Both the position numbers and the translations under genes were made by a program. Of a stretch of 64,000 nt of DNA, positions 1-64,000 are shown piece after piece. The DNA is from Fundicoccus culcitae (lineage in GTDB: Bacteria > Bacillota > Bacilli > Lactobacillales > Aerococcaceae), in assembly GCF_024661895.1 (NCBI RefSeq), contig NZ_CP102453.1, positions 2,914,001-2,978,000 of the forward strand, written 5' to 3'. Position 1 is the first letter of the stretch, and each line of letters starts with the position of its first letter. Below the pieces are notes generated by a model. That model saw nothing but the letters and a program-made list of their open reading frames with translations. It was not told the DNA's origin and ran no database searches.

Positions 1-1829
1 ATTATAGAGCTTTGCATTCAGGTTATTTAGAAGATATTCATGGAAATATTTATTCGCTTTACCAAAAGAAATTAAAGGCAGCCAATGCCATGGACTTTAA
101 TGACCTTATTTTGTTAACCGTACGTTTGCTAGAAAAAAATGCAGAAGTTCGAGCATTTTATCAACATAAGTTCCAGTATATTCATGTTGATGAATACCAA
201 GATACTAACCAAAGTCAATATCAATTAGTTCAATTATTAGCCGGTCTGCTTAAAAATATTTGCGTGGTGGGGGATGCGGATCAAAGTATTTATGGTTGGC
301 GTGGGGCTAATATGGAGAATATCTTAAATTTTGAAAAAGATTATCCGAATGCGACCGTCATCTTGTTAGAACAAAACTATCGCTCAACACAAAACATTTT
401 AAATGCGGCAAACAGTGTCATAACCAACAATCTAAATCGAAAAGACAAATCCCTTTGGACTCAAGCAGAGCAGGGTGCGAAAGTAAAATATTATAAAGCC
501 GAAACGGATATTGAAGAGGCCTCCTTTGTCATTCAACAAATTTTAGAAGCCAAGCAAGATCACCAATTAAATAATCAAGACTTTGCGGTGTTATATCGAA
601 CTCAAGCACAATCGCGTAATTTGGAAGATCAATTTTTAAAAGCGAATTTACCTTATAAAATTGTAGGCGGTCTACGTTTCTATGCGAGAAAAGAAATTCA
701 AGACACGTTAGCTTATTTACGTCTAATAGATAACCCCAATGATAATATTAGTTTTAATCGGATTATTAATGTTCCTAAACGGGGGATTGGTCCGACGACC
801 GTCGAAAAGCTGGCGGAATTTGCTGACAGTCAAAACTTAAGCTGGTTTAAAGCGATTGAGCACTTGCATCAATCGAATTTACCTAAGGCTGCGATTCAGA
901 AGTTGACCACTTTTTATAACCGAATAACAGGCTTACAAAAGCAAGTTGAATTTTTAAGTATTACCGAGTTGGTGCAACAAGTTTGGGAACAAACCGACTA
1001 TATCTTAGCCCTACAACAAGAAGGCACCTTAGAAGCACAAAATCGCATTGAAAACTTAGATGAATTTGCTTCCGTCACGCAACAATTTGATGATTCTGAA
1101 ACAGTCCAAGTTCAAGAAATAGATCCTGATTATCTTGAACAAGATAGCAGTCAGCCAGAAGCCGTGGCAGAAGCATCCGCTTTAACCCAATTTTTAACGG
1201 ATATTTCATTGGTGAGTGATGTAGCAGATGAAAAAGAGGCGAATTCACAAGTCACTTTAATGACCATGCACGCTGCGAAAGGGTTAGAGTTTCCATATGT
1301 CTTTATTGTTGGTATGGAAGAAGGTTTATTCCCTTTACGGCGATCCATGGAAAATGAGGATGACCTTGAAGAAGAGCGTCGGTTGGCTTACGTAGGGATG
1401 ACACGCGCCGAAAAAGTCTTGTATCTGGTCTCTGCCAAAAGCCGATTGTTTTATGGTCGCTACCAGCAAAATTTACCGAGTCGATTTATCGATGAAATTG
1501 ATGACCAATATCTTGAAAGAATGGGACAGAGTTTCCAACAACGGATACAGTCGAATCGTGTGACCGTTACAAGTCGAAACGCTTACAGAGGCAGTTCGGC
1601 ATCAAACAAAGTAGCCTTAAATAACCATCGCCCTGTTAAAACAACCATTCATCAAAGTACTGAAAAGGTTGATTGGCTAGTTGGTGATAAAGTAGACCAT
1701 AAGGTTTGGGGTATAGGTACCGTTGTACAAGTCAAACAAAATAAGCAAGAAACAACCTTAAGTATTGCTTTTGAATCACAAGGCATTAAACAACTATTGG
1801 TTGGTTTTGCTCCGATTAAAAAAATTTAG
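1..1829 (+). CDS. pcrA: ATP-dependent DNA helicase PcrA (5' end outside window)
   Basis: Superfamily 1A 3'-5' DNA helicase used in repair and rolling-circle replication. The reading frame is open to the left edge, so the gene starts upstream; roughly the first 140 residues, with the Q motif and Walker A, are missing. Visible in order: DEYQDTNQ (motif II), GDADQSIYGWRGA (III), QNYRST (IV), TMHAAKGLEFPYVF (V) and YVGMTRAEK (VI). The C-terminus (VGDKVDHKVWGIGTVV onward) is the Tudor-like domain that in PcrA/UvrD contacts RNA polymerase. ligA follows after about 120 bases, the usual pcrA-ligA order of Bacilli. Identification is firm; only the start is unseen. Confidence 0.97.
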   Translation, partial: YRALHSGYLEDIHGNIYSLYQKKLKAANAMDFNDLILLTVRLLEKNAEVRAFYQHKFQYIHVDEYQDTNQSQYQLVQLLAGLLKNICVVGDADQSIYGWRGANMENILNFEKDYPNATVILLEQNYRSTQNILNAANSVITNNLNRKDKSLWTQAEQGAKVKYYKAETDIEEASFVIQQILEAKQDHQLNNQDFAVLYRTQAQSRNLEDQFLKANLPYKIVGGLRFYARKEIQDTLAYLRLIDNPNDNISFNRIINVPKRGIGPTTVEKLAEFADSQNLSWFKAIEHLHQSNLPKAAIQKLTTFYNRITGLQKQVEFLSITELVQQVWEQTDYILALQQEGTLEAQNRIENLDEFASVTQQFDDSETVQVQEIDPDYLEQDSSQPEAVAEASALTQFLTDISLVSDVADEKEANSQVTLMTMHAAKGLEFPYVFIVGMEEGLFPLRRSMENEDDLEEERRLAYVGMTRAEKVLYLVSAKSRLFYGRYQQNLPSRFIDEIDDQYLERMGQSFQQRIQSNRVTVTSRNAYRGSSASNKVALNNHRPVKTTIHQSTEKVDWLVGDKVDHKVWGIGTVVQVKQNKQETTLSIAFESQGIKQLLVGFAPIKKI

Positions 1830-1912
1830 TTGACGGGTCAAAATTTTAACATTAAATTAAATCTAAATGATTATTTCACCAATCCACTTGATACTTTGAT
1901 ATACTAGATTAG

Positions 1913-3982
<2,070 letters not shown>

Positions 3983-3983
3983 G

Positions 3984-5213
3984 ATGAACAAATGGTTTAA
4001 ACCATTAAGTTTAATACTTAGTGCGAGTTTATTACTTTCGGGGTGTATTACAGCACTAGATGAAGAAATTTCAACCCAAGAGCCTGTCTCATTGAATCAA
4101 GTCCCTGTTCAAACAACCAATAATCAAATTTCTAGTGATTATTACCGTGCGGTGATTAGAGATGGACGTTATCAATTAAGTGAAGCAGCCAGTGCTTCCT
4201 ATACTTTATCGTCTAGTGGGAATATGGAAGCTTTTGAATCAGGCTTAATCCGTGTAAGTCAAGATATATTTCCAACGGATCAATATTATTTACAAGAAGG
4301 GCAGTTAATTGATTTAAGTACGATGACAGCCTGGGTAGGGCGTGAATCAGCAGATAATCCTGAAGGTTTGAATCCCGCTTTGCCTGAAGAAACGGCAGCC
4401 GTTGAATCGATTGAAGAAAGTTCATCCATTGATCCAGCCGACACACCGGAGAATGTTACTGAGGAATCCATCGTTGGAGAAGAACAAGTCATTGTCGATG
4501 CTCAGTCGACACCCATCTATTTAACCCAGATTATGGAAAAAAACATCATGGTTGAAACCGAAGATGGCTTCAATATGGCGGGCATTGTGATTGGGCTAGC
4601 GATGAATAGTGTTTATCAGTACACCGATGCAGATGGCAATGTTTATGAACAAGAGATATCTATGGGTGAGATGCGTGAACGTGGCAAAGCCTACGCCAAT
4701 ATTATTGTTGGCCGTCTAAGGAATACGGCTGAGTTAAGAAATATCCCAATTGTAGTGGGCATATTCCGCCAAACACCTAATAATGAAATTGCTGGTGGGA
4801 CTTTTGTCGCAGATGGGATTTCACGTGAAGGTAATTATGTGACCGATTGGACCGACCGCAATGAATACCGTGTATCTTTACCTCAATTGGGGGGAGGTAC
4901 AAATGATCAATACTTGTACTTTGATACCTTTTCGGAAGATATTGTTGGATTCTTTCCACATTTAAACGGTATAACAGGCGAAGCTTTATATATTGACGGT
5001 GGCTTAGCCACTTTGAATATCACTATCATGACGCAGTTTTATTTACAGACTGAAATTACAGCCCTTACTCAACATGTGACGGATGTTGCTCAAAATCGTC
5101 TGCCTGAAGGCATTCCTATCGAGATAAAGATTGAATCAGTCGCAGGAACAGAAGCGGTTATCTCGCGCTCAGGCGCAAGCAGTGATTTTAATGGATATGT
5201 TTTTCGTCAATAA
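3984..5213 (+). CDS. camS: CamS-family sex pheromone lipoprotein
   Basis: Secreted lipoprotein of the CamS family; in enterococci and staphylococci the processed signal peptide can act as a pheromone, while the role of the mature protein is unknown. It has a basic N-terminus (MNKWFK), a hydrophobic stretch and the lipobox LLLSGC, with the lipidated cysteine near residue 20. A Glu/Ser-rich segment around residues 130-165 (ESIEESSSIDPADTPENVTEES) looks like a linker. The C-terminal half carries the conserved family domain. The ATG at 3984 directly follows the ligA stop and has AGGAAAG upstream; the TTG at 3963 would put extra residues before the signal peptide. Placement between ligA and gatC matches other Firmicutes. 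Confidence 0.9.
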   Translation: MNKWFKPLSLILSASLLLSGCITALDEEISTQEPVSLNQVPVQTTNNQISSDYYRAVIRDGRYQLSEAASASYTLSSSGNMEAFESGLIRVSQDIFPTDQYYLQEGQLIDLSTMTAWVGRESADNPEGLNPALPEETAAVESIEESSSIDPADTPENVTEESIVGEEQVIVDAQSTPIYLTQIMEKNIMVETEDGFNMAGIVIGLAMNSVYQYTDADGNVYEQEISMGEMRERGKAYANIIVGRLRNTAELRNIPIVVGIFRQTPNNEIAGGTFVADGISREGNYVTDWTDRNEYRVSLPQLGGGTNDQYLYFDTFSEDIVGFFPHLNGITGEALYIDGGLATLNITIMTQFYLQTEITALTQHVTDVAQNRLPEGIPIEIKIESVAGTEAVISRSGASSDFNGYVFRQ

Positions 5214-5236
5214 GCATAAAAAATAGGAGGTTGAAG

Positions 5237-5539
5237 ATGTTTACTAAAGAAGAAGTGGCACGTGTAGCCAGCTTAGCTAAATTAAAATTCTCTGATGAAG
5301 AGATCGAAGGTTTTGCGGAACGATTTAATGAGATTCTTGTGTTTGTAGAACATTTACAGGAAGTAGATACAGAAGGTATAGAACCAACCTATCATGGCAA
5401 TGAGTTGATTAATGTTTTTCGGGAGGATGTTGCTATTAAGTCAAATATGCAACAAGGATTTTTAAACAATGCACCAACTACCCATGAAACATATATCCAA
5501 GTACCAGCAATCATTGAAAGTGAGGCGCCATCCGCATGA
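5237..5539 (+). CDS. gatC: Asp/Glu-tRNA(Asn/Gln) amidotransferase subunit C
   Basis: Small helical subunit that wraps around GatA and GatB in the amidotransferase that makes Gln-tRNA(Gln) and/or Asn-tRNA(Asn) from misacylated precursors. The 100-residue product has the typical N-terminus FTKEEVARVASLAKL and the central segment DTEGIEPTYH. The ATG at 5237 lies six bases after AGGAGG; a TTG at 5231 abuts that site and is too close. Its stop overlaps the gatA start by four bases (ATGA), so translation is coupled. Confidence 0.95.
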   Translation: MFTKEEVARVASLAKLKFSDEEIEGFAERFNEILVFVEHLQEVDTEGIEPTYHGNELINVFREDVAIKSNMQQGFLNNAPTTHETYIQVPAIIESEAPSA

Positions 5540-7005
5540 GTCATTATCCAGAAACAATCAAAGGCATGAAAGATGGCTTAGCGCAAGGGACATTTACTTC
5601 GGTTGATTTAGTCAAAGCGGCTTTTGAAAAAATAGCAGCAACTGATGAACACATCGGTGCTTACTTACGTTTAAATGAAGAAAAAGCACTGGAAGCAGCT
5701 CAACAAGCCGATGAGCGTGGTTATGGCCCTGATGCGCCTTTATTAAATGGGATTCCCGTCGCTGTTAAAGATAATATTTTAACTGAAAATTTAGTTACGA
5801 CTGCAGCCAGTAAAATGTTGGAAAATTTCATCCCAACCTATGATGCGACGGTTGTCTCAAAATTGAAAGCAGCGGGTGCTGTCATTGTTGGTAAAGTAAA
5901 TATGGATGAATTTGCTATGGGTTCAACCACAGAACGTTCGGCCTTTAAAATCACCCATAACCCATGGAACTTAGACCGTGTCCCCGGCGGCTCTTCAGGC
6001 GGATCCGCTGCGACCGTTGCGGCTCGTCAAGTGCCAGCTTCTTTAGGAACAGATACTGGTGGAAGTATTCGACAACCGGCAGCCTTTAACGGCATTGTCG
6101 GTTTAAAACCTACCTATGGTCTGGTTTCTCGATATGGTGTTGTCGCTTTTGGATCTAGTTTTGATCAAGTTGGTCCGATGACCTTAACCGTTGAAGACAA
6201 TGCTTTATTATTAGAAGCTATTGCTGGTCATGATGCCCATGATTCTACCAGTCTAGCTGATCAACCAAGCTCTTTTTCAGAAAAAATAGGTCAATCCATT
6301 GCAGGCATGAAGATTGCTTTTCCAAAAGAATTTAAATCAGATTTTGTCAGTAAAGATATTCGTGACGCTGTTCAAACAGCTGCTGATTTTTTTGAGTCAA
6401 AAGGCGCTATTATTGAAGAAGTATCTTTACCGCATACCCAATATGGAACAAATGTCTATTATATTATCGCTTCATCGGAAGCATCCTCTAATTTACAACG
6501 TTTTGATGGTATTCGCTATGGCTATCGTTCTAAGGATGCCACCAACTTGGAAGAAATTTATGTGAATTCACGGAGTGAAGGTTTTGGATCGGAAGTGAAA
6601 AACCGGATTATGTTAGGAACATATAGTTTGAGTGCCGGTTCATTTGATTTATATTATAAAAAAGCAGCTCAAGTTAGAACCTTAATTATTCAAGATTTCA
6701 AAAAGATTTTTGCTGATTATGACATCATTTTAGGACCGACGACAACCAGTACTGCCTATGAAATCGGTGGAAAAATCGATAATCCTATCGAAATGTATGT
6801 TGCCGATATTTTAACGGTAACAGCTAATATTGCTGGTATTCCTGCTATTTCAATCCCAGTTGGTTTTGATGGTGATGGTATGCCGATTGGTTTACAAATG
6901 CATGCCAATTCTTTAAACGAAGCAACACTCTATCAAATTGCTTCCATTTATGAAGCGGAACATGATTTTCATTTACAAAAACCATCACTTAAGGAGGGAA
7001 ATTAA
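5536..7005 (+). CDS. gatA: Asp/Glu-tRNA(Asn/Gln) amidotransferase subunit A
   Basis: Glutaminase subunit of GatCAB; hydrolyses glutamine and sends ammonia to GatB. Amidase-signature protein of 489 residues. The Ser-cisSer-Lys triad is visible: lysine in IPVAVKDNI near residue 78, and the serines in [11 protein letters not shown] and [11 protein letters not shown], around residues 150-180. It overlaps gatC by four bases and gatB by one (TAATG), as expected for subunits made in fixed ratio. No missing key residue noted. Confidence 0.97.
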
Positions 7006-8435
7006 TGAATTTTGAAACAGTCATCGGGCTTGAAGTCCATGTGGAATTAAAAACCAACTCAAAAATATTTTCTAGTTCCCCTGTACAGTATGGTTCAGAA
7101 CCCAACGCTAATACGAATGAAAAAGATTGGGGTTATCCGGGAGCATTACCTGTTTTAAACCGTCAAGTCGTTGAATATGGTATGCGGGCAGCTCTGGCGT
7201 TAAATTGTGAAATTACACAACATATGCGCTTTGATCGTAAAAATTATTTTTATCCAGATAATCCAACAGCTTATCAAATTTCGCAAAACGATTACCCGAT
7301 TGGACGCAATGGCTATATCGATATTGAGGTTGATGGTCAAACACGCCGTATTCGGATTGAACGGATTCACTTAGAAGAAGATGCTGGTAAAAACACACAT
7401 GGGACCGATAATTTCTCTTATGTTGATTTAAACCGTCAAGGCACACCGCTGATTGAAATCGTCACCGAAGCCGACTTACGTTCGCCCGACGAAGCTTACG
7501 CCTTTTTAGAAATATTACGTGAAAAAATCATGTACACAGGTATTTCAGATGTGAAAATGGAAGAAGGTTCATTACGTTGTGACGGAAACATCTCCATTCG
7601 TCCTTATGGCCAAGAAGCATTCGGAACTAAAACGGAAATTAAAAATTTAAATAGTTTTAATTACGTGCGTAAAGGTCTGGAGTTTGAAGAAAAACGCCAA
7701 GCCAACATTTTACGTTCTGGTGGTCGCATTCAACAAGAAACACGTCGTTACGATGAAGCCACCGCGAGTACGATTTTAATGCGTGTTAAAGAAGGGGCAG
7801 CCGATTATCGCTATTTCCCAGAACCCGATCTACCCCCTGTCTATATAAGTGATGAATGGATTGAAACGGTTAAAGGAACTATTCCAGAAATGCCAGATGT
7901 TCGCCGTAAACGCTATGTGGAAGAATACGAATTACCAGAATATGATGCCATGGTCTTAACCTTGAATAAAGACACGTCCGACTTTTTCCAAGCAACGGTT
8001 GAAGCAGGCGCTGATCCAAAACAGGCTTCTAACTGGATAATGGGTGAAGTATCAGCTTATTTAAATAACCAAAAAGTGACTTTAGCCGAAACAGAATTAA
8101 CACCTGAAAATCTGGCTCAAATGATTGCTTTGATTGATAATGGCACCATTTCATCTAAAATTGCTAAACAACTCTTTAAAATCCTCATTACTGAAGGTGG
8201 CGATGCACAAGCCATCGTAGAGGAAAAAGGCATGGCGCAATTGAGTGACCCAGCTAAACTGCAACCCATTATTGATGACGTCATTAGCAAAAATCAACAA
8301 TCGGTTGAAGATTTCAAAAATGGTAAAGACCGTGCGATTGGCTTCTTCGTTGGTCAAATTATGAAAGCCACACGGGGTCAATCCAACCCACAAGTCGTTA
8401 ACGAACTCCTTTTAGAAACCCTTAAAAACCTATAA
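7005..8435 (+). CDS. gatB: Asp/Glu-tRNA(Asn/Gln) amidotransferase subunit B
   Basis: tRNA-binding kinase/amidotransferase subunit that phosphorylates and amidates Glu-tRNA(Gln) or Asp-tRNA(Asn). The 476-residue product has the typical start [14 protein letters not shown], a catalytic core with [11 protein letters not shown] near residue 125, and the helical tail plus YqeY-like domain ([15 protein letters not shown]) at the C-terminus. Last gene of the gatCAB unit. No T-run terminator follows directly; a TAAATATCACTGCC motif and a palindrome array begin within 20 bases of the stop. Confidence 0.97.
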
Positions 8436-8437
8436 AA

Positions 8438-8451
8438 TAAATATCACTGCC
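8438..8451 (+). repeat. TAAATATCACTGCC motif after gatB
   Basis: Fourteen-base motif two bases after the gatB stop. The same sequence occurs at 63731 after glmS, and 13 of 14 bases at 48788 after the second ABC gene. Role unknown. Confidence 0.45.
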
Positions 8452-8452
8452 T

Positions 8453-8488
8453 AATAGCCGGTACTTATGTGCGTAAGTACCGGCTATT
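8453..8488. repeat. Left flanking palindrome of the 8.5-kb array
   Basis: Perfect inverted repeat with 15-base arms (AATAGCCGGTACTTA and its complement) around a six-base loop. A loose T-run (CTGTTTTT) lies about 5-10 bases downstream, so it may also act as a weak terminator for gatB. The first eleven bases of the arm recur in the palindrome at 8725, and GCCTAATAGCCGGTA precedes both. Confidence 0.8.
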
Positions 8489-8509
8489 CGCTGTTTTTAG
8501 TATATATTT

Positions 8510-8677
8510 GCCAAACGCATATAGCGTTTATGGATTTCGCTATACGCGATTGCCAAACGCATATAGCGTTTATGGATTTCGCTATACGCGATTGCCAAAC
8601 GCATATAGCGTTTATGGATTTCGCTATACGCGATTGCCAAACGCATATAGCGTTTATGTATTTCGCTATATGCGATT
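8510..8677. repeat. Four tandem 42-bp palindromic units
   Basis: Units start at 8510, 8552, 8594 and 8636 with no gap. Each contains CGCATATAGCG, an 11-base loop (TTTATGGATTT) and CGCTATACGCG. Units 1-3 are identical; in each, one arm pair is A-C on the plus strand but G-U on the minus strand. Unit 4 has CGCTATATGCG, an exact complement, plus one loop change. The block fills most of the 430-base gap between gatB and the L,D-transpeptidase. Overlapping open frames here follow the repeat on both strands and are not genes. Confidence 0.9.
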
Positions 8678-8724
8678 GCCAACCCAACCTCCGTTTGACA
8701 GCCGTTCACTTGCCACTTACGCCT

Positions 8725-8760
8725 AATAGCCGGTATTTAAGCTTTTATGGACCGGCTATT
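8725..8760. repeat. Right flanking palindrome of the 8.5-kb array
   Basis: Inverted repeat with ten-base arms AATAGCCGGT / ACCGGCTATT, related to the palindrome at 8453, so the two bracket the array. The box CTTGCCACTTA at 8709-8719 sits just to its left. No T-run follows. Confidence 0.75.
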
Positions 8761-8866
8761 CTTAAAAAACATGATAATGACTAAAAATAATATTAAGATT
8801 TTGCTTGTTGACAAGGCTGAAATGTGTTAGATTATAGGCAGCACACCCATTATAGGAGGATAGCTG

Positions 8867-10246
8867 TTGAATAAAATAATCAAAACCATCCTAGGATCAA
8901 TTCTTATAGTCGTCGTACTGTATTTTTTTGGTGTTAGTTTTTATTTAGATAAATTTGTCGCTAATACAGAATTTGGTTCTGTCGATATTAGTCACTTAAC
9001 CTTAAACGATGCTCAAGCCAAAATTGAAAAAGAATTAAGTCAACGACAAGTTCAAATTAAGGAAAATGGTAAGACGGTTGCTTCTATGCAATTAGCTGAT
9101 TATCAACCTGCTTTTACTTTAGAAACGACTTTAGCCAATCACTTTAATAATCAGAATCCTTTATTCTGGTTTTCGCATTTAGTGCAAGCTAACGAATATG
9201 AAAATGTTTTAACAAATAATATTACAATTAACCAAGCAGACTTGATTGAAAACTTAGAAATGCAAGGGATTACTAACGATCAACGGACACCGTCAGAAAA
9301 TGCACAAATTACTTTTGATGAAGACGAAGGATTTTATATCAGTGATAGCACGATAGGGAATCAAGTTGATTATGAATTGCTGACGGAAGAATTAATTACG
9401 CATTTAGACGATGGTGATATGGTTTTAGATATCGAATCAGCTTATCTAGAACCTGAATATAATGAAGATGATGAAAAAGTCGTTGCTCTATACGATAAAA
9501 TTAAAGCGGCTAGCGACTTTGACTATATTATCGAAGTTGGAGGCGATGACCTCACCATTACACAAGAACAAATTGAAAATTGGATATACTTTGATTCGAA
9601 TAACCAAATTATTTTTGATCGAGAATTGATTACTGAATTTGTCAATGATTTAAACGAAAGCTATTCAACCTTTGATAAAGAACGTCAATTTGATAGTACT
9701 TCGCAAGGAACCATTACAATTCCACCAGGGATTCTAGGGTGGGGGATTGAAATTGAACCAACCGTTGATTTGATTATCGAAGATTTAAAAGCAGGTGTTG
9801 ATACACGACGCGAACCCGTGATTTATAGCACGAGCGGTGTCCCAAATTCTGCGAATGATATTGGAACAACTTATGTAGAAATCGATTTAACGTATCAAAT
9901 GATGCATTTATATTATGAAGACGAGCTCATTTTATCGACCAATATTGTGAGTGGCCAAACGGGAACTGAAACAGTTCCTGGTGCCAATGCCGTTATCGAA
10001 ATGTTACGCGATACCGACTTAGTAGGGTTTAACCCACGACTTGAAAAAGAATATAAAGTACCTGTTTCTTATTGGATTCGCTTTGACTATATTGACCAAG
10101 GCATTCATGATGCCACTTGGCAATGGAGTTTTGGTGGTGATGTCTATACCTATAGTGGTTCTCTAGGGTGTATTAATACGCCTCTTGAATACATGGGCAC
10201 CATCTATGAATATGTAGAATACGGGACACCTGTCATTGTTTACTAA
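8867..10246 (+). CDS. L,D-transpeptidase (YkuD) with PG-binding domain
   Basis: Membrane-anchored peptidoglycan cross-linking enzyme; the family joins meso-diaminopimelate or L-Lys stems 3-3, or anchors proteins. Of 459 residues, 8-28 form one transmembrane helix, the next 270 or so fit the PG_binding_4 type domain of enterococcal Ldt proteins, and the C-terminal 130 are the YkuD domain. The catalytic motif reads IHDATW...SGSLGCIN, with Cys near 435 and His near 416; the usual SHGC is SLGC here. The start is a TTG seven bases after TAGGAGGA. It stands alone, with a terminator at 10255. Substrate specificity cannot be told from sequence. Confidence 0.88.
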   Translation: MNKIIKTILGSILIVVVLYFFGVSFYLDKFVANTEFGSVDISHLTLNDAQAKIEKELSQRQVQIKENGKTVASMQLADYQPAFTLETTLANHFNNQNPLFWFSHLVQANEYENVLTNNITINQADLIENLEMQGITNDQRTPSENAQITFDEDEGFYISDSTIGNQVDYELLTEELITHLDDGDMVLDIESAYLEPEYNEDDEKVVALYDKIKAASDFDYIIEVGGDDLTITQEQIENWIYFDSNNQIIFDRELITEFVNDLNESYSTFDKERQFDSTSQGTITIPPGILGWGIEIEPTVDLIIEDLKAGVDTRREPVIYSTSGVPNSANDIGTTYVEIDLTYQMMHLYYEDELILSTNIVSGQTGTETVPGANAVIEMLRDTDLVGFNPRLEKEYKVPVSYWIRFDYIDQGIHDATWQWSFGGDVYTYSGSLGCINTPLEYMGTIYEYVEYGTPVIVY

Positions 10247-10254
10247 AAAAAATT

Positions 10255-10294
10255 AAAGAGAGACTGTAGCCGGTTAATGACTACAGTCTCTTTT
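10255..10294. terminator. Bidirectional terminator between ldt and uvrC
   Basis: Stem AAAGAGAGACTGTAG / CTACAGTCTCTTTT with A-rich left and T-rich right flanks, so it can serve both convergent genes. Confidence 0.9.
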
Positions 10295-10299
10295 AGCAT

Positions 10300-12129
10300 T
10301 TATTTGGCTTCATTTAAGGTTTGAATGACACGTTCAGCTGTTGACTGGGGGATACCTAATTTACGATACTCATCAATTGAGGCTTCCTTCATACGCTTAA
10401 GGGACTTGAAATGTTTCAACAATTTATTGCGCGTTACCGGCCCAACGCCTTCAATTTGATCTAATTCAGAGGCAAAATGCGATTTGCTACGAACCTGTCT
10501 GTGATAGCTAATGGCATAACGGTGCACCTCTTCTTGAATCCGCTGAATCAACATAAAGGCTTGACTTCGACGATCAACTTCTAGAATTTCTTCACTATAT
10601 CCATCCATCAGAGAAGCCGTTTTATGGTGATCATCTTTAACCATCCCTGCAATGGGAATCGATAAGCCTAATTCATTTTCAAGCACATCACGAGCCGCAC
10701 GAATTTGGATTTTGCCACCATCCATTAGGATTAAATCAGGCAATGGCTTCTCTTCACGCAGTAAGCGCGTATAGCGACGCCGAATCACTTCTTGCGTATG
10801 GGCAAATTCATTGGCACCTTCAACGGTTTTAATTTTGAACTTACGATAACTTTTGCGCTCCGGTTTACCATCACGATAGACCACCATCCCTGAAACCGAG
10901 TCGGTCCCTTGAATATTGGAGTGGTCAAAGGCTTCAATATAATTGGCCTGTTCAATATTTAAAAGCTCAGCTAATTCAGTAACAGCCCCAATCGTTTTAC
11001 GTTGGTTGTTTTCATCCAGACGGAATTTTTCATCTAAAGCTAATTTACTATTTTTCTCACATAACTCTAACATCGACCGTTTCTTACCACGTAAAGGGGT
11101 ATGAACTGAAATCTCTAGAACTTCTGACAAGGTTTCATGATCGACATCACTCTGCACAAGAATCCCTTTAGGCTTTATGTGATTCTGTTCATGGTAAAAC
11201 CGTGCAATAAATGTGGTTACTTCTTCTTCAGGTTCAGAATAACAAGGAAATATCGCTGCTTTTCGCTTTAAGATGGAACCTTGACGCAACATAAACACTT
11301 GAATCGATAACCACCCACGGTCATAGGTATAACCAAAAACATCCATATTATCATAATCTTGGCTCATGACATTTTGACGTTCTAAGGTTGTATCAATATA
11401 ATCAAGTTGATCGCGGTAGTCAGCTGCCAACTCAAATTCCAGTTTTTCAGCGGCGGTATGCATTTTAGCCGTTAAGTCCTTCTTAATCTCACTGACATCA
11501 CCATTAAAGAAACGTTTAATCCGATTAATCTGTTCTTGATACGTTTCCACACTAACCTCATGATCACAAGGCCCAATACATTGGTTTAAGTGATAATAAA
11601 AACAGGCACGTTTTTCATTTTTAGGGCAACGACGCAATGGGTATACACGGTGCAACAATTGTTGCGTATTCGTGGCCGCATAAACATTTGGAAACGGCCC
11701 AAAATAAATACCTCCGTCCTTCTTCACCACATTGGTGATAATCAATTCAGGATCGCGTTCATTCGTAATTTTCAAATAAGGATACATCGTTCCGTCTTTT
11801 AAACGGATATTATAAATCGGTTTGTATTTTTGAATTAAATTTATTTCTAAAATTAATGCTTCTTTATTGCTGTTGGTAACAATCGTTTCGAAGTGATGAA
11901 TTTCAGAAACTAATTTAGTCGTTTTCGTATCGTGAGCCCCTCTAAAATAGGACCGCACACGATTTTTTAAGTTTTTGGCTTTACCGACATAAATAATCTC
12001 ATTATCGCGATTACGCATCAGGTAGCAGCCAGGTAAATCGGGTAATAAAGCTAATTTTTGTTCAATTTGATCGCGTATTTGGGCACTCGTTTCGTGCGTT
12101 TCATTTATTTTGGGTTGATCACTAGACAA
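10300..12129 (-). CDS. uvrC: Excinuclease ABC subunit C
   Basis: Makes the 3' and 5' incisions in nucleotide excision repair together with UvrB. The 609-residue product shows the N-terminal GIY-YIG nuclease (LPGCYLMRNRDNEIIYVGKA, residues 33-55), a cysteine cluster (CPKNEKRACFYYHLNQCIGPC), the UVR domain (KLEFELAADYRDQLD), the RNase H-like nuclease (FDHSNIQGTDSVSGMV; LILMDGGKIQI) and C-terminal helix-hairpin-helix (IEGVGPVTRNKLLKHF). Start is TTG with AGGAGG eight bases upstream. That site overlaps the end of the upstream 106-residue gene, suggesting co-transcription. Confidence 0.97.
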   Translation of the reverse strand: MSSDQPKINETHETSAQIRDQIEQKLALLPDLPGCYLMRNRDNEIIYVGKAKNLKNRVRSYFRGAHDTKTTKLVSEIHHFETIVTNSNKEALILEINLIQKYKPIYNIRLKDGTMYPYLKITNERDPELIITNVVKKDGGIYFGPFPNVYAATNTQQLLHRVYPLRRCPKNEKRACFYYHLNQCIGPCDHEVSVETYQEQINRIKRFFNGDVSEIKKDLTAKMHTAAEKLEFELAADYRDQLDYIDTTLERQNVMSQDYDNMDVFGYTYDRGWLSIQVFMLRQGSILKRKAAIFPCYSEPEEEVTTFIARFYHEQNHIKPKGILVQSDVDHETLSEVLEISVHTPLRGKKRSMLELCEKNSKLALDEKFRLDENNQRKTIGAVTELAELLNIEQANYIEAFDHSNIQGTDSVSGMVVYRDGKPERKSYRKFKIKTVEGANEFAHTQEVIRRRYTRLLREEKPLPDLILMDGGKIQIRAARDVLENELGLSIPIAGMVKDDHHKTASLMDGYSEEILEVDRRSQAFMLIQRIQEEVHRYAISYHRQVRSKSHFASELDQIEGVGPVTRNKLLKHFKSLKRMKEASIDEYRKLGIPQSTAERVIQTLNEAK

Positions 12130-12141
12130 AGAAGATTCCTC

Positions 12142-12462
12142 CTATAAAGAATCGTCAGGATGACGTTGTTTTGGATATTTTAAGTGAGCGGGTAAATCGG
12201 TATGCTGAGTTGAGGTTATCAGGTATTTACTGATAACAAATTGCTTGCGTTGATTGGTATAACCGTATAAACTGATGGCGTCATCAGGATAGACCTCTTC
12301 AATAAAGCGCAAGGCATTTTTGACAATAATAGCCGTTTTAACTTCATCAGCGACAGAAAATTTGATCAAAATCATAATGGGTTCAGTCGTTTTAATGAAC
12401 TTATGCGAAATAAAGCGACCATTTATCGTGTAATAATCTCTATTTGCTGGTGTTTGTGTCAT
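12142..12462 (-). CDS. Uncharacterised 106-residue protein upstream of uvrC
   Basis: I do not recognise this family. It is a soluble, mixed alpha/beta-looking sequence with no signal peptide or transmembrane segment; the central part (KTAIIVKNALRFIEEVYPDDAISLYGY) alternates hydrophobic residues in a way that would suit a small beta barrel, but this is only an impression. The ATG at 12462 has AAGGTGA seven bases upstream. It ends twelve bases before uvrC, so the two are likely one operon. A probable -10 (TATAAT, minus strand, 12499-12494) lies 30 bases upstream of its start. Confidence 0.7.
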   Translation of the reverse strand: MTQTPANRDYYTINGRFISHKFIKTTEPIMILIKFSVADEVKTAIIVKNALRFIEEVYPDDAISLYGYTNQRKQFVISKYLITSTQHTDLPAHLKYPKQRHPDDSL

Positions 12463-12613
12463 TTTGATTCACCTTACTTATGTCCTTTATTATATTATAC
12501 AACAAGTCGTCAAGTGATGTTGCTTAAGAGTTGTAGAAAAAAGTGTAAATAATAGCTTACAAACGGCTATTTTTTGTATACTGATTGTGTGAATAGAGGA
12601 GGTGTGACTCTCA

Positions 12614-13312
12614 ATGGCACTCAATTTGTATGAATTAAATACCGTGACAATTTTAGTCCGTATGTTATTGGCAATCTTGATTGGTGGTTTACTAGGTGTT
12701 GAACGAGGTTATCAACATCGAACGGCAGGGTTAAGAACTTATATATTGGTTTGTTTAGGGTCAGCTATCATTATGATGACGAATCAATATGTGTTTGTCT
12801 CGATGGGTGTTAGTGATCCAACGCGAATGGGGGCACAAGTTGTTAGTGGGATTGGCTTTCTAGGTGCCGGAACTATTTTAGTGACTGATCGAAACCGTGT
12901 CAAAGGCTTGACGACGGCAGCCGGTTTGTGGGCTGCAGCCAGTATCGGCTTAGCGGTTGGAATAGGCTTTTATGAAGGTGCGATTATTGGTGGGGTAGCT
13001 ATTTTACTAACCATGACTGCTTTGCGACCGTTAAAACGTTATATTCAAGGTCACTCAAGCAAATTGGATTGTTTTATCATTGCTGATTCATTAACGAGCT
13101 TCAATGGGTTTTTGAAATATTGCTCCGACACCCGAGTTAAAATTATTGATTTGAATTTAGAATCGAATCACGGCATAGAGCTAGATAAAGCTCATGGGGT
13201 TGTCTATTATGTATCGGTTGACTTGAATAATTTTATTAAACAAGCTGAATTTATCGATGCGGTGAAGCATTTAAAGGGCATTAATTATTTTGAAGAGATT
13301 ACTGATGAATAA
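12614..13312 (+). CDS. MgtC/SapB family membrane protein
   Basis: Integral membrane protein of the MgtC/SapB family, linked in other bacteria to magnesium limitation and acid stress; enzymatic activity is unproven. The N-terminal 140 residues hold about four hydrophobic helices with the family motifs LIGGLLGVERG, AGLRTYILVCLGSA, GIGFLGAGTI and GLTTAAGLWAAASIG. The C-terminal 80 residues are soluble and may be the ACT-like domain found in longer MgtC proteins. ATG start with GAGGAGGTG upstream. A short hairpin (AATAGC/GCTATT, T-run) at 12551-12575 lies just before a TATACT -10. Confidence 0.88.
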   Translation: MALNLYELNTVTILVRMLLAILIGGLLGVERGYQHRTAGLRTYILVCLGSAIIMMTNQYVFVSMGVSDPTRMGAQVVSGIGFLGAGTILVTDRNRVKGLTTAAGLWAAASIGLAVGIGFYEGAIIGGVAILLTMTALRPLKRYIQGHSSKLDCFIIADSLTSFNGFLKYCSDTRVKIIDLNLESNHGIELDKAHGVVYYVSVDLNNFIKQAEFIDAVKHLKGINYFEEITDE

Positions 13313-13327
13313 AGTGACGCAAAGATA

Positions 13328-13377
13328 TTTACTTTGGGTATGGGTTAGTGTATGCTAAAAGTAAAGAAAAGTAAAGG
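13328..13377 (+). promoter_or_regulatory. Promoter and putative operator of the toxin-antitoxin pair
   Basis: TTTACT (13328-13333), 17 bases, TATGCT (13351-13356). The -35 box is part of TTTACTTT, whose inverted copy AAAGTAAA occurs twice just after the -10 box (13357 and 13367). The arrangement suits autorepression by the antitoxin, as in other type II modules; this is inferred. Confidence 0.6.
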
Positions 13378-13388
13378 GGTTTGCTTTT

Positions 13389-13655
13389 ATGGATTATAAA
13401 CAAAAATTAATTATTTCAGCTAAATTAAGTTCAAAAAATCAAATTACGATCCCACGTGAAATTCGTGCAAAACTAGGCATTCAGATGCATGACGAAATTG
13501 CCTTTGAGATTCTTGAGAGTGGGCATATTCTTTTAAAGAAGAAAATAATCGATGATTTTTGGAGTCAGGTCGCTGAACATCAAGCACAATATGGTCTGTT
13601 TGAAGATGATGCGGTTGACTGGGGTGCGGATATGGGTGATGAGGTTATTGACTAA
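13389..13655 (+). CDS. AbrB/MazE-type antitoxin
   Basis: Antitoxin of a type II toxin-antitoxin pair. Residues 8-50 form a swapped-hairpin AbrB DNA-binding domain (AKLSSKNQITIPREIRAKLGI, then DEIAFEILESGHILLKKK). The acidic C-terminal 35 residues (EDDAVDWGADMGDEVID) are the part that in MazE-like proteins binds and blocks the toxin. 88 residues. The stop overlaps the toxin start (TAATG), giving coupled translation with antitoxin made first. Confidence 0.87.
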   Translation: MDYKQKLIISAKLSSKNQITIPREIRAKLGIQMHDEIAFEILESGHILLKKKIIDDFWSQVAEHQAQYGLFEDDAVDWGADMGDEVID

Positions 13656-14008
13656 TGAAACAATATCATTTAGGTGAGGTCGTTTATGTTGATCTAAATC
13701 CAACTAAAGGGGTTGAGGCCAATAAAAAACGACCTTGTGTTATTGTGAGTAATGATCAATATAATCAGTATTTAAACACCGTGATTATTGCTCCCATAAG
13801 TAATGCTGCTAAGTATGTCAATGACCCAAAATATTCTAAAGCGCCTATGTTTATCCGAATTCCTGAAAACGATGTGGTGACTGGCACCATTTTGTTGCAA
13901 CATTTACGCTGTGTCGACCCTAAAGTTCGGATAACAGGTCATTCTTTATATAAGTTACCTGATGAGTATATTAAGCAAATTCAGGCAGTCATTAAAAATT
14001 TCTTTTAA
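13655..14008 (+). CDS. mazF: MazF/PemK-type endoribonuclease toxin
   Basis: Sequence-specific mRNA endonuclease toxin of the PemK/MazF family, neutralised by the preceding gene. The 117-residue product has the conserved start GEVVYVDLNPTKGVEANKKRPCVIVSND, with the family's basic residue in RP, and the core TGTILLQHLRCVD, where the Thr and Arg-containing strand lines the active site. Both conserved blocks are intact, so the toxin is probably active. Cleavage specificity cannot be predicted here. Confidence 0.9.
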   Translation: MKQYHLGEVVYVDLNPTKGVEANKKRPCVIVSNDQYNQYLNTVIIAPISNAAKYVNDPKYSKAPMFIRIPENDVVTGTILLQHLRCVDPKVRITGHSLYKLPDEYIKQIQAVIKNFF

Positions 14009-14045
14009 CTTGTCGCTGGGTAAGCGGTTTTTGATGATTAAAATA

Positions 14046-14054
14046 TGCTATAAT
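14046..14054 (+). promoter_or_regulatory. Extended -10 promoter of the M3 peptidase
   Basis: TGCTATAAT, an extended -10 element about 30 bases before the start codon. The same TGCTATAMT core occurs before galE, before the polysaccharide cluster, and on the minus strand before the flavodoxin gene. Confidence 0.55.
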
Positions 14055-14084
14055 GAAATACAATTTGATGAAAGTGGTGACAGA

Positions 14085-15788
14085 ATGAAATTTAAAGATA
14101 TGCCTTACGAACGTCCCAATTTATAAGAGGTTTTAAGCCAAGGAAATGCTCATGTCGAACGCATTGAGCAAGCAGAATCAGCCCAAGCGGGAATAGAAGC
14201 GATTCGTGCCTTTCAAGCCTTACAAAATACGCTAGAAACACAAGGGACTTTATCGTCTATTCGCCATTCAATCGATACAAAAGATGCCTTTTATGAAGCA
14301 GAAAATGACTTTTGGGATGAAAATCAACCTTATTTAACGGAAGTCGTGACCGCTTATTATCGTGCCGTCTTAAATAGTCCCTACCGAGCAGCATTTGAAA
14401 AAGAACTACCAAAGACTTTCTTTATGATTGCTGAAAATAGCTTAAGCGTATTTGATCCAAAAGTTATTCCTTTGCTGCAAAAAGAAAATAAATTATCCAG
14501 TGAATATGGAAAATTAATTGCATCAGCTGAAATTGAGTATAAAGGTGAAACCTATAATTTAAGTGGCTTATCTCCGTTTACGCAATCAACGGACCGCCAA
14601 GAACGTAAAACCGTGATGGAATTAATTGGTAATTTCTTTAGTAGCAACCAAGATCAATTTGATCGTATTTACGATGATTTAGTTAAAACACGTGATCAAA
14701 TGGCTAAAGAACTTGGCTTTAAGGATTTTGTTGAAATGGGTTATGTGCGGATGAACCGTTTTGATTATGATCGTGAAGATGTCAAGGTTTATCGCCAAGA
14801 AGTGTTAAAACATGTGGTACCTGTGGCCAACAAATTATACCAACGGCAAGCCGACCGATTAGATTTAGCTGAATTAAAATATTACGATATTCCAATTACC
14901 TATAAAGATGGTAACGCAATACCTAAAGGGTCTGCAGATGACATTGTTAAAAGTGGTCGTCAAATGTATCATGAAATGTCAGAAGAAACAGGCGAATTCA
15001 TTGATTTTATGTTTGATAATGAATTAATGGATTTAGTAACTAAACCGGGCAAAGCTGGTGGTGGTTACTGTACCTACATTCCTGATTATAAATCACCTTT
15101 TATTTTCTCAAACTTTAATGGCACATCTGACGATATCGATGTTTTAACGCACGAAGCAGGACATGCCTTCCAAGTGTATGAATCCCGTTGGATTACGACA
15201 TCAGAAGTGGTTTTCCCAACCTATGAAAGTTGTGAAATTCATTCAATGTCGATGGAATTCTTTGCTTGGCCATGGATGGAATTATTCTTTGAAGAGCAAA
15301 CGCCTAAGTATAAATATAGCCATTTAGCTGATGCGTTGACTTTTTTACCTTATGGAGTATTAGTTGACCACTATCAACACGAAGTCTATGAAAATCCTAA
15401 TATGACACCAGAGGAACGTCGCGCGACTTGGAGACGTTTAGAAAAAGAATACAATCCATGGAAAGATTATGATGGCAATCCATTTTATGAAGAGGGTGGC
15501 TATTGGTTCCGTCAAGGACATATTTTCAGTTCACCTTTCTACTACATTGATTATACCTTAGCCCAAGTTTGTGCCTTCCAATTCTGGAAAAGAAGTCAAG
15601 TAGACAACGATCCAAATGCCTGGTCTGATTATTTAGCCATTTGTAAAGTGGGTGGAACCCTACCATTTGGCGAAATAGTTGAATTAGCTAACTTAAAATC
15701 GCCTTTTGGTGAAAATAATTTAAAAGAGGTCATTGAAGAAATTGACCGCTATCTAAGCAATATTTCCGAAGATACTTTGGTTAACTAG
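14085..15788 (+). pseudogene. M3 family oligoendopeptidase with in-frame stop at codon 14
   Basis: Zinc oligopeptidase of family M3 (PepF-like). The ATG at 14085 begins a normal family N-terminus (MKFKDMPYERPNL), then TAA at 14124-14126, then EVLSQGNAHVERIEQ and so on in the same frame to 15788. Without the stop the protein would be about 566 residues, the usual length. The catalytic HEAGH, near residue 356, and the rest are intact. The expected codon after PNL is probably GAA, so a single G-to-T change would explain the stop. The next usable in-frame start is GTG at 14346, which would drop 87 residues of the helical lid and has no clear ribosome binding site. It may be a recent null allele, a sequencing error or a readthrough site. 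Confidence 0.8.
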
Positions 15789-15821
15789 TAAAACGATTAA
15801 CGCATTTAACTATTGAGCTAT

Positions 15822-15918
15822 AAAAACATTCGTATTTTAAATTTTAGCGGGACCATCAAAAGCCTTGGCTTTTGCTTTAGCGGACGACTATCTAATTAAA
15901 AATACGAATGTTTTTTTA
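15822..15918 (+). terminator. Long structured terminator with GGACC core (element C)
   Basis: Outer stem AACATTCGTATTTT (15825-15838) pairs with AAAATACGAATGTT (15898-15911), followed by seven T. Inside are GCGGGACCATC, a small hairpin (AAAAGCC TTG GCTTTT) and GCGGACGAC. This is a shorter relative of the elements at 24785 and 25076, here after the M3 peptidase gene. Confidence 0.8.
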
Positions 15919-16022
15919 GTGTTAGAATTAAATAGAATTTAGCGTTAAATGAGTGGGAATAGTTAGGTATATTAGCTAAATTTTGATAGAATGAAAGTAA
16001 TAAAAATATAGGGGGCCTTATC

Positions 16023-17036
16023 ATGATAAACGTTGGAACCATTGGTACCTCATCCATCACCGAACAATTTATTAAAGCATTAATCCTTACTAGAAAATAC
16101 CACTTAAAAGGTGTCTACTCGCGAAAAAATGCCACAGCCAAAGATATTGCAACAATTTATAAAGCCGATTATTATACTTCTACCCTAAATCATTTGCTGT
16201 TTGATCCCGATATTGATGTCATTTATATTGCAAGTCCAAATAGTTTACATGCCGAACAAGCCATTAAAGCCATTCGTGCCGGTAAACATGTCATTGTAGA
16301 AAAACCCGCTTTTTGTAATGTCACCGAATGGCATGAAGTATTTGATGAAGCGAGTAAAAATAATGTTTTAGTCTTTGAAGCAGCTTTACATTACCATAAC
16401 CGCAATTATCGTCGGTTAAGCCAATTGGTCAATAATTTAAAACAAGGACATTCATTGCCTTTTGTGGGCGCCAACTTTAATCTGGGTCAATATTCTTCAC
16501 GCTATGAAGAATATAATGCAGCCATGAATGCCAAAGAGGAAGGTCCTAATATCTTTAATCCGGCGTTTTCTGGAGGGACATTAATGGACCTAGGGGTATA
16601 CCCAATCTACGTAGCCGTCGATTTATTCGGTATGCCGGATACTTTATCTTATCACACCGTTAAAGGCGAAAACGGCATTGATCTTTTCGGTAACATCATC
16701 CTAAAATATAAAAGCTCACAAATAAATATCTTTATTTCAAAAGCAGTGCATTCGGCACTTAGCAGTGAGATTTATTTTGATGATGAAACGATTGTGATTG
16801 AAAATATTTCCAAAATTTCATCGGTAAAATTAATCAATAAAGGCGGACAAGTGGCCAATGTTATTAATTATAAGCCAGAAAATGTGATGTATGATGAATT
16901 GATTGCCTTCTCGGAAGTTATACTTGATAAAGACAATATTCATCAAAAAGTTAGGTATGAAAATTGGAAGCAATTATCGCTACAGGTAGCGACTGTCATG
17001 CAATATTTAAGAAAATCAGCAGATTTAGATTTTTAG
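16023..17036 (+). CDS. Gfo/Idh/MocA family oxidoreductase
   Basis: NAD(P)-dependent dehydrogenase of the Gfo/Idh/MocA family. Residues 1-120 are a Rossmann domain with the nucleotide loop VGTIGTSSITEQF, family motif ASPNSLHAEQAIKAIRAGKHVIVEKPA (EKP near residue 94) and an alpha/beta C-terminal domain with ALHYHNRNYRRL and GGTLMDLGVYPIYVAVDLFG. 337 residues, full length. The substrate, probably a sugar or cyclitol derivative, cannot be assigned. The helicase gene starts 13 bases downstream, so the two may share a transcript though no functional link is evident. Confidence 0.88.
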   Translation: MINVGTIGTSSITEQFIKALILTRKYHLKGVYSRKNATAKDIATIYKADYYTSTLNHLLFDPDIDVIYIASPNSLHAEQAIKAIRAGKHVIVEKPAFCNVTEWHEVFDEASKNNVLVFEAALHYHNRNYRRLSQLVNNLKQGHSLPFVGANFNLGQYSSRYEEYNAAMNAKEEGPNIFNPAFSGGTLMDLGVYPIYVAVDLFGMPDTLSYHTVKGENGIDLFGNIILKYKSSQINIFISKAVHSALSSEIYFDDETIVIENISKISSVKLINKGGQVANVINYKPENVMYDELIAFSEVILDKDNIHQKVRYENWKQLSLQVATVMQYLRKSADLDF

Positions 17037-17049
17037 AAAGGTGATAACA

Positions 17050-18330
17050 ATGAGGTTAGAGGAAGACTTAAAAAAATATTGGCACAACAAAGGCTTTGAT
17101 GCAGCTACACCCATTCAAAAAGCCGTATATCAACCAATCATTGAAAAGCAATCTTTTGTTGCCATCTCTCCAACCGGTACAGGAAAAACATTAGCTTATT
17201 TGTTACCACTGATACAAACAATTGAAGCCAATAACGTTTTACAAGTGATTATCTTGGCACCGTCACAAGAGTTAGTGAAACAAATCGGAGAAGTTGCACA
17301 GGAATGGGCTCAATTATTGGGGTTAAAGACCCAAGTGATTTTGGGTGGGGCTAATATTAGTCGCCAAATTGAACAATTAAAGGATAAACCCGAAATTATC
17401 GTCGCAACACCTGGACGATTTGTGGAGTTATTAAATCAAACCCGTAAATTAAAAGTTCATATGGTAAAAACCATTGTTTATGATGAAGCAGATTATTTAT
17501 GGCAAGATGAACATCGACCTGCTTTAGAACAAATTGAAAAACGTTTGGATAAGGATGTACAAAAAATATGGGTCAGCGCGACCCTTGGAGCTCCATTGTT
17601 AAGCTTAGTTCAAGCACCGACGACCATCCCACTTATCCATATGACATCACAAGATAACAAATTACCCATTGAGCATTATTATATTTTAACCACCGATCGT
17701 CAAAAGCCTCAATTATTAAAACGCTTGGGCCAAGTTGACAACATGCAAGCCATTGTGTTTTTCGAACAAGTGAATGAATTAGATCAAGTAGCCAGTAAAT
17801 TAATCTACGATGGTATTAAGGTGGCAGTCTTACATAGTCAAGTGAGTAAGTTTGAACGGCAACATGCCATTGAATCCTTTAAAGCGGGAGAAGTGACTTA
17901 TCTGTTGACAACGGATTTGGCTGGACGTGGCATGGATATTCCCGCGCTCCCATACGCTATTCACTATAATCGAGTCAATAATTTAGATACTTATTTCCAT
18001 CGCTCAGGGCGCGTAGGACGTATGGGACATAAAGGAGTGGTTATTTCCCTAGTGAATGAGCAAGAACACCGCGATTTACAAAAAATATTGGATGCTCGCT
18101 CCATTCAATTAACGGAAAAAATAGTTTTTCAACAGGCCATCGTGGATCCTGAAGTCCGTGAAATAGAAAAAGAAGCGCCAACGAATGCACAATCTAATCA
18201 AACCAAAAGCCCTGCATCCAAGCCACGCCTTGCCAAAGAAAGAACAGCCAACGCTGGGCCTAAGGCAAATGTCAAAAAACGTAAAGTGCGGCTTAAAAAG
18301 AAAAAAGATAAAGGAAAACCAAAACGTTAA
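17050..18330 (+). CDS. DEAD-box RNA helicase
   Basis: ATP-dependent RNA helicase for RNA or ribosome remodelling. 426 residues with Q motif (ATPIQKAVYQ), Walker A (SPTGTGKT), PSQELVKQ, TPGRF, DEAD (YDEADYLW), SAT (VSATL), TTDLAGRGMDIP and HRSGRVGRMG. The last 60 residues are lysine/arginine rich (KKRKVRLKKKKDKGKPKR), a likely RNA-binding tail. The ATG at 17050 has GAAAGGTGA upstream; a GTG at 17041 lies within that site. Which Csh paralogue it is cannot be decided; size and tail suit the small cold-shock type helicases of Bacilli. Confidence 0.93.
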   Translation: MRLEEDLKKYWHNKGFDAATPIQKAVYQPIIEKQSFVAISPTGTGKTLAYLLPLIQTIEANNVLQVIILAPSQELVKQIGEVAQEWAQLLGLKTQVILGGANISRQIEQLKDKPEIIVATPGRFVELLNQTRKLKVHMVKTIVYDEADYLWQDEHRPALEQIEKRLDKDVQKIWVSATLGAPLLSLVQAPTTIPLIHMTSQDNKLPIEHYYILTTDRQKPQLLKRLGQVDNMQAIVFFEQVNELDQVASKLIYDGIKVAVLHSQVSKFERQHAIESFKAGEVTYLLTTDLAGRGMDIPALPYAIHYNRVNNLDTYFHRSGRVGRMGHKGVVISLVNEQEHRDLQKILDARSIQLTEKIVFQQAIVDPEVREIEKEAPTNAQSNQTKSPASKPRLAKERTANAGPKANVKKRKVRLKKKKDKGKPKR

Positions 18331-18472
18331 AAAGTGAGTAAAATCTAGCTTTACATTATTTTTACAAGAAATTTTCATAAAATCAAAACTGATATGTTAA
18401 AGTATTTTTAAAGAGATATTTTTTTATAGTTGTGTGTTGAGAATTGAGAATTAAATGATAAGGAGTCAGATT

Positions 18473-19627
18473 ATGCGAATAGCTATTGTTACAGAGACCT
18501 TTGTGCCGGCTACAGATGGTATTTGTACACGCTTTGCGAAAATGGTTGTTGAATTGAAAAAACTAGGGCATGAAGTGATTGTTATTTCACCTGATTTAGG
18601 TATCGACGAATATGAAGGGATACCTGTATTTAGGATGGATACGCTCACTTTTCCGTTATATGGATCTAGACCTTGGGGCGTACCTAGTCGAAAAATAAAA
18701 TATATCTTAAAAGCCTTTAAACCTGATATAGTCCACGCCGTAAACCCATTTTTTATGGGCACATCTGCCGTACGCTATGCTAAACAACTCAATTTACCCT
18801 TAATCACCTCTTATCACACCCACATGCCCAATTATCTTGACCATTATAAAATGCCTTTACTTAAGCCCCTATTATGGGAGTACATACGCTTTTGGTATCA
18901 ACCCTCTGATATAAATATCACCGTATCTCAGACTTTGTTAGAAGAATTAAATCAACAAAATATTGAAACAGTTGGCGTTTTACCTAGCGGCATTGATTTA
19001 GATAACCGCCATCCTAAATATTTTGATCAAGCCTTATATGATCAGTTAACGTTTAATCAAACTGATAAAAAACTTTTAGTCTATGTTGGGCGACTAGCCG
19101 CTGAAAAAGATTTGGACCAATTACGGGTTATTTTTGATCATCGCGATGATATTTGTTTGGTGATTGTTGGGGACGGTCCCGAACGGGAAAACCTCGAAGC
19201 CTTATTTGAAGGAACACCAACAACTTTTCTTGGTTTTTTACATGGGGAAGAATTGTCTAAAGCCTTTGCGACGGGAGATGCTTTTATCTTCCCTTCAATT
19301 TCGGAAACATACGGTTTAGTTATCTCTGAAGCCATGGCATCTGGCCTGCCTGTTTTTGCAGCTAAAAACGGACCTACGTTAGAGCAAATTACCGATAAAG
19401 AAACAGGCTTTATTTTTGAGTCGCGCAATACCGAAAGTCTCATGACAGCCTTAAAACAGTTGGATAATCCTTTATTATTAGAAAAAGTACGTATTGCGGC
19501 TTTAAAACAGGCTGAATCACATTCGTGGAACAATGCGACACGGAGTCTTTTAGATTATTACGACTTAACGCTTGAAGCGTATCAACGTAATCAAAGCATC
19601 GCTCTGCAAGAAACCATTAATTTTTAG
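18473..19627 (+). CDS. Glycosyltransferase family 4 protein
   Basis: GT-B fold glycosyltransferase of 384 residues. The N-terminus (MRIAIVTETFVPATDGICTRF) and the donor-site motif SETYGLVISEAMASGLPVFA (E-x7-E type) resemble lipid-glycosylating and mannosyl transferases of family 4. No transmembrane segment, so probably peripheral at the membrane. The ATG at 18473 follows AAGGAG by seven bases; ATG 18455 lies upstream of that site and is not used. It stands alone, with a terminator at 19661. Acceptor unknown; a glycolipid synthase is one possibility. Confidence 0.85.
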   Translation: MRIAIVTETFVPATDGICTRFAKMVVELKKLGHEVIVISPDLGIDEYEGIPVFRMDTLTFPLYGSRPWGVPSRKIKYILKAFKPDIVHAVNPFFMGTSAVRYAKQLNLPLITSYHTHMPNYLDHYKMPLLKPLLWEYIRFWYQPSDINITVSQTLLEELNQQNIETVGVLPSGIDLDNRHPKYFDQALYDQLTFNQTDKKLLVYVGRLAAEKDLDQLRVIFDHRDDICLVIVGDGPERENLEALFEGTPTTFLGFLHGEELSKAFATGDAFIFPSISETYGLVISEAMASGLPVFAAKNGPTLEQITDKETGFIFESRNTESLMTALKQLDNPLLLEKVRIAALKQAESHSWNNATRSLLDYYDLTLEAYQRNQSIALQETINF

Positions 19628-19660
19628 AAAACGAACAGCCGCAAAAGTGACACAATCAAT

Positions 19661-19707
19661 AAACTAATTAGCTTGCATTTTAAGATGACAAGCTAGTTAG
19701 TTTTTTT
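19661..19707 (+). terminator. Terminator after the GT4 gene
   Basis: AAACTAATTAGCTTG pairs with CAAGCTAGTTAGTTT around a 13-base loop, followed by a T-run. Confidence 0.85.
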
Positions 19708-19852
19708 CTGTTAGTTCCTAATCGATAAAACCTTGAATGAAAAGTATCAAGTTCTTTTTTATAGTAGGGGGTAATAGAGTCTGATATAATGAAAAAGAAT
19801 GCATGATTCCATACTTCATGACATCAAATATTTATTAAGTGAGGTTTTATAT

Positions 19853-20722
19853 ATGATTGGAGCGTTAGAAGCGGGCGGAACCAAAATGGTTTGCGCTATT
19901 TTTTCAGACCAAGGCGCGTTGGTCGATCGAGTAAGTTATCCCACTGAAACACCCATTGAAGTGATGCCGAAAATAATCGCTTATTTTAAACAATATCCTG
20001 AATTAAAGGCCATTGGCGTAGGGTCGTTTGGTCCGATTGGGGTGAATCCTGAGTTAGAATCCTTTGGTTATATCACAACAACCCCAAAATTAGCTTGGCA
20101 ACACTATAATTTATATGGAACATTAAAAGAAGCTTTGCCATTACCTATTGCATGGACAACGGATGTGAATGCGGCTGCCTACGGAGAGTTACGCCAAGGT
20201 GCTGCTCAAGACGTTAAAAATTGTCTGTATTTAACGGTTGGCACTGGCATCGGTGGCGGTGTGGTTGTCAATGAAAAAGTTGTCGAAGGTTATGCCCATC
20301 CAGAAGCCGGACATATGCTTTTAATGCGAAATGAACAGGATGACTATGAAGGCTTTTGTCCTTACCATAAGAATTGTGCGGAGTCACTGGCAGCTGGCCC
20401 GGCGATTGAAGGTCGATGGGGCAAGAAAGCTATTGAATTGACTGATAATCCAGAAGTTTGGGAATTAGAAGCGGAGTATTTAGCGCAAGCCCTATATAAT
20501 TATTACGTGACCTTAAGTAGTGAGCGATTTATTTTGGGAGGCGGCGTGATGAAACAAAGCCAACTATTCCCCTTAATAAGAGCCAAATTCGCTGAATTAA
20601 ATAATGGCTATTTGGAATTACCCGAATTAGAATCGTTCATCGTTCCACCGCAATTAGGCGATAATGCCGGTATAACAGGCTGTTATGAATTAGCTAAAGA
20701 TCTCATCGAGGCAAATGTGTGA
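19853..20722 (+). CDS. scrK: Fructokinase (ROK family)
   Basis: Phosphorylates fructose to fructose-6-phosphate. 289 residues, the usual ScrK length. ATP site ALEAGGTKMVCAI at the N-terminus, TVGTGIGGGVV in the middle, and the ROK zinc site HPEAGH...CPYHKNC followed by AESLAAGPAIEGRWG, which is characteristic of fructokinases rather than glucokinases. The ATG at 19853 has GTGAGG upstream; the ATG at 19799 would add an unrelated 18-residue leader. The stop overlaps the next gene's start (GTGA). No sucrose hydrolase or PTS is adjacent. Confidence 0.9.
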   Translation: MIGALEAGGTKMVCAIFSDQGALVDRVSYPTETPIEVMPKIIAYFKQYPELKAIGVGSFGPIGVNPELESFGYITTTPKLAWQHYNLYGTLKEALPLPIAWTTDVNAAAYGELRQGAAQDVKNCLYLTVGTGIGGGVVVNEKVVEGYAHPEAGHMLLMRNEQDDYEGFCPYHKNCAESLAAGPAIEGRWGKKAIELTDNPEVWELEAEYLAQALYNYYVTLSSERFILGGGVMKQSQLFPLIRAKFAELNNGYLELPELESFIVPPQLGDNAGITGCYELAKDLIEANV

Positions 20723-21294
20723 AAATTAAATGGGAAAAGCGTTATCCACGGACACAATGGCCGAAAAAATGGCATGGATTATCGATGACAGAAATGAAAG
20801 TGTATCAACCCTATGTTAATCGAATTAAACCCGGTATTTGTGGGTCCTATGCTACAGCAGCCTTGATTCACTATTTCATTCAAAAGCAATACAATCATTC
20901 ACTAAATATCGCTGATTTAATCAAGATATTAGAACCCATGATTGAATATCGTTACCCCTACAAGGGCACTTTGCCGTGGGATTTGAAAGCAGGAATCAAT
21001 CAGTTATTACCTAAAGAAATACCTTACCAAGCCCGGTATCATTTAATTTCTAATCCAATTGTGTTGGAACAATTAAGTAATGAAAATCCGCTGCCAGTTA
21101 TCGTAGGAACCGCAAGGATATTAGGCAATCATTATGGGAATCATTGGGTACTCGTTTACGCTTATGGTTACAACAACGAAGGCAAATTATTTTATCGAGC
21201 CTACGACAATCATGGACGCATTGGGGCGGTCATACCTGCTAGTCAAACCTTTGCGGCAGTGTGGTTAGAAGCTGTACAACATGAACAAAAGTGA
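20719..21294 (+). CDS. C39-like cysteine peptidase-fold protein, function unknown
   Basis: A 191-residue protein without signal peptide or membrane segment. PGICGSYATAALIHYF carries a Cys at a helix start, GNHWVLVYAYG carries a His after a hydrophobic strand and YRAYDNHGR carries Asp/Asn; this order and spacing suit papain/C39-like peptidases. I infer fold and possible activity only from these motifs. It begins with GTG overlapping the fructokinase stop and ends 21 bases before the glutathione reductase gene, so the three are probably one operon. A role linked to thiol or peptide metabolism is speculative. Confidence 0.72.
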   Translation: MKIKWEKRYPRTQWPKKWHGLSMTEMKVYQPYVNRIKPGICGSYATAALIHYFIQKQYNHSLNIADLIKILEPMIEYRYPYKGTLPWDLKAGINQLLPKEIPYQARYHLISNPIVLEQLSNENPLPVIVGTARILGNHYGNHWVLVYAYGYNNEGKLFYRAYDNHGRIGAVIPASQTFAAVWLEAVQHEQK

Positions 21295-21315
21295 ATTATT
21301 TAAGGAGAATTGTAT

Positions 21316-22665
21316 ATGAGAGAATTTGATTTAGTCGTTCTTGGAGGCGGTAGCGGAGGAATTGCTACGGCAAATCGAGCTGCAGAACATGGCGCCAAAG
21401 TTGCCATTATTGAAGTCAGTCATTTAGGCGGTACTTGCGTGAATCAAGGCTGTGTTCCTAAGAAAGTTAGTTGGTATGCAGCCCACATTAATGATGCCAT
21501 CCAAAAATATGGACCAGGATATGGTTTTGAAGTCGATCATTTAACGTTTGATTATGCCACTTTTCTTAAAGCGCGCGATGGTTACGTTGAACGCTCTCGA
21601 GCAGGGTATGTTAATCGTTTCAATGCTAATAAAGTTGAATACATTGCAGGTTATGGTGTTTTAAAAAATAATCATGAAATTGAAGTAAATGATGAACTAA
21701 TTAAGGCGAAATATATTGTTTTAGCTACGGGCGGACATCCTGAAATTCCCGATGTAAAAGGGGCAGAATATTTAGAAACATCCAATGATTTTTTTGCTTG
21801 GAAAGATTTGCCCGGGTCAGTAGCGGTAGTTGGAGCAGGCTACATAGCCGTGGAGTTAGCTGGTGTCATGCATAGTTTAGGCGTTAAATCGCATCTAGTG
21901 GTTCGTTTTGATCGCCCATTACGGAGTTTTGACCGCATGCTTAGTGACGGCATTGTAGAAGCCTTTGAAACAGATGGACCTCAACTTATTACCCACACCA
22001 GTTTTGATGAATACAGGAAAAATGAAGCTGGCCAAATTGAATGTTATCAAAAGGGTGAACTACGTTTAACGGTTGACCGCGTTATCATGGCCGTTGGCCG
22101 TCAACCGAATACAGATAAAATAGGCCTTGAAAATACTAAGGTTCGCTTGACGCCAAAAGGACACATCGATGTGGACGATCAACACCAGACGGCGGAAGCA
22201 AATATCTATGCTGTCGGTGATGTGATTGGGAAAATTGATTTAACACCTGTTGCAATTAAAGCTGGACGTCAAGTGGCAGAGTATTTATTCAATCATGCCA
22301 GTTCCGCTGGAATCGACTACACGAATGTCCCTTCAGTCGTCTTTACACATCCGGCCATTGGAACCGTAGGCTTAACCCAAGAAGAAGCGATTGAAAAATA
22401 CGGTGAAGAACAAATTAAAATTTATACAAATAAATTTTATTCGATGTATGCCTCAGCTGCTTGGCATCGGGAACCCTGTTATTTTAAATTAGTTTGTTTA
22501 GGTGACAACCAACAAGTGATTGGGTTACATGGGATTGGTGAAGGGGTTGATGAGATGATCCAAGGCTTTGCAGTAGCCATTAAGATGGGGGCAACCAAAG
22601 CACAATTCGATAGTGTTGTGGCTATTCATCCTACCGGTGCAGAGGAATTTGTCACAATGCGTTAA
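21316..22665 (+). CDS. gor: Glutathione-disulfide reductase
   Basis: NADPH-dependent flavoprotein that reduces oxidised glutathione. 449 residues: FAD site VVLGGGSGGIATANRAAE, redox disulfide GGTCVNQGCVPKKVSWYAA near residues 40-55, NADPH domain VAVVGAGYIAVELAGV, second FAD contact NIYAVGDVIGKIDLTPVA and the C-terminal HPTGAEEFV with the catalytic His-Glu pair. VPKK after the second cysteine is typical of glutathione reductase. ATG at 21316 with AAGGAG upstream; a TTG at 21310 is too close to that site. It is last in a probable operon with scrK. Whether the host makes or imports glutathione is not shown here. Confidence 0.92.
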   Translation: MREFDLVVLGGGSGGIATANRAAEHGAKVAIIEVSHLGGTCVNQGCVPKKVSWYAAHINDAIQKYGPGYGFEVDHLTFDYATFLKARDGYVERSRAGYVNRFNANKVEYIAGYGVLKNNHEIEVNDELIKAKYIVLATGGHPEIPDVKGAEYLETSNDFFAWKDLPGSVAVVGAGYIAVELAGVMHSLGVKSHLVVRFDRPLRSFDRMLSDGIVEAFETDGPQLITHTSFDEYRKNEAGQIECYQKGELRLTVDRVIMAVGRQPNTDKIGLENTKVRLTPKGHIDVDDQHQTAEANIYAVGDVIGKIDLTPVAIKAGRQVAEYLFNHASSAGIDYTNVPSVVFTHPAIGTVGLTQEEAIEKYGEEQIKIYTNKFYSMYASAAWHREPCYFKLVCLGDNQQVIGLHGIGEGVDEMIQGFAVAIKMGATKAQFDSVVAIHPTGAEEFVTMR

Positions 22666-22693
22666 TAAATTGATACCAATTAAGACTTATTAC

Positions 22694-22721
22694 TTGCTAT
22701 CTATGTCTGATGTTGTATAAT
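22694..22721 (+). promoter_or_regulatory. Promoter of the GlsB-like gene
   Basis: TTGCTA, 16 bases, TATAAT preceded by TTG. Good vegetative consensus about 50 bases before the start codon. Confidence 0.6.
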
Positions 22722-22770
22722 TACATTAGCATTAAAATGCTACAATTTAAAGACAAGAGAGGTGAAAAGA

Positions 22771-23016
22771 ATGGGTTGGTTATGGTCATTAATTGTCGGT
22801 GGTGTCATCGGTTGGTTAGCAGGACTTATCATGGGACGTGATGTACCTGGTGGTGTTATTGGTAACATTATTGCAGGTTTAATCGGATCTTGGATTGGTG
22901 GTATGCTATTTCCTGATTTCGGTCCTATTGTTGGAGGCTTTGCAATTATACCAGCTTTAATCGGTGCCATCATTCTTATCGCAGTTGTTAGTTTTGTTTT
23001 ACGTCGTTCAAGATAA
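22771..23016 (+). CDS. GlsB/YeaQ/YmgE family membrane protein
   Basis: Small membrane protein of 81 residues, almost wholly hydrophobic with about three helices and glycine zippers (GGVIGWLAGLIMGRDVPGG; GNIIAGLIGSWIGGML). The family (transglycosylase-associated / GlsB) is induced by general stress in enterococci and enterobacteria; biochemical role unknown. The ATG at 22771 follows AGAGGTG by seven bases; GTG 22762 overlaps that site. It is transcribed alone between a good promoter and a terminator. Confidence 0.88.
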   Translation: MGWLWSLIVGGVIGWLAGLIMGRDVPGGVIGNIIAGLIGSWIGGMLFPDFGPIVGGFAIIPALIGAIILIAVVSFVLRRSR

Positions 23017-23066
23017 CAAACAACTATGATAGAATACTAAAGTTTTGTTTTATATTAGTGAATCAT

Positions 23067-23097
23067 CCGAATGTCATTTAGGCATTCGGTTTTTTTA
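23067..23097 (+). terminator. Terminator after the GlsB-like gene
   Basis: CCGAATG / CATTCGG stem with a nine-base loop and a run of seven or more T. Confidence 0.85.
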
Positions 23098-23193
23098 ACG
23101 AGAAAATAGTCGACTTTTTCCCACAAATGTAAAAATAATAGTATAATAGACTCAATGCGTAAAGCCTAAATTTACTGAAAGGAGAAAGCTAAG

Positions 23194-23979
23194 TTGGCTA
23201 TGGAAAAATATAAAACGTATAATCAATCTTACCTTATTACCGATGATTACTATTTGAAAGAATTTGGAAATTTATTTGATATAGGAAAATTGATCAGGCA
23301 TACGCTCTATGTCTCCGGTGAGCATGATAAGTATCTCCAACGCGAAATAAATGTTAAACTGATTAAGCAAGATCAAACTTGGGTTATCACGCAGTATTAT
23401 ATTAAGCAACACCAGCTACCAAAATTAAATGATCAGATTTGGGTAAGAACGCGAGTGATTGATGCTAATCGCTTTTTTATTACCCGTTACTTTGATGTTT
23501 ATACCGAGCAAGACTTGTTGTATGAGGTATACACTCAATATACCGTCATCGATTTGAACTCACGTAAAATGGTGCGGATGAATGTTGACCCCTTGGAACA
23601 CAACCAACTCATCGATACAGAATTTACAGCGGCGTTTAATCGCTTTGTAAAACCCGATTCATTTGATTACTATTTGACAACTGAAAAAGTAATTCATGAG
23701 AATGATATCGATTATAATAATCATGTAAATAACTTAGTTTATCTTAATTGGGCATTTTCATCATTGCCTGAAGATTTGGTTAAAAACTATTCTATCGATA
23801 CGATTGAAGTGAAGTATGGAAAAGAATTACGCCGAGACAACCAGGTGATGATTGAATCATTTGGTTCAAAGCAAGACGATAATCATATTGAAACTTATCA
23901 AATTATTAAGGATAAGGATAACGGCAAAGATGCTTGTTATGTTCGTATCCAATGGCAACAAGAAGAGAAAAAATTATGA
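23194..23979 (+). CDS. Acyl-ACP thioesterase
   Basis: Releases fatty acids from acyl carrier protein. 261 residues forming two hotdog domains. The second holds ENDIDYNNHVNNLVYLNWA, the Asp/Asn-x-His type catalytic segment of the FatA/FatB-like family; the first has WVITQYYIKQHQLPKLNDQIWVRT. Start chosen is TTG at 23194, nine bases from GGAG; ATG at 23200 is also possible and removes two residues. The stop overlaps the map start (ATGA). Confidence 0.88.
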   Translation: MAMEKYKTYNQSYLITDDYYLKEFGNLFDIGKLIRHTLYVSGEHDKYLQREINVKLIKQDQTWVITQYYIKQHQLPKLNDQIWVRTRVIDANRFFITRYFDVYTEQDLLYEVYTQYTVIDLNSRKMVRMNVDPLEHNQLIDTEFTAAFNRFVKPDSFDYYLTTEKVIHENDIDYNNHVNNLVYLNWAFSSLPEDLVKNYSIDTIEVKYGKELRRDNQVMIESFGSKQDDNHIETYQIIKDKDNGKDACYVRIQWQQEEKKL

Positions 23980-24764
23980 GGAGAAGAAGACGTAAAGTGA
24001 TAACTTTAAAATCAGAACGCGAAATTGAAGCAATGAAAGAATCAGGTAAAATTTTAGCTGGCATCCATAAACAATTAAGGGATTTCGTAAAAGAAGGCGT
24101 AACGACAGCTGAAATTGATGCCTTTGTCCAAGAAAAAATCGAATCAGCCGGTGCTGTAGCAGCACAAATTGGTTATAATGGCTATGAATTTGCAACTTGT
24201 ACAAGTGTCAATGATGAAATTTGCCATGGCTTTCCATCTAACTATAAACTCAAAAGTGGCGATGTGGTAAAGGTTGATTTTTGTGTGGATTTAAACGGTG
24301 CCATTTCTGATTCATGTTGGTGTTATGCGGTAGGTGAACTTACTGAGGAACATCAACGTTTAATGGATGTAACCAAAAAAGCTTTGTATTTAGGTATAGA
24401 ACAAGCGGTTGTTGGTAATCGCATCGGTGATATTGGGCATGCAATCCAAACGTATGCTGAAGGTGAAGGGTTTGGTGTTGTGCGTGATTTCATTGGCCAT
24501 GGTATTGGACCAACCATTCATGAGGAACCTGCGGTGCCCCATTATGGTTTGCCTGGCAAAGGTCTGCGTCTAAAAGAAGGTATGACGATTACCATTGAAC
24601 CAATGATTACAACTGGAACATGGCAAATGAATATGGATGATAATAATTGGACAGCGAGAACACGCGATGGTGGCTATTGTGCCCAATATGAACATTCCAT
24701 CGTTATCACCAAAGATGGTCCGGTATTGTTGACTGATCAAGGGGATAATAATTTGGCGTTTTAG
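23976..24764 (+). CDS. map: Methionine aminopeptidase, type I
   Basis: Removes N-terminal methionine from new proteins. Metal ligands are visible: DFCVDLNGAISD (two Asp), GHGIGPTIHEEP (His), TIEPMI (Glu) and QYEHSIVI (Glu). Two starts are plausible: ATG at 23976, overlapping the thioesterase stop and adding an arginine-rich leader, or GTG at 23997 with GAGGAGAAG upstream, giving the classic MITLKSEREIEAM N-terminus. I list the longer form, but the shorter is at least as likely. No rho-independent terminator before the long element at 24785. Confidence 0.93.
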   Translation: MRRRRRKVITLKSEREIEAMKESGKILAGIHKQLRDFVKEGVTTAEIDAFVQEKIESAGAVAAQIGYNGYEFATCTSVNDEICHGFPSNYKLKSGDVVKVDFCVDLNGAISDSCWCYAVGELTEEHQRLMDVTKKALYLGIEQAVVGNRIGDIGHAIQTYAEGEGFGVVRDFIGHGIGPTIHEEPAVPHYGLPGKGLRLKEGMTITIEPMITTGTWQMNMDDNNWTARTRDGGYCAQYEHSIVITKDGPVLLTDQGDNNLAF

Positions 24765-24784
24765 TGTGATGTTCTGTTTGCTAC

Positions 24785-24935
24785 AAAAATTCGACCGATG
24801 TGAATTATAGTGGGACCGTCTTCCGCACGGCTCCAGACTCGGCTGGCTACTCAGCCTCTAAAGCCTAAAGGCTTAAGAGGCTGATGTGTGCCAGTCCGTC
24901 CTTTACACTATAATTAACATCGGTCGATTTTTTTT
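24785..24935 (+). terminator. Long structured terminator, GGACCGTC family (element A)
   Basis: Outer stem 24792-24812 pairs with 24906-24926 at 20 of 21 positions, followed by eight T. Inside: GTGGGACCGTCTTCCGCACGG, then a second stem (TCAGCCTCT...AGAGGCTGA, with AAGCC/GGCTT inside it), then GTGTGCCAGTCCGTCC. It follows map. A copy of the core lies inverted at 25076. Together the two fill most of the 500-base gap between the convergent genes map and galU; nothing coding was seen there. Confidence 0.8.
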
Positions 24936-25075
24936 CGCTCACAAAGCTGAGAATTGAGAAATAAGTTGCGATTAGTCAAATTACCAAGGCTTCACTCGTT
25001 GAGGTCATTTCTGAAATAGGATGATCTGTGTTGATTCAAAAGGCTCAACGTAGCCTATACTTAAAAATTTAAGCG

Positions 25076-25231
25076 CAAAAAATCCAACCGTTTTTTAAAT
25101 AATAGTGACCAGGACGGACCGGCACACATCGCTCCTTTAGAGGCTCTGCCTCTTAGGGAGCGAGTAGCCGGCCGAGTCTGGAGCCGTGCGGAAGACGGTC
25201 CCACTATCATTTAAAAAACGGTCGGATTTTT
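25076..25231 (-). terminator. Long structured terminator, GGACCGTC family, inverted (element B)
   Basis: Outer stem 25083-25107 pairs with 25202-25226 over most positions. A-run on the left and T-run on the right make it usable in both directions; read on the minus strand it lies downstream of galU. Its core (25164-25206, minus strand) matches element A with one mismatch in about 45 bases, while outer stem and inner hairpin (GCTCC..AGAGGC / GCCTCT..GGGAGC) have different sequences that still pair. Confidence 0.8.
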
Positions 25232-25267
25232 GAAGCGACACCTAAGCTCTCTTACTCTTAAGCATTC

Positions 25268-26161
25268 TCACTCTTCAACCGTCTCATTCTTAAGCTTTTC
25301 GCCTAATTCAATCAAATGGACTCTTAAATCATCTTTAATTTCAGGATGACGCAAGCCATAGTCGATGCTCATTTCCATAAAACCTAATTTACTACCAATA
25401 TCATAACGCTTGCCATCAAAACGCTTGGCAAAGACACGCTGAGTTAAATTCAAGGTATCAATCGCATCAGTTAGCTGAATTTCATTACCTGCACCAGGCT
25501 CTTGATTTTCTAAAATATTAAAAATTTCAGGCGTTAAAAGGTAACGTCCCACAATGGCTAAATTACTTGGAGCATCTTCGGGTTTTGGTTTTTCAACAAA
25601 ATTTAAAACATTGTAGATACCTTCAGAGTATTCACGCTCAGGCGCAATGATACCATATTTAGACGTATCTTCATGGGGTACTTCCATGACTGCAATATTA
25701 GACGCATGCGTTTCATTATAAACATCAATTAACTGTTTAGTTAACGGTACCTCATCTTCCATAATGTCATCGCCAAGCATAACGATAAAAGGTTCATCAC
25801 CAACAAATGCTTTGGCTTGCAAGACCGCATGACCTAAGCCCTTTGGATAAGATTGACGAACAAAGAAAAGGCTAATATCACTTGTTTTTTTAATCAATTC
25901 AAGAAGATCATATTTACCTTTCTTTTCCAATTGTTGCTCTAATTCAATATTAGAATCAAAATGATCTTCAATGGAACGTTTGCTTTTACCCGTTACGATA
26001 AGTATTTCCTCAATACCTGAAGCAATAGCTTCTTCCACAATAAATTGAATTGTAGGTTTATCCACAATAGGTAACATTTCTTTTGCCATTGCTTTGGTTG
26101 CAGGTAAGAAACGAGTTCCAAGACCTGCTGCTGGAATAACAGCTTTTCTAACCTTCTTCAT
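25268..26161 (-). CDS. galU: UTP-glucose-1-phosphate uridylyltransferase
   Basis: Makes UDP-glucose for glycolipids, teichoic acid decoration and capsule. 297 residues with the nucleotidyltransferase loop [22 protein letters not shown], the metal/sugar site [20 protein letters not shown] and [12 protein letters not shown]. It starts directly after the stop of the glycosyltransferase gene (TGA ATG), so translation is probably coupled. Last gene of a minus-strand operon; substrate for galE at 30982 is made here. Confidence 0.96.
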
Positions 26162-27286
26162 TCATTCATTCTCCTTTTTTGTTAAAAGCTCTTGGTAGAT
26201 GTCTAAATATTTTTTTGAAACAACTTGCCAATTGAATGCATCGATACTGGCAGTAGCATTATGCGAAACCCGTGAATAATGTTTGATTATATAATCCAAC
26301 GCTTTAGTAAATCCACGTGTATCTGTTTTTTCGACACTGACACCGATTAAGTGATTATCAAAGAAACTGTCGAAACCTTCATTTTTAGTATAAATAACAG
26401 GCAGACCTTGACTCATCGCTTCGGGATAAACAAGACCAAAGGTTTCAGGTGACGATAAAAGTGCAAAAATATCCATTTCACGATACATTTGGAGCAACTC
26501 TTCTTTCGATTTGCTACCATGATAAATGACGTTGGGTGTTTGCTTTAAACGTTCTGTAATCCGTTGATTCCAAGCAGGGCCAACAATATGTAACTCGGTG
26601 GGATGAATATGATTATATTCATTTACCATCTCCGCTAAAGCCTCAAAGCGTTTGCCAGCATACACTTTTCCTACACTAATGATACGTAAGGGTTGGCTTA
26701 AGGAATGGTTTTGACGATAATAACGATTATTTAACCAAAAGTCATCAATACCATTAGCGATAATGTCTGTTTTTGCTTGGAAACTGTTAACTAGCGATTG
26801 AGGGATGTAATTATTATATACTTCATGATAGGTATTTTTTGAAATGAAAACAATCTTGCTGGCATTTTTTAAGATATCAAGCCCCATATTTCTTAGCCAA
26901 GGCATCCGTTGAAAAAAGGTACGGACATCAGCATTACGAACCGCTACGACATAGGGAATGTTATAGCGTTTGTGGATTTGTCGGGCGAGCCAACCATTAG
27001 AAAATAATGAATGGGCATGAAGAATATCAAATTCATTAAAATCATAAGTTGATAAAAGATCTTTTAAAATTTTATTATGCTTTAAATGAAAAATGTAACG
27101 ATCAAATTGATGAAAGGTACGATGAACAGTTGTATAATCCCCAGACGTAGCTAAACGTTCTTCTGGATATTCATATGAAATAGGGACATAGACGTCTATG
27201 TCTATGCCCGATTGAATCTGGCGATTGTATAACTGATTAAACAATCCCGAAGTTGAGAAATAGGAATTGATATGGAGTACTTTCAT
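26162..27286 (-). CDS. Glycosyltransferase family 4 protein next to galU
   Basis: GT-B fold glycosyltransferase of 374 residues. N-terminal acceptor domain (MKVLHINSYFSTSGLFNQL), C-terminal donor domain with ISVGKVYAGKRFEAL and the E-x7-E motif in SSPETFGLVYPEAMSQGLPV. The ATG at 27286 follows AAGGAG closely; the upstream frame to 27307 precedes that site and is not used. Adjacent to galU, so a UDP-glucose-derived donor is a reasonable guess. Related in domain order to the GT at 35230. Confidence 0.87.
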   Translation of the reverse strand: MKVLHINSYFSTSGLFNQLYNRQIQSGIDIDVYVPISYEYPEERLATSGDYTTVHRTFHQFDRYIFHLKHNKILKDLLSTYDFNEFDILHAHSLFSNGWLARQIHKRYNIPYVVAVRNADVRTFFQRMPWLRNMGLDILKNASKIVFISKNTYHEVYNNYIPQSLVNSFQAKTDIIANGIDDFWLNNRYYRQNHSLSQPLRIISVGKVYAGKRFEALAEMVNEYNHIHPTELHIVGPAWNQRITERLKQTPNVIYHGSKSKEELLQMYREMDIFALLSSPETFGLVYPEAMSQGLPVIYTKNEGFDSFFDNHLIGVSVEKTDTRGFTKALDYIIKHYSRVSHNATASIDAFNWQVVSKKYLDIYQELLTKKENE

Positions 27287-27313
27287 TACTTTCTCCTTAC
27301 ATGACAATATTTA

Positions 27314-27583
27314 TTATTCTTCACTTTGTTGTTCTAATTCAATAAGTCGTGATTCTAAGCTATCAACGCGGTCAACTAATGACTGATGTGCTTCATTAAT
27401 GTCTTCTCTTTCATCTGAAGGTATTTGAAAATAAGTAATTAATACGTAAATTCCAATAAACAGAAGAAGGATGACAATAATCATATAAAACCAACCGCCA
27501 CGGTCAAAGCGACGATCAATTTCATCCATTTGTTTACTCAGTTCTTGTTCGATTGAAGTATTTGTTTTCTTTGTTTTCTTCAT
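27314..27583 (-). CDS. Small single-pass membrane protein with coiled coil
   Basis: 89 residues. A charged, helical cytoplasmic-looking N-terminus (SIEQELSKQMDEIDRRFDRGG), one hydrophobic segment at about 31-52 (FYMIIVILLLFIGIYVLITYF), then an acidic heptad-like segment (LVDRVDSLESRLIELEQQ) that predicts a coiled coil. No known family recognised. It lies 27 bases before the GT4 gene and 21 after pepS in the same operon. Confidence 0.75.
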   Translation of the reverse strand: MKKTKKTNTSIEQELSKQMDEIDRRFDRGGWFYMIIVILLLFIGIYVLITYFQIPSDEREDINEAHQSLVDRVDSLESRLIELEQQSEE

Positions 27584-27604
27584 ACCTTACTCCTTTAAGA
27601 TGAC

Positions 27605-28846
27605 TTAAAAAGCCCATTCACCATTTCTAAAGACGGGAATGACTTCACCTTCATATGTTATACCATCAATATCCATTTCACCACTACCAACCATAAAATC
27701 AACATGGATGGTTGAGCGATTTAAACCTACTTCTTTTAATTCATCTTGGGACATCTTTGTGCCATTTAAAACAGACGTTGCATAAGCAGAGCCTAAAGCC
27801 AAATGGTTCGAAGCATTTTCATCAAACAAAGTGTTATAGAAAATAATCCCCGATTGTGAAATAGGTGATTGATGAGCTACAAGTGCGACTTCACCTAAAG
27901 AACGGGATCCATCATCGCTATCCAATAAATTCAATAACGTTTCTTCGCCTTCAGAAGCAGAAGCTTTAACTACTTGACCATCTTTAAATTCAAAGACCAT
28001 ATCTTTAATTAAAACCCCACCATAACTTAGCGGTTTAGTACTTGAAATGACCCCATCAATGCGTCGAAAATCGGGAGCGGTGAAGACTTCTTCAGTTGGC
28101 ATATTAGCAATAAATACCTCACCCTGTTGATTCTGACTTCCAGCGCTTTCCCATAGATGATTTTTAGGTAAACCAATGACAATATCCGTTCCAGGACTCG
28201 TATAATGTAATTCTTTAAACTGTTTTTTGTTCAAGAAGGTTGCTTTTTCTTGTAAACGATCTTCATGTTCATCCCAAGCATCCACTGGATCTTCTTCATA
28301 GACACGGGTTGTTTTAAAGATTTGATCCCATAAAGCATCAACTTGTTCTTCAGTTGTAGCTAAATCTGGGAAAACTAATTTAGCCCATTCTTCACCTGCA
28401 CCGGCTGCAACTAACCAACTAACGACATTGGCTTGGGTGGCAATTCTTACGTCATGCATCGCTTCTGCATTAGCCTTATTAGCTGCGCTAATTTTACTTG
28501 GATCAATTCCTTGTAAGGCATTTGGATTGGAAGAACGCAAAGATATGCGTTTAGCCAATTTTTTAATCATATCATTTGCTTCATCGATACGATATTGGGG
28601 GATGTCAGTCAAAGTTTCCACGTCTTGGTATTCATAACCTAAGCGTGTTGTTTGATCATCTGTCCAATTAATAATGACTTTTTTTGCACCAGCTAAATAA
28701 GCTTCTTTGATTAAAAGGCGTGCTAAAGGGGCTTGTTCAATATCTGTATTTATTTGTACATAATCGTCTTTTTGAACATTAATGCCTTTTTGAATTAATA
28801 GTTGTGCATATTTAGTTAGTAATTGATCAAAGTTTTCTAATACCAT
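27605..28846 (-). CDS. pepS: M29 family aminopeptidase (PepS/AmpS)
   Basis: Cytoplasmic metallo-aminopeptidase of family M29. 413 residues, the same length as lactic PepS proteins. Family features include the N-terminus VLENFDQLLTKYAQLLIQKGINVQ, a central VSWLVAAGAGEEWAKLVFP, and the metal-binding C-terminal half with FANMPTEEVFTAPD-like NMPTEEVFTAPDFRR, ASEGEETL, LGEVALV, HLALGSAY and HVDFMVGSGEMDIDGI. ATG start with AGAGGA upstream. Likely used in peptide nutrition. Confidence 0.92.
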   Translation of the reverse strand: MVLENFDQLLTKYAQLLIQKGINVQKDDYVQINTDIEQAPLARLLIKEAYLAGAKKVIINWTDDQTTRLGYEYQDVETLTDIPQYRIDEANDMIKKLAKRISLRSSNPNALQGIDPSKISAANKANAEAMHDVRIATQANVVSWLVAAGAGEEWAKLVFPDLATTEEQVDALWDQIFKTTRVYEEDPVDAWDEHEDRLQEKATFLNKKQFKELHYTSPGTDIVIGLPKNHLWESAGSQNQQGEVFIANMPTEEVFTAPDFRRIDGVISSTKPLSYGGVLIKDMVFEFKDGQVVKASASEGEETLLNLLDSDDGSRSLGEVALVAHQSPISQSGIIFYNTLFDENASNHLALGSAYATSVLNGTKMSQDELKEVGLNRSTIHVDFMVGSGEMDIDGITYEGEVIPVFRNGEWAF

Positions 28847-28875
28847 TTAAAATAAAATCCTCTCTTGTTTATAGT

Positions 28876-29325
28876 TTATAAATTAAAATGTGCTGCGATT
28901 GAATCTGCAAGTGCTTCTAAGCGGACGATGTCTTCTTCTTCAGCATCAAGATTAACCTTCACGCTTGGGCCACCTAAGGTAGCACCTGTTTTAAGGAATT
29001 GCTGTTCAAAAAAATCTACGGCCGCACAGAATACTTCATAAAAATCATCTCCAGATCCAAACACTCCGAAGACTTTATCCGTTAAATCTAGTTCACCTAA
29101 TTCTTCATGAAAATCAATCATTTCGTCTGGTAGAACACCATCAACACCATATGTATAAGATCCTACAATACATATATCATAATCGAGAAAATCTTGGGCG
29201 TCGGCTTGCATGCAATCATAAACTTCAACATTGATTCCATGGCTTTCTAAAGCTTCTGCAACAATATCAGCCATTTGCTCAGTATTTCCAGTTAAACTTG
29301 CAAAAACAATTAATGCTTCTGGCAA
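28876..29325 (-). CDS. Flavodoxin
   Basis: FMN electron carrier of 149 residues. The phosphate loop FASLTGNTEQMADIV at residues 8-22 and the isoalloxazine loops SYTYGVDGVLPDE and FGSGDDFYEVFCAAVD are present. Highly acidic, as usual. Start is TTG with AGGAGG nine bases upstream. First gene of the operon that runs to galU; a TGCTATAAT promoter lies about 90 bases upstream. Confidence 0.93.
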   Translation of the reverse strand: MPEALIVFASLTGNTEQMADIVAEALESHGINVEVYDCMQADAQDFLDYDICIVGSYTYGVDGVLPDEMIDFHEELGELDLTDKVFGVFGSGDDFYEVFCAAVDFFEQQFLKTGATLGGPSVKVNLDAEEEDIVRLEALADSIAAHFNL

Positions 29326-29411
29326 TAGTTAGAACCTCCTTTATTAAATATCTTGCGTGTTTCAAAAGACGTAATCAATCCTCATCGCACGTTGAAAAAA
29401 CACTTGTACCT

Positions 29412-29420
29412 ATTATAGCA
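29412..29420 (-). promoter_or_regulatory. Extended -10 promoter of the flavodoxin-galU operon
   Basis: TGCTATAAT read on the minus strand just beyond the end of the MATE gene. Same core as the promoters at 14046, 30919 and 35185. Confidence 0.55.
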
Positions 29421-29423
29421 AAC

Positions 29424-30770
29424 TTAAACTCTTTCTGACACGTTAAATTGATTTTGGAGTTCATCTTTAATCATAAGAAAATTAATGGTACAGACCAATG
29501 CGGCAGCCGACCAAGCTAGGCCATCACCTAAAATGACACCATTAAATCCCATAAATTGATATAAAACCGTCGCAGCCAGTATTCGCATAAGGACTTCTGC
29601 CATGCCGGCAAGTGAAGGAAACAGGCTGTATCCTAAACCTTGTAAAGTATAACGATAAATAAATAATAAACTTAAGGTCCAATAAAAGGGAACATGAAAC
29701 AAAAAATACCTTGTCCCATAATCAACAACGGCTGAGGATAAATCTGCCCCAGAGACAAAATGAACGAGATAAGAACCACTGAACAAAAAGATAATTGAAA
29801 ATATGCCGGCTATAGCTATTGATAAAATAGTAGCCACTTTAACACCCTCTAAAATGCGTGCATACTGATTTGCACCTAAATTTTGAGCTGTAAAAGTAGC
29901 CATGGCTAATCCAATTGAAGATAAACCAATAATACAAAACATATCAATGCGAGCACCAATCCCTTGTGCGGCGACGGCATCTGAACCAATTTCATTTAAG
30001 GAACGTTGAACAAAAAAAGCACCGATTGAAATAATGATTGATTGGACTGCGATGGGTATGGAATTTTTGAGATGGCCAATAAATTCACTGACTCTAAACT
30101 GTCTATGGCTAAAATTAATATATAGAATCGGCCATTTTTTTCTTACGGCTACAAAACATAAGATAACGCCAAGCAGATTAGCTAGTAAAAATGCTAAAGC
30201 AATTCCTTGAATACCCATATCGAAGATAGCAACAGCCAGGTAGTCTAAGGTGATATTTATTATGGAGACTAAAATAATAAACAAGGAAGGTGTTCGCGAA
30301 TCACCTAGGCCTCGAAACATATAGGTGAGAAGCACAAAAATAGTTTGCGCAGAATACCCCCAAAACATTATTTTTAAAAAGTCGTAAGCATAGGCATAGG
30401 ATTCAGCTGCAATATTTAAGACGGCCAGCATCTCATCTAAAAAGAAATGGCCAATGGCTGTAATACTCAGACACAAAATGACGACATAAAAATAATTAAT
30501 GAAAACACTGCGCTTTAGGCGATGAAAGTCCCGGGCACCGTAAGCGTTCGATAGATGAATGGTTAAACCGAGAATAAGACCAACGGCTAAATTACTAAAT
30601 AGGTAATAGATGGTTAAAGCAGCCGTATAACCTGCTAAAACATGGACTCCAAGCGTCCAGCCAATTAACATGTTTTCGAGCAATAGATAAAGCTGAACAA
30701 TGAAATTGCTGATTATTAAAGGAATTGCAAGCTGTAAAATAGTTTTAAGTGCGGATTGATTGGTATCCAT
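29424..30770 (-). CDS. MATE family efflux transporter
   Basis: Twelve-helix Na+ or H+ coupled multidrug/toxin exporter. 448 residues, almost entirely hydrophobic, with the repeated MATE halves beginning at ALKTILQLAIPLIISNFIVQ and SEFIGHLKNSIPIAVQSIII, and family features MFRGLGDSRTPS and VAAQGIGARIDMF. ATG with GGAGG upstream. Substrate unknown. Divergent from galE across a 210-base spacer. Confidence 0.9.
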   Translation of the reverse strand: MDTNQSALKTILQLAIPLIISNFIVQLYLLLENMLIGWTLGVHVLAGYTAALTIYYLFSNLAVGLILGLTIHLSNAYGARDFHRLKRSVFINYFYVVILCLSITAIGHFFLDEMLAVLNIAAESYAYAYDFLKIMFWGYSAQTIFVLLTYMFRGLGDSRTPSLFIILVSIINITLDYLAVAIFDMGIQGIALAFLLANLLGVILCFVAVRKKWPILYINFSHRQFRVSEFIGHLKNSIPIAVQSIIISIGAFFVQRSLNEIGSDAVAAQGIGARIDMFCIIGLSSIGLAMATFTAQNLGANQYARILEGVKVATILSIAIAGIFSIIFLFSGSYLVHFVSGADLSSAVVDYGTRYFLFHVPFYWTLSLLFIYRYTLQGLGYSLFPSLAGMAEVLMRILAATVLYQFMGFNGVILGDGLAWSAAALVCTINFLMIKDELQNQFNVSERV

Positions 30771-30918
30771 GTAGTTGCCTCCGTTAAGTGGAAATAAATT
30801 ATTCGTTAAAAGTAAGATACTCTATTTTTTAGTCATTTGATAGCTAAAAAATCAATATATTAACTTTTTCTCAAACTTGTTTCATTACTGAAATTTTAAT
30901 TTTTTTGAAATAAGAATA

Positions 30919-30927
30919 TGCTATACT
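30919..30927 (+). promoter_or_regulatory. Extended -10 promoter of galE
   Basis: TGCTATACT about 55 bases before the galE start; no good -35 box at the usual spacing. Confidence 0.5.
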
Positions 30928-30981
30928 ATTACAAGAATCAAAACCTAAAAATAAAATTTATCATGAAGAGGAGTATATAGT

Positions 30982-32013
30982 ATGGCAATTTTAATTACTG
31001 GCGGTACGGGTTATATTGGAAGTCATACGGTGGTTGAACTTTTAAACTTAGGTACGGAAGTAGTGATCGTCGATAATTACTATAATAGCAAGCCTGAGGT
31101 TTTAGAGCGTATTAAAGAGATCACAGGTGTAGAGCCTATCTTTTACCAAGTGGATATTTTAGATAAAGCAGCTCTCAAAGAAGTTTTTGAGAATCATCGG
31201 ATTCAATCAGTGATTCACTTTGCAGGTTATAAAGCTGTCGGGGAATCTGTTAGTGAACCATTAAAATATTATTATAATAATATTGCAGGTACGATTGCCT
31301 TGTTGCAAGTCATGGATGAAGTCGGTGTGAAAGACATTGTATTCAGTTCTTCGGCAACTGTTTATGGTTTAAATAATCCATCACCATTAAAAGAAGATAT
31401 GCCTACAATGGAAGCGAATAGTCCATATGGTTATACAAAAGTTGTCATTGAACAAATGTTACGTGATTTGGCGCATGCCGATGAAGCGTGGTCAATTACT
31501 TTATTACGCTACTTTAATCCAATCGGTGCCCATCAATCAGGTCGAATTGGTGAAGATCCTCAAGGAATTCCCAATAATTTAATGCCCTATATTACGCAAG
31601 TAGCGGTAGGCAAACGTGATCACTTGAGTGTGTTTGGTAATGATTATGATACACATGATGGAACCGGCGTGCGGGATTATATTCATGTGGTGGATTTAGC
31701 GATTGGTCACATACGTGCCATTGAAAAGAACACCGCCGTTCGTGGTGTTAAAACATATAATTTAGGGACTGGTATTGGCTATAGTGTTTTGGATTTAGTT
31801 AAGGCTTTTGAAGAAGCGAATGGCATCACCATTAAATATGAAATTACAGACAGACGTCCTGGTGACATTGATACCTGTTATGCCGATGTTAGTTTAGCTA
31901 ATGAAGAATTAAATTGGCATACTGAAAAAACCTTGATGGATATGTGTCGTGATTCATGGAATTGGCAACAAAATAACCCGAATGGTTATGATAGTCCTAA
32001 CGAAGTTAAGTAG
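30982..32013 (+). CDS. galE: UDP-glucose 4-epimerase
   Basis: Interconverts UDP-glucose and UDP-galactose. 343 residues of the extended short-chain dehydrogenase family: NAD loop LITGGTGYIGSHT, catalytic Ser in SSSATVYG and the Tyr-Lys pair in NSPYGYTKVVIEQ, then RYFNPIGAH. It starts a run with two LCP genes (eight-base gap to the next). With galU on the other strand it would supply UDP-galactose for the polysaccharide cluster downstream. Confidence 0.96.
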   Translation: MAILITGGTGYIGSHTVVELLNLGTEVVIVDNYYNSKPEVLERIKEITGVEPIFYQVDILDKAALKEVFENHRIQSVIHFAGYKAVGESVSEPLKYYYNNIAGTIALLQVMDEVGVKDIVFSSSATVYGLNNPSPLKEDMPTMEANSPYGYTKVVIEQMLRDLAHADEAWSITLLRYFNPIGAHQSGRIGEDPQGIPNNLMPYITQVAVGKRDHLSVFGNDYDTHDGTGVRDYIHVVDLAIGHIRAIEKNTAVRGVKTYNLGTGIGYSVLDLVKAFEEANGITIKYEITDRRPGDIDTCYADVSLANEELNWHTEKTLMDMCRDSWNWQQNNPNGYDSPNEVK

Positions 32014-32021
32014 GTTAGTTC

Positions 32022-32981
32022 ATGAAAAAGCCATCTTCTGTCTATCAAAATCCTTATCTACCTAAGCGTGAAAAAAGAGGGCGTGCGTTCCTATCAAAAT
32101 TAGGATGGCTTATTTTAATCGTATTTATTATAGCAATAATAGGTTTTCTATTATTTCAATTACAATGGTTTAGAATTCGCAATGCGTATGAATCCCAAAT
32201 AATGGATCAATCGGTCTCAATTTCCTCGCAATCAATGGTTGCTATTCAAAATCAAACCCCGATTCAAATACTGGTAATAGGTTATAATCAAAATGCTAAT
32301 CAGATTGAAAATCATTTGATTCAAACCTATGCCATCAAACCTGATGAAGAGGCAATTTTAGCTATTGAATTTTCACCTGATTTATTAATTGATATAAACG
32401 ATCATCCGTCGATTCCGATGAAGGAAGCTTTAGTTCAAAGTGATTATGCTGACATACAATCAGAAGTTGAAACTTTAATCGATTCGTCGATTGATTACTT
32501 CTTCGCCATTAATTTTTCAACAATTAGCCCATTAGTCGACTACTTAGGCGGAATAAACATAGCACCGTATGAAACCATACAAATAAATGATCGCATGCTT
32601 GAAGCAAATGAAACGTATGTTTTGAAAGGTGACGAAGTCAATCAATTTCTCCAAAGAAGTGTTAATGAAACGACTATCGAATATTTAAATAAGGAAAAAC
32701 TTGTTTTTAATGGCTTATGTGATGCGATATTTAGTCAAAATCATTTTTTTAATGCGCCAACTATGATAGAATTAGCGGGGCAAAGTATCCAAACGAATCT
32801 TCCTATTAACTATTGGCGGCAAATTTTTGAAGAAGGTTCTTTAGTTGAAAATTATTCTTTAACTACTTTGTTATTCCAAGGGATTACAATGATTGAAAAT
32901 AATGTTACCTTTGAAATAATAGATGAAAATAAACAGGTTGAGATTCAAAATCAAGTTAGGCGATTTCTTGAAAATGAATAA
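32022..32981 (+). CDS. Degenerate LytR-CpsA-Psr-like membrane protein
   Basis: 319 residues: cytoplasmic tail, one transmembrane helix (LGWLILIVFIIAIIGFLLFQL, about 25-46), extracellular domain. Alignment by eye with the next gene shows the LCP scaffold (IQILVIGYN; IDYFFAINFSTISPLVDYLGGI; NQFLQRS) but the arginines that bind the lipid pyrophosphate are gone: IPRDA becomes EFSPDLL, RSDT becomes ENHL, FARMRY becomes FLQRSV and GRQNRQK becomes EYLNKEK. I infer a non-catalytic paralogue, perhaps a partner of the intact LCP protein. It lacks the proline-rich tail of its neighbour. Confidence 0.72.
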   Translation: MKKPSSVYQNPYLPKREKRGRAFLSKLGWLILIVFIIAIIGFLLFQLQWFRIRNAYESQIMDQSVSISSQSMVAIQNQTPIQILVIGYNQNANQIENHLIQTYAIKPDEEAILAIEFSPDLLIDINDHPSIPMKEALVQSDYADIQSEVETLIDSSIDYFFAINFSTISPLVDYLGGINIAPYETIQINDRMLEANETYVLKGDEVNQFLQRSVNETTIEYLNKEKLVFNGLCDAIFSQNHFFNAPTMIELAGQSIQTNLPINYWRQIFEEGSLVENYSLTTLLFQGITMIENNVTFEIIDENKQVEIQNQVRRFLENE

Positions 32982-33008
32982 TCTGGAAATCGTATGGGAA
33001 GTGTTGTA

Positions 33009-34379
33009 ATGAAAAAAATGTTTAGAAAAAAGAATGGTAGCATAAGTATTGCGAAGGTTGTTGGGTGGATATTTCTCATCGCCTTATTAGTCGTAGCTGC
33101 TTTTGCTGTCAAAGTTTATCAAGATATACAGGCTGTTCGTCAGTCAATCGTCGTAGAAATGGTCGATGTTGAAAATTTGCGTGATGATGATGTTTCAATT
33201 GAAGAGGGGGAACCGCTGAATATCCTCTTAATCGGAACAGATGATGACGAATTAGAAAGAGACACGAATGATGGCTATGTGGGTCGTTCGGATACTTTAA
33301 TGATGATTACGTTGAATCCACAAAATAGAACAACCAAATTTTTAAGTATTCCTCGTGATGCACTAGCTATGGTTGATGGGTCGCCGGATAAAATTAACCA
33401 TGCTTATGCCTATGGTGGAGCGGAACTGACGATTGATACGGTCCAACAATTTCTTGGTGTTCCGATTGACTATTATGCGGTTGTTAATATGTCAGGTTTA
33501 ATCTCCTTAATCGATGCTATTGGCGGTATTGAAGTGACGAGTCCGTTAACGTTTGAGTATCGTGGCACAGGTTTTGTTAAGGGAGAAACACGAGAAGTTA
33601 ATGGTGTTAAAGCTATGAATTTTGCTCGGATGCGTTATGATGATCCTGAAGGTGAAGTCGGTCGTCAAAATCGACAAAAAATTGTTGTGAAAGCGGTCAT
33701 AGACAAACTACTTTCATTTGATACGTTGACAACCTATCCTGAAATATTAAAAGTGGTTAGTCAAAATGTTCGGACCAATTTCGACATCACCACAGCTTTA
33801 AATATTTATCAAAATTATTTACCTGCATTAGATAATATTTCGTCGATTCAATTCAATGGTATGGAAGAGACGTATATTAATGAGGTATTCTATTTTTATA
33901 TTCCTATCTCAAGTCGCTTACAAGTCAGTAATGAAATTAGACAACAACTTTCAATGAGTCCACTTGTTGCTAGTGATTTAATAGACCCATTAGATTCTGA
34001 ACATGAAATAGCCGCCACCAAAGTAGCGATTATTTTTAATCAATACCCAACCGGCCTATCACAAGAAGAAACGGATCGCATTTTAGCTATGCAACAAGAA
34101 GCGCAATGGTTACGTGAATATAATGAGACGGAACCCGAAGTTGTTCCGGATTATACTGAAACATATCAACCGCCTATCGTGCAGCCAACTCAACCGTCAA
34201 ATCCTCCGGTTTATTACCCACCGGAATCTGTCAACCCGCCAGAAACAACGCAACCACCTGTGAATCCGCCGGTCGAACCGGAAGTTCCTGTTGAACCAGA
34301 AGTTCCCGTCGAACCCGAACAGCCAGTGACACCTGAGCCTCCGGTTGAGGAGAATTTGCCAACCGATAGCACTGAATAA
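33009..34379 (+). CDS. LytR-CpsA-Psr family glycopolymer ligase
   Basis: Attaches wall teichoic acid or capsule from undecaprenyl pyrophosphate to peptidoglycan. One transmembrane helix near 15-38, then the LCP domain with all signatures: NILLIGTDDDE, GRSDTLMMITLNP, SIPRDALAM, KINHAYAYGG, IDYYAVVNMSGLISLIDAIGGIEV, NFARMRYDD and GRQNRQK. The last 75 residues are proline/glutamate repeats (PVEPEVPVEPEVPVEPEQ), a wall-spanning or flexible tail. The start may be ATG 33009 or ATG 32994; neither has a strong ribosome binding site. Clustered with galE and the capsule-type genes downstream. Confidence 0.93.
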   Translation: MKKMFRKKNGSISIAKVVGWIFLIALLVVAAFAVKVYQDIQAVRQSIVVEMVDVENLRDDDVSIEEGEPLNILLIGTDDDELERDTNDGYVGRSDTLMMITLNPQNRTTKFLSIPRDALAMVDGSPDKINHAYAYGGAELTIDTVQQFLGVPIDYYAVVNMSGLISLIDAIGGIEVTSPLTFEYRGTGFVKGETREVNGVKAMNFARMRYDDPEGEVGRQNRQKIVVKAVIDKLLSFDTLTTYPEILKVVSQNVRTNFDITTALNIYQNYLPALDNISSIQFNGMEETYINEVFYFYIPISSRLQVSNEIRQQLSMSPLVASDLIDPLDSEHEIAATKVAIIFNQYPTGLSQEETDRILAMQQEAQWLREYNETEPEVVPDYTETYQPPIVQPTQPSNPPVYYPPESVNPPETTQPPVNPPVEPEVPVEPEVPVEPEQPVTPEPPVEENLPTDSTE

Positions 34380-34540
34380 GCTGGTTTAACTTAATTCAAC
34401 GCGTTAAAAGGTAAGCGGGAAGTAACAGACTGGTGATTGGATAAGTTGCGTCTGATAATTTGATTTGCCGGCTTTCGATGGGAAAAGAAAGCCGGCAAGT
34501 GGGTTAAGCAGAAATAGTTAAATGGCGCGCCCCAATCCCC
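34380..34540. other. Left part of the 850-base gap after the LCP gene
   Basis: No coding signal. Contains an inverted copy of the array box (TAAGCGGGAAG, 34412-34422) and a perfect 12-base palindrome TTGCCGGCTTTC / GAAAGCCGGCAA (34465-34498) without a T-run. Confidence 0.6.
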
Positions 34541-34745
34541 CGCCAAACGGTGTCTCATTTGGCGTTCACTCGTGAACCCCCCGCCAAATGGTGTCTCATT
34601 TGGCGTTCACTCGTGAAGCCTCCGCCAAATGGCGTCTCATTTGGCGTTCACTCGTGAACCCCCCGCCAAACGGTGTCTCATTTGGCGTTCACTCGTGAAG
34701 CCCCCGCCAAATGGCGTCTCATTTGGCGTTCGCCTCGGTGGTGAG
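34541..34745. repeat. Five tandem 41-bp palindromic units
   Basis: Units begin at 34541, 34582, 34623, 34664 and 34705, exactly 41 bases apart. Each has a stem CGCCAAAYG / CATTTGGCG with a short GYGTCT loop; units 1-4 continue with TTCACTCGTGAA, a second small palindrome, then a C-run. Variation is limited to a few positions. The fifth unit diverges after its stem (TTCGCCTCGGTGG). Confidence 0.9.
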
Positions 34746-34972
34746 GAAGAATATGAGCTTCAAGTAAGTGATTGTCAGTCTACGATGGTCTAACTATGAA
34801 GGAAATTCATGATAATTATTAGGCAAATGTTTATTCGGGTCATTACTCTGTTAGCAGTGGCCAGATTAAGCATCTTAAACGAGAGATTTCTGAAAAAATA
34901 TCGCAATGATGTGATTCATCGAAGAGGATCAGCCTATTATCATATTGAGTATGGCAGACATCCGTTCGTTCA

Positions 34973-34983
34973 CTTCCCACTTA
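34973..34983 (+). repeat. CTTCCCACTTA box
   Basis: Copy of the box found near the arrays at 8709 and 58419-58709; an inverted copy lies at 34412-34422, so the two bracket the 41-bp array. Confidence 0.5.
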
Positions 34984-35014
34984 TGTTAAAAGCTACAATT
35001 TCAAGCGGAAAAGC

Positions 35015-35090
35015 ATCCGAACGTTTTTATAATTATCATGAAAAGGCTGGAAGACGGTCCTACTGTAATTATAAAAACGTTCGGATTTTT
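35015..35090 (+). terminator. Long stem element with GGACCGTC core, inverted (element D)
   Basis: Perfect 21-base outer stem (35015-35035 with 35066-35086) followed by TTTT. The 30-base interior reads, on the minus strand, AGTAGGACCGTCTTCC, matching the core of elements A and B. It lies in the spacer before the polysaccharide cluster. The open frame 34809-35114 that runs through it is not a gene. Confidence 0.75.
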
Positions 35091-35184
35091 GGAACCATAG
35101 TACACTCAACGTAATAATCATTCAGCTTTCATAATTTAAAGAAAGCTTAGGATTCAATGACTTAAGGAAGCAAAATAATAAATA

Positions 35185-35193
35185 TGCTATAAT
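35185..35193 (+). promoter_or_regulatory. Extended -10 promoter of the polysaccharide cluster
   Basis: TGCTATAAT 36 bases before the first start codon, within AAATATGCTATAATG; the -35 region is weak. Confidence 0.55.
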
Positions 35194-35229
35194 GTTAGCT
35201 GAATTAACTGTAATTAGAAGGAGTAAATT

Positions 35230-36423
35230 ATGGCAAATCATAGAGCAGAAAATGAACCGATGCGCATTCTGCATATTATGAGTGGTTTTGGTGGCGGAAT
35301 TTCATCATTTATAAAAAATCAAGCAGAAGGATTAGTTAATCGTGCCATTATTTTTGATGTCGTCACTTATGATGAATGTTCACCAGCCTTTATGAATGCG
35401 ATTGAAGCAATCGGTGGCAATGTTTATCGGTTGGTTAATCCTAAAAAAGATGGTTGGAAAGCCTTTAGGCAATCATTTATTAATGTGCTCCAACAAAACA
35501 CCTATGATGTCGTACATTGTCATATCAGTGGCTATCGTGCTTTACCTTACCGGTATTTAGCCAGAAGTTACCACATCAAAAAATTTTATATTCATGCACA
35601 TTTAACGTCACTGACTAATAATCACTCCATTAAATATCGCATTCAAACGCGGCTTTATCAGCTAATTAACCAAATGTTGAGCGATGCCTATTTAGGTTGT
35701 AGTAAAGAAGCAATCTATTCAGTTTTTGGTCAAGATATACCCGAAAACCAAATAATGGTGATTCCCAATAGCATTGATAGTTTTCAATTTATTGAAGTTG
35801 ATGAAAAAGCCTCAGACTTAAGGATAAGCCAAAGGGAGACTTACCAATTTGACTTAGATGATTTGGTCATTGGACAAGTTGCGCGTTTGGAAACGGTAAA
35901 AAACCATCAATTCACTTTACGCTTAGCACACTATATGGAAGAAAATAATTTGGCAGGTAAATTTGTATTAGTTGGTGAAGGCTCACTTAAAGATGAATTG
36001 TCAGCTGAAATAAAGCGGTTGAACCTCCAACAGCGCGTTTTCATATTAGGTCGAATTCATCCGATAACTGAATTTTATCCCATGCTGGATGTCTTATTTT
36101 TACCCTCTTTGCGTGAAGGGTTACCAACTGTCGTTGTCGAAGCACAAGCCAGTGGAATCCCAGTGGTTATGGCTGACACCATTACGCAAGAAGTGGACTT
36201 ACATTTAGGTATGGTGCAAGCTGTTGCTTTAGATGACTCTTTAGCCAATTGGTACCAAGCCATTGTCAAGGCTAGTCAAACACAGGTACCTAGTATGCAA
36301 AAGCGACTTAATCGGATCAAAGCTGAGAATTTTACGAATGAATCAGCCGCTCGTTTATACGAGCAATTTTTAAGAGGCAAGATTACTTCTTATCAAATTG
36401 GACAGTCAGGAGGCTATGAATGA
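35230..36423 (+). CDS. Glycosyltransferase family 4 (polysaccharide cluster, gene 1)
   Basis: GT-B glycosyltransferase of 397 residues in the style of EpsF/CapH. N-terminal domain MRILHIMSGFGGGISSFIKNQ, donor domain with GQVARLETVKNHQF and the E-x7-E motif in LREGLPTVVVEAQASGIPV. ATG with AAGGAG upstream. Its stop overlaps the flippase start (ATGA). It probably adds one sugar to the lipid-linked repeat unit; donor unknown. Confidence 0.9.
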   Translation: MANHRAENEPMRILHIMSGFGGGISSFIKNQAEGLVNRAIIFDVVTYDECSPAFMNAIEAIGGNVYRLVNPKKDGWKAFRQSFINVLQQNTYDVVHCHISGYRALPYRYLARSYHIKKFYIHAHLTSLTNNHSIKYRIQTRLYQLINQMLSDAYLGCSKEAIYSVFGQDIPENQIMVIPNSIDSFQFIEVDEKASDLRISQRETYQFDLDDLVIGQVARLETVKNHQFTLRLAHYMEENNLAGKFVLVGEGSLKDELSAEIKRLNLQQRVFILGRIHPITEFYPMLDVLFLPSLREGLPTVVVEAQASGIPVVMADTITQEVDLHLGMVQAVALDDSLANWYQAIVKASQTQVPSMQKRLNRIKAENFTNESAARLYEQFLRGKITSYQIGQSGGYE

Positions 36424-37835
36424 AGCATTTTCTAAAAAGATTAGTAGGATTTTCATTGGGACCTATATTAGGTGCCATTATCTCATTAATCCAAGTACCT
36501 ATTCTTAACCGCCTTTTAGGCGTAAACGAGGTAGGAAAAGCTTATCTTTTTCAATCGTTAATCGTTATTATTCCAACTTATATTTATTTCGGGTTAGATC
36601 AAGCCTATACACGCGAATACCATCTTTATAAAAATAAACGTCAACTTATGCAATTGGCGACGTTGATTCCTATGATAGCCGGCGTGATATTATTTATTAT
36701 TGCGATTGGTTTTGATCAAAATATTTCCATGTGGCTATTTGAAGATCCACAATACTATTATATTGTTTGGTATTCTGGTGTGTGGGTGTTAGCAACCGTC
36801 TTAGAACGTTTTCTCCTATTGACGATTCGTATGGAGGAAAAAGCCATTGAATATTCTATGTTTAACTTTTTGTTAAAACTAGGGACTTTTGTGGTTTCAA
36901 TAGGGTTAGCTCTGTTAGGTTGGCGTGACTTTAAAGTCATTGTTTATGGTTTAATTTTTGGTCAATTATTTGGTGATTTGATTTTATTTATACGTTACCG
37001 TGATTTTCTAAACCTAACTGATTTTGAGATGGATTTACCTTTGTTGAAAAAAATGTTAGCATTTGGTATTCCTTTAATGATTGCTACATCATTATCATCA
37101 TCCTTAACAGCTATTGATAATATATTTATTAAACAATACACTACTAGTAAGGAACTGGGTATTTATAATTCAGCCATTAAGATAATAAATGTCATTGGTA
37201 TCGTTAAGACAGCCTTTACGAGTTTTTGGGTACCTACGGCTTATCGCTGGTATGAAGAACGTAAATCATTAAAACATTTTAAGTTTATTAGTGATATTGT
37301 GTTGTTAGGTCTCACAATTATTTTTTATGGTATTTTGATTTTTAAACCGGTTATGGTTTTCTTAGCGGGTGGGGAAGAATATTCAGATGTGCAATATATT
37401 ATCGGACTCTTGAGTTTCCCGCATATCATGTATACTTTATCTGAAACGACAACTTTAGGAATTGTCTTTTCAAGACGAACGTATTTAAATATTTTGGTTA
37501 GTTTGGCCGCCTTTATTCCAAGTATTTTAATTAATATGACTTTAACCCCAACTTTAGGTTATCGTGGTGCCGCCTTAGCTTCATTTGCATCGTATATCAT
37601 GTTTTATTTAGCACGTACCTATTTATCCAAAAGAACAGGCTTTTATTTTGGTCAACGCAAACAATTAATTTCCATTGCTTTAATGGGCTTTGTGGCTATT
37701 TTAAACGCCTTTCCAATTGAACATATTGGTTGGATTAATGTTGTGTTCATATTTCTAACATTGGCTGTTCAAACATCAACCATTAAAGATGCTATTTCAA
37801 TTCGCAATAATCCATCCGAGTGGGATTTTGACTAA
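36420..37835 (+). CDS. Repeat-unit flippase, Wzx-like (gene 2)
   Basis: Polytopic membrane protein of 471 residues, about 12-14 helices, of the polysaccharide-export (MATE/MVF) type. N-terminus FLKRLVGFSLGPILGAIISLIQVPILNRLLGVNEVGKAYLFQS matches this family; a soluble-looking loop with DFEMDLPLLKKMLAFGIPLMI begins the second half. It flips undecaprenyl-linked oligosaccharide to the outer face. Starts with ATG overlapping the previous stop, behind AGGAGG. Confidence 0.88.
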   Translation: MKHFLKRLVGFSLGPILGAIISLIQVPILNRLLGVNEVGKAYLFQSLIVIIPTYIYFGLDQAYTREYHLYKNKRQLMQLATLIPMIAGVILFIIAIGFDQNISMWLFEDPQYYYIVWYSGVWVLATVLERFLLLTIRMEEKAIEYSMFNFLLKLGTFVVSIGLALLGWRDFKVIVYGLIFGQLFGDLILFIRYRDFLNLTDFEMDLPLLKKMLAFGIPLMIATSLSSSLTAIDNIFIKQYTTSKELGIYNSAIKIINVIGIVKTAFTSFWVPTAYRWYEERKSLKHFKFISDIVLLGLTIIFYGILIFKPVMVFLAGGEEYSDVQYIIGLLSFPHIMYTLSETTTLGIVFSRRTYLNILVSLAAFIPSILINMTLTPTLGYRGAALASFASYIMFYLARTYLSKRTGFYFGQRKQLISIALMGFVAILNAFPIEHIGWINVVFIFLTLAVQTSTIKDAISIRNNPSEWDFD

Positions 37836-37874
37836 TTAATAACTTACATACGTATTTAGGAGGGAGGAGCAGGC

Positions 37875-39212
37875 TTGAAGACTTACTTAATATTGTTAGT
37901 TATGAGTGTTTTTTTAGGGACGGAGATTTTAGCGGTTAATGTCAGTGTGGCTCAATTAACGATTTATCGTTTACTGGCTTTAGGTACTATCCCCCTTTTA
38001 ATTTACCAACTGGGCATCAAAAATAAACGCTTAGTTTTGGTGGCCAATAGTCATGCTACATATGCTTTAATTTGTTATGTTCTATGGTGGCTTTGGGCGG
38101 TTATTTCAGTCCTGTGGGCAGAAAATTTGCTGGGTTGGCTCCAAGCCGTCTTCTTAATGACGATTGGAATTGCTAGTATTGTGGCTCTATACTTTTTCGT
38201 ATCTAGTTTCCAGCAATGGCAACGATTAATTCAAGCAGTCTGGCTGATGATTTCTGGCTTAGTGGTTTGGGGCTATTTTGAGATTGTGACGAATATCTAT
38301 TTATTGGCTGATATCGAAAAGTTAGATAAATATCGAACGTTTGATTCTCAACCCTGGACGCGCATTCCTATCACTATCTTTTCAAATCAAAATGATTATG
38401 CTACCTTATTATTAGCCTATTTAGCTTTATGTTTAATTTTATTTAATTTGACGCGTTCGACTTGGAAACGATTGATATACTTGGTCATGTTATTTGCGAG
38501 TATGTTGCTTATTTATCAGAGTGGCTCAAGGATGGCTTTATTATGTCTCATCCTATTTTTCGTTGTTTATGGTCTATTGCATTTGAAATGGAATTTTCAA
38601 CCTAAGCATTATCTGTTGATTGTTAGCTTAGGTCTAGCGATGGTCGTGTTAGTTTTGTTTTTACAACCTAACTTATTGATGCACTTATTAGAGACCTTGC
38701 GGACGTCAACACTGAGAGGTGTTATAACTGGTGATGAAGCGCGGATTAATCTGTGGCATAACGGTTTAATGTTCTTAGTGAAAAGTTTTGGTTTTGGTGT
38801 TGGAGCCGGGAATATTGAATATTGGATGGAGCATTACGCCTATCTTTTTACAAATGATTTAGTCAATATCCATAATTGGTGGCTTGAAATACTGGTTGGC
38901 TATGGACTGGTTTCTTTTGTTTTATATGTTTCTGCCTATGGTTTAATGATCTATAAATTATTACAAATTATGCGTAGCAAAAATGTTTTTTATCGACCAG
39001 TCGCAAAAAGTCTAGTCAGTTTTATGTTAATCTTTATTTTGGCAAGTGTCACTTCTTCGACCAATATGTTCATTGAATGGCATTGGGTGTATTTTGGTTT
39101 AATCATTAGCTTTATTAAACTGGTTGAAATGCAAGAGGGAAAAGCTGCCAATAAGCGTTTAACGAGCCAGTATATAACAATTAATCGAGAAAAGATTGAG
39201 GTGATTTCATGA
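37875..39212 (+). CDS. O-antigen ligase/polymerase-like protein, Wzy-like (gene 3)
   Basis: 445 residues with about 10-12 transmembrane helices and one larger outside loop containing NQNDYATLLLAYLAL before it and the segment RGVITGDEARINLWHNGL, typical of the Wzy_C / O-antigen ligase domain. Polymerises repeat units outside the membrane. TTG start behind a strong AGGAGGGAGGAG. The stop overlaps the next start (ATGA). Confidence 0.85.
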   Translation: MKTYLILLVMSVFLGTEILAVNVSVAQLTIYRLLALGTIPLLIYQLGIKNKRLVLVANSHATYALICYVLWWLWAVISVLWAENLLGWLQAVFLMTIGIASIVALYFFVSSFQQWQRLIQAVWLMISGLVVWGYFEIVTNIYLLADIEKLDKYRTFDSQPWTRIPITIFSNQNDYATLLLAYLALCLILFNLTRSTWKRLIYLVMLFASMLLIYQSGSRMALLCLILFFVVYGLLHLKWNFQPKHYLLIVSLGLAMVVLVLFLQPNLLMHLLETLRTSTLRGVITGDEARINLWHNGLMFLVKSFGFGVGAGNIEYWMEHYAYLFTNDLVNIHNWWLEILVGYGLVSFVLYVSAYGLMIYKLLQIMRSKNVFYRPVAKSLVSFMLIFILASVTSSTNMFIEWHWVYFGLIISFIKLVEMQEGKAANKRLTSQYITINREKIEVIS

Positions 39213-40279
39213 GTTTAGTAACATTAGTCAGCGAATTATGGCGTTTTATAAAAGATTACTTTATAAAAATCCTTTTTGGGGCAGTGATTATTGCTCTGTT
39301 AGTTGTTGGGGTGCGTTATGTCTTAACTAAAAATGTGGATGAGGAAGTTGTAGCCCATTATGATTATTTGGCAAATATCTATCATCAAGAACCCGCGGAG
39401 TTTCAAGCTATCGTAGTCAATGAAGATGGCACATTTTTTAATAATTCGTTTGTTTTTGATGAGTATTTCAGTCGTCCGGAAGTGATTAAGCAGATTGAAG
39501 CTGAGACGGGTCTTTCATTGATGCCTTGGTATGAAGCTGAACAAGCCTTAGAATTGTATAAGACAACGCAGTTTAGAGGTGGAATAGCTAATATTAGGAA
39601 TACATCAACGGATATCATGACATTTCGTTTTTTAGTGGGTCAATCAAGTGAAGAAAATTTACAAATTGCCCAAGCCTATGCCGATTTAATGACTTCGGGT
39701 GATATTCCATTTATGACGACCCATCAAATTTCAATTATTCAAGAACCTGTTATCCATGAGTTTTTAGATTTGGAAGTCATCAAAAGTGTCCCGACAGAAG
39801 AAACCTTAAGTGGTTTTGAAAGTCCTAGTTTAACATCAACCATCATTTATGGTGCGATTGGTTTTATTATGGGGATATTTATTATGATTATTGGTTTGTT
39901 GGTCTTGCGGTTATTTAAAAAGCGGATTAATTATGGGTTTGATTATACTTGGCAATTAGATGATCAACATTTGTTATTGAGTCATGACCGTTTACAAGGG
40001 AATGTTGATTTAGACACCTATTTGAAAGTCCCTAAAGTGACACAACGGATTATTTTATCCCAAAATAATCATATGGGGCATGATTTTGATTGGGGTCATC
40101 AAGAAGGGGTTATTTTTGCGAATAAAATGCAAAATTTAGTGGAGACGGATTTAACGGTTGAGCCCAATGAAATTATTATTTTGATTTATGCTCAACAAAC
40201 CGAAAAAGCCTGGTATCGTGAACAAGCCGATTTAGCGCATCTTTTCAGTGTTCCGTGTAAAATAATCCATATCATCTAG
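39209..40279 (+). CDS. Wzz/CpsC-like chain-length protein with unusual C-terminus (gene 4)
   Basis: 356 residues with two transmembrane helices (about 20-38 and 212-235) enclosing an extracellular domain, the polysaccharide co-polymerase layout. After the second helix come about 115 cytoplasmic residues ending in IIHII; in usual systems this would be a short tail or a BY-kinase, but no Walker A (GxxxxGKS/T) or tyrosine-rich tail is present. I infer a chain-length regulator without kinase. The match is by topology and position more than by sequence. Confidence 0.7.
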   Translation: MSLVTLVSELWRFIKDYFIKILFGAVIIALLVVGVRYVLTKNVDEEVVAHYDYLANIYHQEPAEFQAIVVNEDGTFFNNSFVFDEYFSRPEVIKQIEAETGLSLMPWYEAEQALELYKTTQFRGGIANIRNTSTDIMTFRFLVGQSSEENLQIAQAYADLMTSGDIPFMTTHQISIIQEPVIHEFLDLEVIKSVPTEETLSGFESPSLTSTIIYGAIGFIMGIFIMIIGLLVLRLFKKRINYGFDYTWQLDDQHLLLSHDRLQGNVDLDTYLKVPKVTQRIILSQNNHMGHDFDWGHQEGVIFANKMQNLVETDLTVEPNEIIILIYAQQTEKAWYREQADLAHLFSVPCKIIHII

Positions 40280-40302
40280 CTTGTTGTAAGGAGTTAAGTA
40301 AA

Positions 40303-41070
40303 GTGAAGAATAGTCAAGTACAACCTGATATATCAATCATCACTCCCGTTTATAATGCAGCGCGTTTTTTAGCTGAGACCATTGACAGTGTACAGAACCA
40401 ATCGTTTAGGAATTGGGAGTATATTTTAGTGGATGATTGTAGTCAGGATGAAAGTGTTGCTTTAATTCAATCGTATCAAAGAGAAGATAAGCGGATTAAG
40501 TTAATTCAGCTAGAGGAGAATAGTGGGGCGGCGGTTGCTAGAAATACGGCTTTAGAAAAAGCCCAAGGGCGTTATATTGCTTTTATTGATAGTGATGATC
40601 GTTGGGTAGAAGATAAGTTGGCTGAACAATTAACGTTAATGCAGACGGAAAATTATGCGTTTACTTATACAAATTTTGCCTTAGTGAGTGAAGATGGTTC
40701 CATCATAAAAGAAAAAATTAAGTTACCGGCTAAACTCGATTACCATGGATTACTTAAAAATACGGCCATTGCTTGTTCAACGGTAATGCTCGATCGCCAA
40801 CAGGTGGGGGATTTTAGAATGCCACTTGTACGTAAAGGCCAAGATACGGCTACTTGGTTACAAATTATGCGTACCACTGGGGTTAGCGCTTATGGTTTGG
40901 ACCGGGTCTTAAATTATTATCGTCAAGTCGAAGGCTCGATTTCCAGTAATAAAGTGGATGCTTTAAAGCGGACATGGAATACCTATCGTAATCTTGAACA
41001 ATTACCCTTATATAAATGTATCTACTACTTTTGCCATTATGTGGTTCAAGCCATTTTACGGCGGTTGTAG
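40303..41070 (+). CDS. Glycosyltransferase family 2 (gene 5)
   Basis: GT-A glycosyltransferase of 255 residues: SIITPVYNAARFLAETIDSV, LVDDCSQDES (first Asp pair) and AFIDSDDRW (DxD-type metal site), then a C-terminal amphipathic part (YKCIYYFCHYVVQAILRRL). GTG start behind AAGGAG. Last gene of the cluster; terminator follows. Confidence 0.9.
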   Translation: MKNSQVQPDISIITPVYNAARFLAETIDSVQNQSFRNWEYILVDDCSQDESVALIQSYQREDKRIKLIQLEENSGAAVARNTALEKAQGRYIAFIDSDDRWVEDKLAEQLTLMQTENYAFTYTNFALVSEDGSIIKEKIKLPAKLDYHGLLKNTAIACSTVMLDRQQVGDFRMPLVRKGQDTATWLQIMRTTGVSAYGLDRVLNYYRQVEGSISSNKVDALKRTWNTYRNLEQLPLYKCIYYFCHYVVQAILRRL

Positions 41071-41085
41071 AACTCGACTAACTAA

Positions 41086-41114
41086 AGCTCTCTATTTTAT
41101 AGAGAGCTATTTTT
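41086..41114. terminator. Terminator of the polysaccharide cluster
   Basis: AGCTCTCTAT / ATAGAGAGCT with a three-base loop, then TTTTT; convergent with the DUF1858 gene. Confidence 0.88.
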
Positions 41115-41119
41115 ATTAT

Positions 41120-41347
41120 TTAGCCAATCACTTTATAACCATTCCACTGTAGCGTTTTCGTGAGTGTATTCAGGTCGATGCCGAGCATTTTACAACCTTG
41201 TTTGAGGGTAGTGGCTTTACCAACGGTTTGCCGCATCAGAGGGTTTTTTAAAGGTGTAAAACCAAGTTCAACAAGTAGATCGATTAATTCAGGATTTTTT
41301 TCGAGTGTCTCGTAGACGGAAATATTTAAATCAATTTCATTTTGCAT
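41120..41347 (-). CDS. DUF1858 domain protein
   Basis: 75 residues after choosing the ATG at 41347, which has AGGAGG eight bases upstream; an upstream in-frame start lies before that site. Sequence LNISVYETLEKNPELIDLLVELGFTPLKNPLMRQTVGKATTLKQGC matches the DUF1858 fold, often found alone or fused to PAS/hemerythrin-like domains and linked to iron-sulfur or nitric oxide metabolism. The usual CxxC-like cysteines are reduced to one (KQGCKML). Confidence 0.83.
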   Translation of the reverse strand: MQNEIDLNISVYETLEKNPELIDLLVELGFTPLKNPLMRQTVGKATTLKQGCKMLGIDLNTLTKTLQWNGYKVIG

Positions 41348-41438
41348 AAACTTCCTCCTAATAAAGACCGCTGGCAATTGAATGTCAAAAATTAATTATA
41401 AATGACAAAACGGGTATATAGGTGTAAAACCTTCTTAA

Positions 41439-41807
41439 TTAACGCCAATATTTATTGAGGTCTTTTTTATCTTCTAATTGGATTTGAATCAATTCTTCTA
41501 ATAAATCAAAATTAAATGGGGCAGTCCATGGCACTTTATAGGTCATATCAGTTGCTGTGTAACCAGCTGCTTCAACTTTATCAGCGAATTTTGCCATCAA
41601 ACCTTTTTCACTTGTAACGGACACAAAGTTTTTTGTTGGTTTAAATCCAACAATAAAGGTCCCATTATATTCAAATAGCAGCTGACTCCACTTAATCGAT
41701 TGATCAAAGTCAGGGTGTTGCGTTTGAACCCAATCAACAAGGTTTTGAAAATGTTCTTTTTGTGTAGGCTCACTTATTTTATTTAAAATATCTTGATAGC
41801 TTGTCAT
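41439..41807 (-). CDS. DUF1801 domain protein (YdhG-like)
   Basis: 122 residues of the DUF1801/YdhG family, small soluble proteins sometimes described as iron chaperones. Features: QHPDFDQSIKWSQLLFEYNGTFIVGFKPTKNFVSV and the C-terminal helix LEELIQIQLEDK. ATG with AGGAGG upstream. Stands apart from the neighbours by about 20-90 bases. Confidence 0.83.
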   Translation of the reverse strand: MTSYQDILNKISEPTQKEHFQNLVDWVQTQHPDFDQSIKWSQLLFEYNGTFIVGFKPTKNFVSVTSEKGLMAKFADKVEAAGYTATDMTYKVPWTAPFNFDLLEELIQIQLEDKKDLNKYWR

Positions 41808-41829
41808 GGTTATTTTCCTCCTCGTAAAA

Positions 41830-42282
41830 TTAGTGCATTGAGTGTTTCTTTTGATCTAAATGGCGTTTAATTTCTAGACTAGAATCTACGATAAAGACGG
41901 CTAACGCAATCATCCCCGCAATCATTAAGGCTTCAAAAAAGTAATAAGAACCTAAAGCAGTATCACCATTAATAAAGTTAAAGACTGTACGATAAATCGC
42001 CACCCCTGGGACTAAAGGAAAGAAGGAAGGAATATAGAAAATCGTCACGGGTGCTTTGAAAATTCTGGCAAATTGTTGGCTAATAATTGAAATAATGACA
42101 CAAGCAATAAAGGTAGCTAAGGCGGTACCGACATGGGGTAAAATAATTAGATAGACAGCATACCCAACAGCGCCAATAATACCGACTTTATATTGAAGAA
42201 AACGGGGGGCTTCAACAACCACTGCCGCTGAAACAGTAGCGATATAGGCACCTACGACTTGAATTAAATATTGGATAATAAT
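41830..42282 (-). CDS. Threonine/serine exporter, small subunit (ThrE C-half, DUF3815)
   Basis: Membrane protein corresponding to the C-terminal half of ThrE. ATG, GTG and TTG are absent from the upstream part of the frame; the first usable one is GTG at 42222, which would cut the first helix. The frame continues upstream as IIIQYLIQVVGAYIATVSAAVVVEAPRFL, the normal family N-terminus, back to two ATT codons at 42282 and 42279 with GGGAGGT eight bases upstream. I therefore propose an ATT start, overlapping the end of the large-subunit gene by 19 bases; product about 150 residues. If wrong, the gene starts at 42222. Confidence 0.75.
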   Translation of the reverse strand: MIIQYLIQVVGAYIATVSAAVVVEAPRFLQYKVGIIGAVGYAVYLIILPHVGTALATFIACVIISIISQQFARIFKAPVTIFYIPSFFPLVPGVAIYRTVFNFINGDTALGSYYFFEALMIAGMIALAVFIVDSSLEIKRHLDQKKHSMH

Positions 42283-43052
42283 GAGATAACACCTCCCGAA
42301 ATCGATAAGCCTAAAACAACACCTAAGGCTAAACTTAAGGCGATAACTAACGCATCGGCAATCCGTGCTAGACCAGAGTTATAATCGCCTTTTAGCGTAT
42401 CACGGACCCCATTTGTAAAAGCTGTTCCCGGATATAAGGGCATTAAACCTGAAATAATAATGATATCACTCGATATTTGATAAGGGATAAAGTAAATGAC
42501 AATGGGAAAGATTAGGGCAACGAGTGCGGTCGTAAACATACCATAAATAAAATCATTCATCCCAAAAAACTGTTTAATAGCTGTTGAATACGACACTATG
42601 GCACCCGCAAAAATGGAAACAATCACTTCACCGATATTCCCCCCTAATAAAATGGCGAAGGCAACCACTAAAATGTTAGTGGCTATCATTTTTTGTTGAG
42701 GGGTGTACTCCATTTGATCAACGACTTTTAGCTGTTGATTAGCTTCTTCAATCGTTATTTCATTGGCCGTTAAGGCACGGCTAATATTATTTACGCGGTA
42801 TATTTTTCTTAAGTGATTGCCGCGACTACTGATACGGCGCACTAGGGTGATGGATTCAACTTCTGGATTTGAATCGTCTAAGGTAATATATAGCGCAGTG
42901 GTGGTGGAGACGACTTCTGTAATATCCAAACCACTGGTTGCTAACATGCGTCGCACCGTATCTTCCACACGGTAACTTTCAGCATGCGATTCAAGCATTA
43001 TGACACCAGCTAAAGCAGCTGTTTCAGCAATTTTTTTGTACTTTGAGTACAC
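42264..43052 (-). CDS. Threonine/serine exporter, large subunit (ThrE N-half, DUF1212)
   Basis: 262 residues: a soluble N-terminal part of about 120 residues with ESHAESYRVEDTVRRMLATSG and LVRRISSRGNHL, then five or so transmembrane helices with SGLMPLYPGTAFTNGVRDTLKGDYNSGLARIADAL. This is the N-terminal half of corynebacterial ThrE as split in Firmicutes. GTG start behind AAAGGAG. Works with the next, overlapping gene; transports small amino acids or dicarboxylates. Confidence 0.88.
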   Translation of the reverse strand: MYSKYKKIAETAALAGVIMLESHAESYRVEDTVRRMLATSGLDITEVVSTTTALYITLDDSNPEVESITLVRRISSRGNHLRKIYRVNNISRALTANEITIEEANQQLKVVDQMEYTPQQKMIATNILVVAFAILLGGNIGEVIVSIFAGAIVSYSTAIKQFFGMNDFIYGMFTTALVALIFPIVIYFIPYQISSDIIIISGLMPLYPGTAFTNGVRDTLKGDYNSGLARIADALVIALSLALGVVLGLSISGGVISLLSNI

Positions 43053-43213
43053 GTAAGTAGGCTCCTTTACTAATCAATTTTTATACTATGGTTTGTTAGA
43101 ATATGTTACCATAGAAGAGTAATTTTCAATCGCATTTAGCATAACATAAAGTACTTGAAAATTTAACAACTTGCAGTCAAATCTTTTCATCCTTATGAAA
43201 GGGGGAAGTTTTA

Positions 43214-44056
43214 ATGAAAATCACAAAAATTGAACGTCAAAAGAAAAATAAGGAACGTTATTCGATTTATTTAGACGAGGACTTTGCTTTTGGTGTTAGT
43301 GAGTCTGTTTTAATCCGTTTTGCTTTGACAAAAAATTTGGAATTAACACCTGCTGACATTGATCGGATTAAAGCAGCTGAGAACTCGGAATATTTATTCA
43401 ATAAGGCTTTAAATTATTTATCGTATGGTTTGCGAACCCAAAAAGAAATGACCTTATACTTACAAAAGCATTTAAATGCCGAAGACGTGCCAATGGACGA
43501 AGCTGAACAATCAAAGGTCATCGCCAAAACGCTTGAACGCCTTGAACATTTAAAGTTGTTAGATGATTTAAATTATGGGCAAGCTTATGTTCAAACCAAA
43601 GTGACCATTAACCGCAAAGGACCTAAAGTCATTCAACAAGAATTATTTAAAAAAGGTCTAGCTAAAGAGGTCGTCGATGCCTCTTTAGTGCAGTATGGTC
43701 AAGATGATCAAGTCGAAAATATCGATTATTTAGCGCAAAAATTTTTGAAGGCTAATCAAAAATTACCTCTTAAGGCATTGAAGCAGAAGTTGCAGCAACA
43801 TTTATTGATGAAAGGTTTTGATAGTGATTTAATTTCTGAGTGGATGAATGAGTTTTCTTTTGAAGCACTCGAAAATGATGATGCGTCTTTAATTGGAAAT
43901 GAAGCTATTAAAATGATTAAAAGACGGCAAAATAAATTTAAAGGGAAAGCTTTGGAACAAAAAGTTAAAGAAGGTTTGTTTAATAAAGGGTTCGATTTTG
44001 AAACCATTCAAAGCTGGGTAAATCAAAATAATACCTTGTTTGACGAATCAAATTAG
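43214..44056 (+). CDS. recX: Regulatory protein RecX
   Basis: Binds RecA filaments and inhibits recombination. 280 residues, the long Firmicute type made of tandem three-helix RecX repeats: LNYLSYGLRTQKEMTLYLQKH, LERLEHLKLLDDLNYGQAYVQ, GPKVIQQELFKKGL, LKQKLQQHLLMKGFDSDLI and LEQKVKEGLFNKGFDFETI. ATG behind GGGGGAAG. mutY follows after 15 bases. Confidence 0.93.
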   Translation: MKITKIERQKKNKERYSIYLDEDFAFGVSESVLIRFALTKNLELTPADIDRIKAAENSEYLFNKALNYLSYGLRTQKEMTLYLQKHLNAEDVPMDEAEQSKVIAKTLERLEHLKLLDDLNYGQAYVQTKVTINRKGPKVIQQELFKKGLAKEVVDASLVQYGQDDQVENIDYLAQKFLKANQKLPLKALKQKLQQHLLMKGFDSDLISEWMNEFSFEALENDDASLIGNEAIKMIKRRQNKFKGKALEQKVKEGLFNKGFDFETIQSWVNQNNTLFDESN

Positions 44057-44071
44057 AAAGAGGCTTAAGGG

Positions 44072-45301
44072 TTGAAAGACATTGTAAGGGACACTTTAAA
44101 TAAATATCACTGGGACAAACAAAAAATACATGATTTTAGAAAGGTTTTATTGGACTGGTACGATGAAAATCGGCGCGATCTGCCTTGGCGACAAACTAAA
44201 AACCCGTATTTTATTTGGGTCAGTGAGATTATGCTTCAACAAACACAAGTTCAAACGGTCATTCCATATTATCTACGTTTCATTGACACTTTACCGACGA
44301 TTGAAGCTTTAGCTAAGGTAGATAAAGAGGCTTTGTACTTATTGTGGCAAGGATTAGGCTATTATTCGCGGGTTAACAATATGCAAACGGCCGCCCAACA
44401 AATCATGGCGAACTTTGATGGACAATTACCAGCGGATTACGATCAACTCCTCAGCTTAAAAGGGATTGGGTCCTATACAGCAGCGGCTATCGCCAGTATT
44501 GCCTTTGATATTCCTAAGGCGGCGGTTGATGGAAATCTGATGCGCATAACCGCTCGACTGTTTGAATTAGATTTGGATATTAGTCAGGCTAGCTCGAAAA
44601 AAGTGTTTGAAGGTCTATTAAATACCTTAATTGATCCGCATCGACCAGGAGATTTTAATCAAGCCTTGATGGACTTGGGTGCGACAATTATGACGCCGAG
44701 TAATCCTACCCCTGAATTAAGTCCCTTAAAAGCTTTCGATGCGTCGTATCAAAATGGTACAGCCCATTTGTATCCAGTTAAGAAAAAGAAAGTGAAACAA
44801 AGCCATCATTATTTCTTAGCCTATTATGTGCAAGATGATAGCGGGCGGGCTTTGATGAGGCAGCATTCACAACAAGAATTGTTGAGTCGTTTATGGCATT
44901 TTCCGATGATTGAAGTGAGTCAACTTAATGAAGGACTGACGAAAGATGAGCTTTTACAGCCTTTGTATGAGTGGCTAACGACGACGGCATCAAATATATT
45001 AGAAGAAACAGGGCATAGCGCTAGTAATACCCCAGCAATAAAAGATAAACTTGAAATTAGACCAACGGATAATGAACGGTATTTATTTGATCAATTTCCA
45101 ATGGTGAAGCATGTATTTAGTCACCGGGTTTGGCATGTTCAAATCATTCCCGTGCGCTTACATCAAGTAGCCTTACCTTTAGAATTAACTGATCAGATTA
45201 AATGGGTAACCGCTAAAGATGTGGACCAGCTGGCGGTTTCTAGTTTACAAGAAAAATTAATGCAACATATTTTGGATTACATGGGTGAGGGTGAAGGATG
45301 A
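44072..45301 (+). CDS. mutY: A/G-specific adenine glycosylase MutY
   Basis: Removes adenine opposite 8-oxoguanine. 409 residues: catalytic Glu in WVSEIMLQQTQV, helix-hairpin-helix LKGIGSYTAAAIASIAF with the Asp in AAVDGNLMRI, and a C-terminal NUDIX-like domain (residues 245-400). The iron-sulfur cluster cysteines expected after LMDLGATI are absent (the segment reads MTPSNPTPELSPLKAF), as in the cluster-free MutY proteins of some lactic acid bacteria. TTG start; overlaps the ABC gene by four bases. Confidence 0.92.
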   Translation: MKDIVRDTLNKYHWDKQKIHDFRKVLLDWYDENRRDLPWRQTKNPYFIWVSEIMLQQTQVQTVIPYYLRFIDTLPTIEALAKVDKEALYLLWQGLGYYSRVNNMQTAAQQIMANFDGQLPADYDQLLSLKGIGSYTAAAIASIAFDIPKAAVDGNLMRITARLFELDLDISQASSKKVFEGLLNTLIDPHRPGDFNQALMDLGATIMTPSNPTPELSPLKAFDASYQNGTAHLYPVKKKKVKQSHHYFLAYYVQDDSGRALMRQHSQQELLSRLWHFPMIEVSQLNEGLTKDELLQPLYEWLTTTASNILEETGHSASNTPAIKDKLEIRPTDNERYLFDQFPMVKHVFSHRVWHVQIIPVRLHQVALPLELTDQIKWVTAKDVDQLAVSSLQEKLMQHILDYMGEGEG

Positions 45302-47040
45302 AACGCTTATTGAAATATTTTAATGGTTATAAACTACCAAGCTTTTTAGGACCAATTTTTAAATTAATCGAGGCATTATTAGAACTATTAGTGCCATCAG
45401 TGGTAGCAATAGTTATTGATGAGGCGATTCCTTCGGGTGATCAGCGGAACGTGATACAATATATTGTTTTCATGTTTGCGATTGCCTTCATTGGCTTGCT
45501 ATTTTCTATTAGCGCACAATATTTCTCAGCGAAAGCAGCCATTGGTTTTACCGAAAATTTAAATCATGATTTATTTGAGAAAATTATGTATTTATCCAAA
45601 GAATCTGTCGATGAAATATCCACGGCCAGTTTGGTTACGCGCAATACGAGTGATACTTATCAAATTCAAACGGGCTTAAATACTTTTTTTCGTCTGTTTT
45701 TGAGGTCGCCCTTTATTGTCGCGGGTTCATTAGTGATGGCGATGCGGATTGATTTGAGGATGACAGGGTATTTTCTAGGTATGATTATCGTTTTGTTTTT
45801 GATTATTGCGTTAATCACTTATTTATCAGCTCCTTTATATACTAAGGCTAGAAAAACGCTAGACCGTCTCGTAACCATCGCCACTGAACAAATTCAAGGC
45901 GTGCGTGTGATTCGTGCGTTTAGGCAGGATGAAAGAGAGTTCAATCAATATAAAGAGGTAAACAATCAACTAACCGACGATCAAATTAAAGTAGGGTTTA
46001 TCAGTGTTTTAACGAATCCGCTCACTTATTTGGTGGTTAATGTTACTTTGATTTTAGTGATTTGGCAAGGCGGTAATTTTATCTTTGCCGGAACCTTATC
46101 GCAAGGCCAACTCGTTGCTTTAGTGAATTATTTATTAGCGATTTTGGTTGAATTGGTAAAATTAACGATGGTTGTTATGGTTTTAAACCGTTCATACGTC
46201 AGTGCTCAAAGAGTGGTTGAGGTTTTAGAAATTGCTGATGAGGAGCAATCTTTTGATAATATCAAACCTGAAAAGACGGCGTTGAATGATTTAACTCAAA
46301 TCGTTTTTGAAGATGTCCAATTTACTTATCCTAAAGGTCGTCGGCCCGTACTTGATGGTTTATCCTTTAGTATTAATCAAGGTGATTTAATTGGGATTAT
46401 TGGGGGGACCGGAGCAGGTAAATCAGCTATAATTCAATTGTTAACAAAAACCTATGATGCTAGTGATGGCATTATTTGGTTTAATGAAAATAGCTTAGAT
46501 ACCCGCAGTCGCAACCAGTTAAGAAATGAAATTAGTATTGTGCCGCAAAAAGCGAACCTTTTTAAGGGAACGATACGTTCCAATTTGTTGGTCGGCAACC
46601 CTGAAGCTAGTGATGAGGAATTATGGCAGGCCTTGGATGTAGCTCAAGCCACGTCATTTGTTAAAGAAAAAGCGGGTGGCTTGGATGCCGTTGTCGAAGC
46701 CTTTGGACGTAATTTTTCAGGTGGGCAAAAGCAACGTTTGACCATCGCACGGGCTTTATTAAAACCCGCGTCCATCTTGATCTTTGATGATTCAACATCT
46801 GCCTTAGACTTTTTAACGGAAAATCAATTTCGTTCAGCCTTGAAACAACATTATGCGCATTTAACGATTTTAATGATTTCCCAACGGACACGCAGTATTG
46901 AAAATGCGGATAATATTTTAGTTTTGGATGCGGGTAAACAACTTGGGTTTGGTAAACATGAAGAACTCCTTCAAACCGTTGAAGTTTATCAAGAAATTCA
47001 TTCGTCGCAACAAGTCAAGGAGGTTACGAATCATGGCTAA
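45298..47040 (+). CDS. ABC exporter half-transporter, degenerate ATPase site
   Basis: 580 residues: six-helix membrane domain (1-320) and nucleotide-binding domain. Walker A GGTGAGKS, signature FSGGQKQRL, Walker B ILIFDDSTSALD, where Asp replaces the catalytic Glu. This is the pattern of the non-canonical partner in heterodimeric multidrug exporters such as LmrCD/BmrCD. Start overlaps mutY; end overlaps the partner gene by eight bases. Confidence 0.92.
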   Translation: MKRLLKYFNGYKLPSFLGPIFKLIEALLELLVPSVVAIVIDEAIPSGDQRNVIQYIVFMFAIAFIGLLFSISAQYFSAKAAIGFTENLNHDLFEKIMYLSKESVDEISTASLVTRNTSDTYQIQTGLNTFFRLFLRSPFIVAGSLVMAMRIDLRMTGYFLGMIIVLFLIIALITYLSAPLYTKARKTLDRLVTIATEQIQGVRVIRAFRQDEREFNQYKEVNNQLTDDQIKVGFISVLTNPLTYLVVNVTLILVIWQGGNFIFAGTLSQGQLVALVNYLLAILVELVKLTMVVMVLNRSYVSAQRVVEVLEIADEEQSFDNIKPEKTALNDLTQIVFEDVQFTYPKGRRPVLDGLSFSINQGDLIGIIGGTGAGKSAIIQLLTKTYDASDGIIWFNENSLDTRSRNQLRNEISIVPQKANLFKGTIRSNLLVGNPEASDEELWQALDVAQATSFVKEKAGGLDAVVEAFGRNFSGGQKQRLTIARALLKPASILIFDDSTSALDFLTENQFRSALKQHYAHLTILMISQRTRSIENADNILVLDAGKQLGFGKHEELLQTVEVYQEIHSSQQVKEVTNHG

Positions 47041-48790
47041 AACGTCTTCCAATTCAGTTAAAACAATGAAACGCGTTTTTGGTTTGTTGTGGGATCAAAA
47101 GCTATTATTTATTTTGTCGATTGTGGGTACGATTGCTCAAGTGGCCTTAACCATTTACTTGCCGATTTTAATTGGTTTAGCGATTGACCAAACGATATCA
47201 GTCAATCAAGTTGATTTTGATGCCTTAAAAAATGTCTTGTTTCAAATCGGCGTGGTCATTGCTTTAAATGTTTTTCTACAATGGATTAACCCCCTCATGT
47301 ATAACCAGATGACTTATAAAGCCGTCGGTTATTTAAGAGAAAAAACCATGGAACAAGTCCATAAATTACCTCTAAGTTATTTGGATCAACAATCAACCGG
47401 TGATTTAGTGAGTCGGATTTCAACGGATGCTGAACAGCTAGCTGACGGGATTATAATGATTATTAATCAGCTTTTTGCCGGTGTTTTAACGATATTTATT
47501 ACGATTTTTACAATGGGTCAAATTGATCTGTTTATGATGGTTATCGTCGTTAGTTTAACACCTATCTCACTCTTTTTTGCCCGCTTTATAGCCAAGCGGA
47601 GTTATCGTTATTTCCAAAAACAAACGCAATATCGCGGTTTACATACACAATTGATTGAAGAATATGTACAACAAAATGAAGTCGTGCGGTTATTTAATTA
47701 TCAATCCGAAGTGATCGAGCAATTCGACCCTTTAAATCATCAATATGCCGAATATTCGCAAAAGGCTATCTTTTATTCATCGACGATTAATCCAACCACA
47801 CGGTTCATTAATGCTTTAATTTATGCGGCTCTAACCTTTTTTGGTGCGATTCGTATCATGCAAGGCACTTTTACGGTAGGTGCTTTGACGACCTTTTTAA
47901 ATTATGCCAATCAATATACCAAACCTTTTAATGAAATATCTAACGTTTTGGCAGAGTTGCAAAGTGCGATTGCTTGTGCGGAACGCTTGTATGAATTAAT
48001 CGATCGTGAGCCGGAAAGCGAAACCGGCCATCGTATTTTGAGAGTAGAAGATGTTGAAGGGAAAGTGGCCTTTAACCGCGCCTATTTCTCTTATCATCCT
48101 GATCAAAAACTGATTGAAAATCTGACCTTATCTGTGCCAAGTGGCCAAAAGGTAGCGATAGTAGGTCCGACAGGTGCCGGAAAATCCACGTTAATCAACC
48201 TTTTGATGCGCTTTTATGATTTAAATCAAGGGCAAATTTTATTAGATAACCAACCGATTACCGATTACACACGTGAATCGGTTCGCGCCCAATTTGGCAT
48301 GGTGCTGCAAGAAACCTGGTTAAAAACAGCCACCATTCATGATAATATTGCTTTTGGCCACCCTCAAGCGACGCGTGAACAAGTCATCCATGCGGCGCAG
48401 GCGGCGCGAGCAGATCATTTTATCCAGCAATTACCTGACGGATATGATACCTTTTTAGCCGATGCCGGAGCTTCCTTGTCACAAGGCCAGCGCCAATTGC
48501 TGACCATCGCACGGATTTTTGTAGAAGTACCGCATCTTTTAATTTTAGATGAAGCCACTTCATCCATTGATACGCGGACAGAAATCCTGATTCAAGAGGC
48601 TTTCCAAACCTTGATGGAAGGCCGCACCAGTTTCATTATTGCCCACCGCTTATCGACCATCCAGCAATCCGATATCATCTTAGTGATGAATAACGGCCAA
48701 ATAGTCGAACAAGGCAATCACGATAGTCTCATGCGAATGAAAGGTCTGTATTACGATATGCAAACCTCAACCATTCCCGCTAACGACTAA
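47033..48790 (+). CDS. ABC exporter half-transporter, catalytic partner
   Basis: 585 residues with six membrane helices (about 25-330) and an ATPase domain: Walker A GPTGAGKST, signature LSQGQRQLLTIAR, and Walker B LLILDEATSSID with the catalytic Glu; H-loop IIAHRLST. The signature reads LSQGQ instead of LSGGQ, which in heterodimers marks the subunit whose signature serves the degenerate site. The ATG at 47033 has AAGGAGG upstream; longer forms in frame lie inside the previous gene. Forms a heterodimer with that gene product. Confidence 0.93.
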   Translation: MAKTSSNSVKTMKRVFGLLWDQKLLFILSIVGTIAQVALTIYLPILIGLAIDQTISVNQVDFDALKNVLFQIGVVIALNVFLQWINPLMYNQMTYKAVGYLREKTMEQVHKLPLSYLDQQSTGDLVSRISTDAEQLADGIIMIINQLFAGVLTIFITIFTMGQIDLFMMVIVVSLTPISLFFARFIAKRSYRYFQKQTQYRGLHTQLIEEYVQQNEVVRLFNYQSEVIEQFDPLNHQYAEYSQKAIFYSSTINPTTRFINALIYAALTFFGAIRIMQGTFTVGALTTFLNYANQYTKPFNEISNVLAELQSAIACAERLYELIDREPESETGHRILRVEDVEGKVAFNRAYFSYHPDQKLIENLTLSVPSGQKVAIVGPTGAGKSTLINLLMRFYDLNQGQILLDNQPITDYTRESVRAQFGMVLQETWLKTATIHDNIAFGHPQATREQVIHAAQAARADHFIQQLPDGYDTFLADAGASLSQGQRQLLTIARIFVEVPHLLILDEATSSIDTRTEILIQEAFQTLMEGRTSFIIAHRLSTIQQSDIILVMNNGQIVEQGNHDSLMRMKGLYYDMQTSTIPAND

Positions 48791-48801
48791 ATATCACTGC
48801 A
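48788..48801 (+). repeat. TAAATATCACTGC motif at the ABC stop codon
   Basis: TAA stop plus ATATCACTGCA; 13 of 14 bases as at 8438 and 63731. Confidence 0.4.
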
Positions 48802-48821
48802 TTTATATAAGGAGAATGATA

Positions 48822-49886
48822 ATGAACAAAAATTATGTCCTAACAGAAAAATCTAAAGAACGTCTAATAAATATCGCTGCCCTAACCACTATTGCCTCAC
48901 CGACAGGCTATACACAAACCATTATTGCAGTCATTCAACAACAACTTGAAAAGCTTGGCGTTCCTGTCAACTATACCCCTAAGGGTGGTTTGCTAATTAC
49001 CTTGGAAGGTAAGGATGATAATCGCCAACGTTTTGTAACAGCCCACGTTGATACACTGGGTGCCATCGTGCGAGCGATAAAGCCCGACGGTCGAATTAAA
49101 ATCGATTTAATCGGAGGCTTTGCTTATAATTCGATCGAAGGTGCCTATTGTCAAGTCCACTCAGCCGTATCCGACAATGTCTTTTCAGGTACTATCCTAA
49201 TGCATCAAACCAGTGTGCATGTCTATAAAGATGCACACACGGCAGAACGCAACCAAGCGAATATGGAAATTCGTTTAGATGAGTTGGTTGAGTCAGAGGC
49301 GGATGTACGTGCCCTAGGAATCGAAGTAGGCGATTTTGTGAGTTTTGATCCTAAGGTAGAAATAACTGATACTGGCTATATTAAATCACGTCATTTAGAT
49401 GATAAGGTCAGCGTCGCTTTGTTGCTTGAAATCATTGAAGCAGTATCTAAAAACGAGCTACTTTTGAGTCATACGACGCATTTTTATATATCAACCAATG
49501 AAGAAATTGGATATGGCGGAAATTCAAATATCGCAAGCAGCGTTGTTGAATATTTAGCCGTTGATATGGGAGCTTTAGGGGATGACCAACAATCAGATGA
49601 ATACACCGTATCCATTTGTGTCAAAGATGGTAGCGGACCCTACCATTTAGGCTTGCGGAATCAACTCGTTAAATTATGCCAAACAAGTAATATCCCATAT
49701 AAATTAGATATTTATCCTTATTACGGTAGCGATGCTTCAGCCGCTATGAAAGCAGGCGCCGATGTCCGCCATGGTTTGTTAGGAGCCGGAATTGATGCCA
49801 GCCATGCTTTCGAACGGACCCATGCCCAATCAGTTGATGCAACCTATGATTTATTAGCCGCCTACTTACAGTCAGAAATGATTTAA
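48822..49886 (+). CDS. M42 family metallopeptidase
   Basis: Aminopeptidase/endoglucanase-like M42 peptidase of 354 residues: metal ligands VTAHVDTLGAIV (His), SRHLDDKVSVALLLE (Asp), STNEEIGYGGN (Glu-Glu), AVDMGALG (Asp) and GIDASHAFERTH (His). A PDZ-like lid domain lies between the first two. The ATG at 48822 follows AAGGAG by seven bases; ATG 48816 is too close. Confidence 0.93.
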   Translation: MNKNYVLTEKSKERLINIAALTTIASPTGYTQTIIAVIQQQLEKLGVPVNYTPKGGLLITLEGKDDNRQRFVTAHVDTLGAIVRAIKPDGRIKIDLIGGFAYNSIEGAYCQVHSAVSDNVFSGTILMHQTSVHVYKDAHTAERNQANMEIRLDELVESEADVRALGIEVGDFVSFDPKVEITDTGYIKSRHLDDKVSVALLLEIIEAVSKNELLLSHTTHFYISTNEEIGYGGNSNIASSVVEYLAVDMGALGDDQQSDEYTVSICVKDGSGPYHLGLRNQLVKLCQTSNIPYKLDIYPYYGSDASAAMKAGADVRHGLLGAGIDASHAFERTHAQSVDATYDLLAAYLQSEMI

Positions 49887-50137
49887 TCGAATGTTGTGAG
49901 CAACCATTCGCCTCTAGGCTTTTTCCCAGGATTCCAGGCAGATTGTTCTACGAGGAAAGTGAAGAACAGGATTTCTATATTTAATTATTAGTCATCTCGG
50001 CTAATACACCTTCAAATGAATAAAAGGCGGAAATGAATTTTGATTCATTTCCGCCTAAGTTTGTTTGCTTACAAATGTCTGAACTTAAAATACGATTAAT
50101 TACTTTATACTTAGTGATAAGTAACTTTTTTGCCAAA
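49887..50137. other. Left part of the 900-base gap before the secreted acidic protein
   Basis: No gene seen. A bulged palindrome CGAATG..CATTCG (49888-49910) lies right after the peptidase stop. Confidence 0.5.
50025..50062 (+). terminator. Hairpin after the M42 peptidase gene
   Basis: AGGCGGAAATGAA / TTCATTTCCGCCT stem followed by AAGTTTGTTTG, a weak T-run. Possible terminator about 140 bases after the stop. Confidence 0.6.
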
Positions 50138-50215
50138 AGTTAGCTTCGAATGGTGAACGAAGTAAGAAAGTTAGCTTCGAATGGGGAATGGAGTAAGAAA
50201 GTTAGCTCCGAATAG
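50138..50215. repeat. 31-bp direct repeats with covarying stem
   Basis: Two full 31-base units (50138, 50169) and a partial third beginning AGTTAGCTYCGAAT. The hairpin across the first junction is CGAAG..CTTCG; across the second it is GGAG..CTCC, so both sides changed together. Same period as the adjoining array. Confidence 0.75.
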
Positions 50216-50218
50216 GAA

Positions 50219-50457
50219 ACGAACTATAAAAATGTAGTTCGTTCACTCAACGAACTACAAAAATGTAGTTCGTTTCACCGACGAACTATAAAAATGTAGT
50301 TCGTTCACTCGACGAACTATAAAAATGTAGTTCGTTCACTCGACGAACTATAAAAATGTAGTTCGTTTCACCGACGAACTATAAAAATGTAGTTCGTTCA
50401 CTCAACGAACTATAAAAATGTAGTTCGTTAAAGCAACGAAGTACAAAATGGCATTCG
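50219..50457. repeat. Seven tandem 31-bp palindromic units plus a degenerate eighth
   Basis: Units start every 31 bases from 50219 to 50405. Each is a 24-base hairpin ACGAACTAYA-AAAA-TGTAGTTCGT plus a seven-base spacer: TCACTCA, TTCACCG, TCACTCG, TCACTCG, TTCACCG, TCACTCA, TAAAGCA. The eighth hairpin (50436) is decayed. The string CGTTCACTCG, formed at the hairpin-spacer junction, also occurs in the 41-bp array at 34541. Confidence 0.92.
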
Positions 50458-50794
50458 AAAAGACAGTTAACTGAAGATGAAGTTAGCAGTGAGGAACGCT
50501 CAGAGTAAGAAAGTCCGATATTTCTCCGTCATTAAGTTTCCCCCATGACATTAAACCACAACCCTCTCTTTTTTATGTAAATTCATTAACTTTCTCACAA
50601 AGCAAGAAAATCAGCCATCAATCAAAAGTAACTATACACTCCAAACCACCCAACAACTGTTAGCAAAACCTTAATAAATCAAGCCTCCATAAAGGCTAAT
50701 AGTCATAATATTGTATTTTAGTTTTATGATTAGTTATAATAGGGCTAGGCATTTCATTATATGAAGTGCAATCAATTAAAAAGGAGAGTTAAGA
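50458..50794. other. Leader region of the secreted acidic protein
   Basis: About 335 bases without a gene or strong hairpin. A likely -10 (TTATAATAGG) lies near 50735, 60 bases before the start codon. Confidence 0.4.
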
Positions 50795-51937
50795 ATGAAG
50801 AAATTTCTCAAAATTGCAGTTGCAGGTCTACTAGCATCTCAGTTGTCCTTGACGTCGACCGCTATTTTAGCTCAAGAAAGTTCGTCTGAAGACTCTAGTG
50901 ATGTAGAAGAAGTGCTATCTGAAGATTCTGTTTCTGAAGAAGACGAGGTTCAATTGGATAGTACGAGCTCTACGACTGATACAATTAATACTTTACTGAC
51001 TGAAGCATCTGGCACACCAGCCTTATTGCAAGCTAAAGAGTATTATATTGAGTTTCTTAATCAATTCCAGATAGGTGATTTATACTATGGGTATGATTTA
51101 GGGCCAACAATGGCGGAAATTACTGAAAATTTTGATGGTGGCGTAGAACCACAAGCATACGAAATATCAGATTATGAAATGATTTTAGAGTATGTTTATA
51201 ACGGCGAAGAAATTGAAGAAGACATCAGTCAAGCTCTATTAGAAAATGAAGAAGTAGAATCGACTGAGGAGTCTGAAGAAGCGACCGAGGAAACTACCGT
51301 GGTAACTGAAGAACCTGAAGAAAAATTAGCGACATTGTATGTCTATTTCTATGAAGATGAAGCTATTTTAGCTGGTTTAGTCAGTAACTATCATGATGTG
51401 GACTATGAAACATTTATGGATCAAAACCGTGTCGTTGAATTACTAGAATCCAATGCGTCTGTTGATGAATTAGCCGCTGAAACACCAGTCTTTACGGGAC
51501 ATGCATTCATGTTCCACAATGAAGTACCTGTTGAAATTTTTGCAACATTTAGTGGTACTAGCATGGATGATGCGCTAATTGAGTTCTTTATTTTTGAAGA
51601 TGAACAAATTGTGCAGGTGTATGATGAACCGTTAGCAGCAGGTGGTCTTGGCATTGACTACTTAATGTATTATAAGTTATCCGCTTATGCTGAAGGCTAT
51701 ACTAATGAAGAAGCACGTATTCCAACGGAAGATGAGGCAGAAAGTGTTGAAGAAGTCGAAGAATCAACGGAAGAATCGACTGAAACGGTTGATGATGGCT
51801 CACAATCAGAAGAATCAACCCCTGATGATTCGACCTCCGATGAGTCAACGCCTGATGATTCAACTTCTGATGAATCCGACTCAACGGATCCATTACCCGA
51901 AGACCCTGAATCGGAAGAATCAGCTTCAGAGGAATAA
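50795..51937 (+). CDS. Secreted, strongly acidic protein of unknown function
   Basis: 380 residues. Signal peptide MKKFLKIAVAGLLASQLSLTSTAILA with cleavage probably after ILA; no lipobox and no LPXTG motif, so it is released or held by other means. The mature part has an acidic leader (ESSSEDSSDVEEVLSEDS), a folded-looking domain around 60-135 (FQIGDLYYGYDLGPTMAEITENF), a Glu/Thr linker (155-178), a second folded part (LATLYVYFYEDEAILAGLV to YYKLSAYAEGY) and a 60-residue Ser/Glu/Asp tail with DDSTSDEST repeats. I do not recognise the domain. Strong AAGGAG site. It stands alone with its own terminator. Confidence 0.85.
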   Translation: MKKFLKIAVAGLLASQLSLTSTAILAQESSSEDSSDVEEVLSEDSVSEEDEVQLDSTSSTTDTINTLLTEASGTPALLQAKEYYIEFLNQFQIGDLYYGYDLGPTMAEITENFDGGVEPQAYEISDYEMILEYVYNGEEIEEDISQALLENEEVESTEESEEATEETTVVTEEPEEKLATLYVYFYEDEAILAGLVSNYHDVDYETFMDQNRVVELLESNASVDELAAETPVFTGHAFMFHNEVPVEIFATFSGTSMDDALIEFFIFEDEQIVQVYDEPLAAGGLGIDYLMYYKLSAYAEGYTNEEARIPTEDEAESVEEVEESTEESTETVDDGSQSEESTPDDSTSDESTPDDSTSDESDSTDPLPEDPESEESASEE

Positions 51938-51964
51938 AAATTTACTATTTAATCTCAACTAAAT

Positions 51965-52014
51965 TAAACCCTGGTTTAAATGCTAACTAAAGCATCTAAA
52001 CTAGGGTTTTTTTG
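51965..52014. terminator. Bidirectional terminator between the acidic protein and rpiR
   Basis: AAACCCTGGTTTAAATGCT pairs imperfectly with AGCATCTAAACTAGGGTTT, followed by T-run; convergent genes on both sides. Confidence 0.85.
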
Positions 52015-52021
52015 GCGTTAT

Positions 52022-52828
52022 TTATTTTGTTTTCATTAGTTTGATGCGATAACGGGAAATGATTAAATCCATAATGATTTGATAAAGAATAAAGTGCGTT
52101 TGGATGCCCTTGCTAGTCGGATAAATAATGGCATCATCCACATGAGGTAAGTCTAAAACCGTGGGGTCTGATGTAATCACAAATAATTTAGCTTTCATTT
52201 TTGAAAAGAAATTTTTGGTGGGTTTCCCTTCGGTAACTTGTTGATGTCTCACAAAATTTCCGGAATTAGAGAAAACAATAATCAAAGTATCTTCGTTTGC
52301 TTGACGAATAAAGGCTTCCTGTTTATCTAAGTCTTGAAAAGTGAAGACAAATTTACGATTATAGGCTAATTTATACTGGAAATCAATGGAAGCTGATTCA
52401 GAAAATATCAGGCCAAAGACACCCACTTTATTATAAGCAATTAAATCATCGGCCAAGCGATCAATAGCAATGATATCAATGGTATCTTGGAGTAAATCAA
52501 TGGATTGTTTAATCGTTTGAAAATAATCCATGTAGTTGTGCTGATCCAATTCCTGTACAATATTAGTCAGATAGTTGTAGTGGTTGTTGTATCGATCGGT
52601 AATAAAACCAGCATTATCCTTTAAATGCAAATAATCATCAAAACCAATTTGTCGCGCAAATTTGGATAAAGTCGATTTAGAAACTTTGGCTAAATCAGCC
52701 ATTTCTCCAATACTATATAATTCAATTAAATCATAATGTTGCAAAAAAATACTGGCAATATGATATAAGGTTGAGTCTAAGGGTTGCGTATTTATGATGG
52801 TTAATAAGCGAATAATCAAAATGCCCAT
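52022..52828 (-). CDS. MurR/RpiR family transcriptional regulator
   Basis: 268 residues: N-terminal helix-turn-helix domain (SIGEMADLAKVSKSTLSKFARQIGF, about 40-65) and a C-terminal SIS sugar-phosphate binding domain (DDLIAYNKVGVFGLIFSESASIDFQYKL; DTLIIVFSNSGNF). Divergent from the beta-glucoside genes and most likely their regulator, sensing a phosphosugar. ATG at 52828 with GGAGG eleven bases upstream. BglG-type antitermination, common for such genes, is not seen here. Confidence 0.88.
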   Translation of the reverse strand: MGILIIRLLTIINTQPLDSTLYHIASIFLQHYDLIELYSIGEMADLAKVSKSTLSKFARQIGFDDYLHLKDNAGFITDRYNNHYNYLTNIVQELDQHNYMDYFQTIKQSIDLLQDTIDIIAIDRLADDLIAYNKVGVFGLIFSESASIDFQYKLAYNRKFVFTFQDLDKQEAFIRQANEDTLIIVFSNSGNFVRHQQVTEGKPTKNFFSKMKAKLFVITSDPTVLDLPHVDDAIIYPTSKGIQTHFILYQIIMDLIISRYRIKLMKTK

Positions 52829-52854
52829 AATTAAGGGTACCTCCAGATATTTAT

Positions 52855-55910
<3,056 letters not shown>

Positions 55911-55918
55911 CTTTTTTA

Positions 55919-55956
55919 AGCTGTGGATAAATTCAATTTTATTCACAGCTTTTTTA
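55919..55956 (+). terminator. Terminator after the GH1 pair
   Basis: AAGCTGTGGATAAAT / ATTCACAGCTT stem followed by TTTT. It separates the glucosidases from bglP, which has its own regulatory box. Confidence 0.85.
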
Positions 55957-55975
55957 ATAAATATCGCTGAATGAC

Positions 55976-56001
55976 TTGGTTTCTAATTTGCGAACTTTCC
56001 C
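55976..56001 (+). promoter_or_regulatory. RpiR-type box upstream of bglP
   Basis: TTGGTTTCTAA-TTT-GCGAACTTTCCC, matching the box at 52855 at nearly all positions outside the three-base centre. A TATAAT follows at 56023-56028. Confidence 0.6.
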
Positions 56002-56062
56002 ATAATAGCCTTCTATCAGTTCTATAATGGAATTAATAAAGAAATAGATAGGAGCAAATAAA

Positions 56063-57901
56063 ATGGCTGAAAAGTACAACCAACTAGCTGATCAAATTGT
56101 TGAATTAGTCGGCGGTAAAGAAAATGTTGTTAGCTTATATCACTGTATCACACGCTTACGATTTAAATTGAAGGACGAGTCAATTGCTGCGAAAAATGAA
56201 AACGAAATCAAGAAACTTAATGGTGTGCTTTCAGTCGCCCAAGCCAATAATCAATATCAAGTGATTATTGGCAATGAAGTCGATAAAGTATATGCAGCGA
56301 TTGATCAAAAATATAAATTCCCTAACCCTGTATCAGCCGGAGAATCCGCAGGACAAAGTGAAGAAGCGGAAGAAAAAGGGAATATTGTTATTCGCTTCCT
56401 AAATACATTAACAGCGATATTTAATCCGATTATTATGCCTTTAGCTGGGGCGGGGATGATCAAAGCGCTGTTGGTTTTATTAACCACCTTTGATTTGATG
56501 AGTACCGAATCGGCGACTTACGGTATTTTGTCAGCCGCAGGGAATAGTGTGTTTTATTTCTTACCCTTATTCTTAGCAGTGAGTGCGGCACGCGTTTTTA
56601 AAGCCAATCCATTCATTTCATTAGCGATTGTAGCAGCACTAATGGAGCCAAACTTCACTAACTTAATTACGGAAACAGGGGTTCGAGTGTCATTCTTGGG
56701 CATTCCAACCGTCTTAATGAGTTATACGGGAACAGTTATTCCTTCAATTATTGCTATTTTCATTTATTCTTACTTGGAAAGATGGTTGAAAACTTGGATT
56801 CCTAAGAGTTTAGAAATTTTCTTATTACCGATGATTTCATTGTTAATTATGGTGCCATTAACGGTCATCGTTCTGGGACCAATTGGTGTTACGTTAGGTA
56901 ATGGTTTAGGTGATGTGATTAATTTTATCTCAGCCCGCAGTGGGTTATTAGCTGGATTTATTATTGGTGGCTTCTGGTCTTTATTAGTTATGGTGGGCGT
57001 TCACTGGGGTGTTGTGCCAATCATGATCAACAATATTGCCACTTATGGTTATGACGTCATTCGTCCAATGATTGCTGCCGCAACCTTTGCGAGTGCTGGA
57101 GCTGCCTTAGGTGTCTACTTTAGAGCTAAAAAGCCTGAAACAAAATCATTAGCCCTTTCTTCAATGGTCCCTGCTTTATTGGGTGGTATTACGGAACCTA
57201 TCGTTTATGGTATTTCGATTAAATACAAGAAACCACTCTATGCCCAAATTATTGGTGGGGGTATAGCCGGTGCTTTTATGGGAATGATGCAAACCAAGGC
57301 AATTGTCTATGTTTTCCCTGCCTTAACAACCTTGCCAGCCTTTGCTGGTGATACCTTTGTCTATTATATTATTGGAATTTCCATTGCCTTCTTCTTAACC
57401 GCAATCCTAACCTATATTTTTGGGATTGATGAAGACGAAGCTGAAGTCGTTGACGTAACGCCGACGGAGACATTGATAGATGAAAACCCAACAACGCTAA
57501 TCGCACCCATGGCTGGTGAACTAATTTCGATTGAAGCCGTAGATGATCCAGTCTTTTCATCTAAAGCGATGGGTAATGGCTTTGCTGTAAAACCAACCGA
57601 TGGCAAAGTGGTTGCCCCTATCACAGGTAAAGTCTCAGCCGTCTTTCCAACCAAACACGCGTTTGGGATTGTCTCAGATACCGGTATAGAAGTGTTAGTG
57701 CATATTGGCATTAACACCGTTGAATTAGATGGTAAAGGCTTCGATATCCGTATCCAGCCAGATGATTACGTCGATAAAGGTCAAGTTGTCGGTCAAGTCG
57801 ATTTGAGCGTCCTCAAAGAAAACAACTACGACACCACCACCATGGTTGTTATCACCAATTCAAATGACAACCCCGACTACACCTTACCCCCAACCCCTTA
57901 A
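56063..57901 (+). CDS. bglP: Beta-glucoside PTS permease, EIIBCA (BglP-type)
   Basis: Imports and phosphorylates beta-glucosides. 612 residues: EIIB domain with the phosphocysteine in LYHCITRLRFKL (near residue 28), EIIC membrane domain (about 105-460, with LGGITEPIVYGI) and C-terminal EIIA with the histidine in VLVHIGINTVELDG. Order B-C-A is typical. ATG behind TAGGAG. Works with the two GH1 enzymes, which hydrolyse the imported phosphosugar. Confidence 0.94.
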   Translation: MAEKYNQLADQIVELVGGKENVVSLYHCITRLRFKLKDESIAAKNENEIKKLNGVLSVAQANNQYQVIIGNEVDKVYAAIDQKYKFPNPVSAGESAGQSEEAEEKGNIVIRFLNTLTAIFNPIIMPLAGAGMIKALLVLLTTFDLMSTESATYGILSAAGNSVFYFLPLFLAVSAARVFKANPFISLAIVAALMEPNFTNLITETGVRVSFLGIPTVLMSYTGTVIPSIIAIFIYSYLERWLKTWIPKSLEIFLLPMISLLIMVPLTVIVLGPIGVTLGNGLGDVINFISARSGLLAGFIIGGFWSLLVMVGVHWGVVPIMINNIATYGYDVIRPMIAAATFASAGAALGVYFRAKKPETKSLALSSMVPALLGGITEPIVYGISIKYKKPLYAQIIGGGIAGAFMGMMQTKAIVYVFPALTTLPAFAGDTFVYYIIGISIAFFLTAILTYIFGIDEDEAEVVDVTPTETLIDENPTTLIAPMAGELISIEAVDDPVFSSKAMGNGFAVKPTDGKVVAPITGKVSAVFPTKHAFGIVSDTGIEVLVHIGINTVELDGKGFDIRIQPDDYVDKGQVVGQVDLSVLKENNYDTTTMVVITNSNDNPDYTLPPTP

Positions 57902-57920
57902 ATAAATACCTCTGCTACAG

Positions 57921-57951
57921 CTGGACTAGAAAAAATCTAGTCCAGTTTTTT
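57921..57951 (+). terminator. Terminator after bglP
   Basis: CTGGACTAGA / TCTAGTCCAG, loop AAAAA, six T. Confidence 0.9.
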
Positions 57952-58197
57952 AGTCTAGTGAGAAGGCAACAATAGTGATTCTCTTCGATGAATCATCACA
58001 ACTTGATATATTTGCAGAAAGCTCTAATAAAAAAGATTAATCAAGCTCCTACTAACCGAGCAATGACCCAAATAAAGCTAATCTGTCATCTGCGTAATGC
58101 GCAAAAGACAGAATAGAGCTATTCAGGACACCGCTAAAAGAATAATGGTCTGATTAAACATTAAGTAGAGAGTGACGGACCGTTTCCTATTTACGAT
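57952..58197. other. Left part of the 1-kb gap after bglP
   Basis: No gene. Contains a decayed copy (58077-58119: TCTGTC..GACAGA stem after AATAAAGCTAATC) of the hairpin repeated at 58350 and 58628. Confidence 0.5.
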
Positions 58198-58279
58198 AAG
58201 TGGAATATTCTAGGTAGGTTAGTTCCACTTAGGTCTACAAGTGGAATATTCCGGTTGAGTTGGTTCCACATAATCAGCC
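58198..58279. repeat. Two 41-bp palindromic units (AAGTGGAA stems)
   Basis: AAGTGGAA...TTCCACTT at 58198-58230 and AAGTGGAA...TTCCACAT at 58239-58271; start-to-start distance 41 bases. Both contain GGAATATTC. Confidence 0.75.
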
Positions 58280-58349
58280 TTTTATCGCATTGATATATCG
58301 CAAGCAACAACCCGTCGTTGTAAGCGGATGTGAAAGGCAGCCGAATAAA

Positions 58350-58390
58350 GCTAATCGGTCATCAAACACCTGATTTTATGACCGATTAGC
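58350..58390. repeat. 13-bp-stem hairpin, first copy
   Basis: GCTAATCGGTCAT / ATGACCGATTAGC with a 15-base loop. The same 41-base sequence occurs at 58628, with some similarity in the flanks. No strong T-run. Confidence 0.85.
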
Positions 58391-58429
58391 CTAATTTGTA
58401 GTTTATTTATGGTACACATTTCCCGCTTA

Positions 58430-58511
58430 GGTTCGCGCTCACAACAAACGCTTCAATATGTGTGCGCTCAGGTTCGCGCACACAACAAACTCACCAATAT
58501 GTGTGCGCTCA
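58430..58511. repeat. Two 41-bp palindromic units (GCGCACACA stems)
   Basis: Units at 58430 and 58471. The second pairs GCGCACACA with TGTGTGCGC; the first has one mismatch. TTTCCCGCTTA (58419-58429) lies directly before the first unit. Confidence 0.8.
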
Positions 58512-58549
58512 CGTAAGTGAGAAAGACGGTTCTTCATTTCCCACTTACG
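58512..58549. repeat. Palindrome made of two opposed array boxes
   Basis: CGTAAGTGAGAAA (58512-58524) faces TTTCCCACTTACG (58537-58549): 13-base arms with one mismatch. Another direct copy of the box lies at 58616, and TTCTTCATTTCCCACTTA occurs twice (58530, 58609). Confidence 0.75.
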
Positions 58550-58627
58550 CTGCACCAGCACACGACAATTTCAATTTAATCTGTCTCGCGGTGGGTATGT
58601 GTATAGAATTCTTCATTTCCCACTTAA

Positions 58628-58668
58628 GCTAATCGGTCATCAAACACCTGATTTTATGACCGATTAGC
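58628..58668. repeat. 13-bp-stem hairpin, second copy
   Basis: Identical to 58350-58390, 278 bases downstream, in the same orientation. Confidence 0.85.
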
Positions 58669-58709
58669 CTTATTTGTAGTCTGATTTACGGTAATACGTT
58701 TTCCGCTTA

Positions 58710-58951
58710 CCCCCAACCGCCAGAGAACAAGCTGAGAGGCGGATGGCAAAGAGAAACCTAAGCTTAATAAATTTTGATGAGCTCCCAAATTACTTAATCA
58801 GTGAATGGGATGTATATTGTTATCAATTACGAAAAAAAAATAAGAAAAATGTAGGAATTATAACAACCTTTCTTTCACTTATGTTATAATGCAAAAGGAT
58901 AGATTTATGATGTAAATCATAAAATGAACGCAAACAGAAAGAGGATAAGTG
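58710..58951. other. Right part of the gap, leader of ntdP
   Basis: No gene or strong hairpin. An extended -10 element TGTTATAAT lies at 58882-58890, about 60 bases before the ntdP start. Confidence 0.5.
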
Positions 58952-59503
58952 ATGAAGCAACCTAGAGAGGGTGAATTCATCACTATTAAAAGTTATAAAC
59001 ACGATGGGTCATTACATCGAACTTGGCGCGATAATATGGTGCTGAAAACAAGTGACCAATCAATTATTGGTTGTAATGATCATACTTTAGTAACTGAAGC
59101 AGATGGGCGAAGATGGGTAACAAGAGAAGTGGCGCTAATGTATTTTCATAAACATTTTTGGTTTAATGTTGTGGCTATGATACGTAAAAGAGGCGTGACT
59201 TACTATTGTAATCTAGCATCTCCTTATTTAATCGATAATGAAGCTTTAAAATATATTGATTATGATTTAGATATTAAAGTATTTCCTGATGGGGAAAAAC
59301 GTTTACTCGATGTTGATGAATATGAAATTCATGGTAAAAAATACCATTATCCAGATGAAATAGACCCCATTCTAAAATATAATATTCAAGAACTTGTTCG
59401 ATGGATAGATGAGAAAAAAGGGCCATTCGCTCCGGAGTTTGTTAATATTTGGTATGAACGCTATATACAATTGACTCATCGCAAAAAGCATAAACATAAC
59501 TAG
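58952..59503 (+). CDS. ntdP: Nucleoside tri/diphosphate phosphatase (DUF402)
   Basis: DUF402/UPF0374 protein; the staphylococcal homologue hydrolyses nucleoside di- and triphosphates. 183 residues with the very conserved N-terminus [55 protein letters not shown] and the metal-site segment [25 protein letters not shown]. The ATG at 58952 is preferred over GTG 58949; GAGGA lies upstream. Single gene with terminator. Confidence 0.93.
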
Positions 59504-59535
59504 CAATAGTAATGAATTCACTGTTTGACGTCAAA

Positions 59536-59564
59536 ACACAACTCTAATGAGTTGTGTTTTTTTT
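59536..59564 (+). terminator. Terminator after ntdP
   Basis: ACACAACTC / GAGTTGTGT with a four-base loop and seven T. Confidence 0.92.
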
Positions 59565-59610
59565 GTTTTACATGTAAAGTAGAAGTATTAAAAAATAGTG
59601 GGAGTTTGAA

Positions 59611-61560
59611 ATGAAAAGATATACTCAACTGCCAATCAATCAGGACTCTAATCAAAAACAAATTAAAGAAGCACTCAGACTAATGACAAGGGATGCCGTC
59701 TTTGTAGCTCGAAATTATTATACAGGTGATTTGGGGGCTATTTATACACCCGAATTTACAGATTTTAAATTGTGGGCACCCACAGCTTCTCAAGTAGAGA
59801 TTATGATTTATGATGGTTATTATGGTAGTTTAAAGAAAACAATGTTAATGCAGAAATCAGCTGACGATCGCATCTTTGAAAAACGCATCGAAGGCGATCA
59901 GCATGGTCTAACTTATCGGTATCGTTTAACGTTTATGGATTCAACCGTCAAAATGACAGTCGATCCATACGCCAAAGCGGTTACGGTAAATGGACATCGT
60001 TCAGTGGTAGTCGATTTGGCGCGGACAAACCCTGAAGGTTGGGGCGATCGGATGCCACCTTTTGAGAATAGTCAACAGGCAATTATTTATGAATTACATG
60101 TTCGTGACTTCTCAGTGGATGAAAATGGTGGAATGACTCATAAAGGCAAATTTTTAGCTTTTACGGAAAAGGGAACCAAAAACAAAGTAGGTTCGCCAAC
60201 CGGAATGGAATATTTAAAAAAATTAGGGGTAACACATGTTGAATTTTTACCTCTATTTGACTATGCAACCGTGGATGAAACCGTGGAAGAACCCGTTGAG
60301 TACAATTGGGGATATGATCCACATAATTTTAATGCACCAGAAGGATCGTATTCGACGAATCCTTATGATCCATTTTTACGCATTAAAGAACTTAAGCAAA
60401 TGATTCAAGCTTTGCATGATGCTGGCATTCGAGTCATTATGGATGTTGTTTATAACCATGTTTATGAAGTCGAACATCAAAGTTTCCATAAAACTGTCCC
60501 TGGATATTTTTATCGTTACGATGAAGCAGGGAAATTGTCCAATGGAACGGGTGTAGGGAATGATACCGCATCAGAACGTTATATGATGCGCAAATACATT
60601 TTAGATAGCGTAAAATATTGGGTCGAAGAATATCATATTGATGGTTTCCGCTTTGACTTAATGGGTATTCATGATATTACAACAATGAATGAAGTACGTA
60701 AGACACTGGATGAAATTGATCCTTCCATCCTGCTTTTTGGCGAGGGTTGGGATTTAGCTACCGCCCTAGATAGCGATGAAAAAGCATCGCATAACAACGC
60801 GAGCTTTATGCCTAGAATTGGTCAGTTTAATGATGGTCTCCGTGAAGCACTCAAAGGGAATGATTTTGATGCTAAAGCTAGAGGCTTTATTAATGGTGCT
60901 TGGTATATGGAACAAAAATTAGCCAAAAATTTTATGGCGGGTGTTGATTTTGGTAATTATCAAGATCCTAAACAATTGATACAATATGTTGAAGCGCACG
61001 ACAACTATACACTATATGATCGTTTAGTAGCAGCAGATCCTAATCTGGATAAAGATTCGCTAATTAAACGACATGAACTAGCCACAACCATCGTCCTACT
61101 TTCGCAAGGCATTCCTTTTATCCATGCGGGCCAAGAATTTTTACGGACGAAACAAGGCGTGCGCGATAGTTATAATAGCCCTGATGAAATTAATCAAATT
61201 GATTGGATGCGTCAAGAAACGTATCGCCATTCAGTAGAATTGACTAGAAATTTAATTGCTTTAAGAAAATCAGAACCTTTATTCACACTCAATACTTACG
61301 ATGAAATTAAAGAGTGTATGACACTCCTTAGAGCCGACTATCAGATTGTCGCCATCGAGTATAAACGTGATAATGAACGCTTGATTGTCGTTTTTAACGC
61401 ACAGAACAACCGAGTCAATTATCCACTTGAAGAGGGAGAATATATCGTTAAGCTAATTGATGGGACCGTTCATCTTGATGATGGTACGGTCACCCCTGTG
61501 ATTGATACGATTGCGATTGAACCTTATACCTCAATTGTCTTAAAACAATATTTAAATTAA
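59611..61560 (+). CDS. pulA: Type I pullulanase
   Basis: Debranching enzyme cleaving alpha-1,6 links in glycogen or pullulan. 649 residues: CBM48-like domain (about 45-140, DFKLWAPTASQVEIMIYD), then the GH13 barrel with YNWGYDPHNFNAPEGSYS, VIMDVVYNHVYEVE, GFRFDLMGIHD (nucleophile Asp), LFGEGWDL (acid Glu) and YVEAHDNYTLYDR. No signal peptide, so it acts in the cytoplasm on stored or imported glucans. ATG behind GGGAG. Transcribed alone; terminator downstream. Confidence 0.94.
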   Translation: MKRYTQLPINQDSNQKQIKEALRLMTRDAVFVARNYYTGDLGAIYTPEFTDFKLWAPTASQVEIMIYDGYYGSLKKTMLMQKSADDRIFEKRIEGDQHGLTYRYRLTFMDSTVKMTVDPYAKAVTVNGHRSVVVDLARTNPEGWGDRMPPFENSQQAIIYELHVRDFSVDENGGMTHKGKFLAFTEKGTKNKVGSPTGMEYLKKLGVTHVEFLPLFDYATVDETVEEPVEYNWGYDPHNFNAPEGSYSTNPYDPFLRIKELKQMIQALHDAGIRVIMDVVYNHVYEVEHQSFHKTVPGYFYRYDEAGKLSNGTGVGNDTASERYMMRKYILDSVKYWVEEYHIDGFRFDLMGIHDITTMNEVRKTLDEIDPSILLFGEGWDLATALDSDEKASHNNASFMPRIGQFNDGLREALKGNDFDAKARGFINGAWYMEQKLAKNFMAGVDFGNYQDPKQLIQYVEAHDNYTLYDRLVAADPNLDKDSLIKRHELATTIVLLSQGIPFIHAGQEFLRTKQGVRDSYNSPDEINQIDWMRQETYRHSVELTRNLIALRKSEPLFTLNTYDEIKECMTLLRADYQIVAIEYKRDNERLIVVFNAQNNRVNYPLEEGEYIVKLIDGTVHLDDGTVTPVIDTIAIEPYTSIVLKQYLN

Positions 61561-61590
61561 GTATAAATAAAATTAATAATAAATTAATTG

Positions 61591-61640
61591 AAGCAATTAA
61601 GTGAGTGTTTTCAACGCTGATTTAATTGCTTTTTGCATTG
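61591..61640 (+). terminator. Terminator after pulA
   Basis: GAAGCAATTAA / TTAATTGCTTTTT with a loop of about 25 bases; T-run at the end. Confidence 0.8.
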
Positions 61641-61679
61641 TAATAGTGATATTTATTAGGGGAAGGGTCTTAAATGGTT

Positions 61680-61708
61680 TTGACAAATTGGAAAAAATAG
61701 TGTAATTT
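61680..61708 (+). promoter_or_regulatory. Promoter of glmS
   Basis: TTGACA (61680-61685), 17 bases, TAATTT (61703-61708) preceded by TG. About 40 bases upstream of the ribozyme cleavage site. Confidence 0.6.
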
Positions 61709-61744
61709 GTAAAGTGCTTTTAGAAAATTTAAGAAGGAGAAAAA

Positions 61745-61882
61745 AATGGATAGCGCCTGGCCTTATGAAAATAAGGTGACGAGGATTGGGCTTATCGAAA
61801 GATTCGGCGGATGGCTCAAGGTTGTGCAACCTTAAGAAAAGGGATAAAAATTATATGCAAATATAAAACAGAAACCTTTTCA
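61745..61882 (+). ncRNA. glmS glucosamine-6-phosphate ribozyme
   Basis: Self-cleaving riboswitch in the glmS leader. Conserved parts in order: AGCGCC (cleavage expected between A61752 and G61753), P1 hairpin CCTTAT-GAAA-ATAAGG, TGACGAGG, TTATCGAAAGATTCGGCGGATG, the GGTTGTGCAACC hairpin, and a P4-like pairing AAAAGGG with CCTTTTC. In the known family glucosamine-6-phosphate acts as cofactor, cleavage exposes a 5' hydroxyl and the mRNA is degraded. Position and sequence leave little doubt; the exact 3' end is approximate. Confidence 0.95.
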
Positions 61883-61927
61883 GCACCTAGAAGCGACATT
61901 AAATACACGAAAAGAGGAATTGGATAC

Positions 61928-63733
61928 ATGTGTGGAATTGTCGGCATTATAGGAGATAAAAATGTACAAGAAGTATTAATTAATGGACTAGAACGATTAG
62001 AATATAGAGGTTATGATTCAGCAGGTATTTTCTTGTTAAATCATGAAGAAGATAACTTTCAATTGACCAAGGAAGTCGGTCGCATCGAGGCGTTAAAAGC
62101 CAAAGTAGACTTTACTTTTCCAGCTGAAGTCGGAATTGGGCATACCCGTTGGGCGACCCATGGACCAGCTACCTTAGACAATGCGCATCCGCATACATCA
62201 CCCAATGGGCGTTTCGTATTGGTGCATAATGGGGTTATTGAAAATTATAATGAATTACGCCAAGCCTATTTAGAAAATACCCCAATCCAATCCAATACGG
62301 ATACGGAAATAGTCGTAGCACTCATCGAAAATTTTGTTGAAAATGACCACTTAAGCACGCAAGATGCCTTTCAAAAGGCCCTATCCTTAATCGAAGGGTC
62401 CTATGCTTTTGGCTTGATTGACAAAGAAAATTCGGATGTCTTATATGCTGCAAAAAATAAAAGTCCTTTGTTAGTCGGAAAAGGGGATGGCTTTAATGCG
62501 ATTACGTCCGATGCCATGGCTACAATTGATTTGACGCATGAGTACATTGAAATTAAGGATAAAGAAATAATCGTCTTAAAAGAAGATGCTGTCACGATTA
62601 CTAATTTGCAAGGGGAATCCGTTCAGCGTGATCCCTACGTGGCTGAATTAGATCCAAGTGATCTAGGCAAAGGGGCTTATCCTTACTACATGATTAAGGA
62701 AATTGACGAGCAACCAGCGGTATTGCGTCGCTTAATTCAAACCTATCAAGACCAAAACGGCCAATTTGTCGTTGACGACAATTTAAAAGCGGCGCTTCAA
62801 AACAGCGACCGTCTGTATATTGTTGCCTGTGGAACCTCTTACCATGCCGGTTGGGTAGGTAAAAACCTTTTTGAAAAACAAATAAATATCCCTACTGAAA
62901 TTCACCTGGCAAGCGAATTCGCCTATAATCCACCTTTAATGAGTGAAAAACCTTTCTTTATTTTTCTTTCACAAAGTGGGGAAACCGCTGATAGTCGCCA
63001 AGCCTTAGTTTTAGTCAATCAGCTAGGTCATCCATCCCTAACAATAACCAATGTTAAAGGTTCGACCTTATCACGGGAAGCAACATACACTTTGTTGTTA
63101 CATGCTGGACCCGAAATTGCTGTAGCCTCAACCAAAGCTTATACGGCTCAAATTACGGTGATGGCCATCCTTGCAGCAGCGGTTGGTCAAACCCAACAGC
63201 ACGGTTTAGATTTAGCCCACGAATTAAGTATCGCGGCCACCAATATGGAGACCATTTTAGCTGAAAAAGATCAAATTAAGGCTTGGGTGGATGAAAACTT
63301 ACTCGAAACCCCTAATGCTTTTTACATTGGTCGCTTTCTAGATTACTATGTCTCAATGGAAGCCGCTCTAAAGCTCAAAGAAATCTCTTATATTCAAACT
63401 GAAGCCTTTGCTTCGGGTGAATTAAAACACGGGACAATTGCTCTGATTGAAGAAGGTACCCCGGTTATTGCGATTATTAGCCAGGCCAAGGTGGATAAAC
63501 ATACCCGCGGGAATTTGGAAGAAGTGAAAGCTCGTGGAGCGAAAACCTGTGTCATTGCCACTCAAGACTTTGCCCAGCCAGGGGATCAATTTGTTTTACC
63601 AAAAACGCACGCCCTGTTAACGCCATTGGTGATTGCGGTCATGGTTCAGTTGATTGCTTACTATACCTCACTAGGTAAAGGTTTGGATGTTGACAAACCA
63701 CGTAACCTAGCCAAATCCGTTACCGTCGAATAA
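61928..63733 (+). CDS. glmS: Glutamine-fructose-6-phosphate aminotransferase
   Basis: Makes glucosamine-6-phosphate for peptidoglycan. 601 residues. The ATG at 61928 gives Met-Cys, the Cys becoming the N-terminal nucleophile of the glutaminase domain (CGIVGIIGD; GIGHTRWATHG; NGVIENY). Two SIS domains follow (ACGTSYHAGW; FLSQSGETADSRQAL; IGRFLDYYVSMEAALKLKEISY) and the conserved C-terminus LAKSVTVE. Longer frames to 61811 run through the ribozyme and are not used. Controlled by the leader ribozyme. Confidence 0.97.
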   Translation: MCGIVGIIGDKNVQEVLINGLERLEYRGYDSAGIFLLNHEEDNFQLTKEVGRIEALKAKVDFTFPAEVGIGHTRWATHGPATLDNAHPHTSPNGRFVLVHNGVIENYNELRQAYLENTPIQSNTDTEIVVALIENFVENDHLSTQDAFQKALSLIEGSYAFGLIDKENSDVLYAAKNKSPLLVGKGDGFNAITSDAMATIDLTHEYIEIKDKEIIVLKEDAVTITNLQGESVQRDPYVAELDPSDLGKGAYPYYMIKEIDEQPAVLRRLIQTYQDQNGQFVVDDNLKAALQNSDRLYIVACGTSYHAGWVGKNLFEKQINIPTEIHLASEFAYNPPLMSEKPFFIFLSQSGETADSRQALVLVNQLGHPSLTITNVKGSTLSREATYTLLLHAGPEIAVASTKAYTAQITVMAILAAAVGQTQQHGLDLAHELSIAATNMETILAEKDQIKAWVDENLLETPNAFYIGRFLDYYVSMEAALKLKEISYIQTEAFASGELKHGTIALIEEGTPVIAIISQAKVDKHTRGNLEEVKARGAKTCVIATQDFAQPGDQFVLPKTHALLTPLVIAVMVQLIAYYTSLGKGLDVDKPRNLAKSVTVE

Positions 63734-63744
63734 ATATCACTGCC
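63731..63744 (+). repeat. TAAATATCACTGCC motif at the glmS stop codon
   Basis: Same 14 bases as at 8438; the TAA is the glmS stop. Confidence 0.45.
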
Positions 63745-63753
63745 AATCGATGA

Positions 63754-63806
63754 AACGAGCTCTAAACTGACATCCCACTTAATGTCAGTTTAGAGCTCGT
63801 TTTTTT
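63754..63806. terminator. Terminator after glmS
   Basis: ACGAGCTCTAAACTGACAT pairs with ATGTCAGTTTAGAGCTCGT, followed by seven T. Confidence 0.93.
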
Positions 63807-63810
63807 GTAC

Positions 63811-64000
63811 TTAACTTTCTGTGCGATCCGGAATTTTAAAGAATAAAAACAAACCAAAAATAATTCCGCAAATAGCAATGAAAATTCTAACAGCATCTAT
63901 CGGAACAATTAACATCGATAGAAGCATAATTGCATAGGTGGTTATTAAAATACGCCATTTTTTGTTACGCGGAATCGATCGATCTTTTTCATAATCACCC
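63811..64000 (-). CDS. DUF454/YbaN-like membrane protein (5' end outside window)
   Basis: Open minus-strand frame of 62 residues from the right edge to TAA at 63811: GDYEKDRSIPRNKKWRILITTY, then two hydrophobic helices (AIMLLSMLIVP; VRIFIAICGIIFGLFLFF) and KIPDRTES. The pattern of IPxxxK before the helices, V-x-x-x-R-I-F in between and a short polar end fits the C-terminus of DUF454 inner-membrane proteins. It is convergent with glmS across the terminator. Family call is moderate because only the last third is visible. Confidence 0.65.
   Translation of the reverse strand, partial: GDYEKDRSIPRNKKWRILITTYAIMLLSMLIVPIDAVRIFIAICGIIFGLFLFFKIPDRTES

Follow-up and report, generated by a model that had tools for sequence, protein, structure and literature searches.

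A palindrome mosaic upstream of ntdP in Fundicoccus culcitae as a probable decayed composite of IS66-type miniature elements

The gap between a beta-glucoside PTS gene and ntdP in Fundicoccus culcitae is very probably a decayed composite of non-autonomous IS66-type elements (MITEs), with a modular build like that of BOX elements. The gap was examined within a 64,000-nucleotide stretch of the genome, here called the window; interval coordinates are those of the window, and elements elsewhere are named by their genome position. At least eight dispersed palindromic modules are patched together in the interval, 57976-58753. The elements from which it appears to derive would consist of a terminal inverted repeat, GTAAGYGGGAAGTGA, followed by interchangeable palindromic modules, some of them in head-to-tail arrays with a fixed unit of 40-43 bp.

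What does the interval contain? The original prediction was of mixed palindromes in this one gap, and all of them lie where it placed them, in a mosaic larger than it claimed, with modules P, U, R, M and E in addition to those it listed. The upstream gene encodes a beta-glucoside PTS IIABC protein (56063-57901; TIGR01995 at 684 bits), and the downstream gene is ntdP (58949-59503; 281.4 bits with the NtdP model, against a cut-off of 280). The left edge of the tolerant gap is marked by a terminator-like hairpin of the PTS gene (57919-57947, + strand); one was found against a shuffle mean of 0.8, so the count alone is not above chance. From left to right, the modules are U, P, B, a weak P-like segment (66%), a degenerate terminal hairpin, I, I, R, H, Hr, A, A, RE, M, a remnant of an end, H, Hr and E, with identities to consensus of 66-85% except for H, at 93%. 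The decayed U module (57976-58022, − strand, 77%) aligns to elements at 2948411, 1703089 and 37512. It is followed by a P palindrome unit (58034-58071, −, 74%), a single B unit (58072-58112, +, 80% to the B consensus) and a degenerate terminal-repeat hairpin, TTAAGTAGAGAGTGACGGACCG...TTTCCTATTTACGA (58161-58196), recognised by eye against the terminal repeat GTAAGTGGGAAGTGACGGACCG. The B unit had been taken for a decayed third copy of the H hairpin; its first ~15 bases do match that hairpin, and the remainder is B sequence. The B and H consensus sequences are 63% identical, with shuffles reaching at most 51%, which indicates distant kinship. Two I units, AAGTGGAA...TTCCACTT, occupy 58195-58235 and 58236-58276 (both +, matched in the module library); their AAGTGGAA motifs start at 58198 and 58239, 41 bp apart as predicted. 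An R module (58280-58312, +; 84% identical to the element at 2143887 over 58272-58427) and a diverged inner terminal repeat, GTAAGCGGATGTGAAAGGCAGCCG (58320-58343, +, found by alignment to other copies), lead to the first H hairpin (58350-58390). The second (58628-58668) is identical over all 41 bases and lies 278 bases away, again as predicted, and both sit within a 62-bp repeat whose copies are 94% identical. Between the hairpins are the Hr segment of an A-type element (58392-58430, +, 69%), two 41-bp A units (58437-58477 and 58478-58518, both −), the RE terminal hairpin with ends TTCATTTCCCACTTACG (58512-58549, +), a single M unit (58550-58590, −, 68%) and a terminal-repeat remnant, TTCTTCATTTCCCACTTAA (58609-58627, −). 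The RE hairpin is the box palindrome of the original prediction, and the two GCGCWCACA units that it described are present, 41 apart, in a direct repeat starting at 58424 and 58465. Beyond the second H hairpin lie the right end of the outer I-I-R-H element, ...TTTTCCGCTTAC (58669-58710, +), and a single E unit (58714-58753, −, 80%). A 13-base identity, CTTACCCCCAACC, is shared by the end of the PTS gene (57883-57895) and the right edge of the mosaic (58706-58718), probably by chance. Over the whole window, raw hairpin hits number 93, compared with 12 and 11 in two mononucleotide shuffles.

These modules are abundant in their own genome and nearly absent from others. A search with 58050-58720 returned 191 matches in the genome itself (Aerococcaceae; 3,224,940 bases in one contig), many with E below 1e-30, and matched one other genome of the 60 searched (own included), marginally (E 0.0097). 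The genus is represented among these by this single strain, and the nearest named genomes by NtdP are Abiotrophia, Globicatella and other Aerococcaceae. Elsewhere in the genome, the interval's modules occur between inverted GTAAGYGGGAAGTGA ends. Sites within one mismatch of GTAAGYGGGAAGTGA number 187 (92 forward, 95 reverse), as against 1 for the reversed control. Among 296 genomes (own included), 50 have any such site, the highest count outside the own genome being 12 (in G218) and the next 3; the reversed control also gives scattered single sites in other genomes. The sites in G218 flank six IS66 copies, and the transposase of these copies shares 37% identity with the type-1 transposase described below.

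Target duplications accompany the ends. Among 509 end pairs in the merged DNA of the genome (at most 4 mismatches per end and 6 per pair), an exact duplication of 7 bp was found in 18 and of 8 bp in 3, and lengths of 4, 5 and 6 bp were each seen once. Re-pairing the flanks gave duplications of at least 7 bp in a mean of 1.5 and a maximum of 6 cases. The 18 pairs with exact 7-bp duplications include two IS copies, one IS-bearing element and one alternative pairing. A separate list of 26 element rows was reduced to 18 by setting aside one alternative pairing and five rows with imperfect or 6-bp duplications, and by moving two type-1 IS copies. It comprises 17 IS-free elements and the IS-bearing element at 1418087, all with exact 7- or 8-bp duplications and partly drawn from loci fetched for their match to the interval; the element at 2391095 is nested in that at 2390983. 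Three insertions have 8-bp instead of 7-bp duplications, a point against the reading as IS66-type elements. The 17 elements are 234-890 bp long and their longest closed ORF is 84 aa, compared with 553-571 aa for the transposases, so they contain no transposase gene. Their terminal repeat in common with a type-1 IS66, their target duplications (in the 17 elements elsewhere) and the missing transposase gene identify them as MITEs. For example, a complete 574-bp element in the window (34411-34984, +) has terminal repeats, five D units, P and U, with an 8-bp duplication, GTTAAAAG, on both sides. A target duplication was also looked for at the interval itself, and none was found. A candidate IS66 with array cargo at 1418087-1420715 was rejected, since the IS there is of type 2 and has inserted into the N array of a miniature element; a 254-bp element at 999521 is of the same kind as this host element, without the IS. 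The window also holds a different inverted-repeat element (24775-25232; arms with GGACCGTCTTCC and AAAATCCAACCG), which looks like a sequence at 1380-1490 of locus L015.

The genome encodes nine IS66 transposases without internal stops, and these fall into three types. Two identical 2286-bp copies make up type 1, with ends GTAAGTGGGAAGTGACGG and a 7-bp duplication in both; type 2 (2244 bp, four identical copies) has ends GTACGCGCCTAATA and an 8-bp duplication; type 3 (~2253 bp, three copies) has ends (G)TAAGCGCCCAATAG and an 8-bp duplication. Only type 1 matches both the ends and the usual duplication length of the miniature elements, and because of this match they look like IS66-mobilised, BOX-like miniature elements. 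The type-1 transposase has the domains PF03050 (7e-75), PF13817 (IS66 C-terminal element) and PF13005 (zf-IS66). The available text of PMC3916326 describes 8-bp duplications for IS66 and ISPsy5, a rule that type 1 breaks; the paper says “generally,” so membership in IS66 by transposase stands. An IS66 element of S. mitis, ISSmi4, is named in the available text of PMC2828477, with no target duplication seen. IS66 is present in 17 of 75 other genomes of the family, so the transposon alone does not account for the burst. A plasmid collection searched with the A-type element and the type-1 IS matched neither. A quite different source would be a RAYT, a Y1 tyrosine transposase, dispersing the units as REP/BIME sequences. 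Short, clustered, intergenic palindromes are what such a system would leave. However, Y1_Tnp (PF01797) has no match in the genome, with 5 of 14 control genomes positive, and the terminal repeats are of the DDE type with 7-bp duplications, making a RAYT origin extremely improbable.

How, then, was the interval assembled? Two elements elsewhere suggest an answer. The first, at 2143887-2144213, is a 327-bp I-I-R-H element with the duplication ATTGGCG, and it aligns with 58198-58278 (85%), 58272-58427 (84%) and 58626-58710 (88%, at its right end; the element at 1703089 gives 87% here). The second lies at 821855 and is of the A type; no exact duplication was found around it, and it can be aligned to 58344-58511 (89%) and 58429-58549 (84%). 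From these alignments, the interval seems best read as an older I-I-R-H element into which an A-type block and an M unit would have entered by way of the H hairpin. The A-type block lacks its usual outer end there, which makes recombination between H modules likelier than a fresh insertion. Moreover, the H hairpins point to recent duplication or conversion: the two here agree at all 41 bases, and those of the compared elements differ. The U and P modules to the left and the E unit to the right are remains of other elements. The original prediction had proposed repeated arrivals at one tolerant site, and this is partly borne out: transposon-ended elements with target duplications occur elsewhere, elements nest, and insertions are over-represented in palindrome units. 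In the interval itself, no target duplication was found, arrivals are suggested by alignment, and part of the mosaic looks like H-H recombination instead.

Could the interval instead function as a cis-regulatory region or a structured RNA? A transcript of 58060-58760 does fold better than its shuffles (z -6.05, 20 shuffles), and pneumococcal BOX elements can alter nearby expression, according to the available text of PMC3049150. The fold, however, is what a set of palindromes would give, and a terminator-like hairpin stands ahead of the mosaic. A gene or conserved structured RNA spanning the interval was looked for without success; an Rfam search of the window at the gathering score returned a glmS ribozyme at 61741-61891 (RF00234, 97.1 bits; upstream of an ORF resembling glmS by eye) and nothing in the interval. 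The comparison of ntdP upstream regions that had been suggested as a check argues in the same direction, since 14 named relatives, examined out of 80 loci fetched, have no unit at 70% identity within 1.5 kb upstream of the gene. The gap upstream of ntdP is 93-622 bp in the 13 relatives with an upstream ORF called. A regulatory role of this kind is thus very unlikely. A TATAAT-like stretch was seen by eye ahead of ntdP at 58855-58892, and a promoter scan upstream of the gene found no promoter-like site.

The miniature elements and the IS66 copies are found in palindrome units more often than expected. Counting the 18 elements (the 17 IS-free ones and 1418087) and nine IS66 copies, 13 of 27 insertions with exact duplications fall in library palindrome units at one threshold. 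When the listed elements are left out, such units make up 14.2% of the noncoding DNA sampled (p 3e-5); when their interiors are counted in, the share is 15.9% (p 9e-5). Among insertions not chosen by similarity, counted by hand as eight elements in position-chosen stretches and the nine IS66 copies, 9 of 17 are in palindrome units (p 5e-4), and the IS66 copies alone give 5 of 9 (p 0.007). With imperfect duplications included, the count is 9 of 25 elements (p 0.006; 0.011 at the 15.9% baseline), or 12 of 25 by a looser rule. The distribution among gene gaps, with only long ORFs taken as genes, is what tolerated insertions would give: 14 of the 59 convergent gaps contain units, compared with 29 of 238 tandem and 4 of 73 divergent ones (convergent versus the rest, p 0.01).

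The cargo of these elements is itself repetitive. Sampling 864 kb of the genome yielded 108 tandem arrays with periods of 20-130, and in 84 of them the basic period is 40-43, or its double or triple; for 60 of the 84, no more than 1 of 20 shuffles reaches the consensus stem. For many of the arrays, J, K and G among them, a place within GTAAGYGGGAAGTGA-ended elements is only a possibility. Sixteen seed families compared by consensus show clear kinship for B, B2 and H only (B-B2 0.85, B-H 0.63, B2-H 0.66), with D-N borderline (0.54, against a shuffle maximum of 0.51). Within a family, successive units are spaced almost exactly, at a tolerance of ±3 bases: 41 in 87 of 87 cases for A, 40 in 43 of 43 for E, 40 in 58 of 59 for F and 43 in 50 of 50 for G. 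Runs of A units, from 1 to 7 in the sampled DNA, have H-Hr and RE as end modules. Identity is higher within arrays than between them in 16 of 16 families (in L1 by only 0.01), and 120 end units have a mean identity of 0.82 versus 0.88 for 217 internal units (p 4e-9), a difference to which adjoining foreign sequence may contribute. Internal likeness with diverged end units is the usual mark of slippage or unequal exchange. Long 102-bp arrays of the L family, at L182 8-1243 and L129 7027-7993, have two TTGCCGG...CCGGCAA palindromes at 40 and 62 bp and host several insertions. In the window, about four 42-bp J units (CGCATATAGCG...) at 8449-8760 are flanked by two copies of a palindrome, AATAGCCGGTA...TACCGGCTATT.

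These arrays bear on a further suggestion of the original prediction, that the interval is a nursery seeding new array types for the genome. Families forming longer arrays at other loci are indeed represented in the interval, by one or two copies. Yet single units are common in the sampled DNA (for example, 72 single H and 36 single F), the interval's modules other than H are worn, and nothing points to export from it. Its units look like ordinary low-copy (1-2) members, and the longer arrays elsewhere look expanded in place; a seeding role is accordingly highly improbable.

Selection on pairing, for a hairpin or cruciform function, might also keep the palindromes. In 15 of 16 families, the stem columns show more conservation than the loops, and five of the 16 (B, C, H, J and K) pair better than every one of 200 shuffles. 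The other 11 families do not exceed all shuffles, however; in A, E and G, each of the 200 shuffles does at least as well, and relatedness among copies can inflate this covariation test. Compensatory change is not general across families, and selection of this kind is an unlikely account, if less so than the regulatory one. A 31-bp K array in the window (50136-50466) has edge-unit stems changed on both arms (CGAAG/CTTCG, GGAGT/GCTCC and CGAACTA/TAGTTCG).

If the interval is a composite of IS66-type miniature elements, its history may have involved four steps; here, movement is deduced from the static sequence of one strain. First, a 571-aa-type IS66 transposase would recognise the ends and move the elements in trans, duplicating 7 (less often 8) bp; the ends and duplications are observed, and they suggest the mobilisation. 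Second, new copies would land in the palindrome units of older copies above chance, piling up where genes are spared. The enrichment is observed, and its cause could be either transposase preference or survival. Third, arrays would gain or lose units in place through slippage or unequal exchange, the signature of which is seen in them. Fourth, common H hairpins would let elements recombine, so that an A-type block (H-Hr-A-A-RE and one M) was joined to the I-I-R-H element, leaving two identical hairpins 278 bp apart, as the alignments suggest. BOX-like repeats are thereby given an explicit candidate transposase, IS66. The habit would be recursive: elements carry palindrome arrays, and palindrome arrays receive elements. 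This would account for the accumulation of repeat mosaics in the gene-free gaps of one bacterium.

The odd part is that mostly unrelated families have one unit length, ~41 bp here and 51-52 in another genus. Noncoding arrays in other genera are few, with periods of 41, 41, 41, 42, 42, 42 and 121 (G017); 26, 42, 42, 119, 119, 120 and 120 (G062); 117 and 120 (G012); 82 (G034); and 51, 52 and 104 (G073). The array scan gave none in G011, G008 and G061. Arrays that lie inside an ORF and have a period divisible by 3, including some of 42 and 51, were treated as coding and left out. The misfits are 26 (G062), 55 (G004, inside an ORF), and 35 and 68, each from one of the 80 named loci; another of those loci has an array of period 119. 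The palindromic 41-42-bp arrays of G017, which belongs to another genus and also has IS66, are apparently unrelated in sequence (L210 8358-8512, L213 4209-4351 and L216 10592-10705). Arrays of 51 bp with ATTCGACAATTT palindromes lie at L235 6757-6872 and L144 7322-7427 (G073 and G004, of one genus). The predominance of 40-43 bp in the genome's own arrays, the mostly unrelated families and the mainly similar noncoding arrays of other genera together raise the idea that Aerococcaceae palindromic arrays follow a common length rule of ~3, 4 or 5 helical turns (31; 40-43; 51-52 bp), with palindromes facing the same side of the helix. The length might be set by common machinery, such as a dimeric or filament-forming protein reading palindrome geometry, or by a copying process, with IS66 ends dispersing the arrays. 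This is speculation that we consider improbable. Helical phasing of the units is only suggested: just 13 arrays of 25-65 bp in relatives give p about 0.01, for families that may not be independent, and the statistic is trivially strong in the own genome, where most arrays have one length. A testable question follows: what counts to 41?

How does this system compare with known ones? No description of these repeats was found in the literature titles and the openings of abstracts. IS66 appears only in a table in the available text of PMC3189936 and PMC9769881, from the literature on IS66 and MITEs, and has no occurrence in a review of prokaryotic MITEs (PMC10969869). First, in layout, the elements resemble BOX of S. 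pneumoniae and S. suis, as described in the available text of PMC3049150: end modules flank a variable number of tandem middle units, and there are terminal repeats, target duplications, clusters with mutual insertion and an excess between convergent genes. Unlike BOX, the elements here have ends that match IS66, with 7-bp duplications, and many mostly unrelated middle-unit families of one length (40-43 bp), several per element. What differs from BOX is the IS66 partner, the many one-length cargo families and the tendency to insert into palindromes. Second, PF03050, PF13005 and PF13817, and the 8-bp duplications of types 2 and 3, conform to the IS66 family (rule in the available text of PMC3916326), whereas 7 bp is the length for type 1 and for most of the miniature elements related to it. 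Third, clustered intergenic palindromic repeats are shared with REP/BIME sequences and with REPINs and their RAYTs, but here no Y1 transposase was found and tandem 40-43-bp arrays lie partly inside DDE-type terminal repeats. Fourth, insertion into repeated palindromes is already known for IS elements that target REP sequences (IS3, IS110, IS4, IS256 and IS5 families; available text of PMC1525189, in which IS66 does not occur). In contrast to those, no single fixed insertion point emerged here, and the targets are themselves carried by IS66-ended elements.
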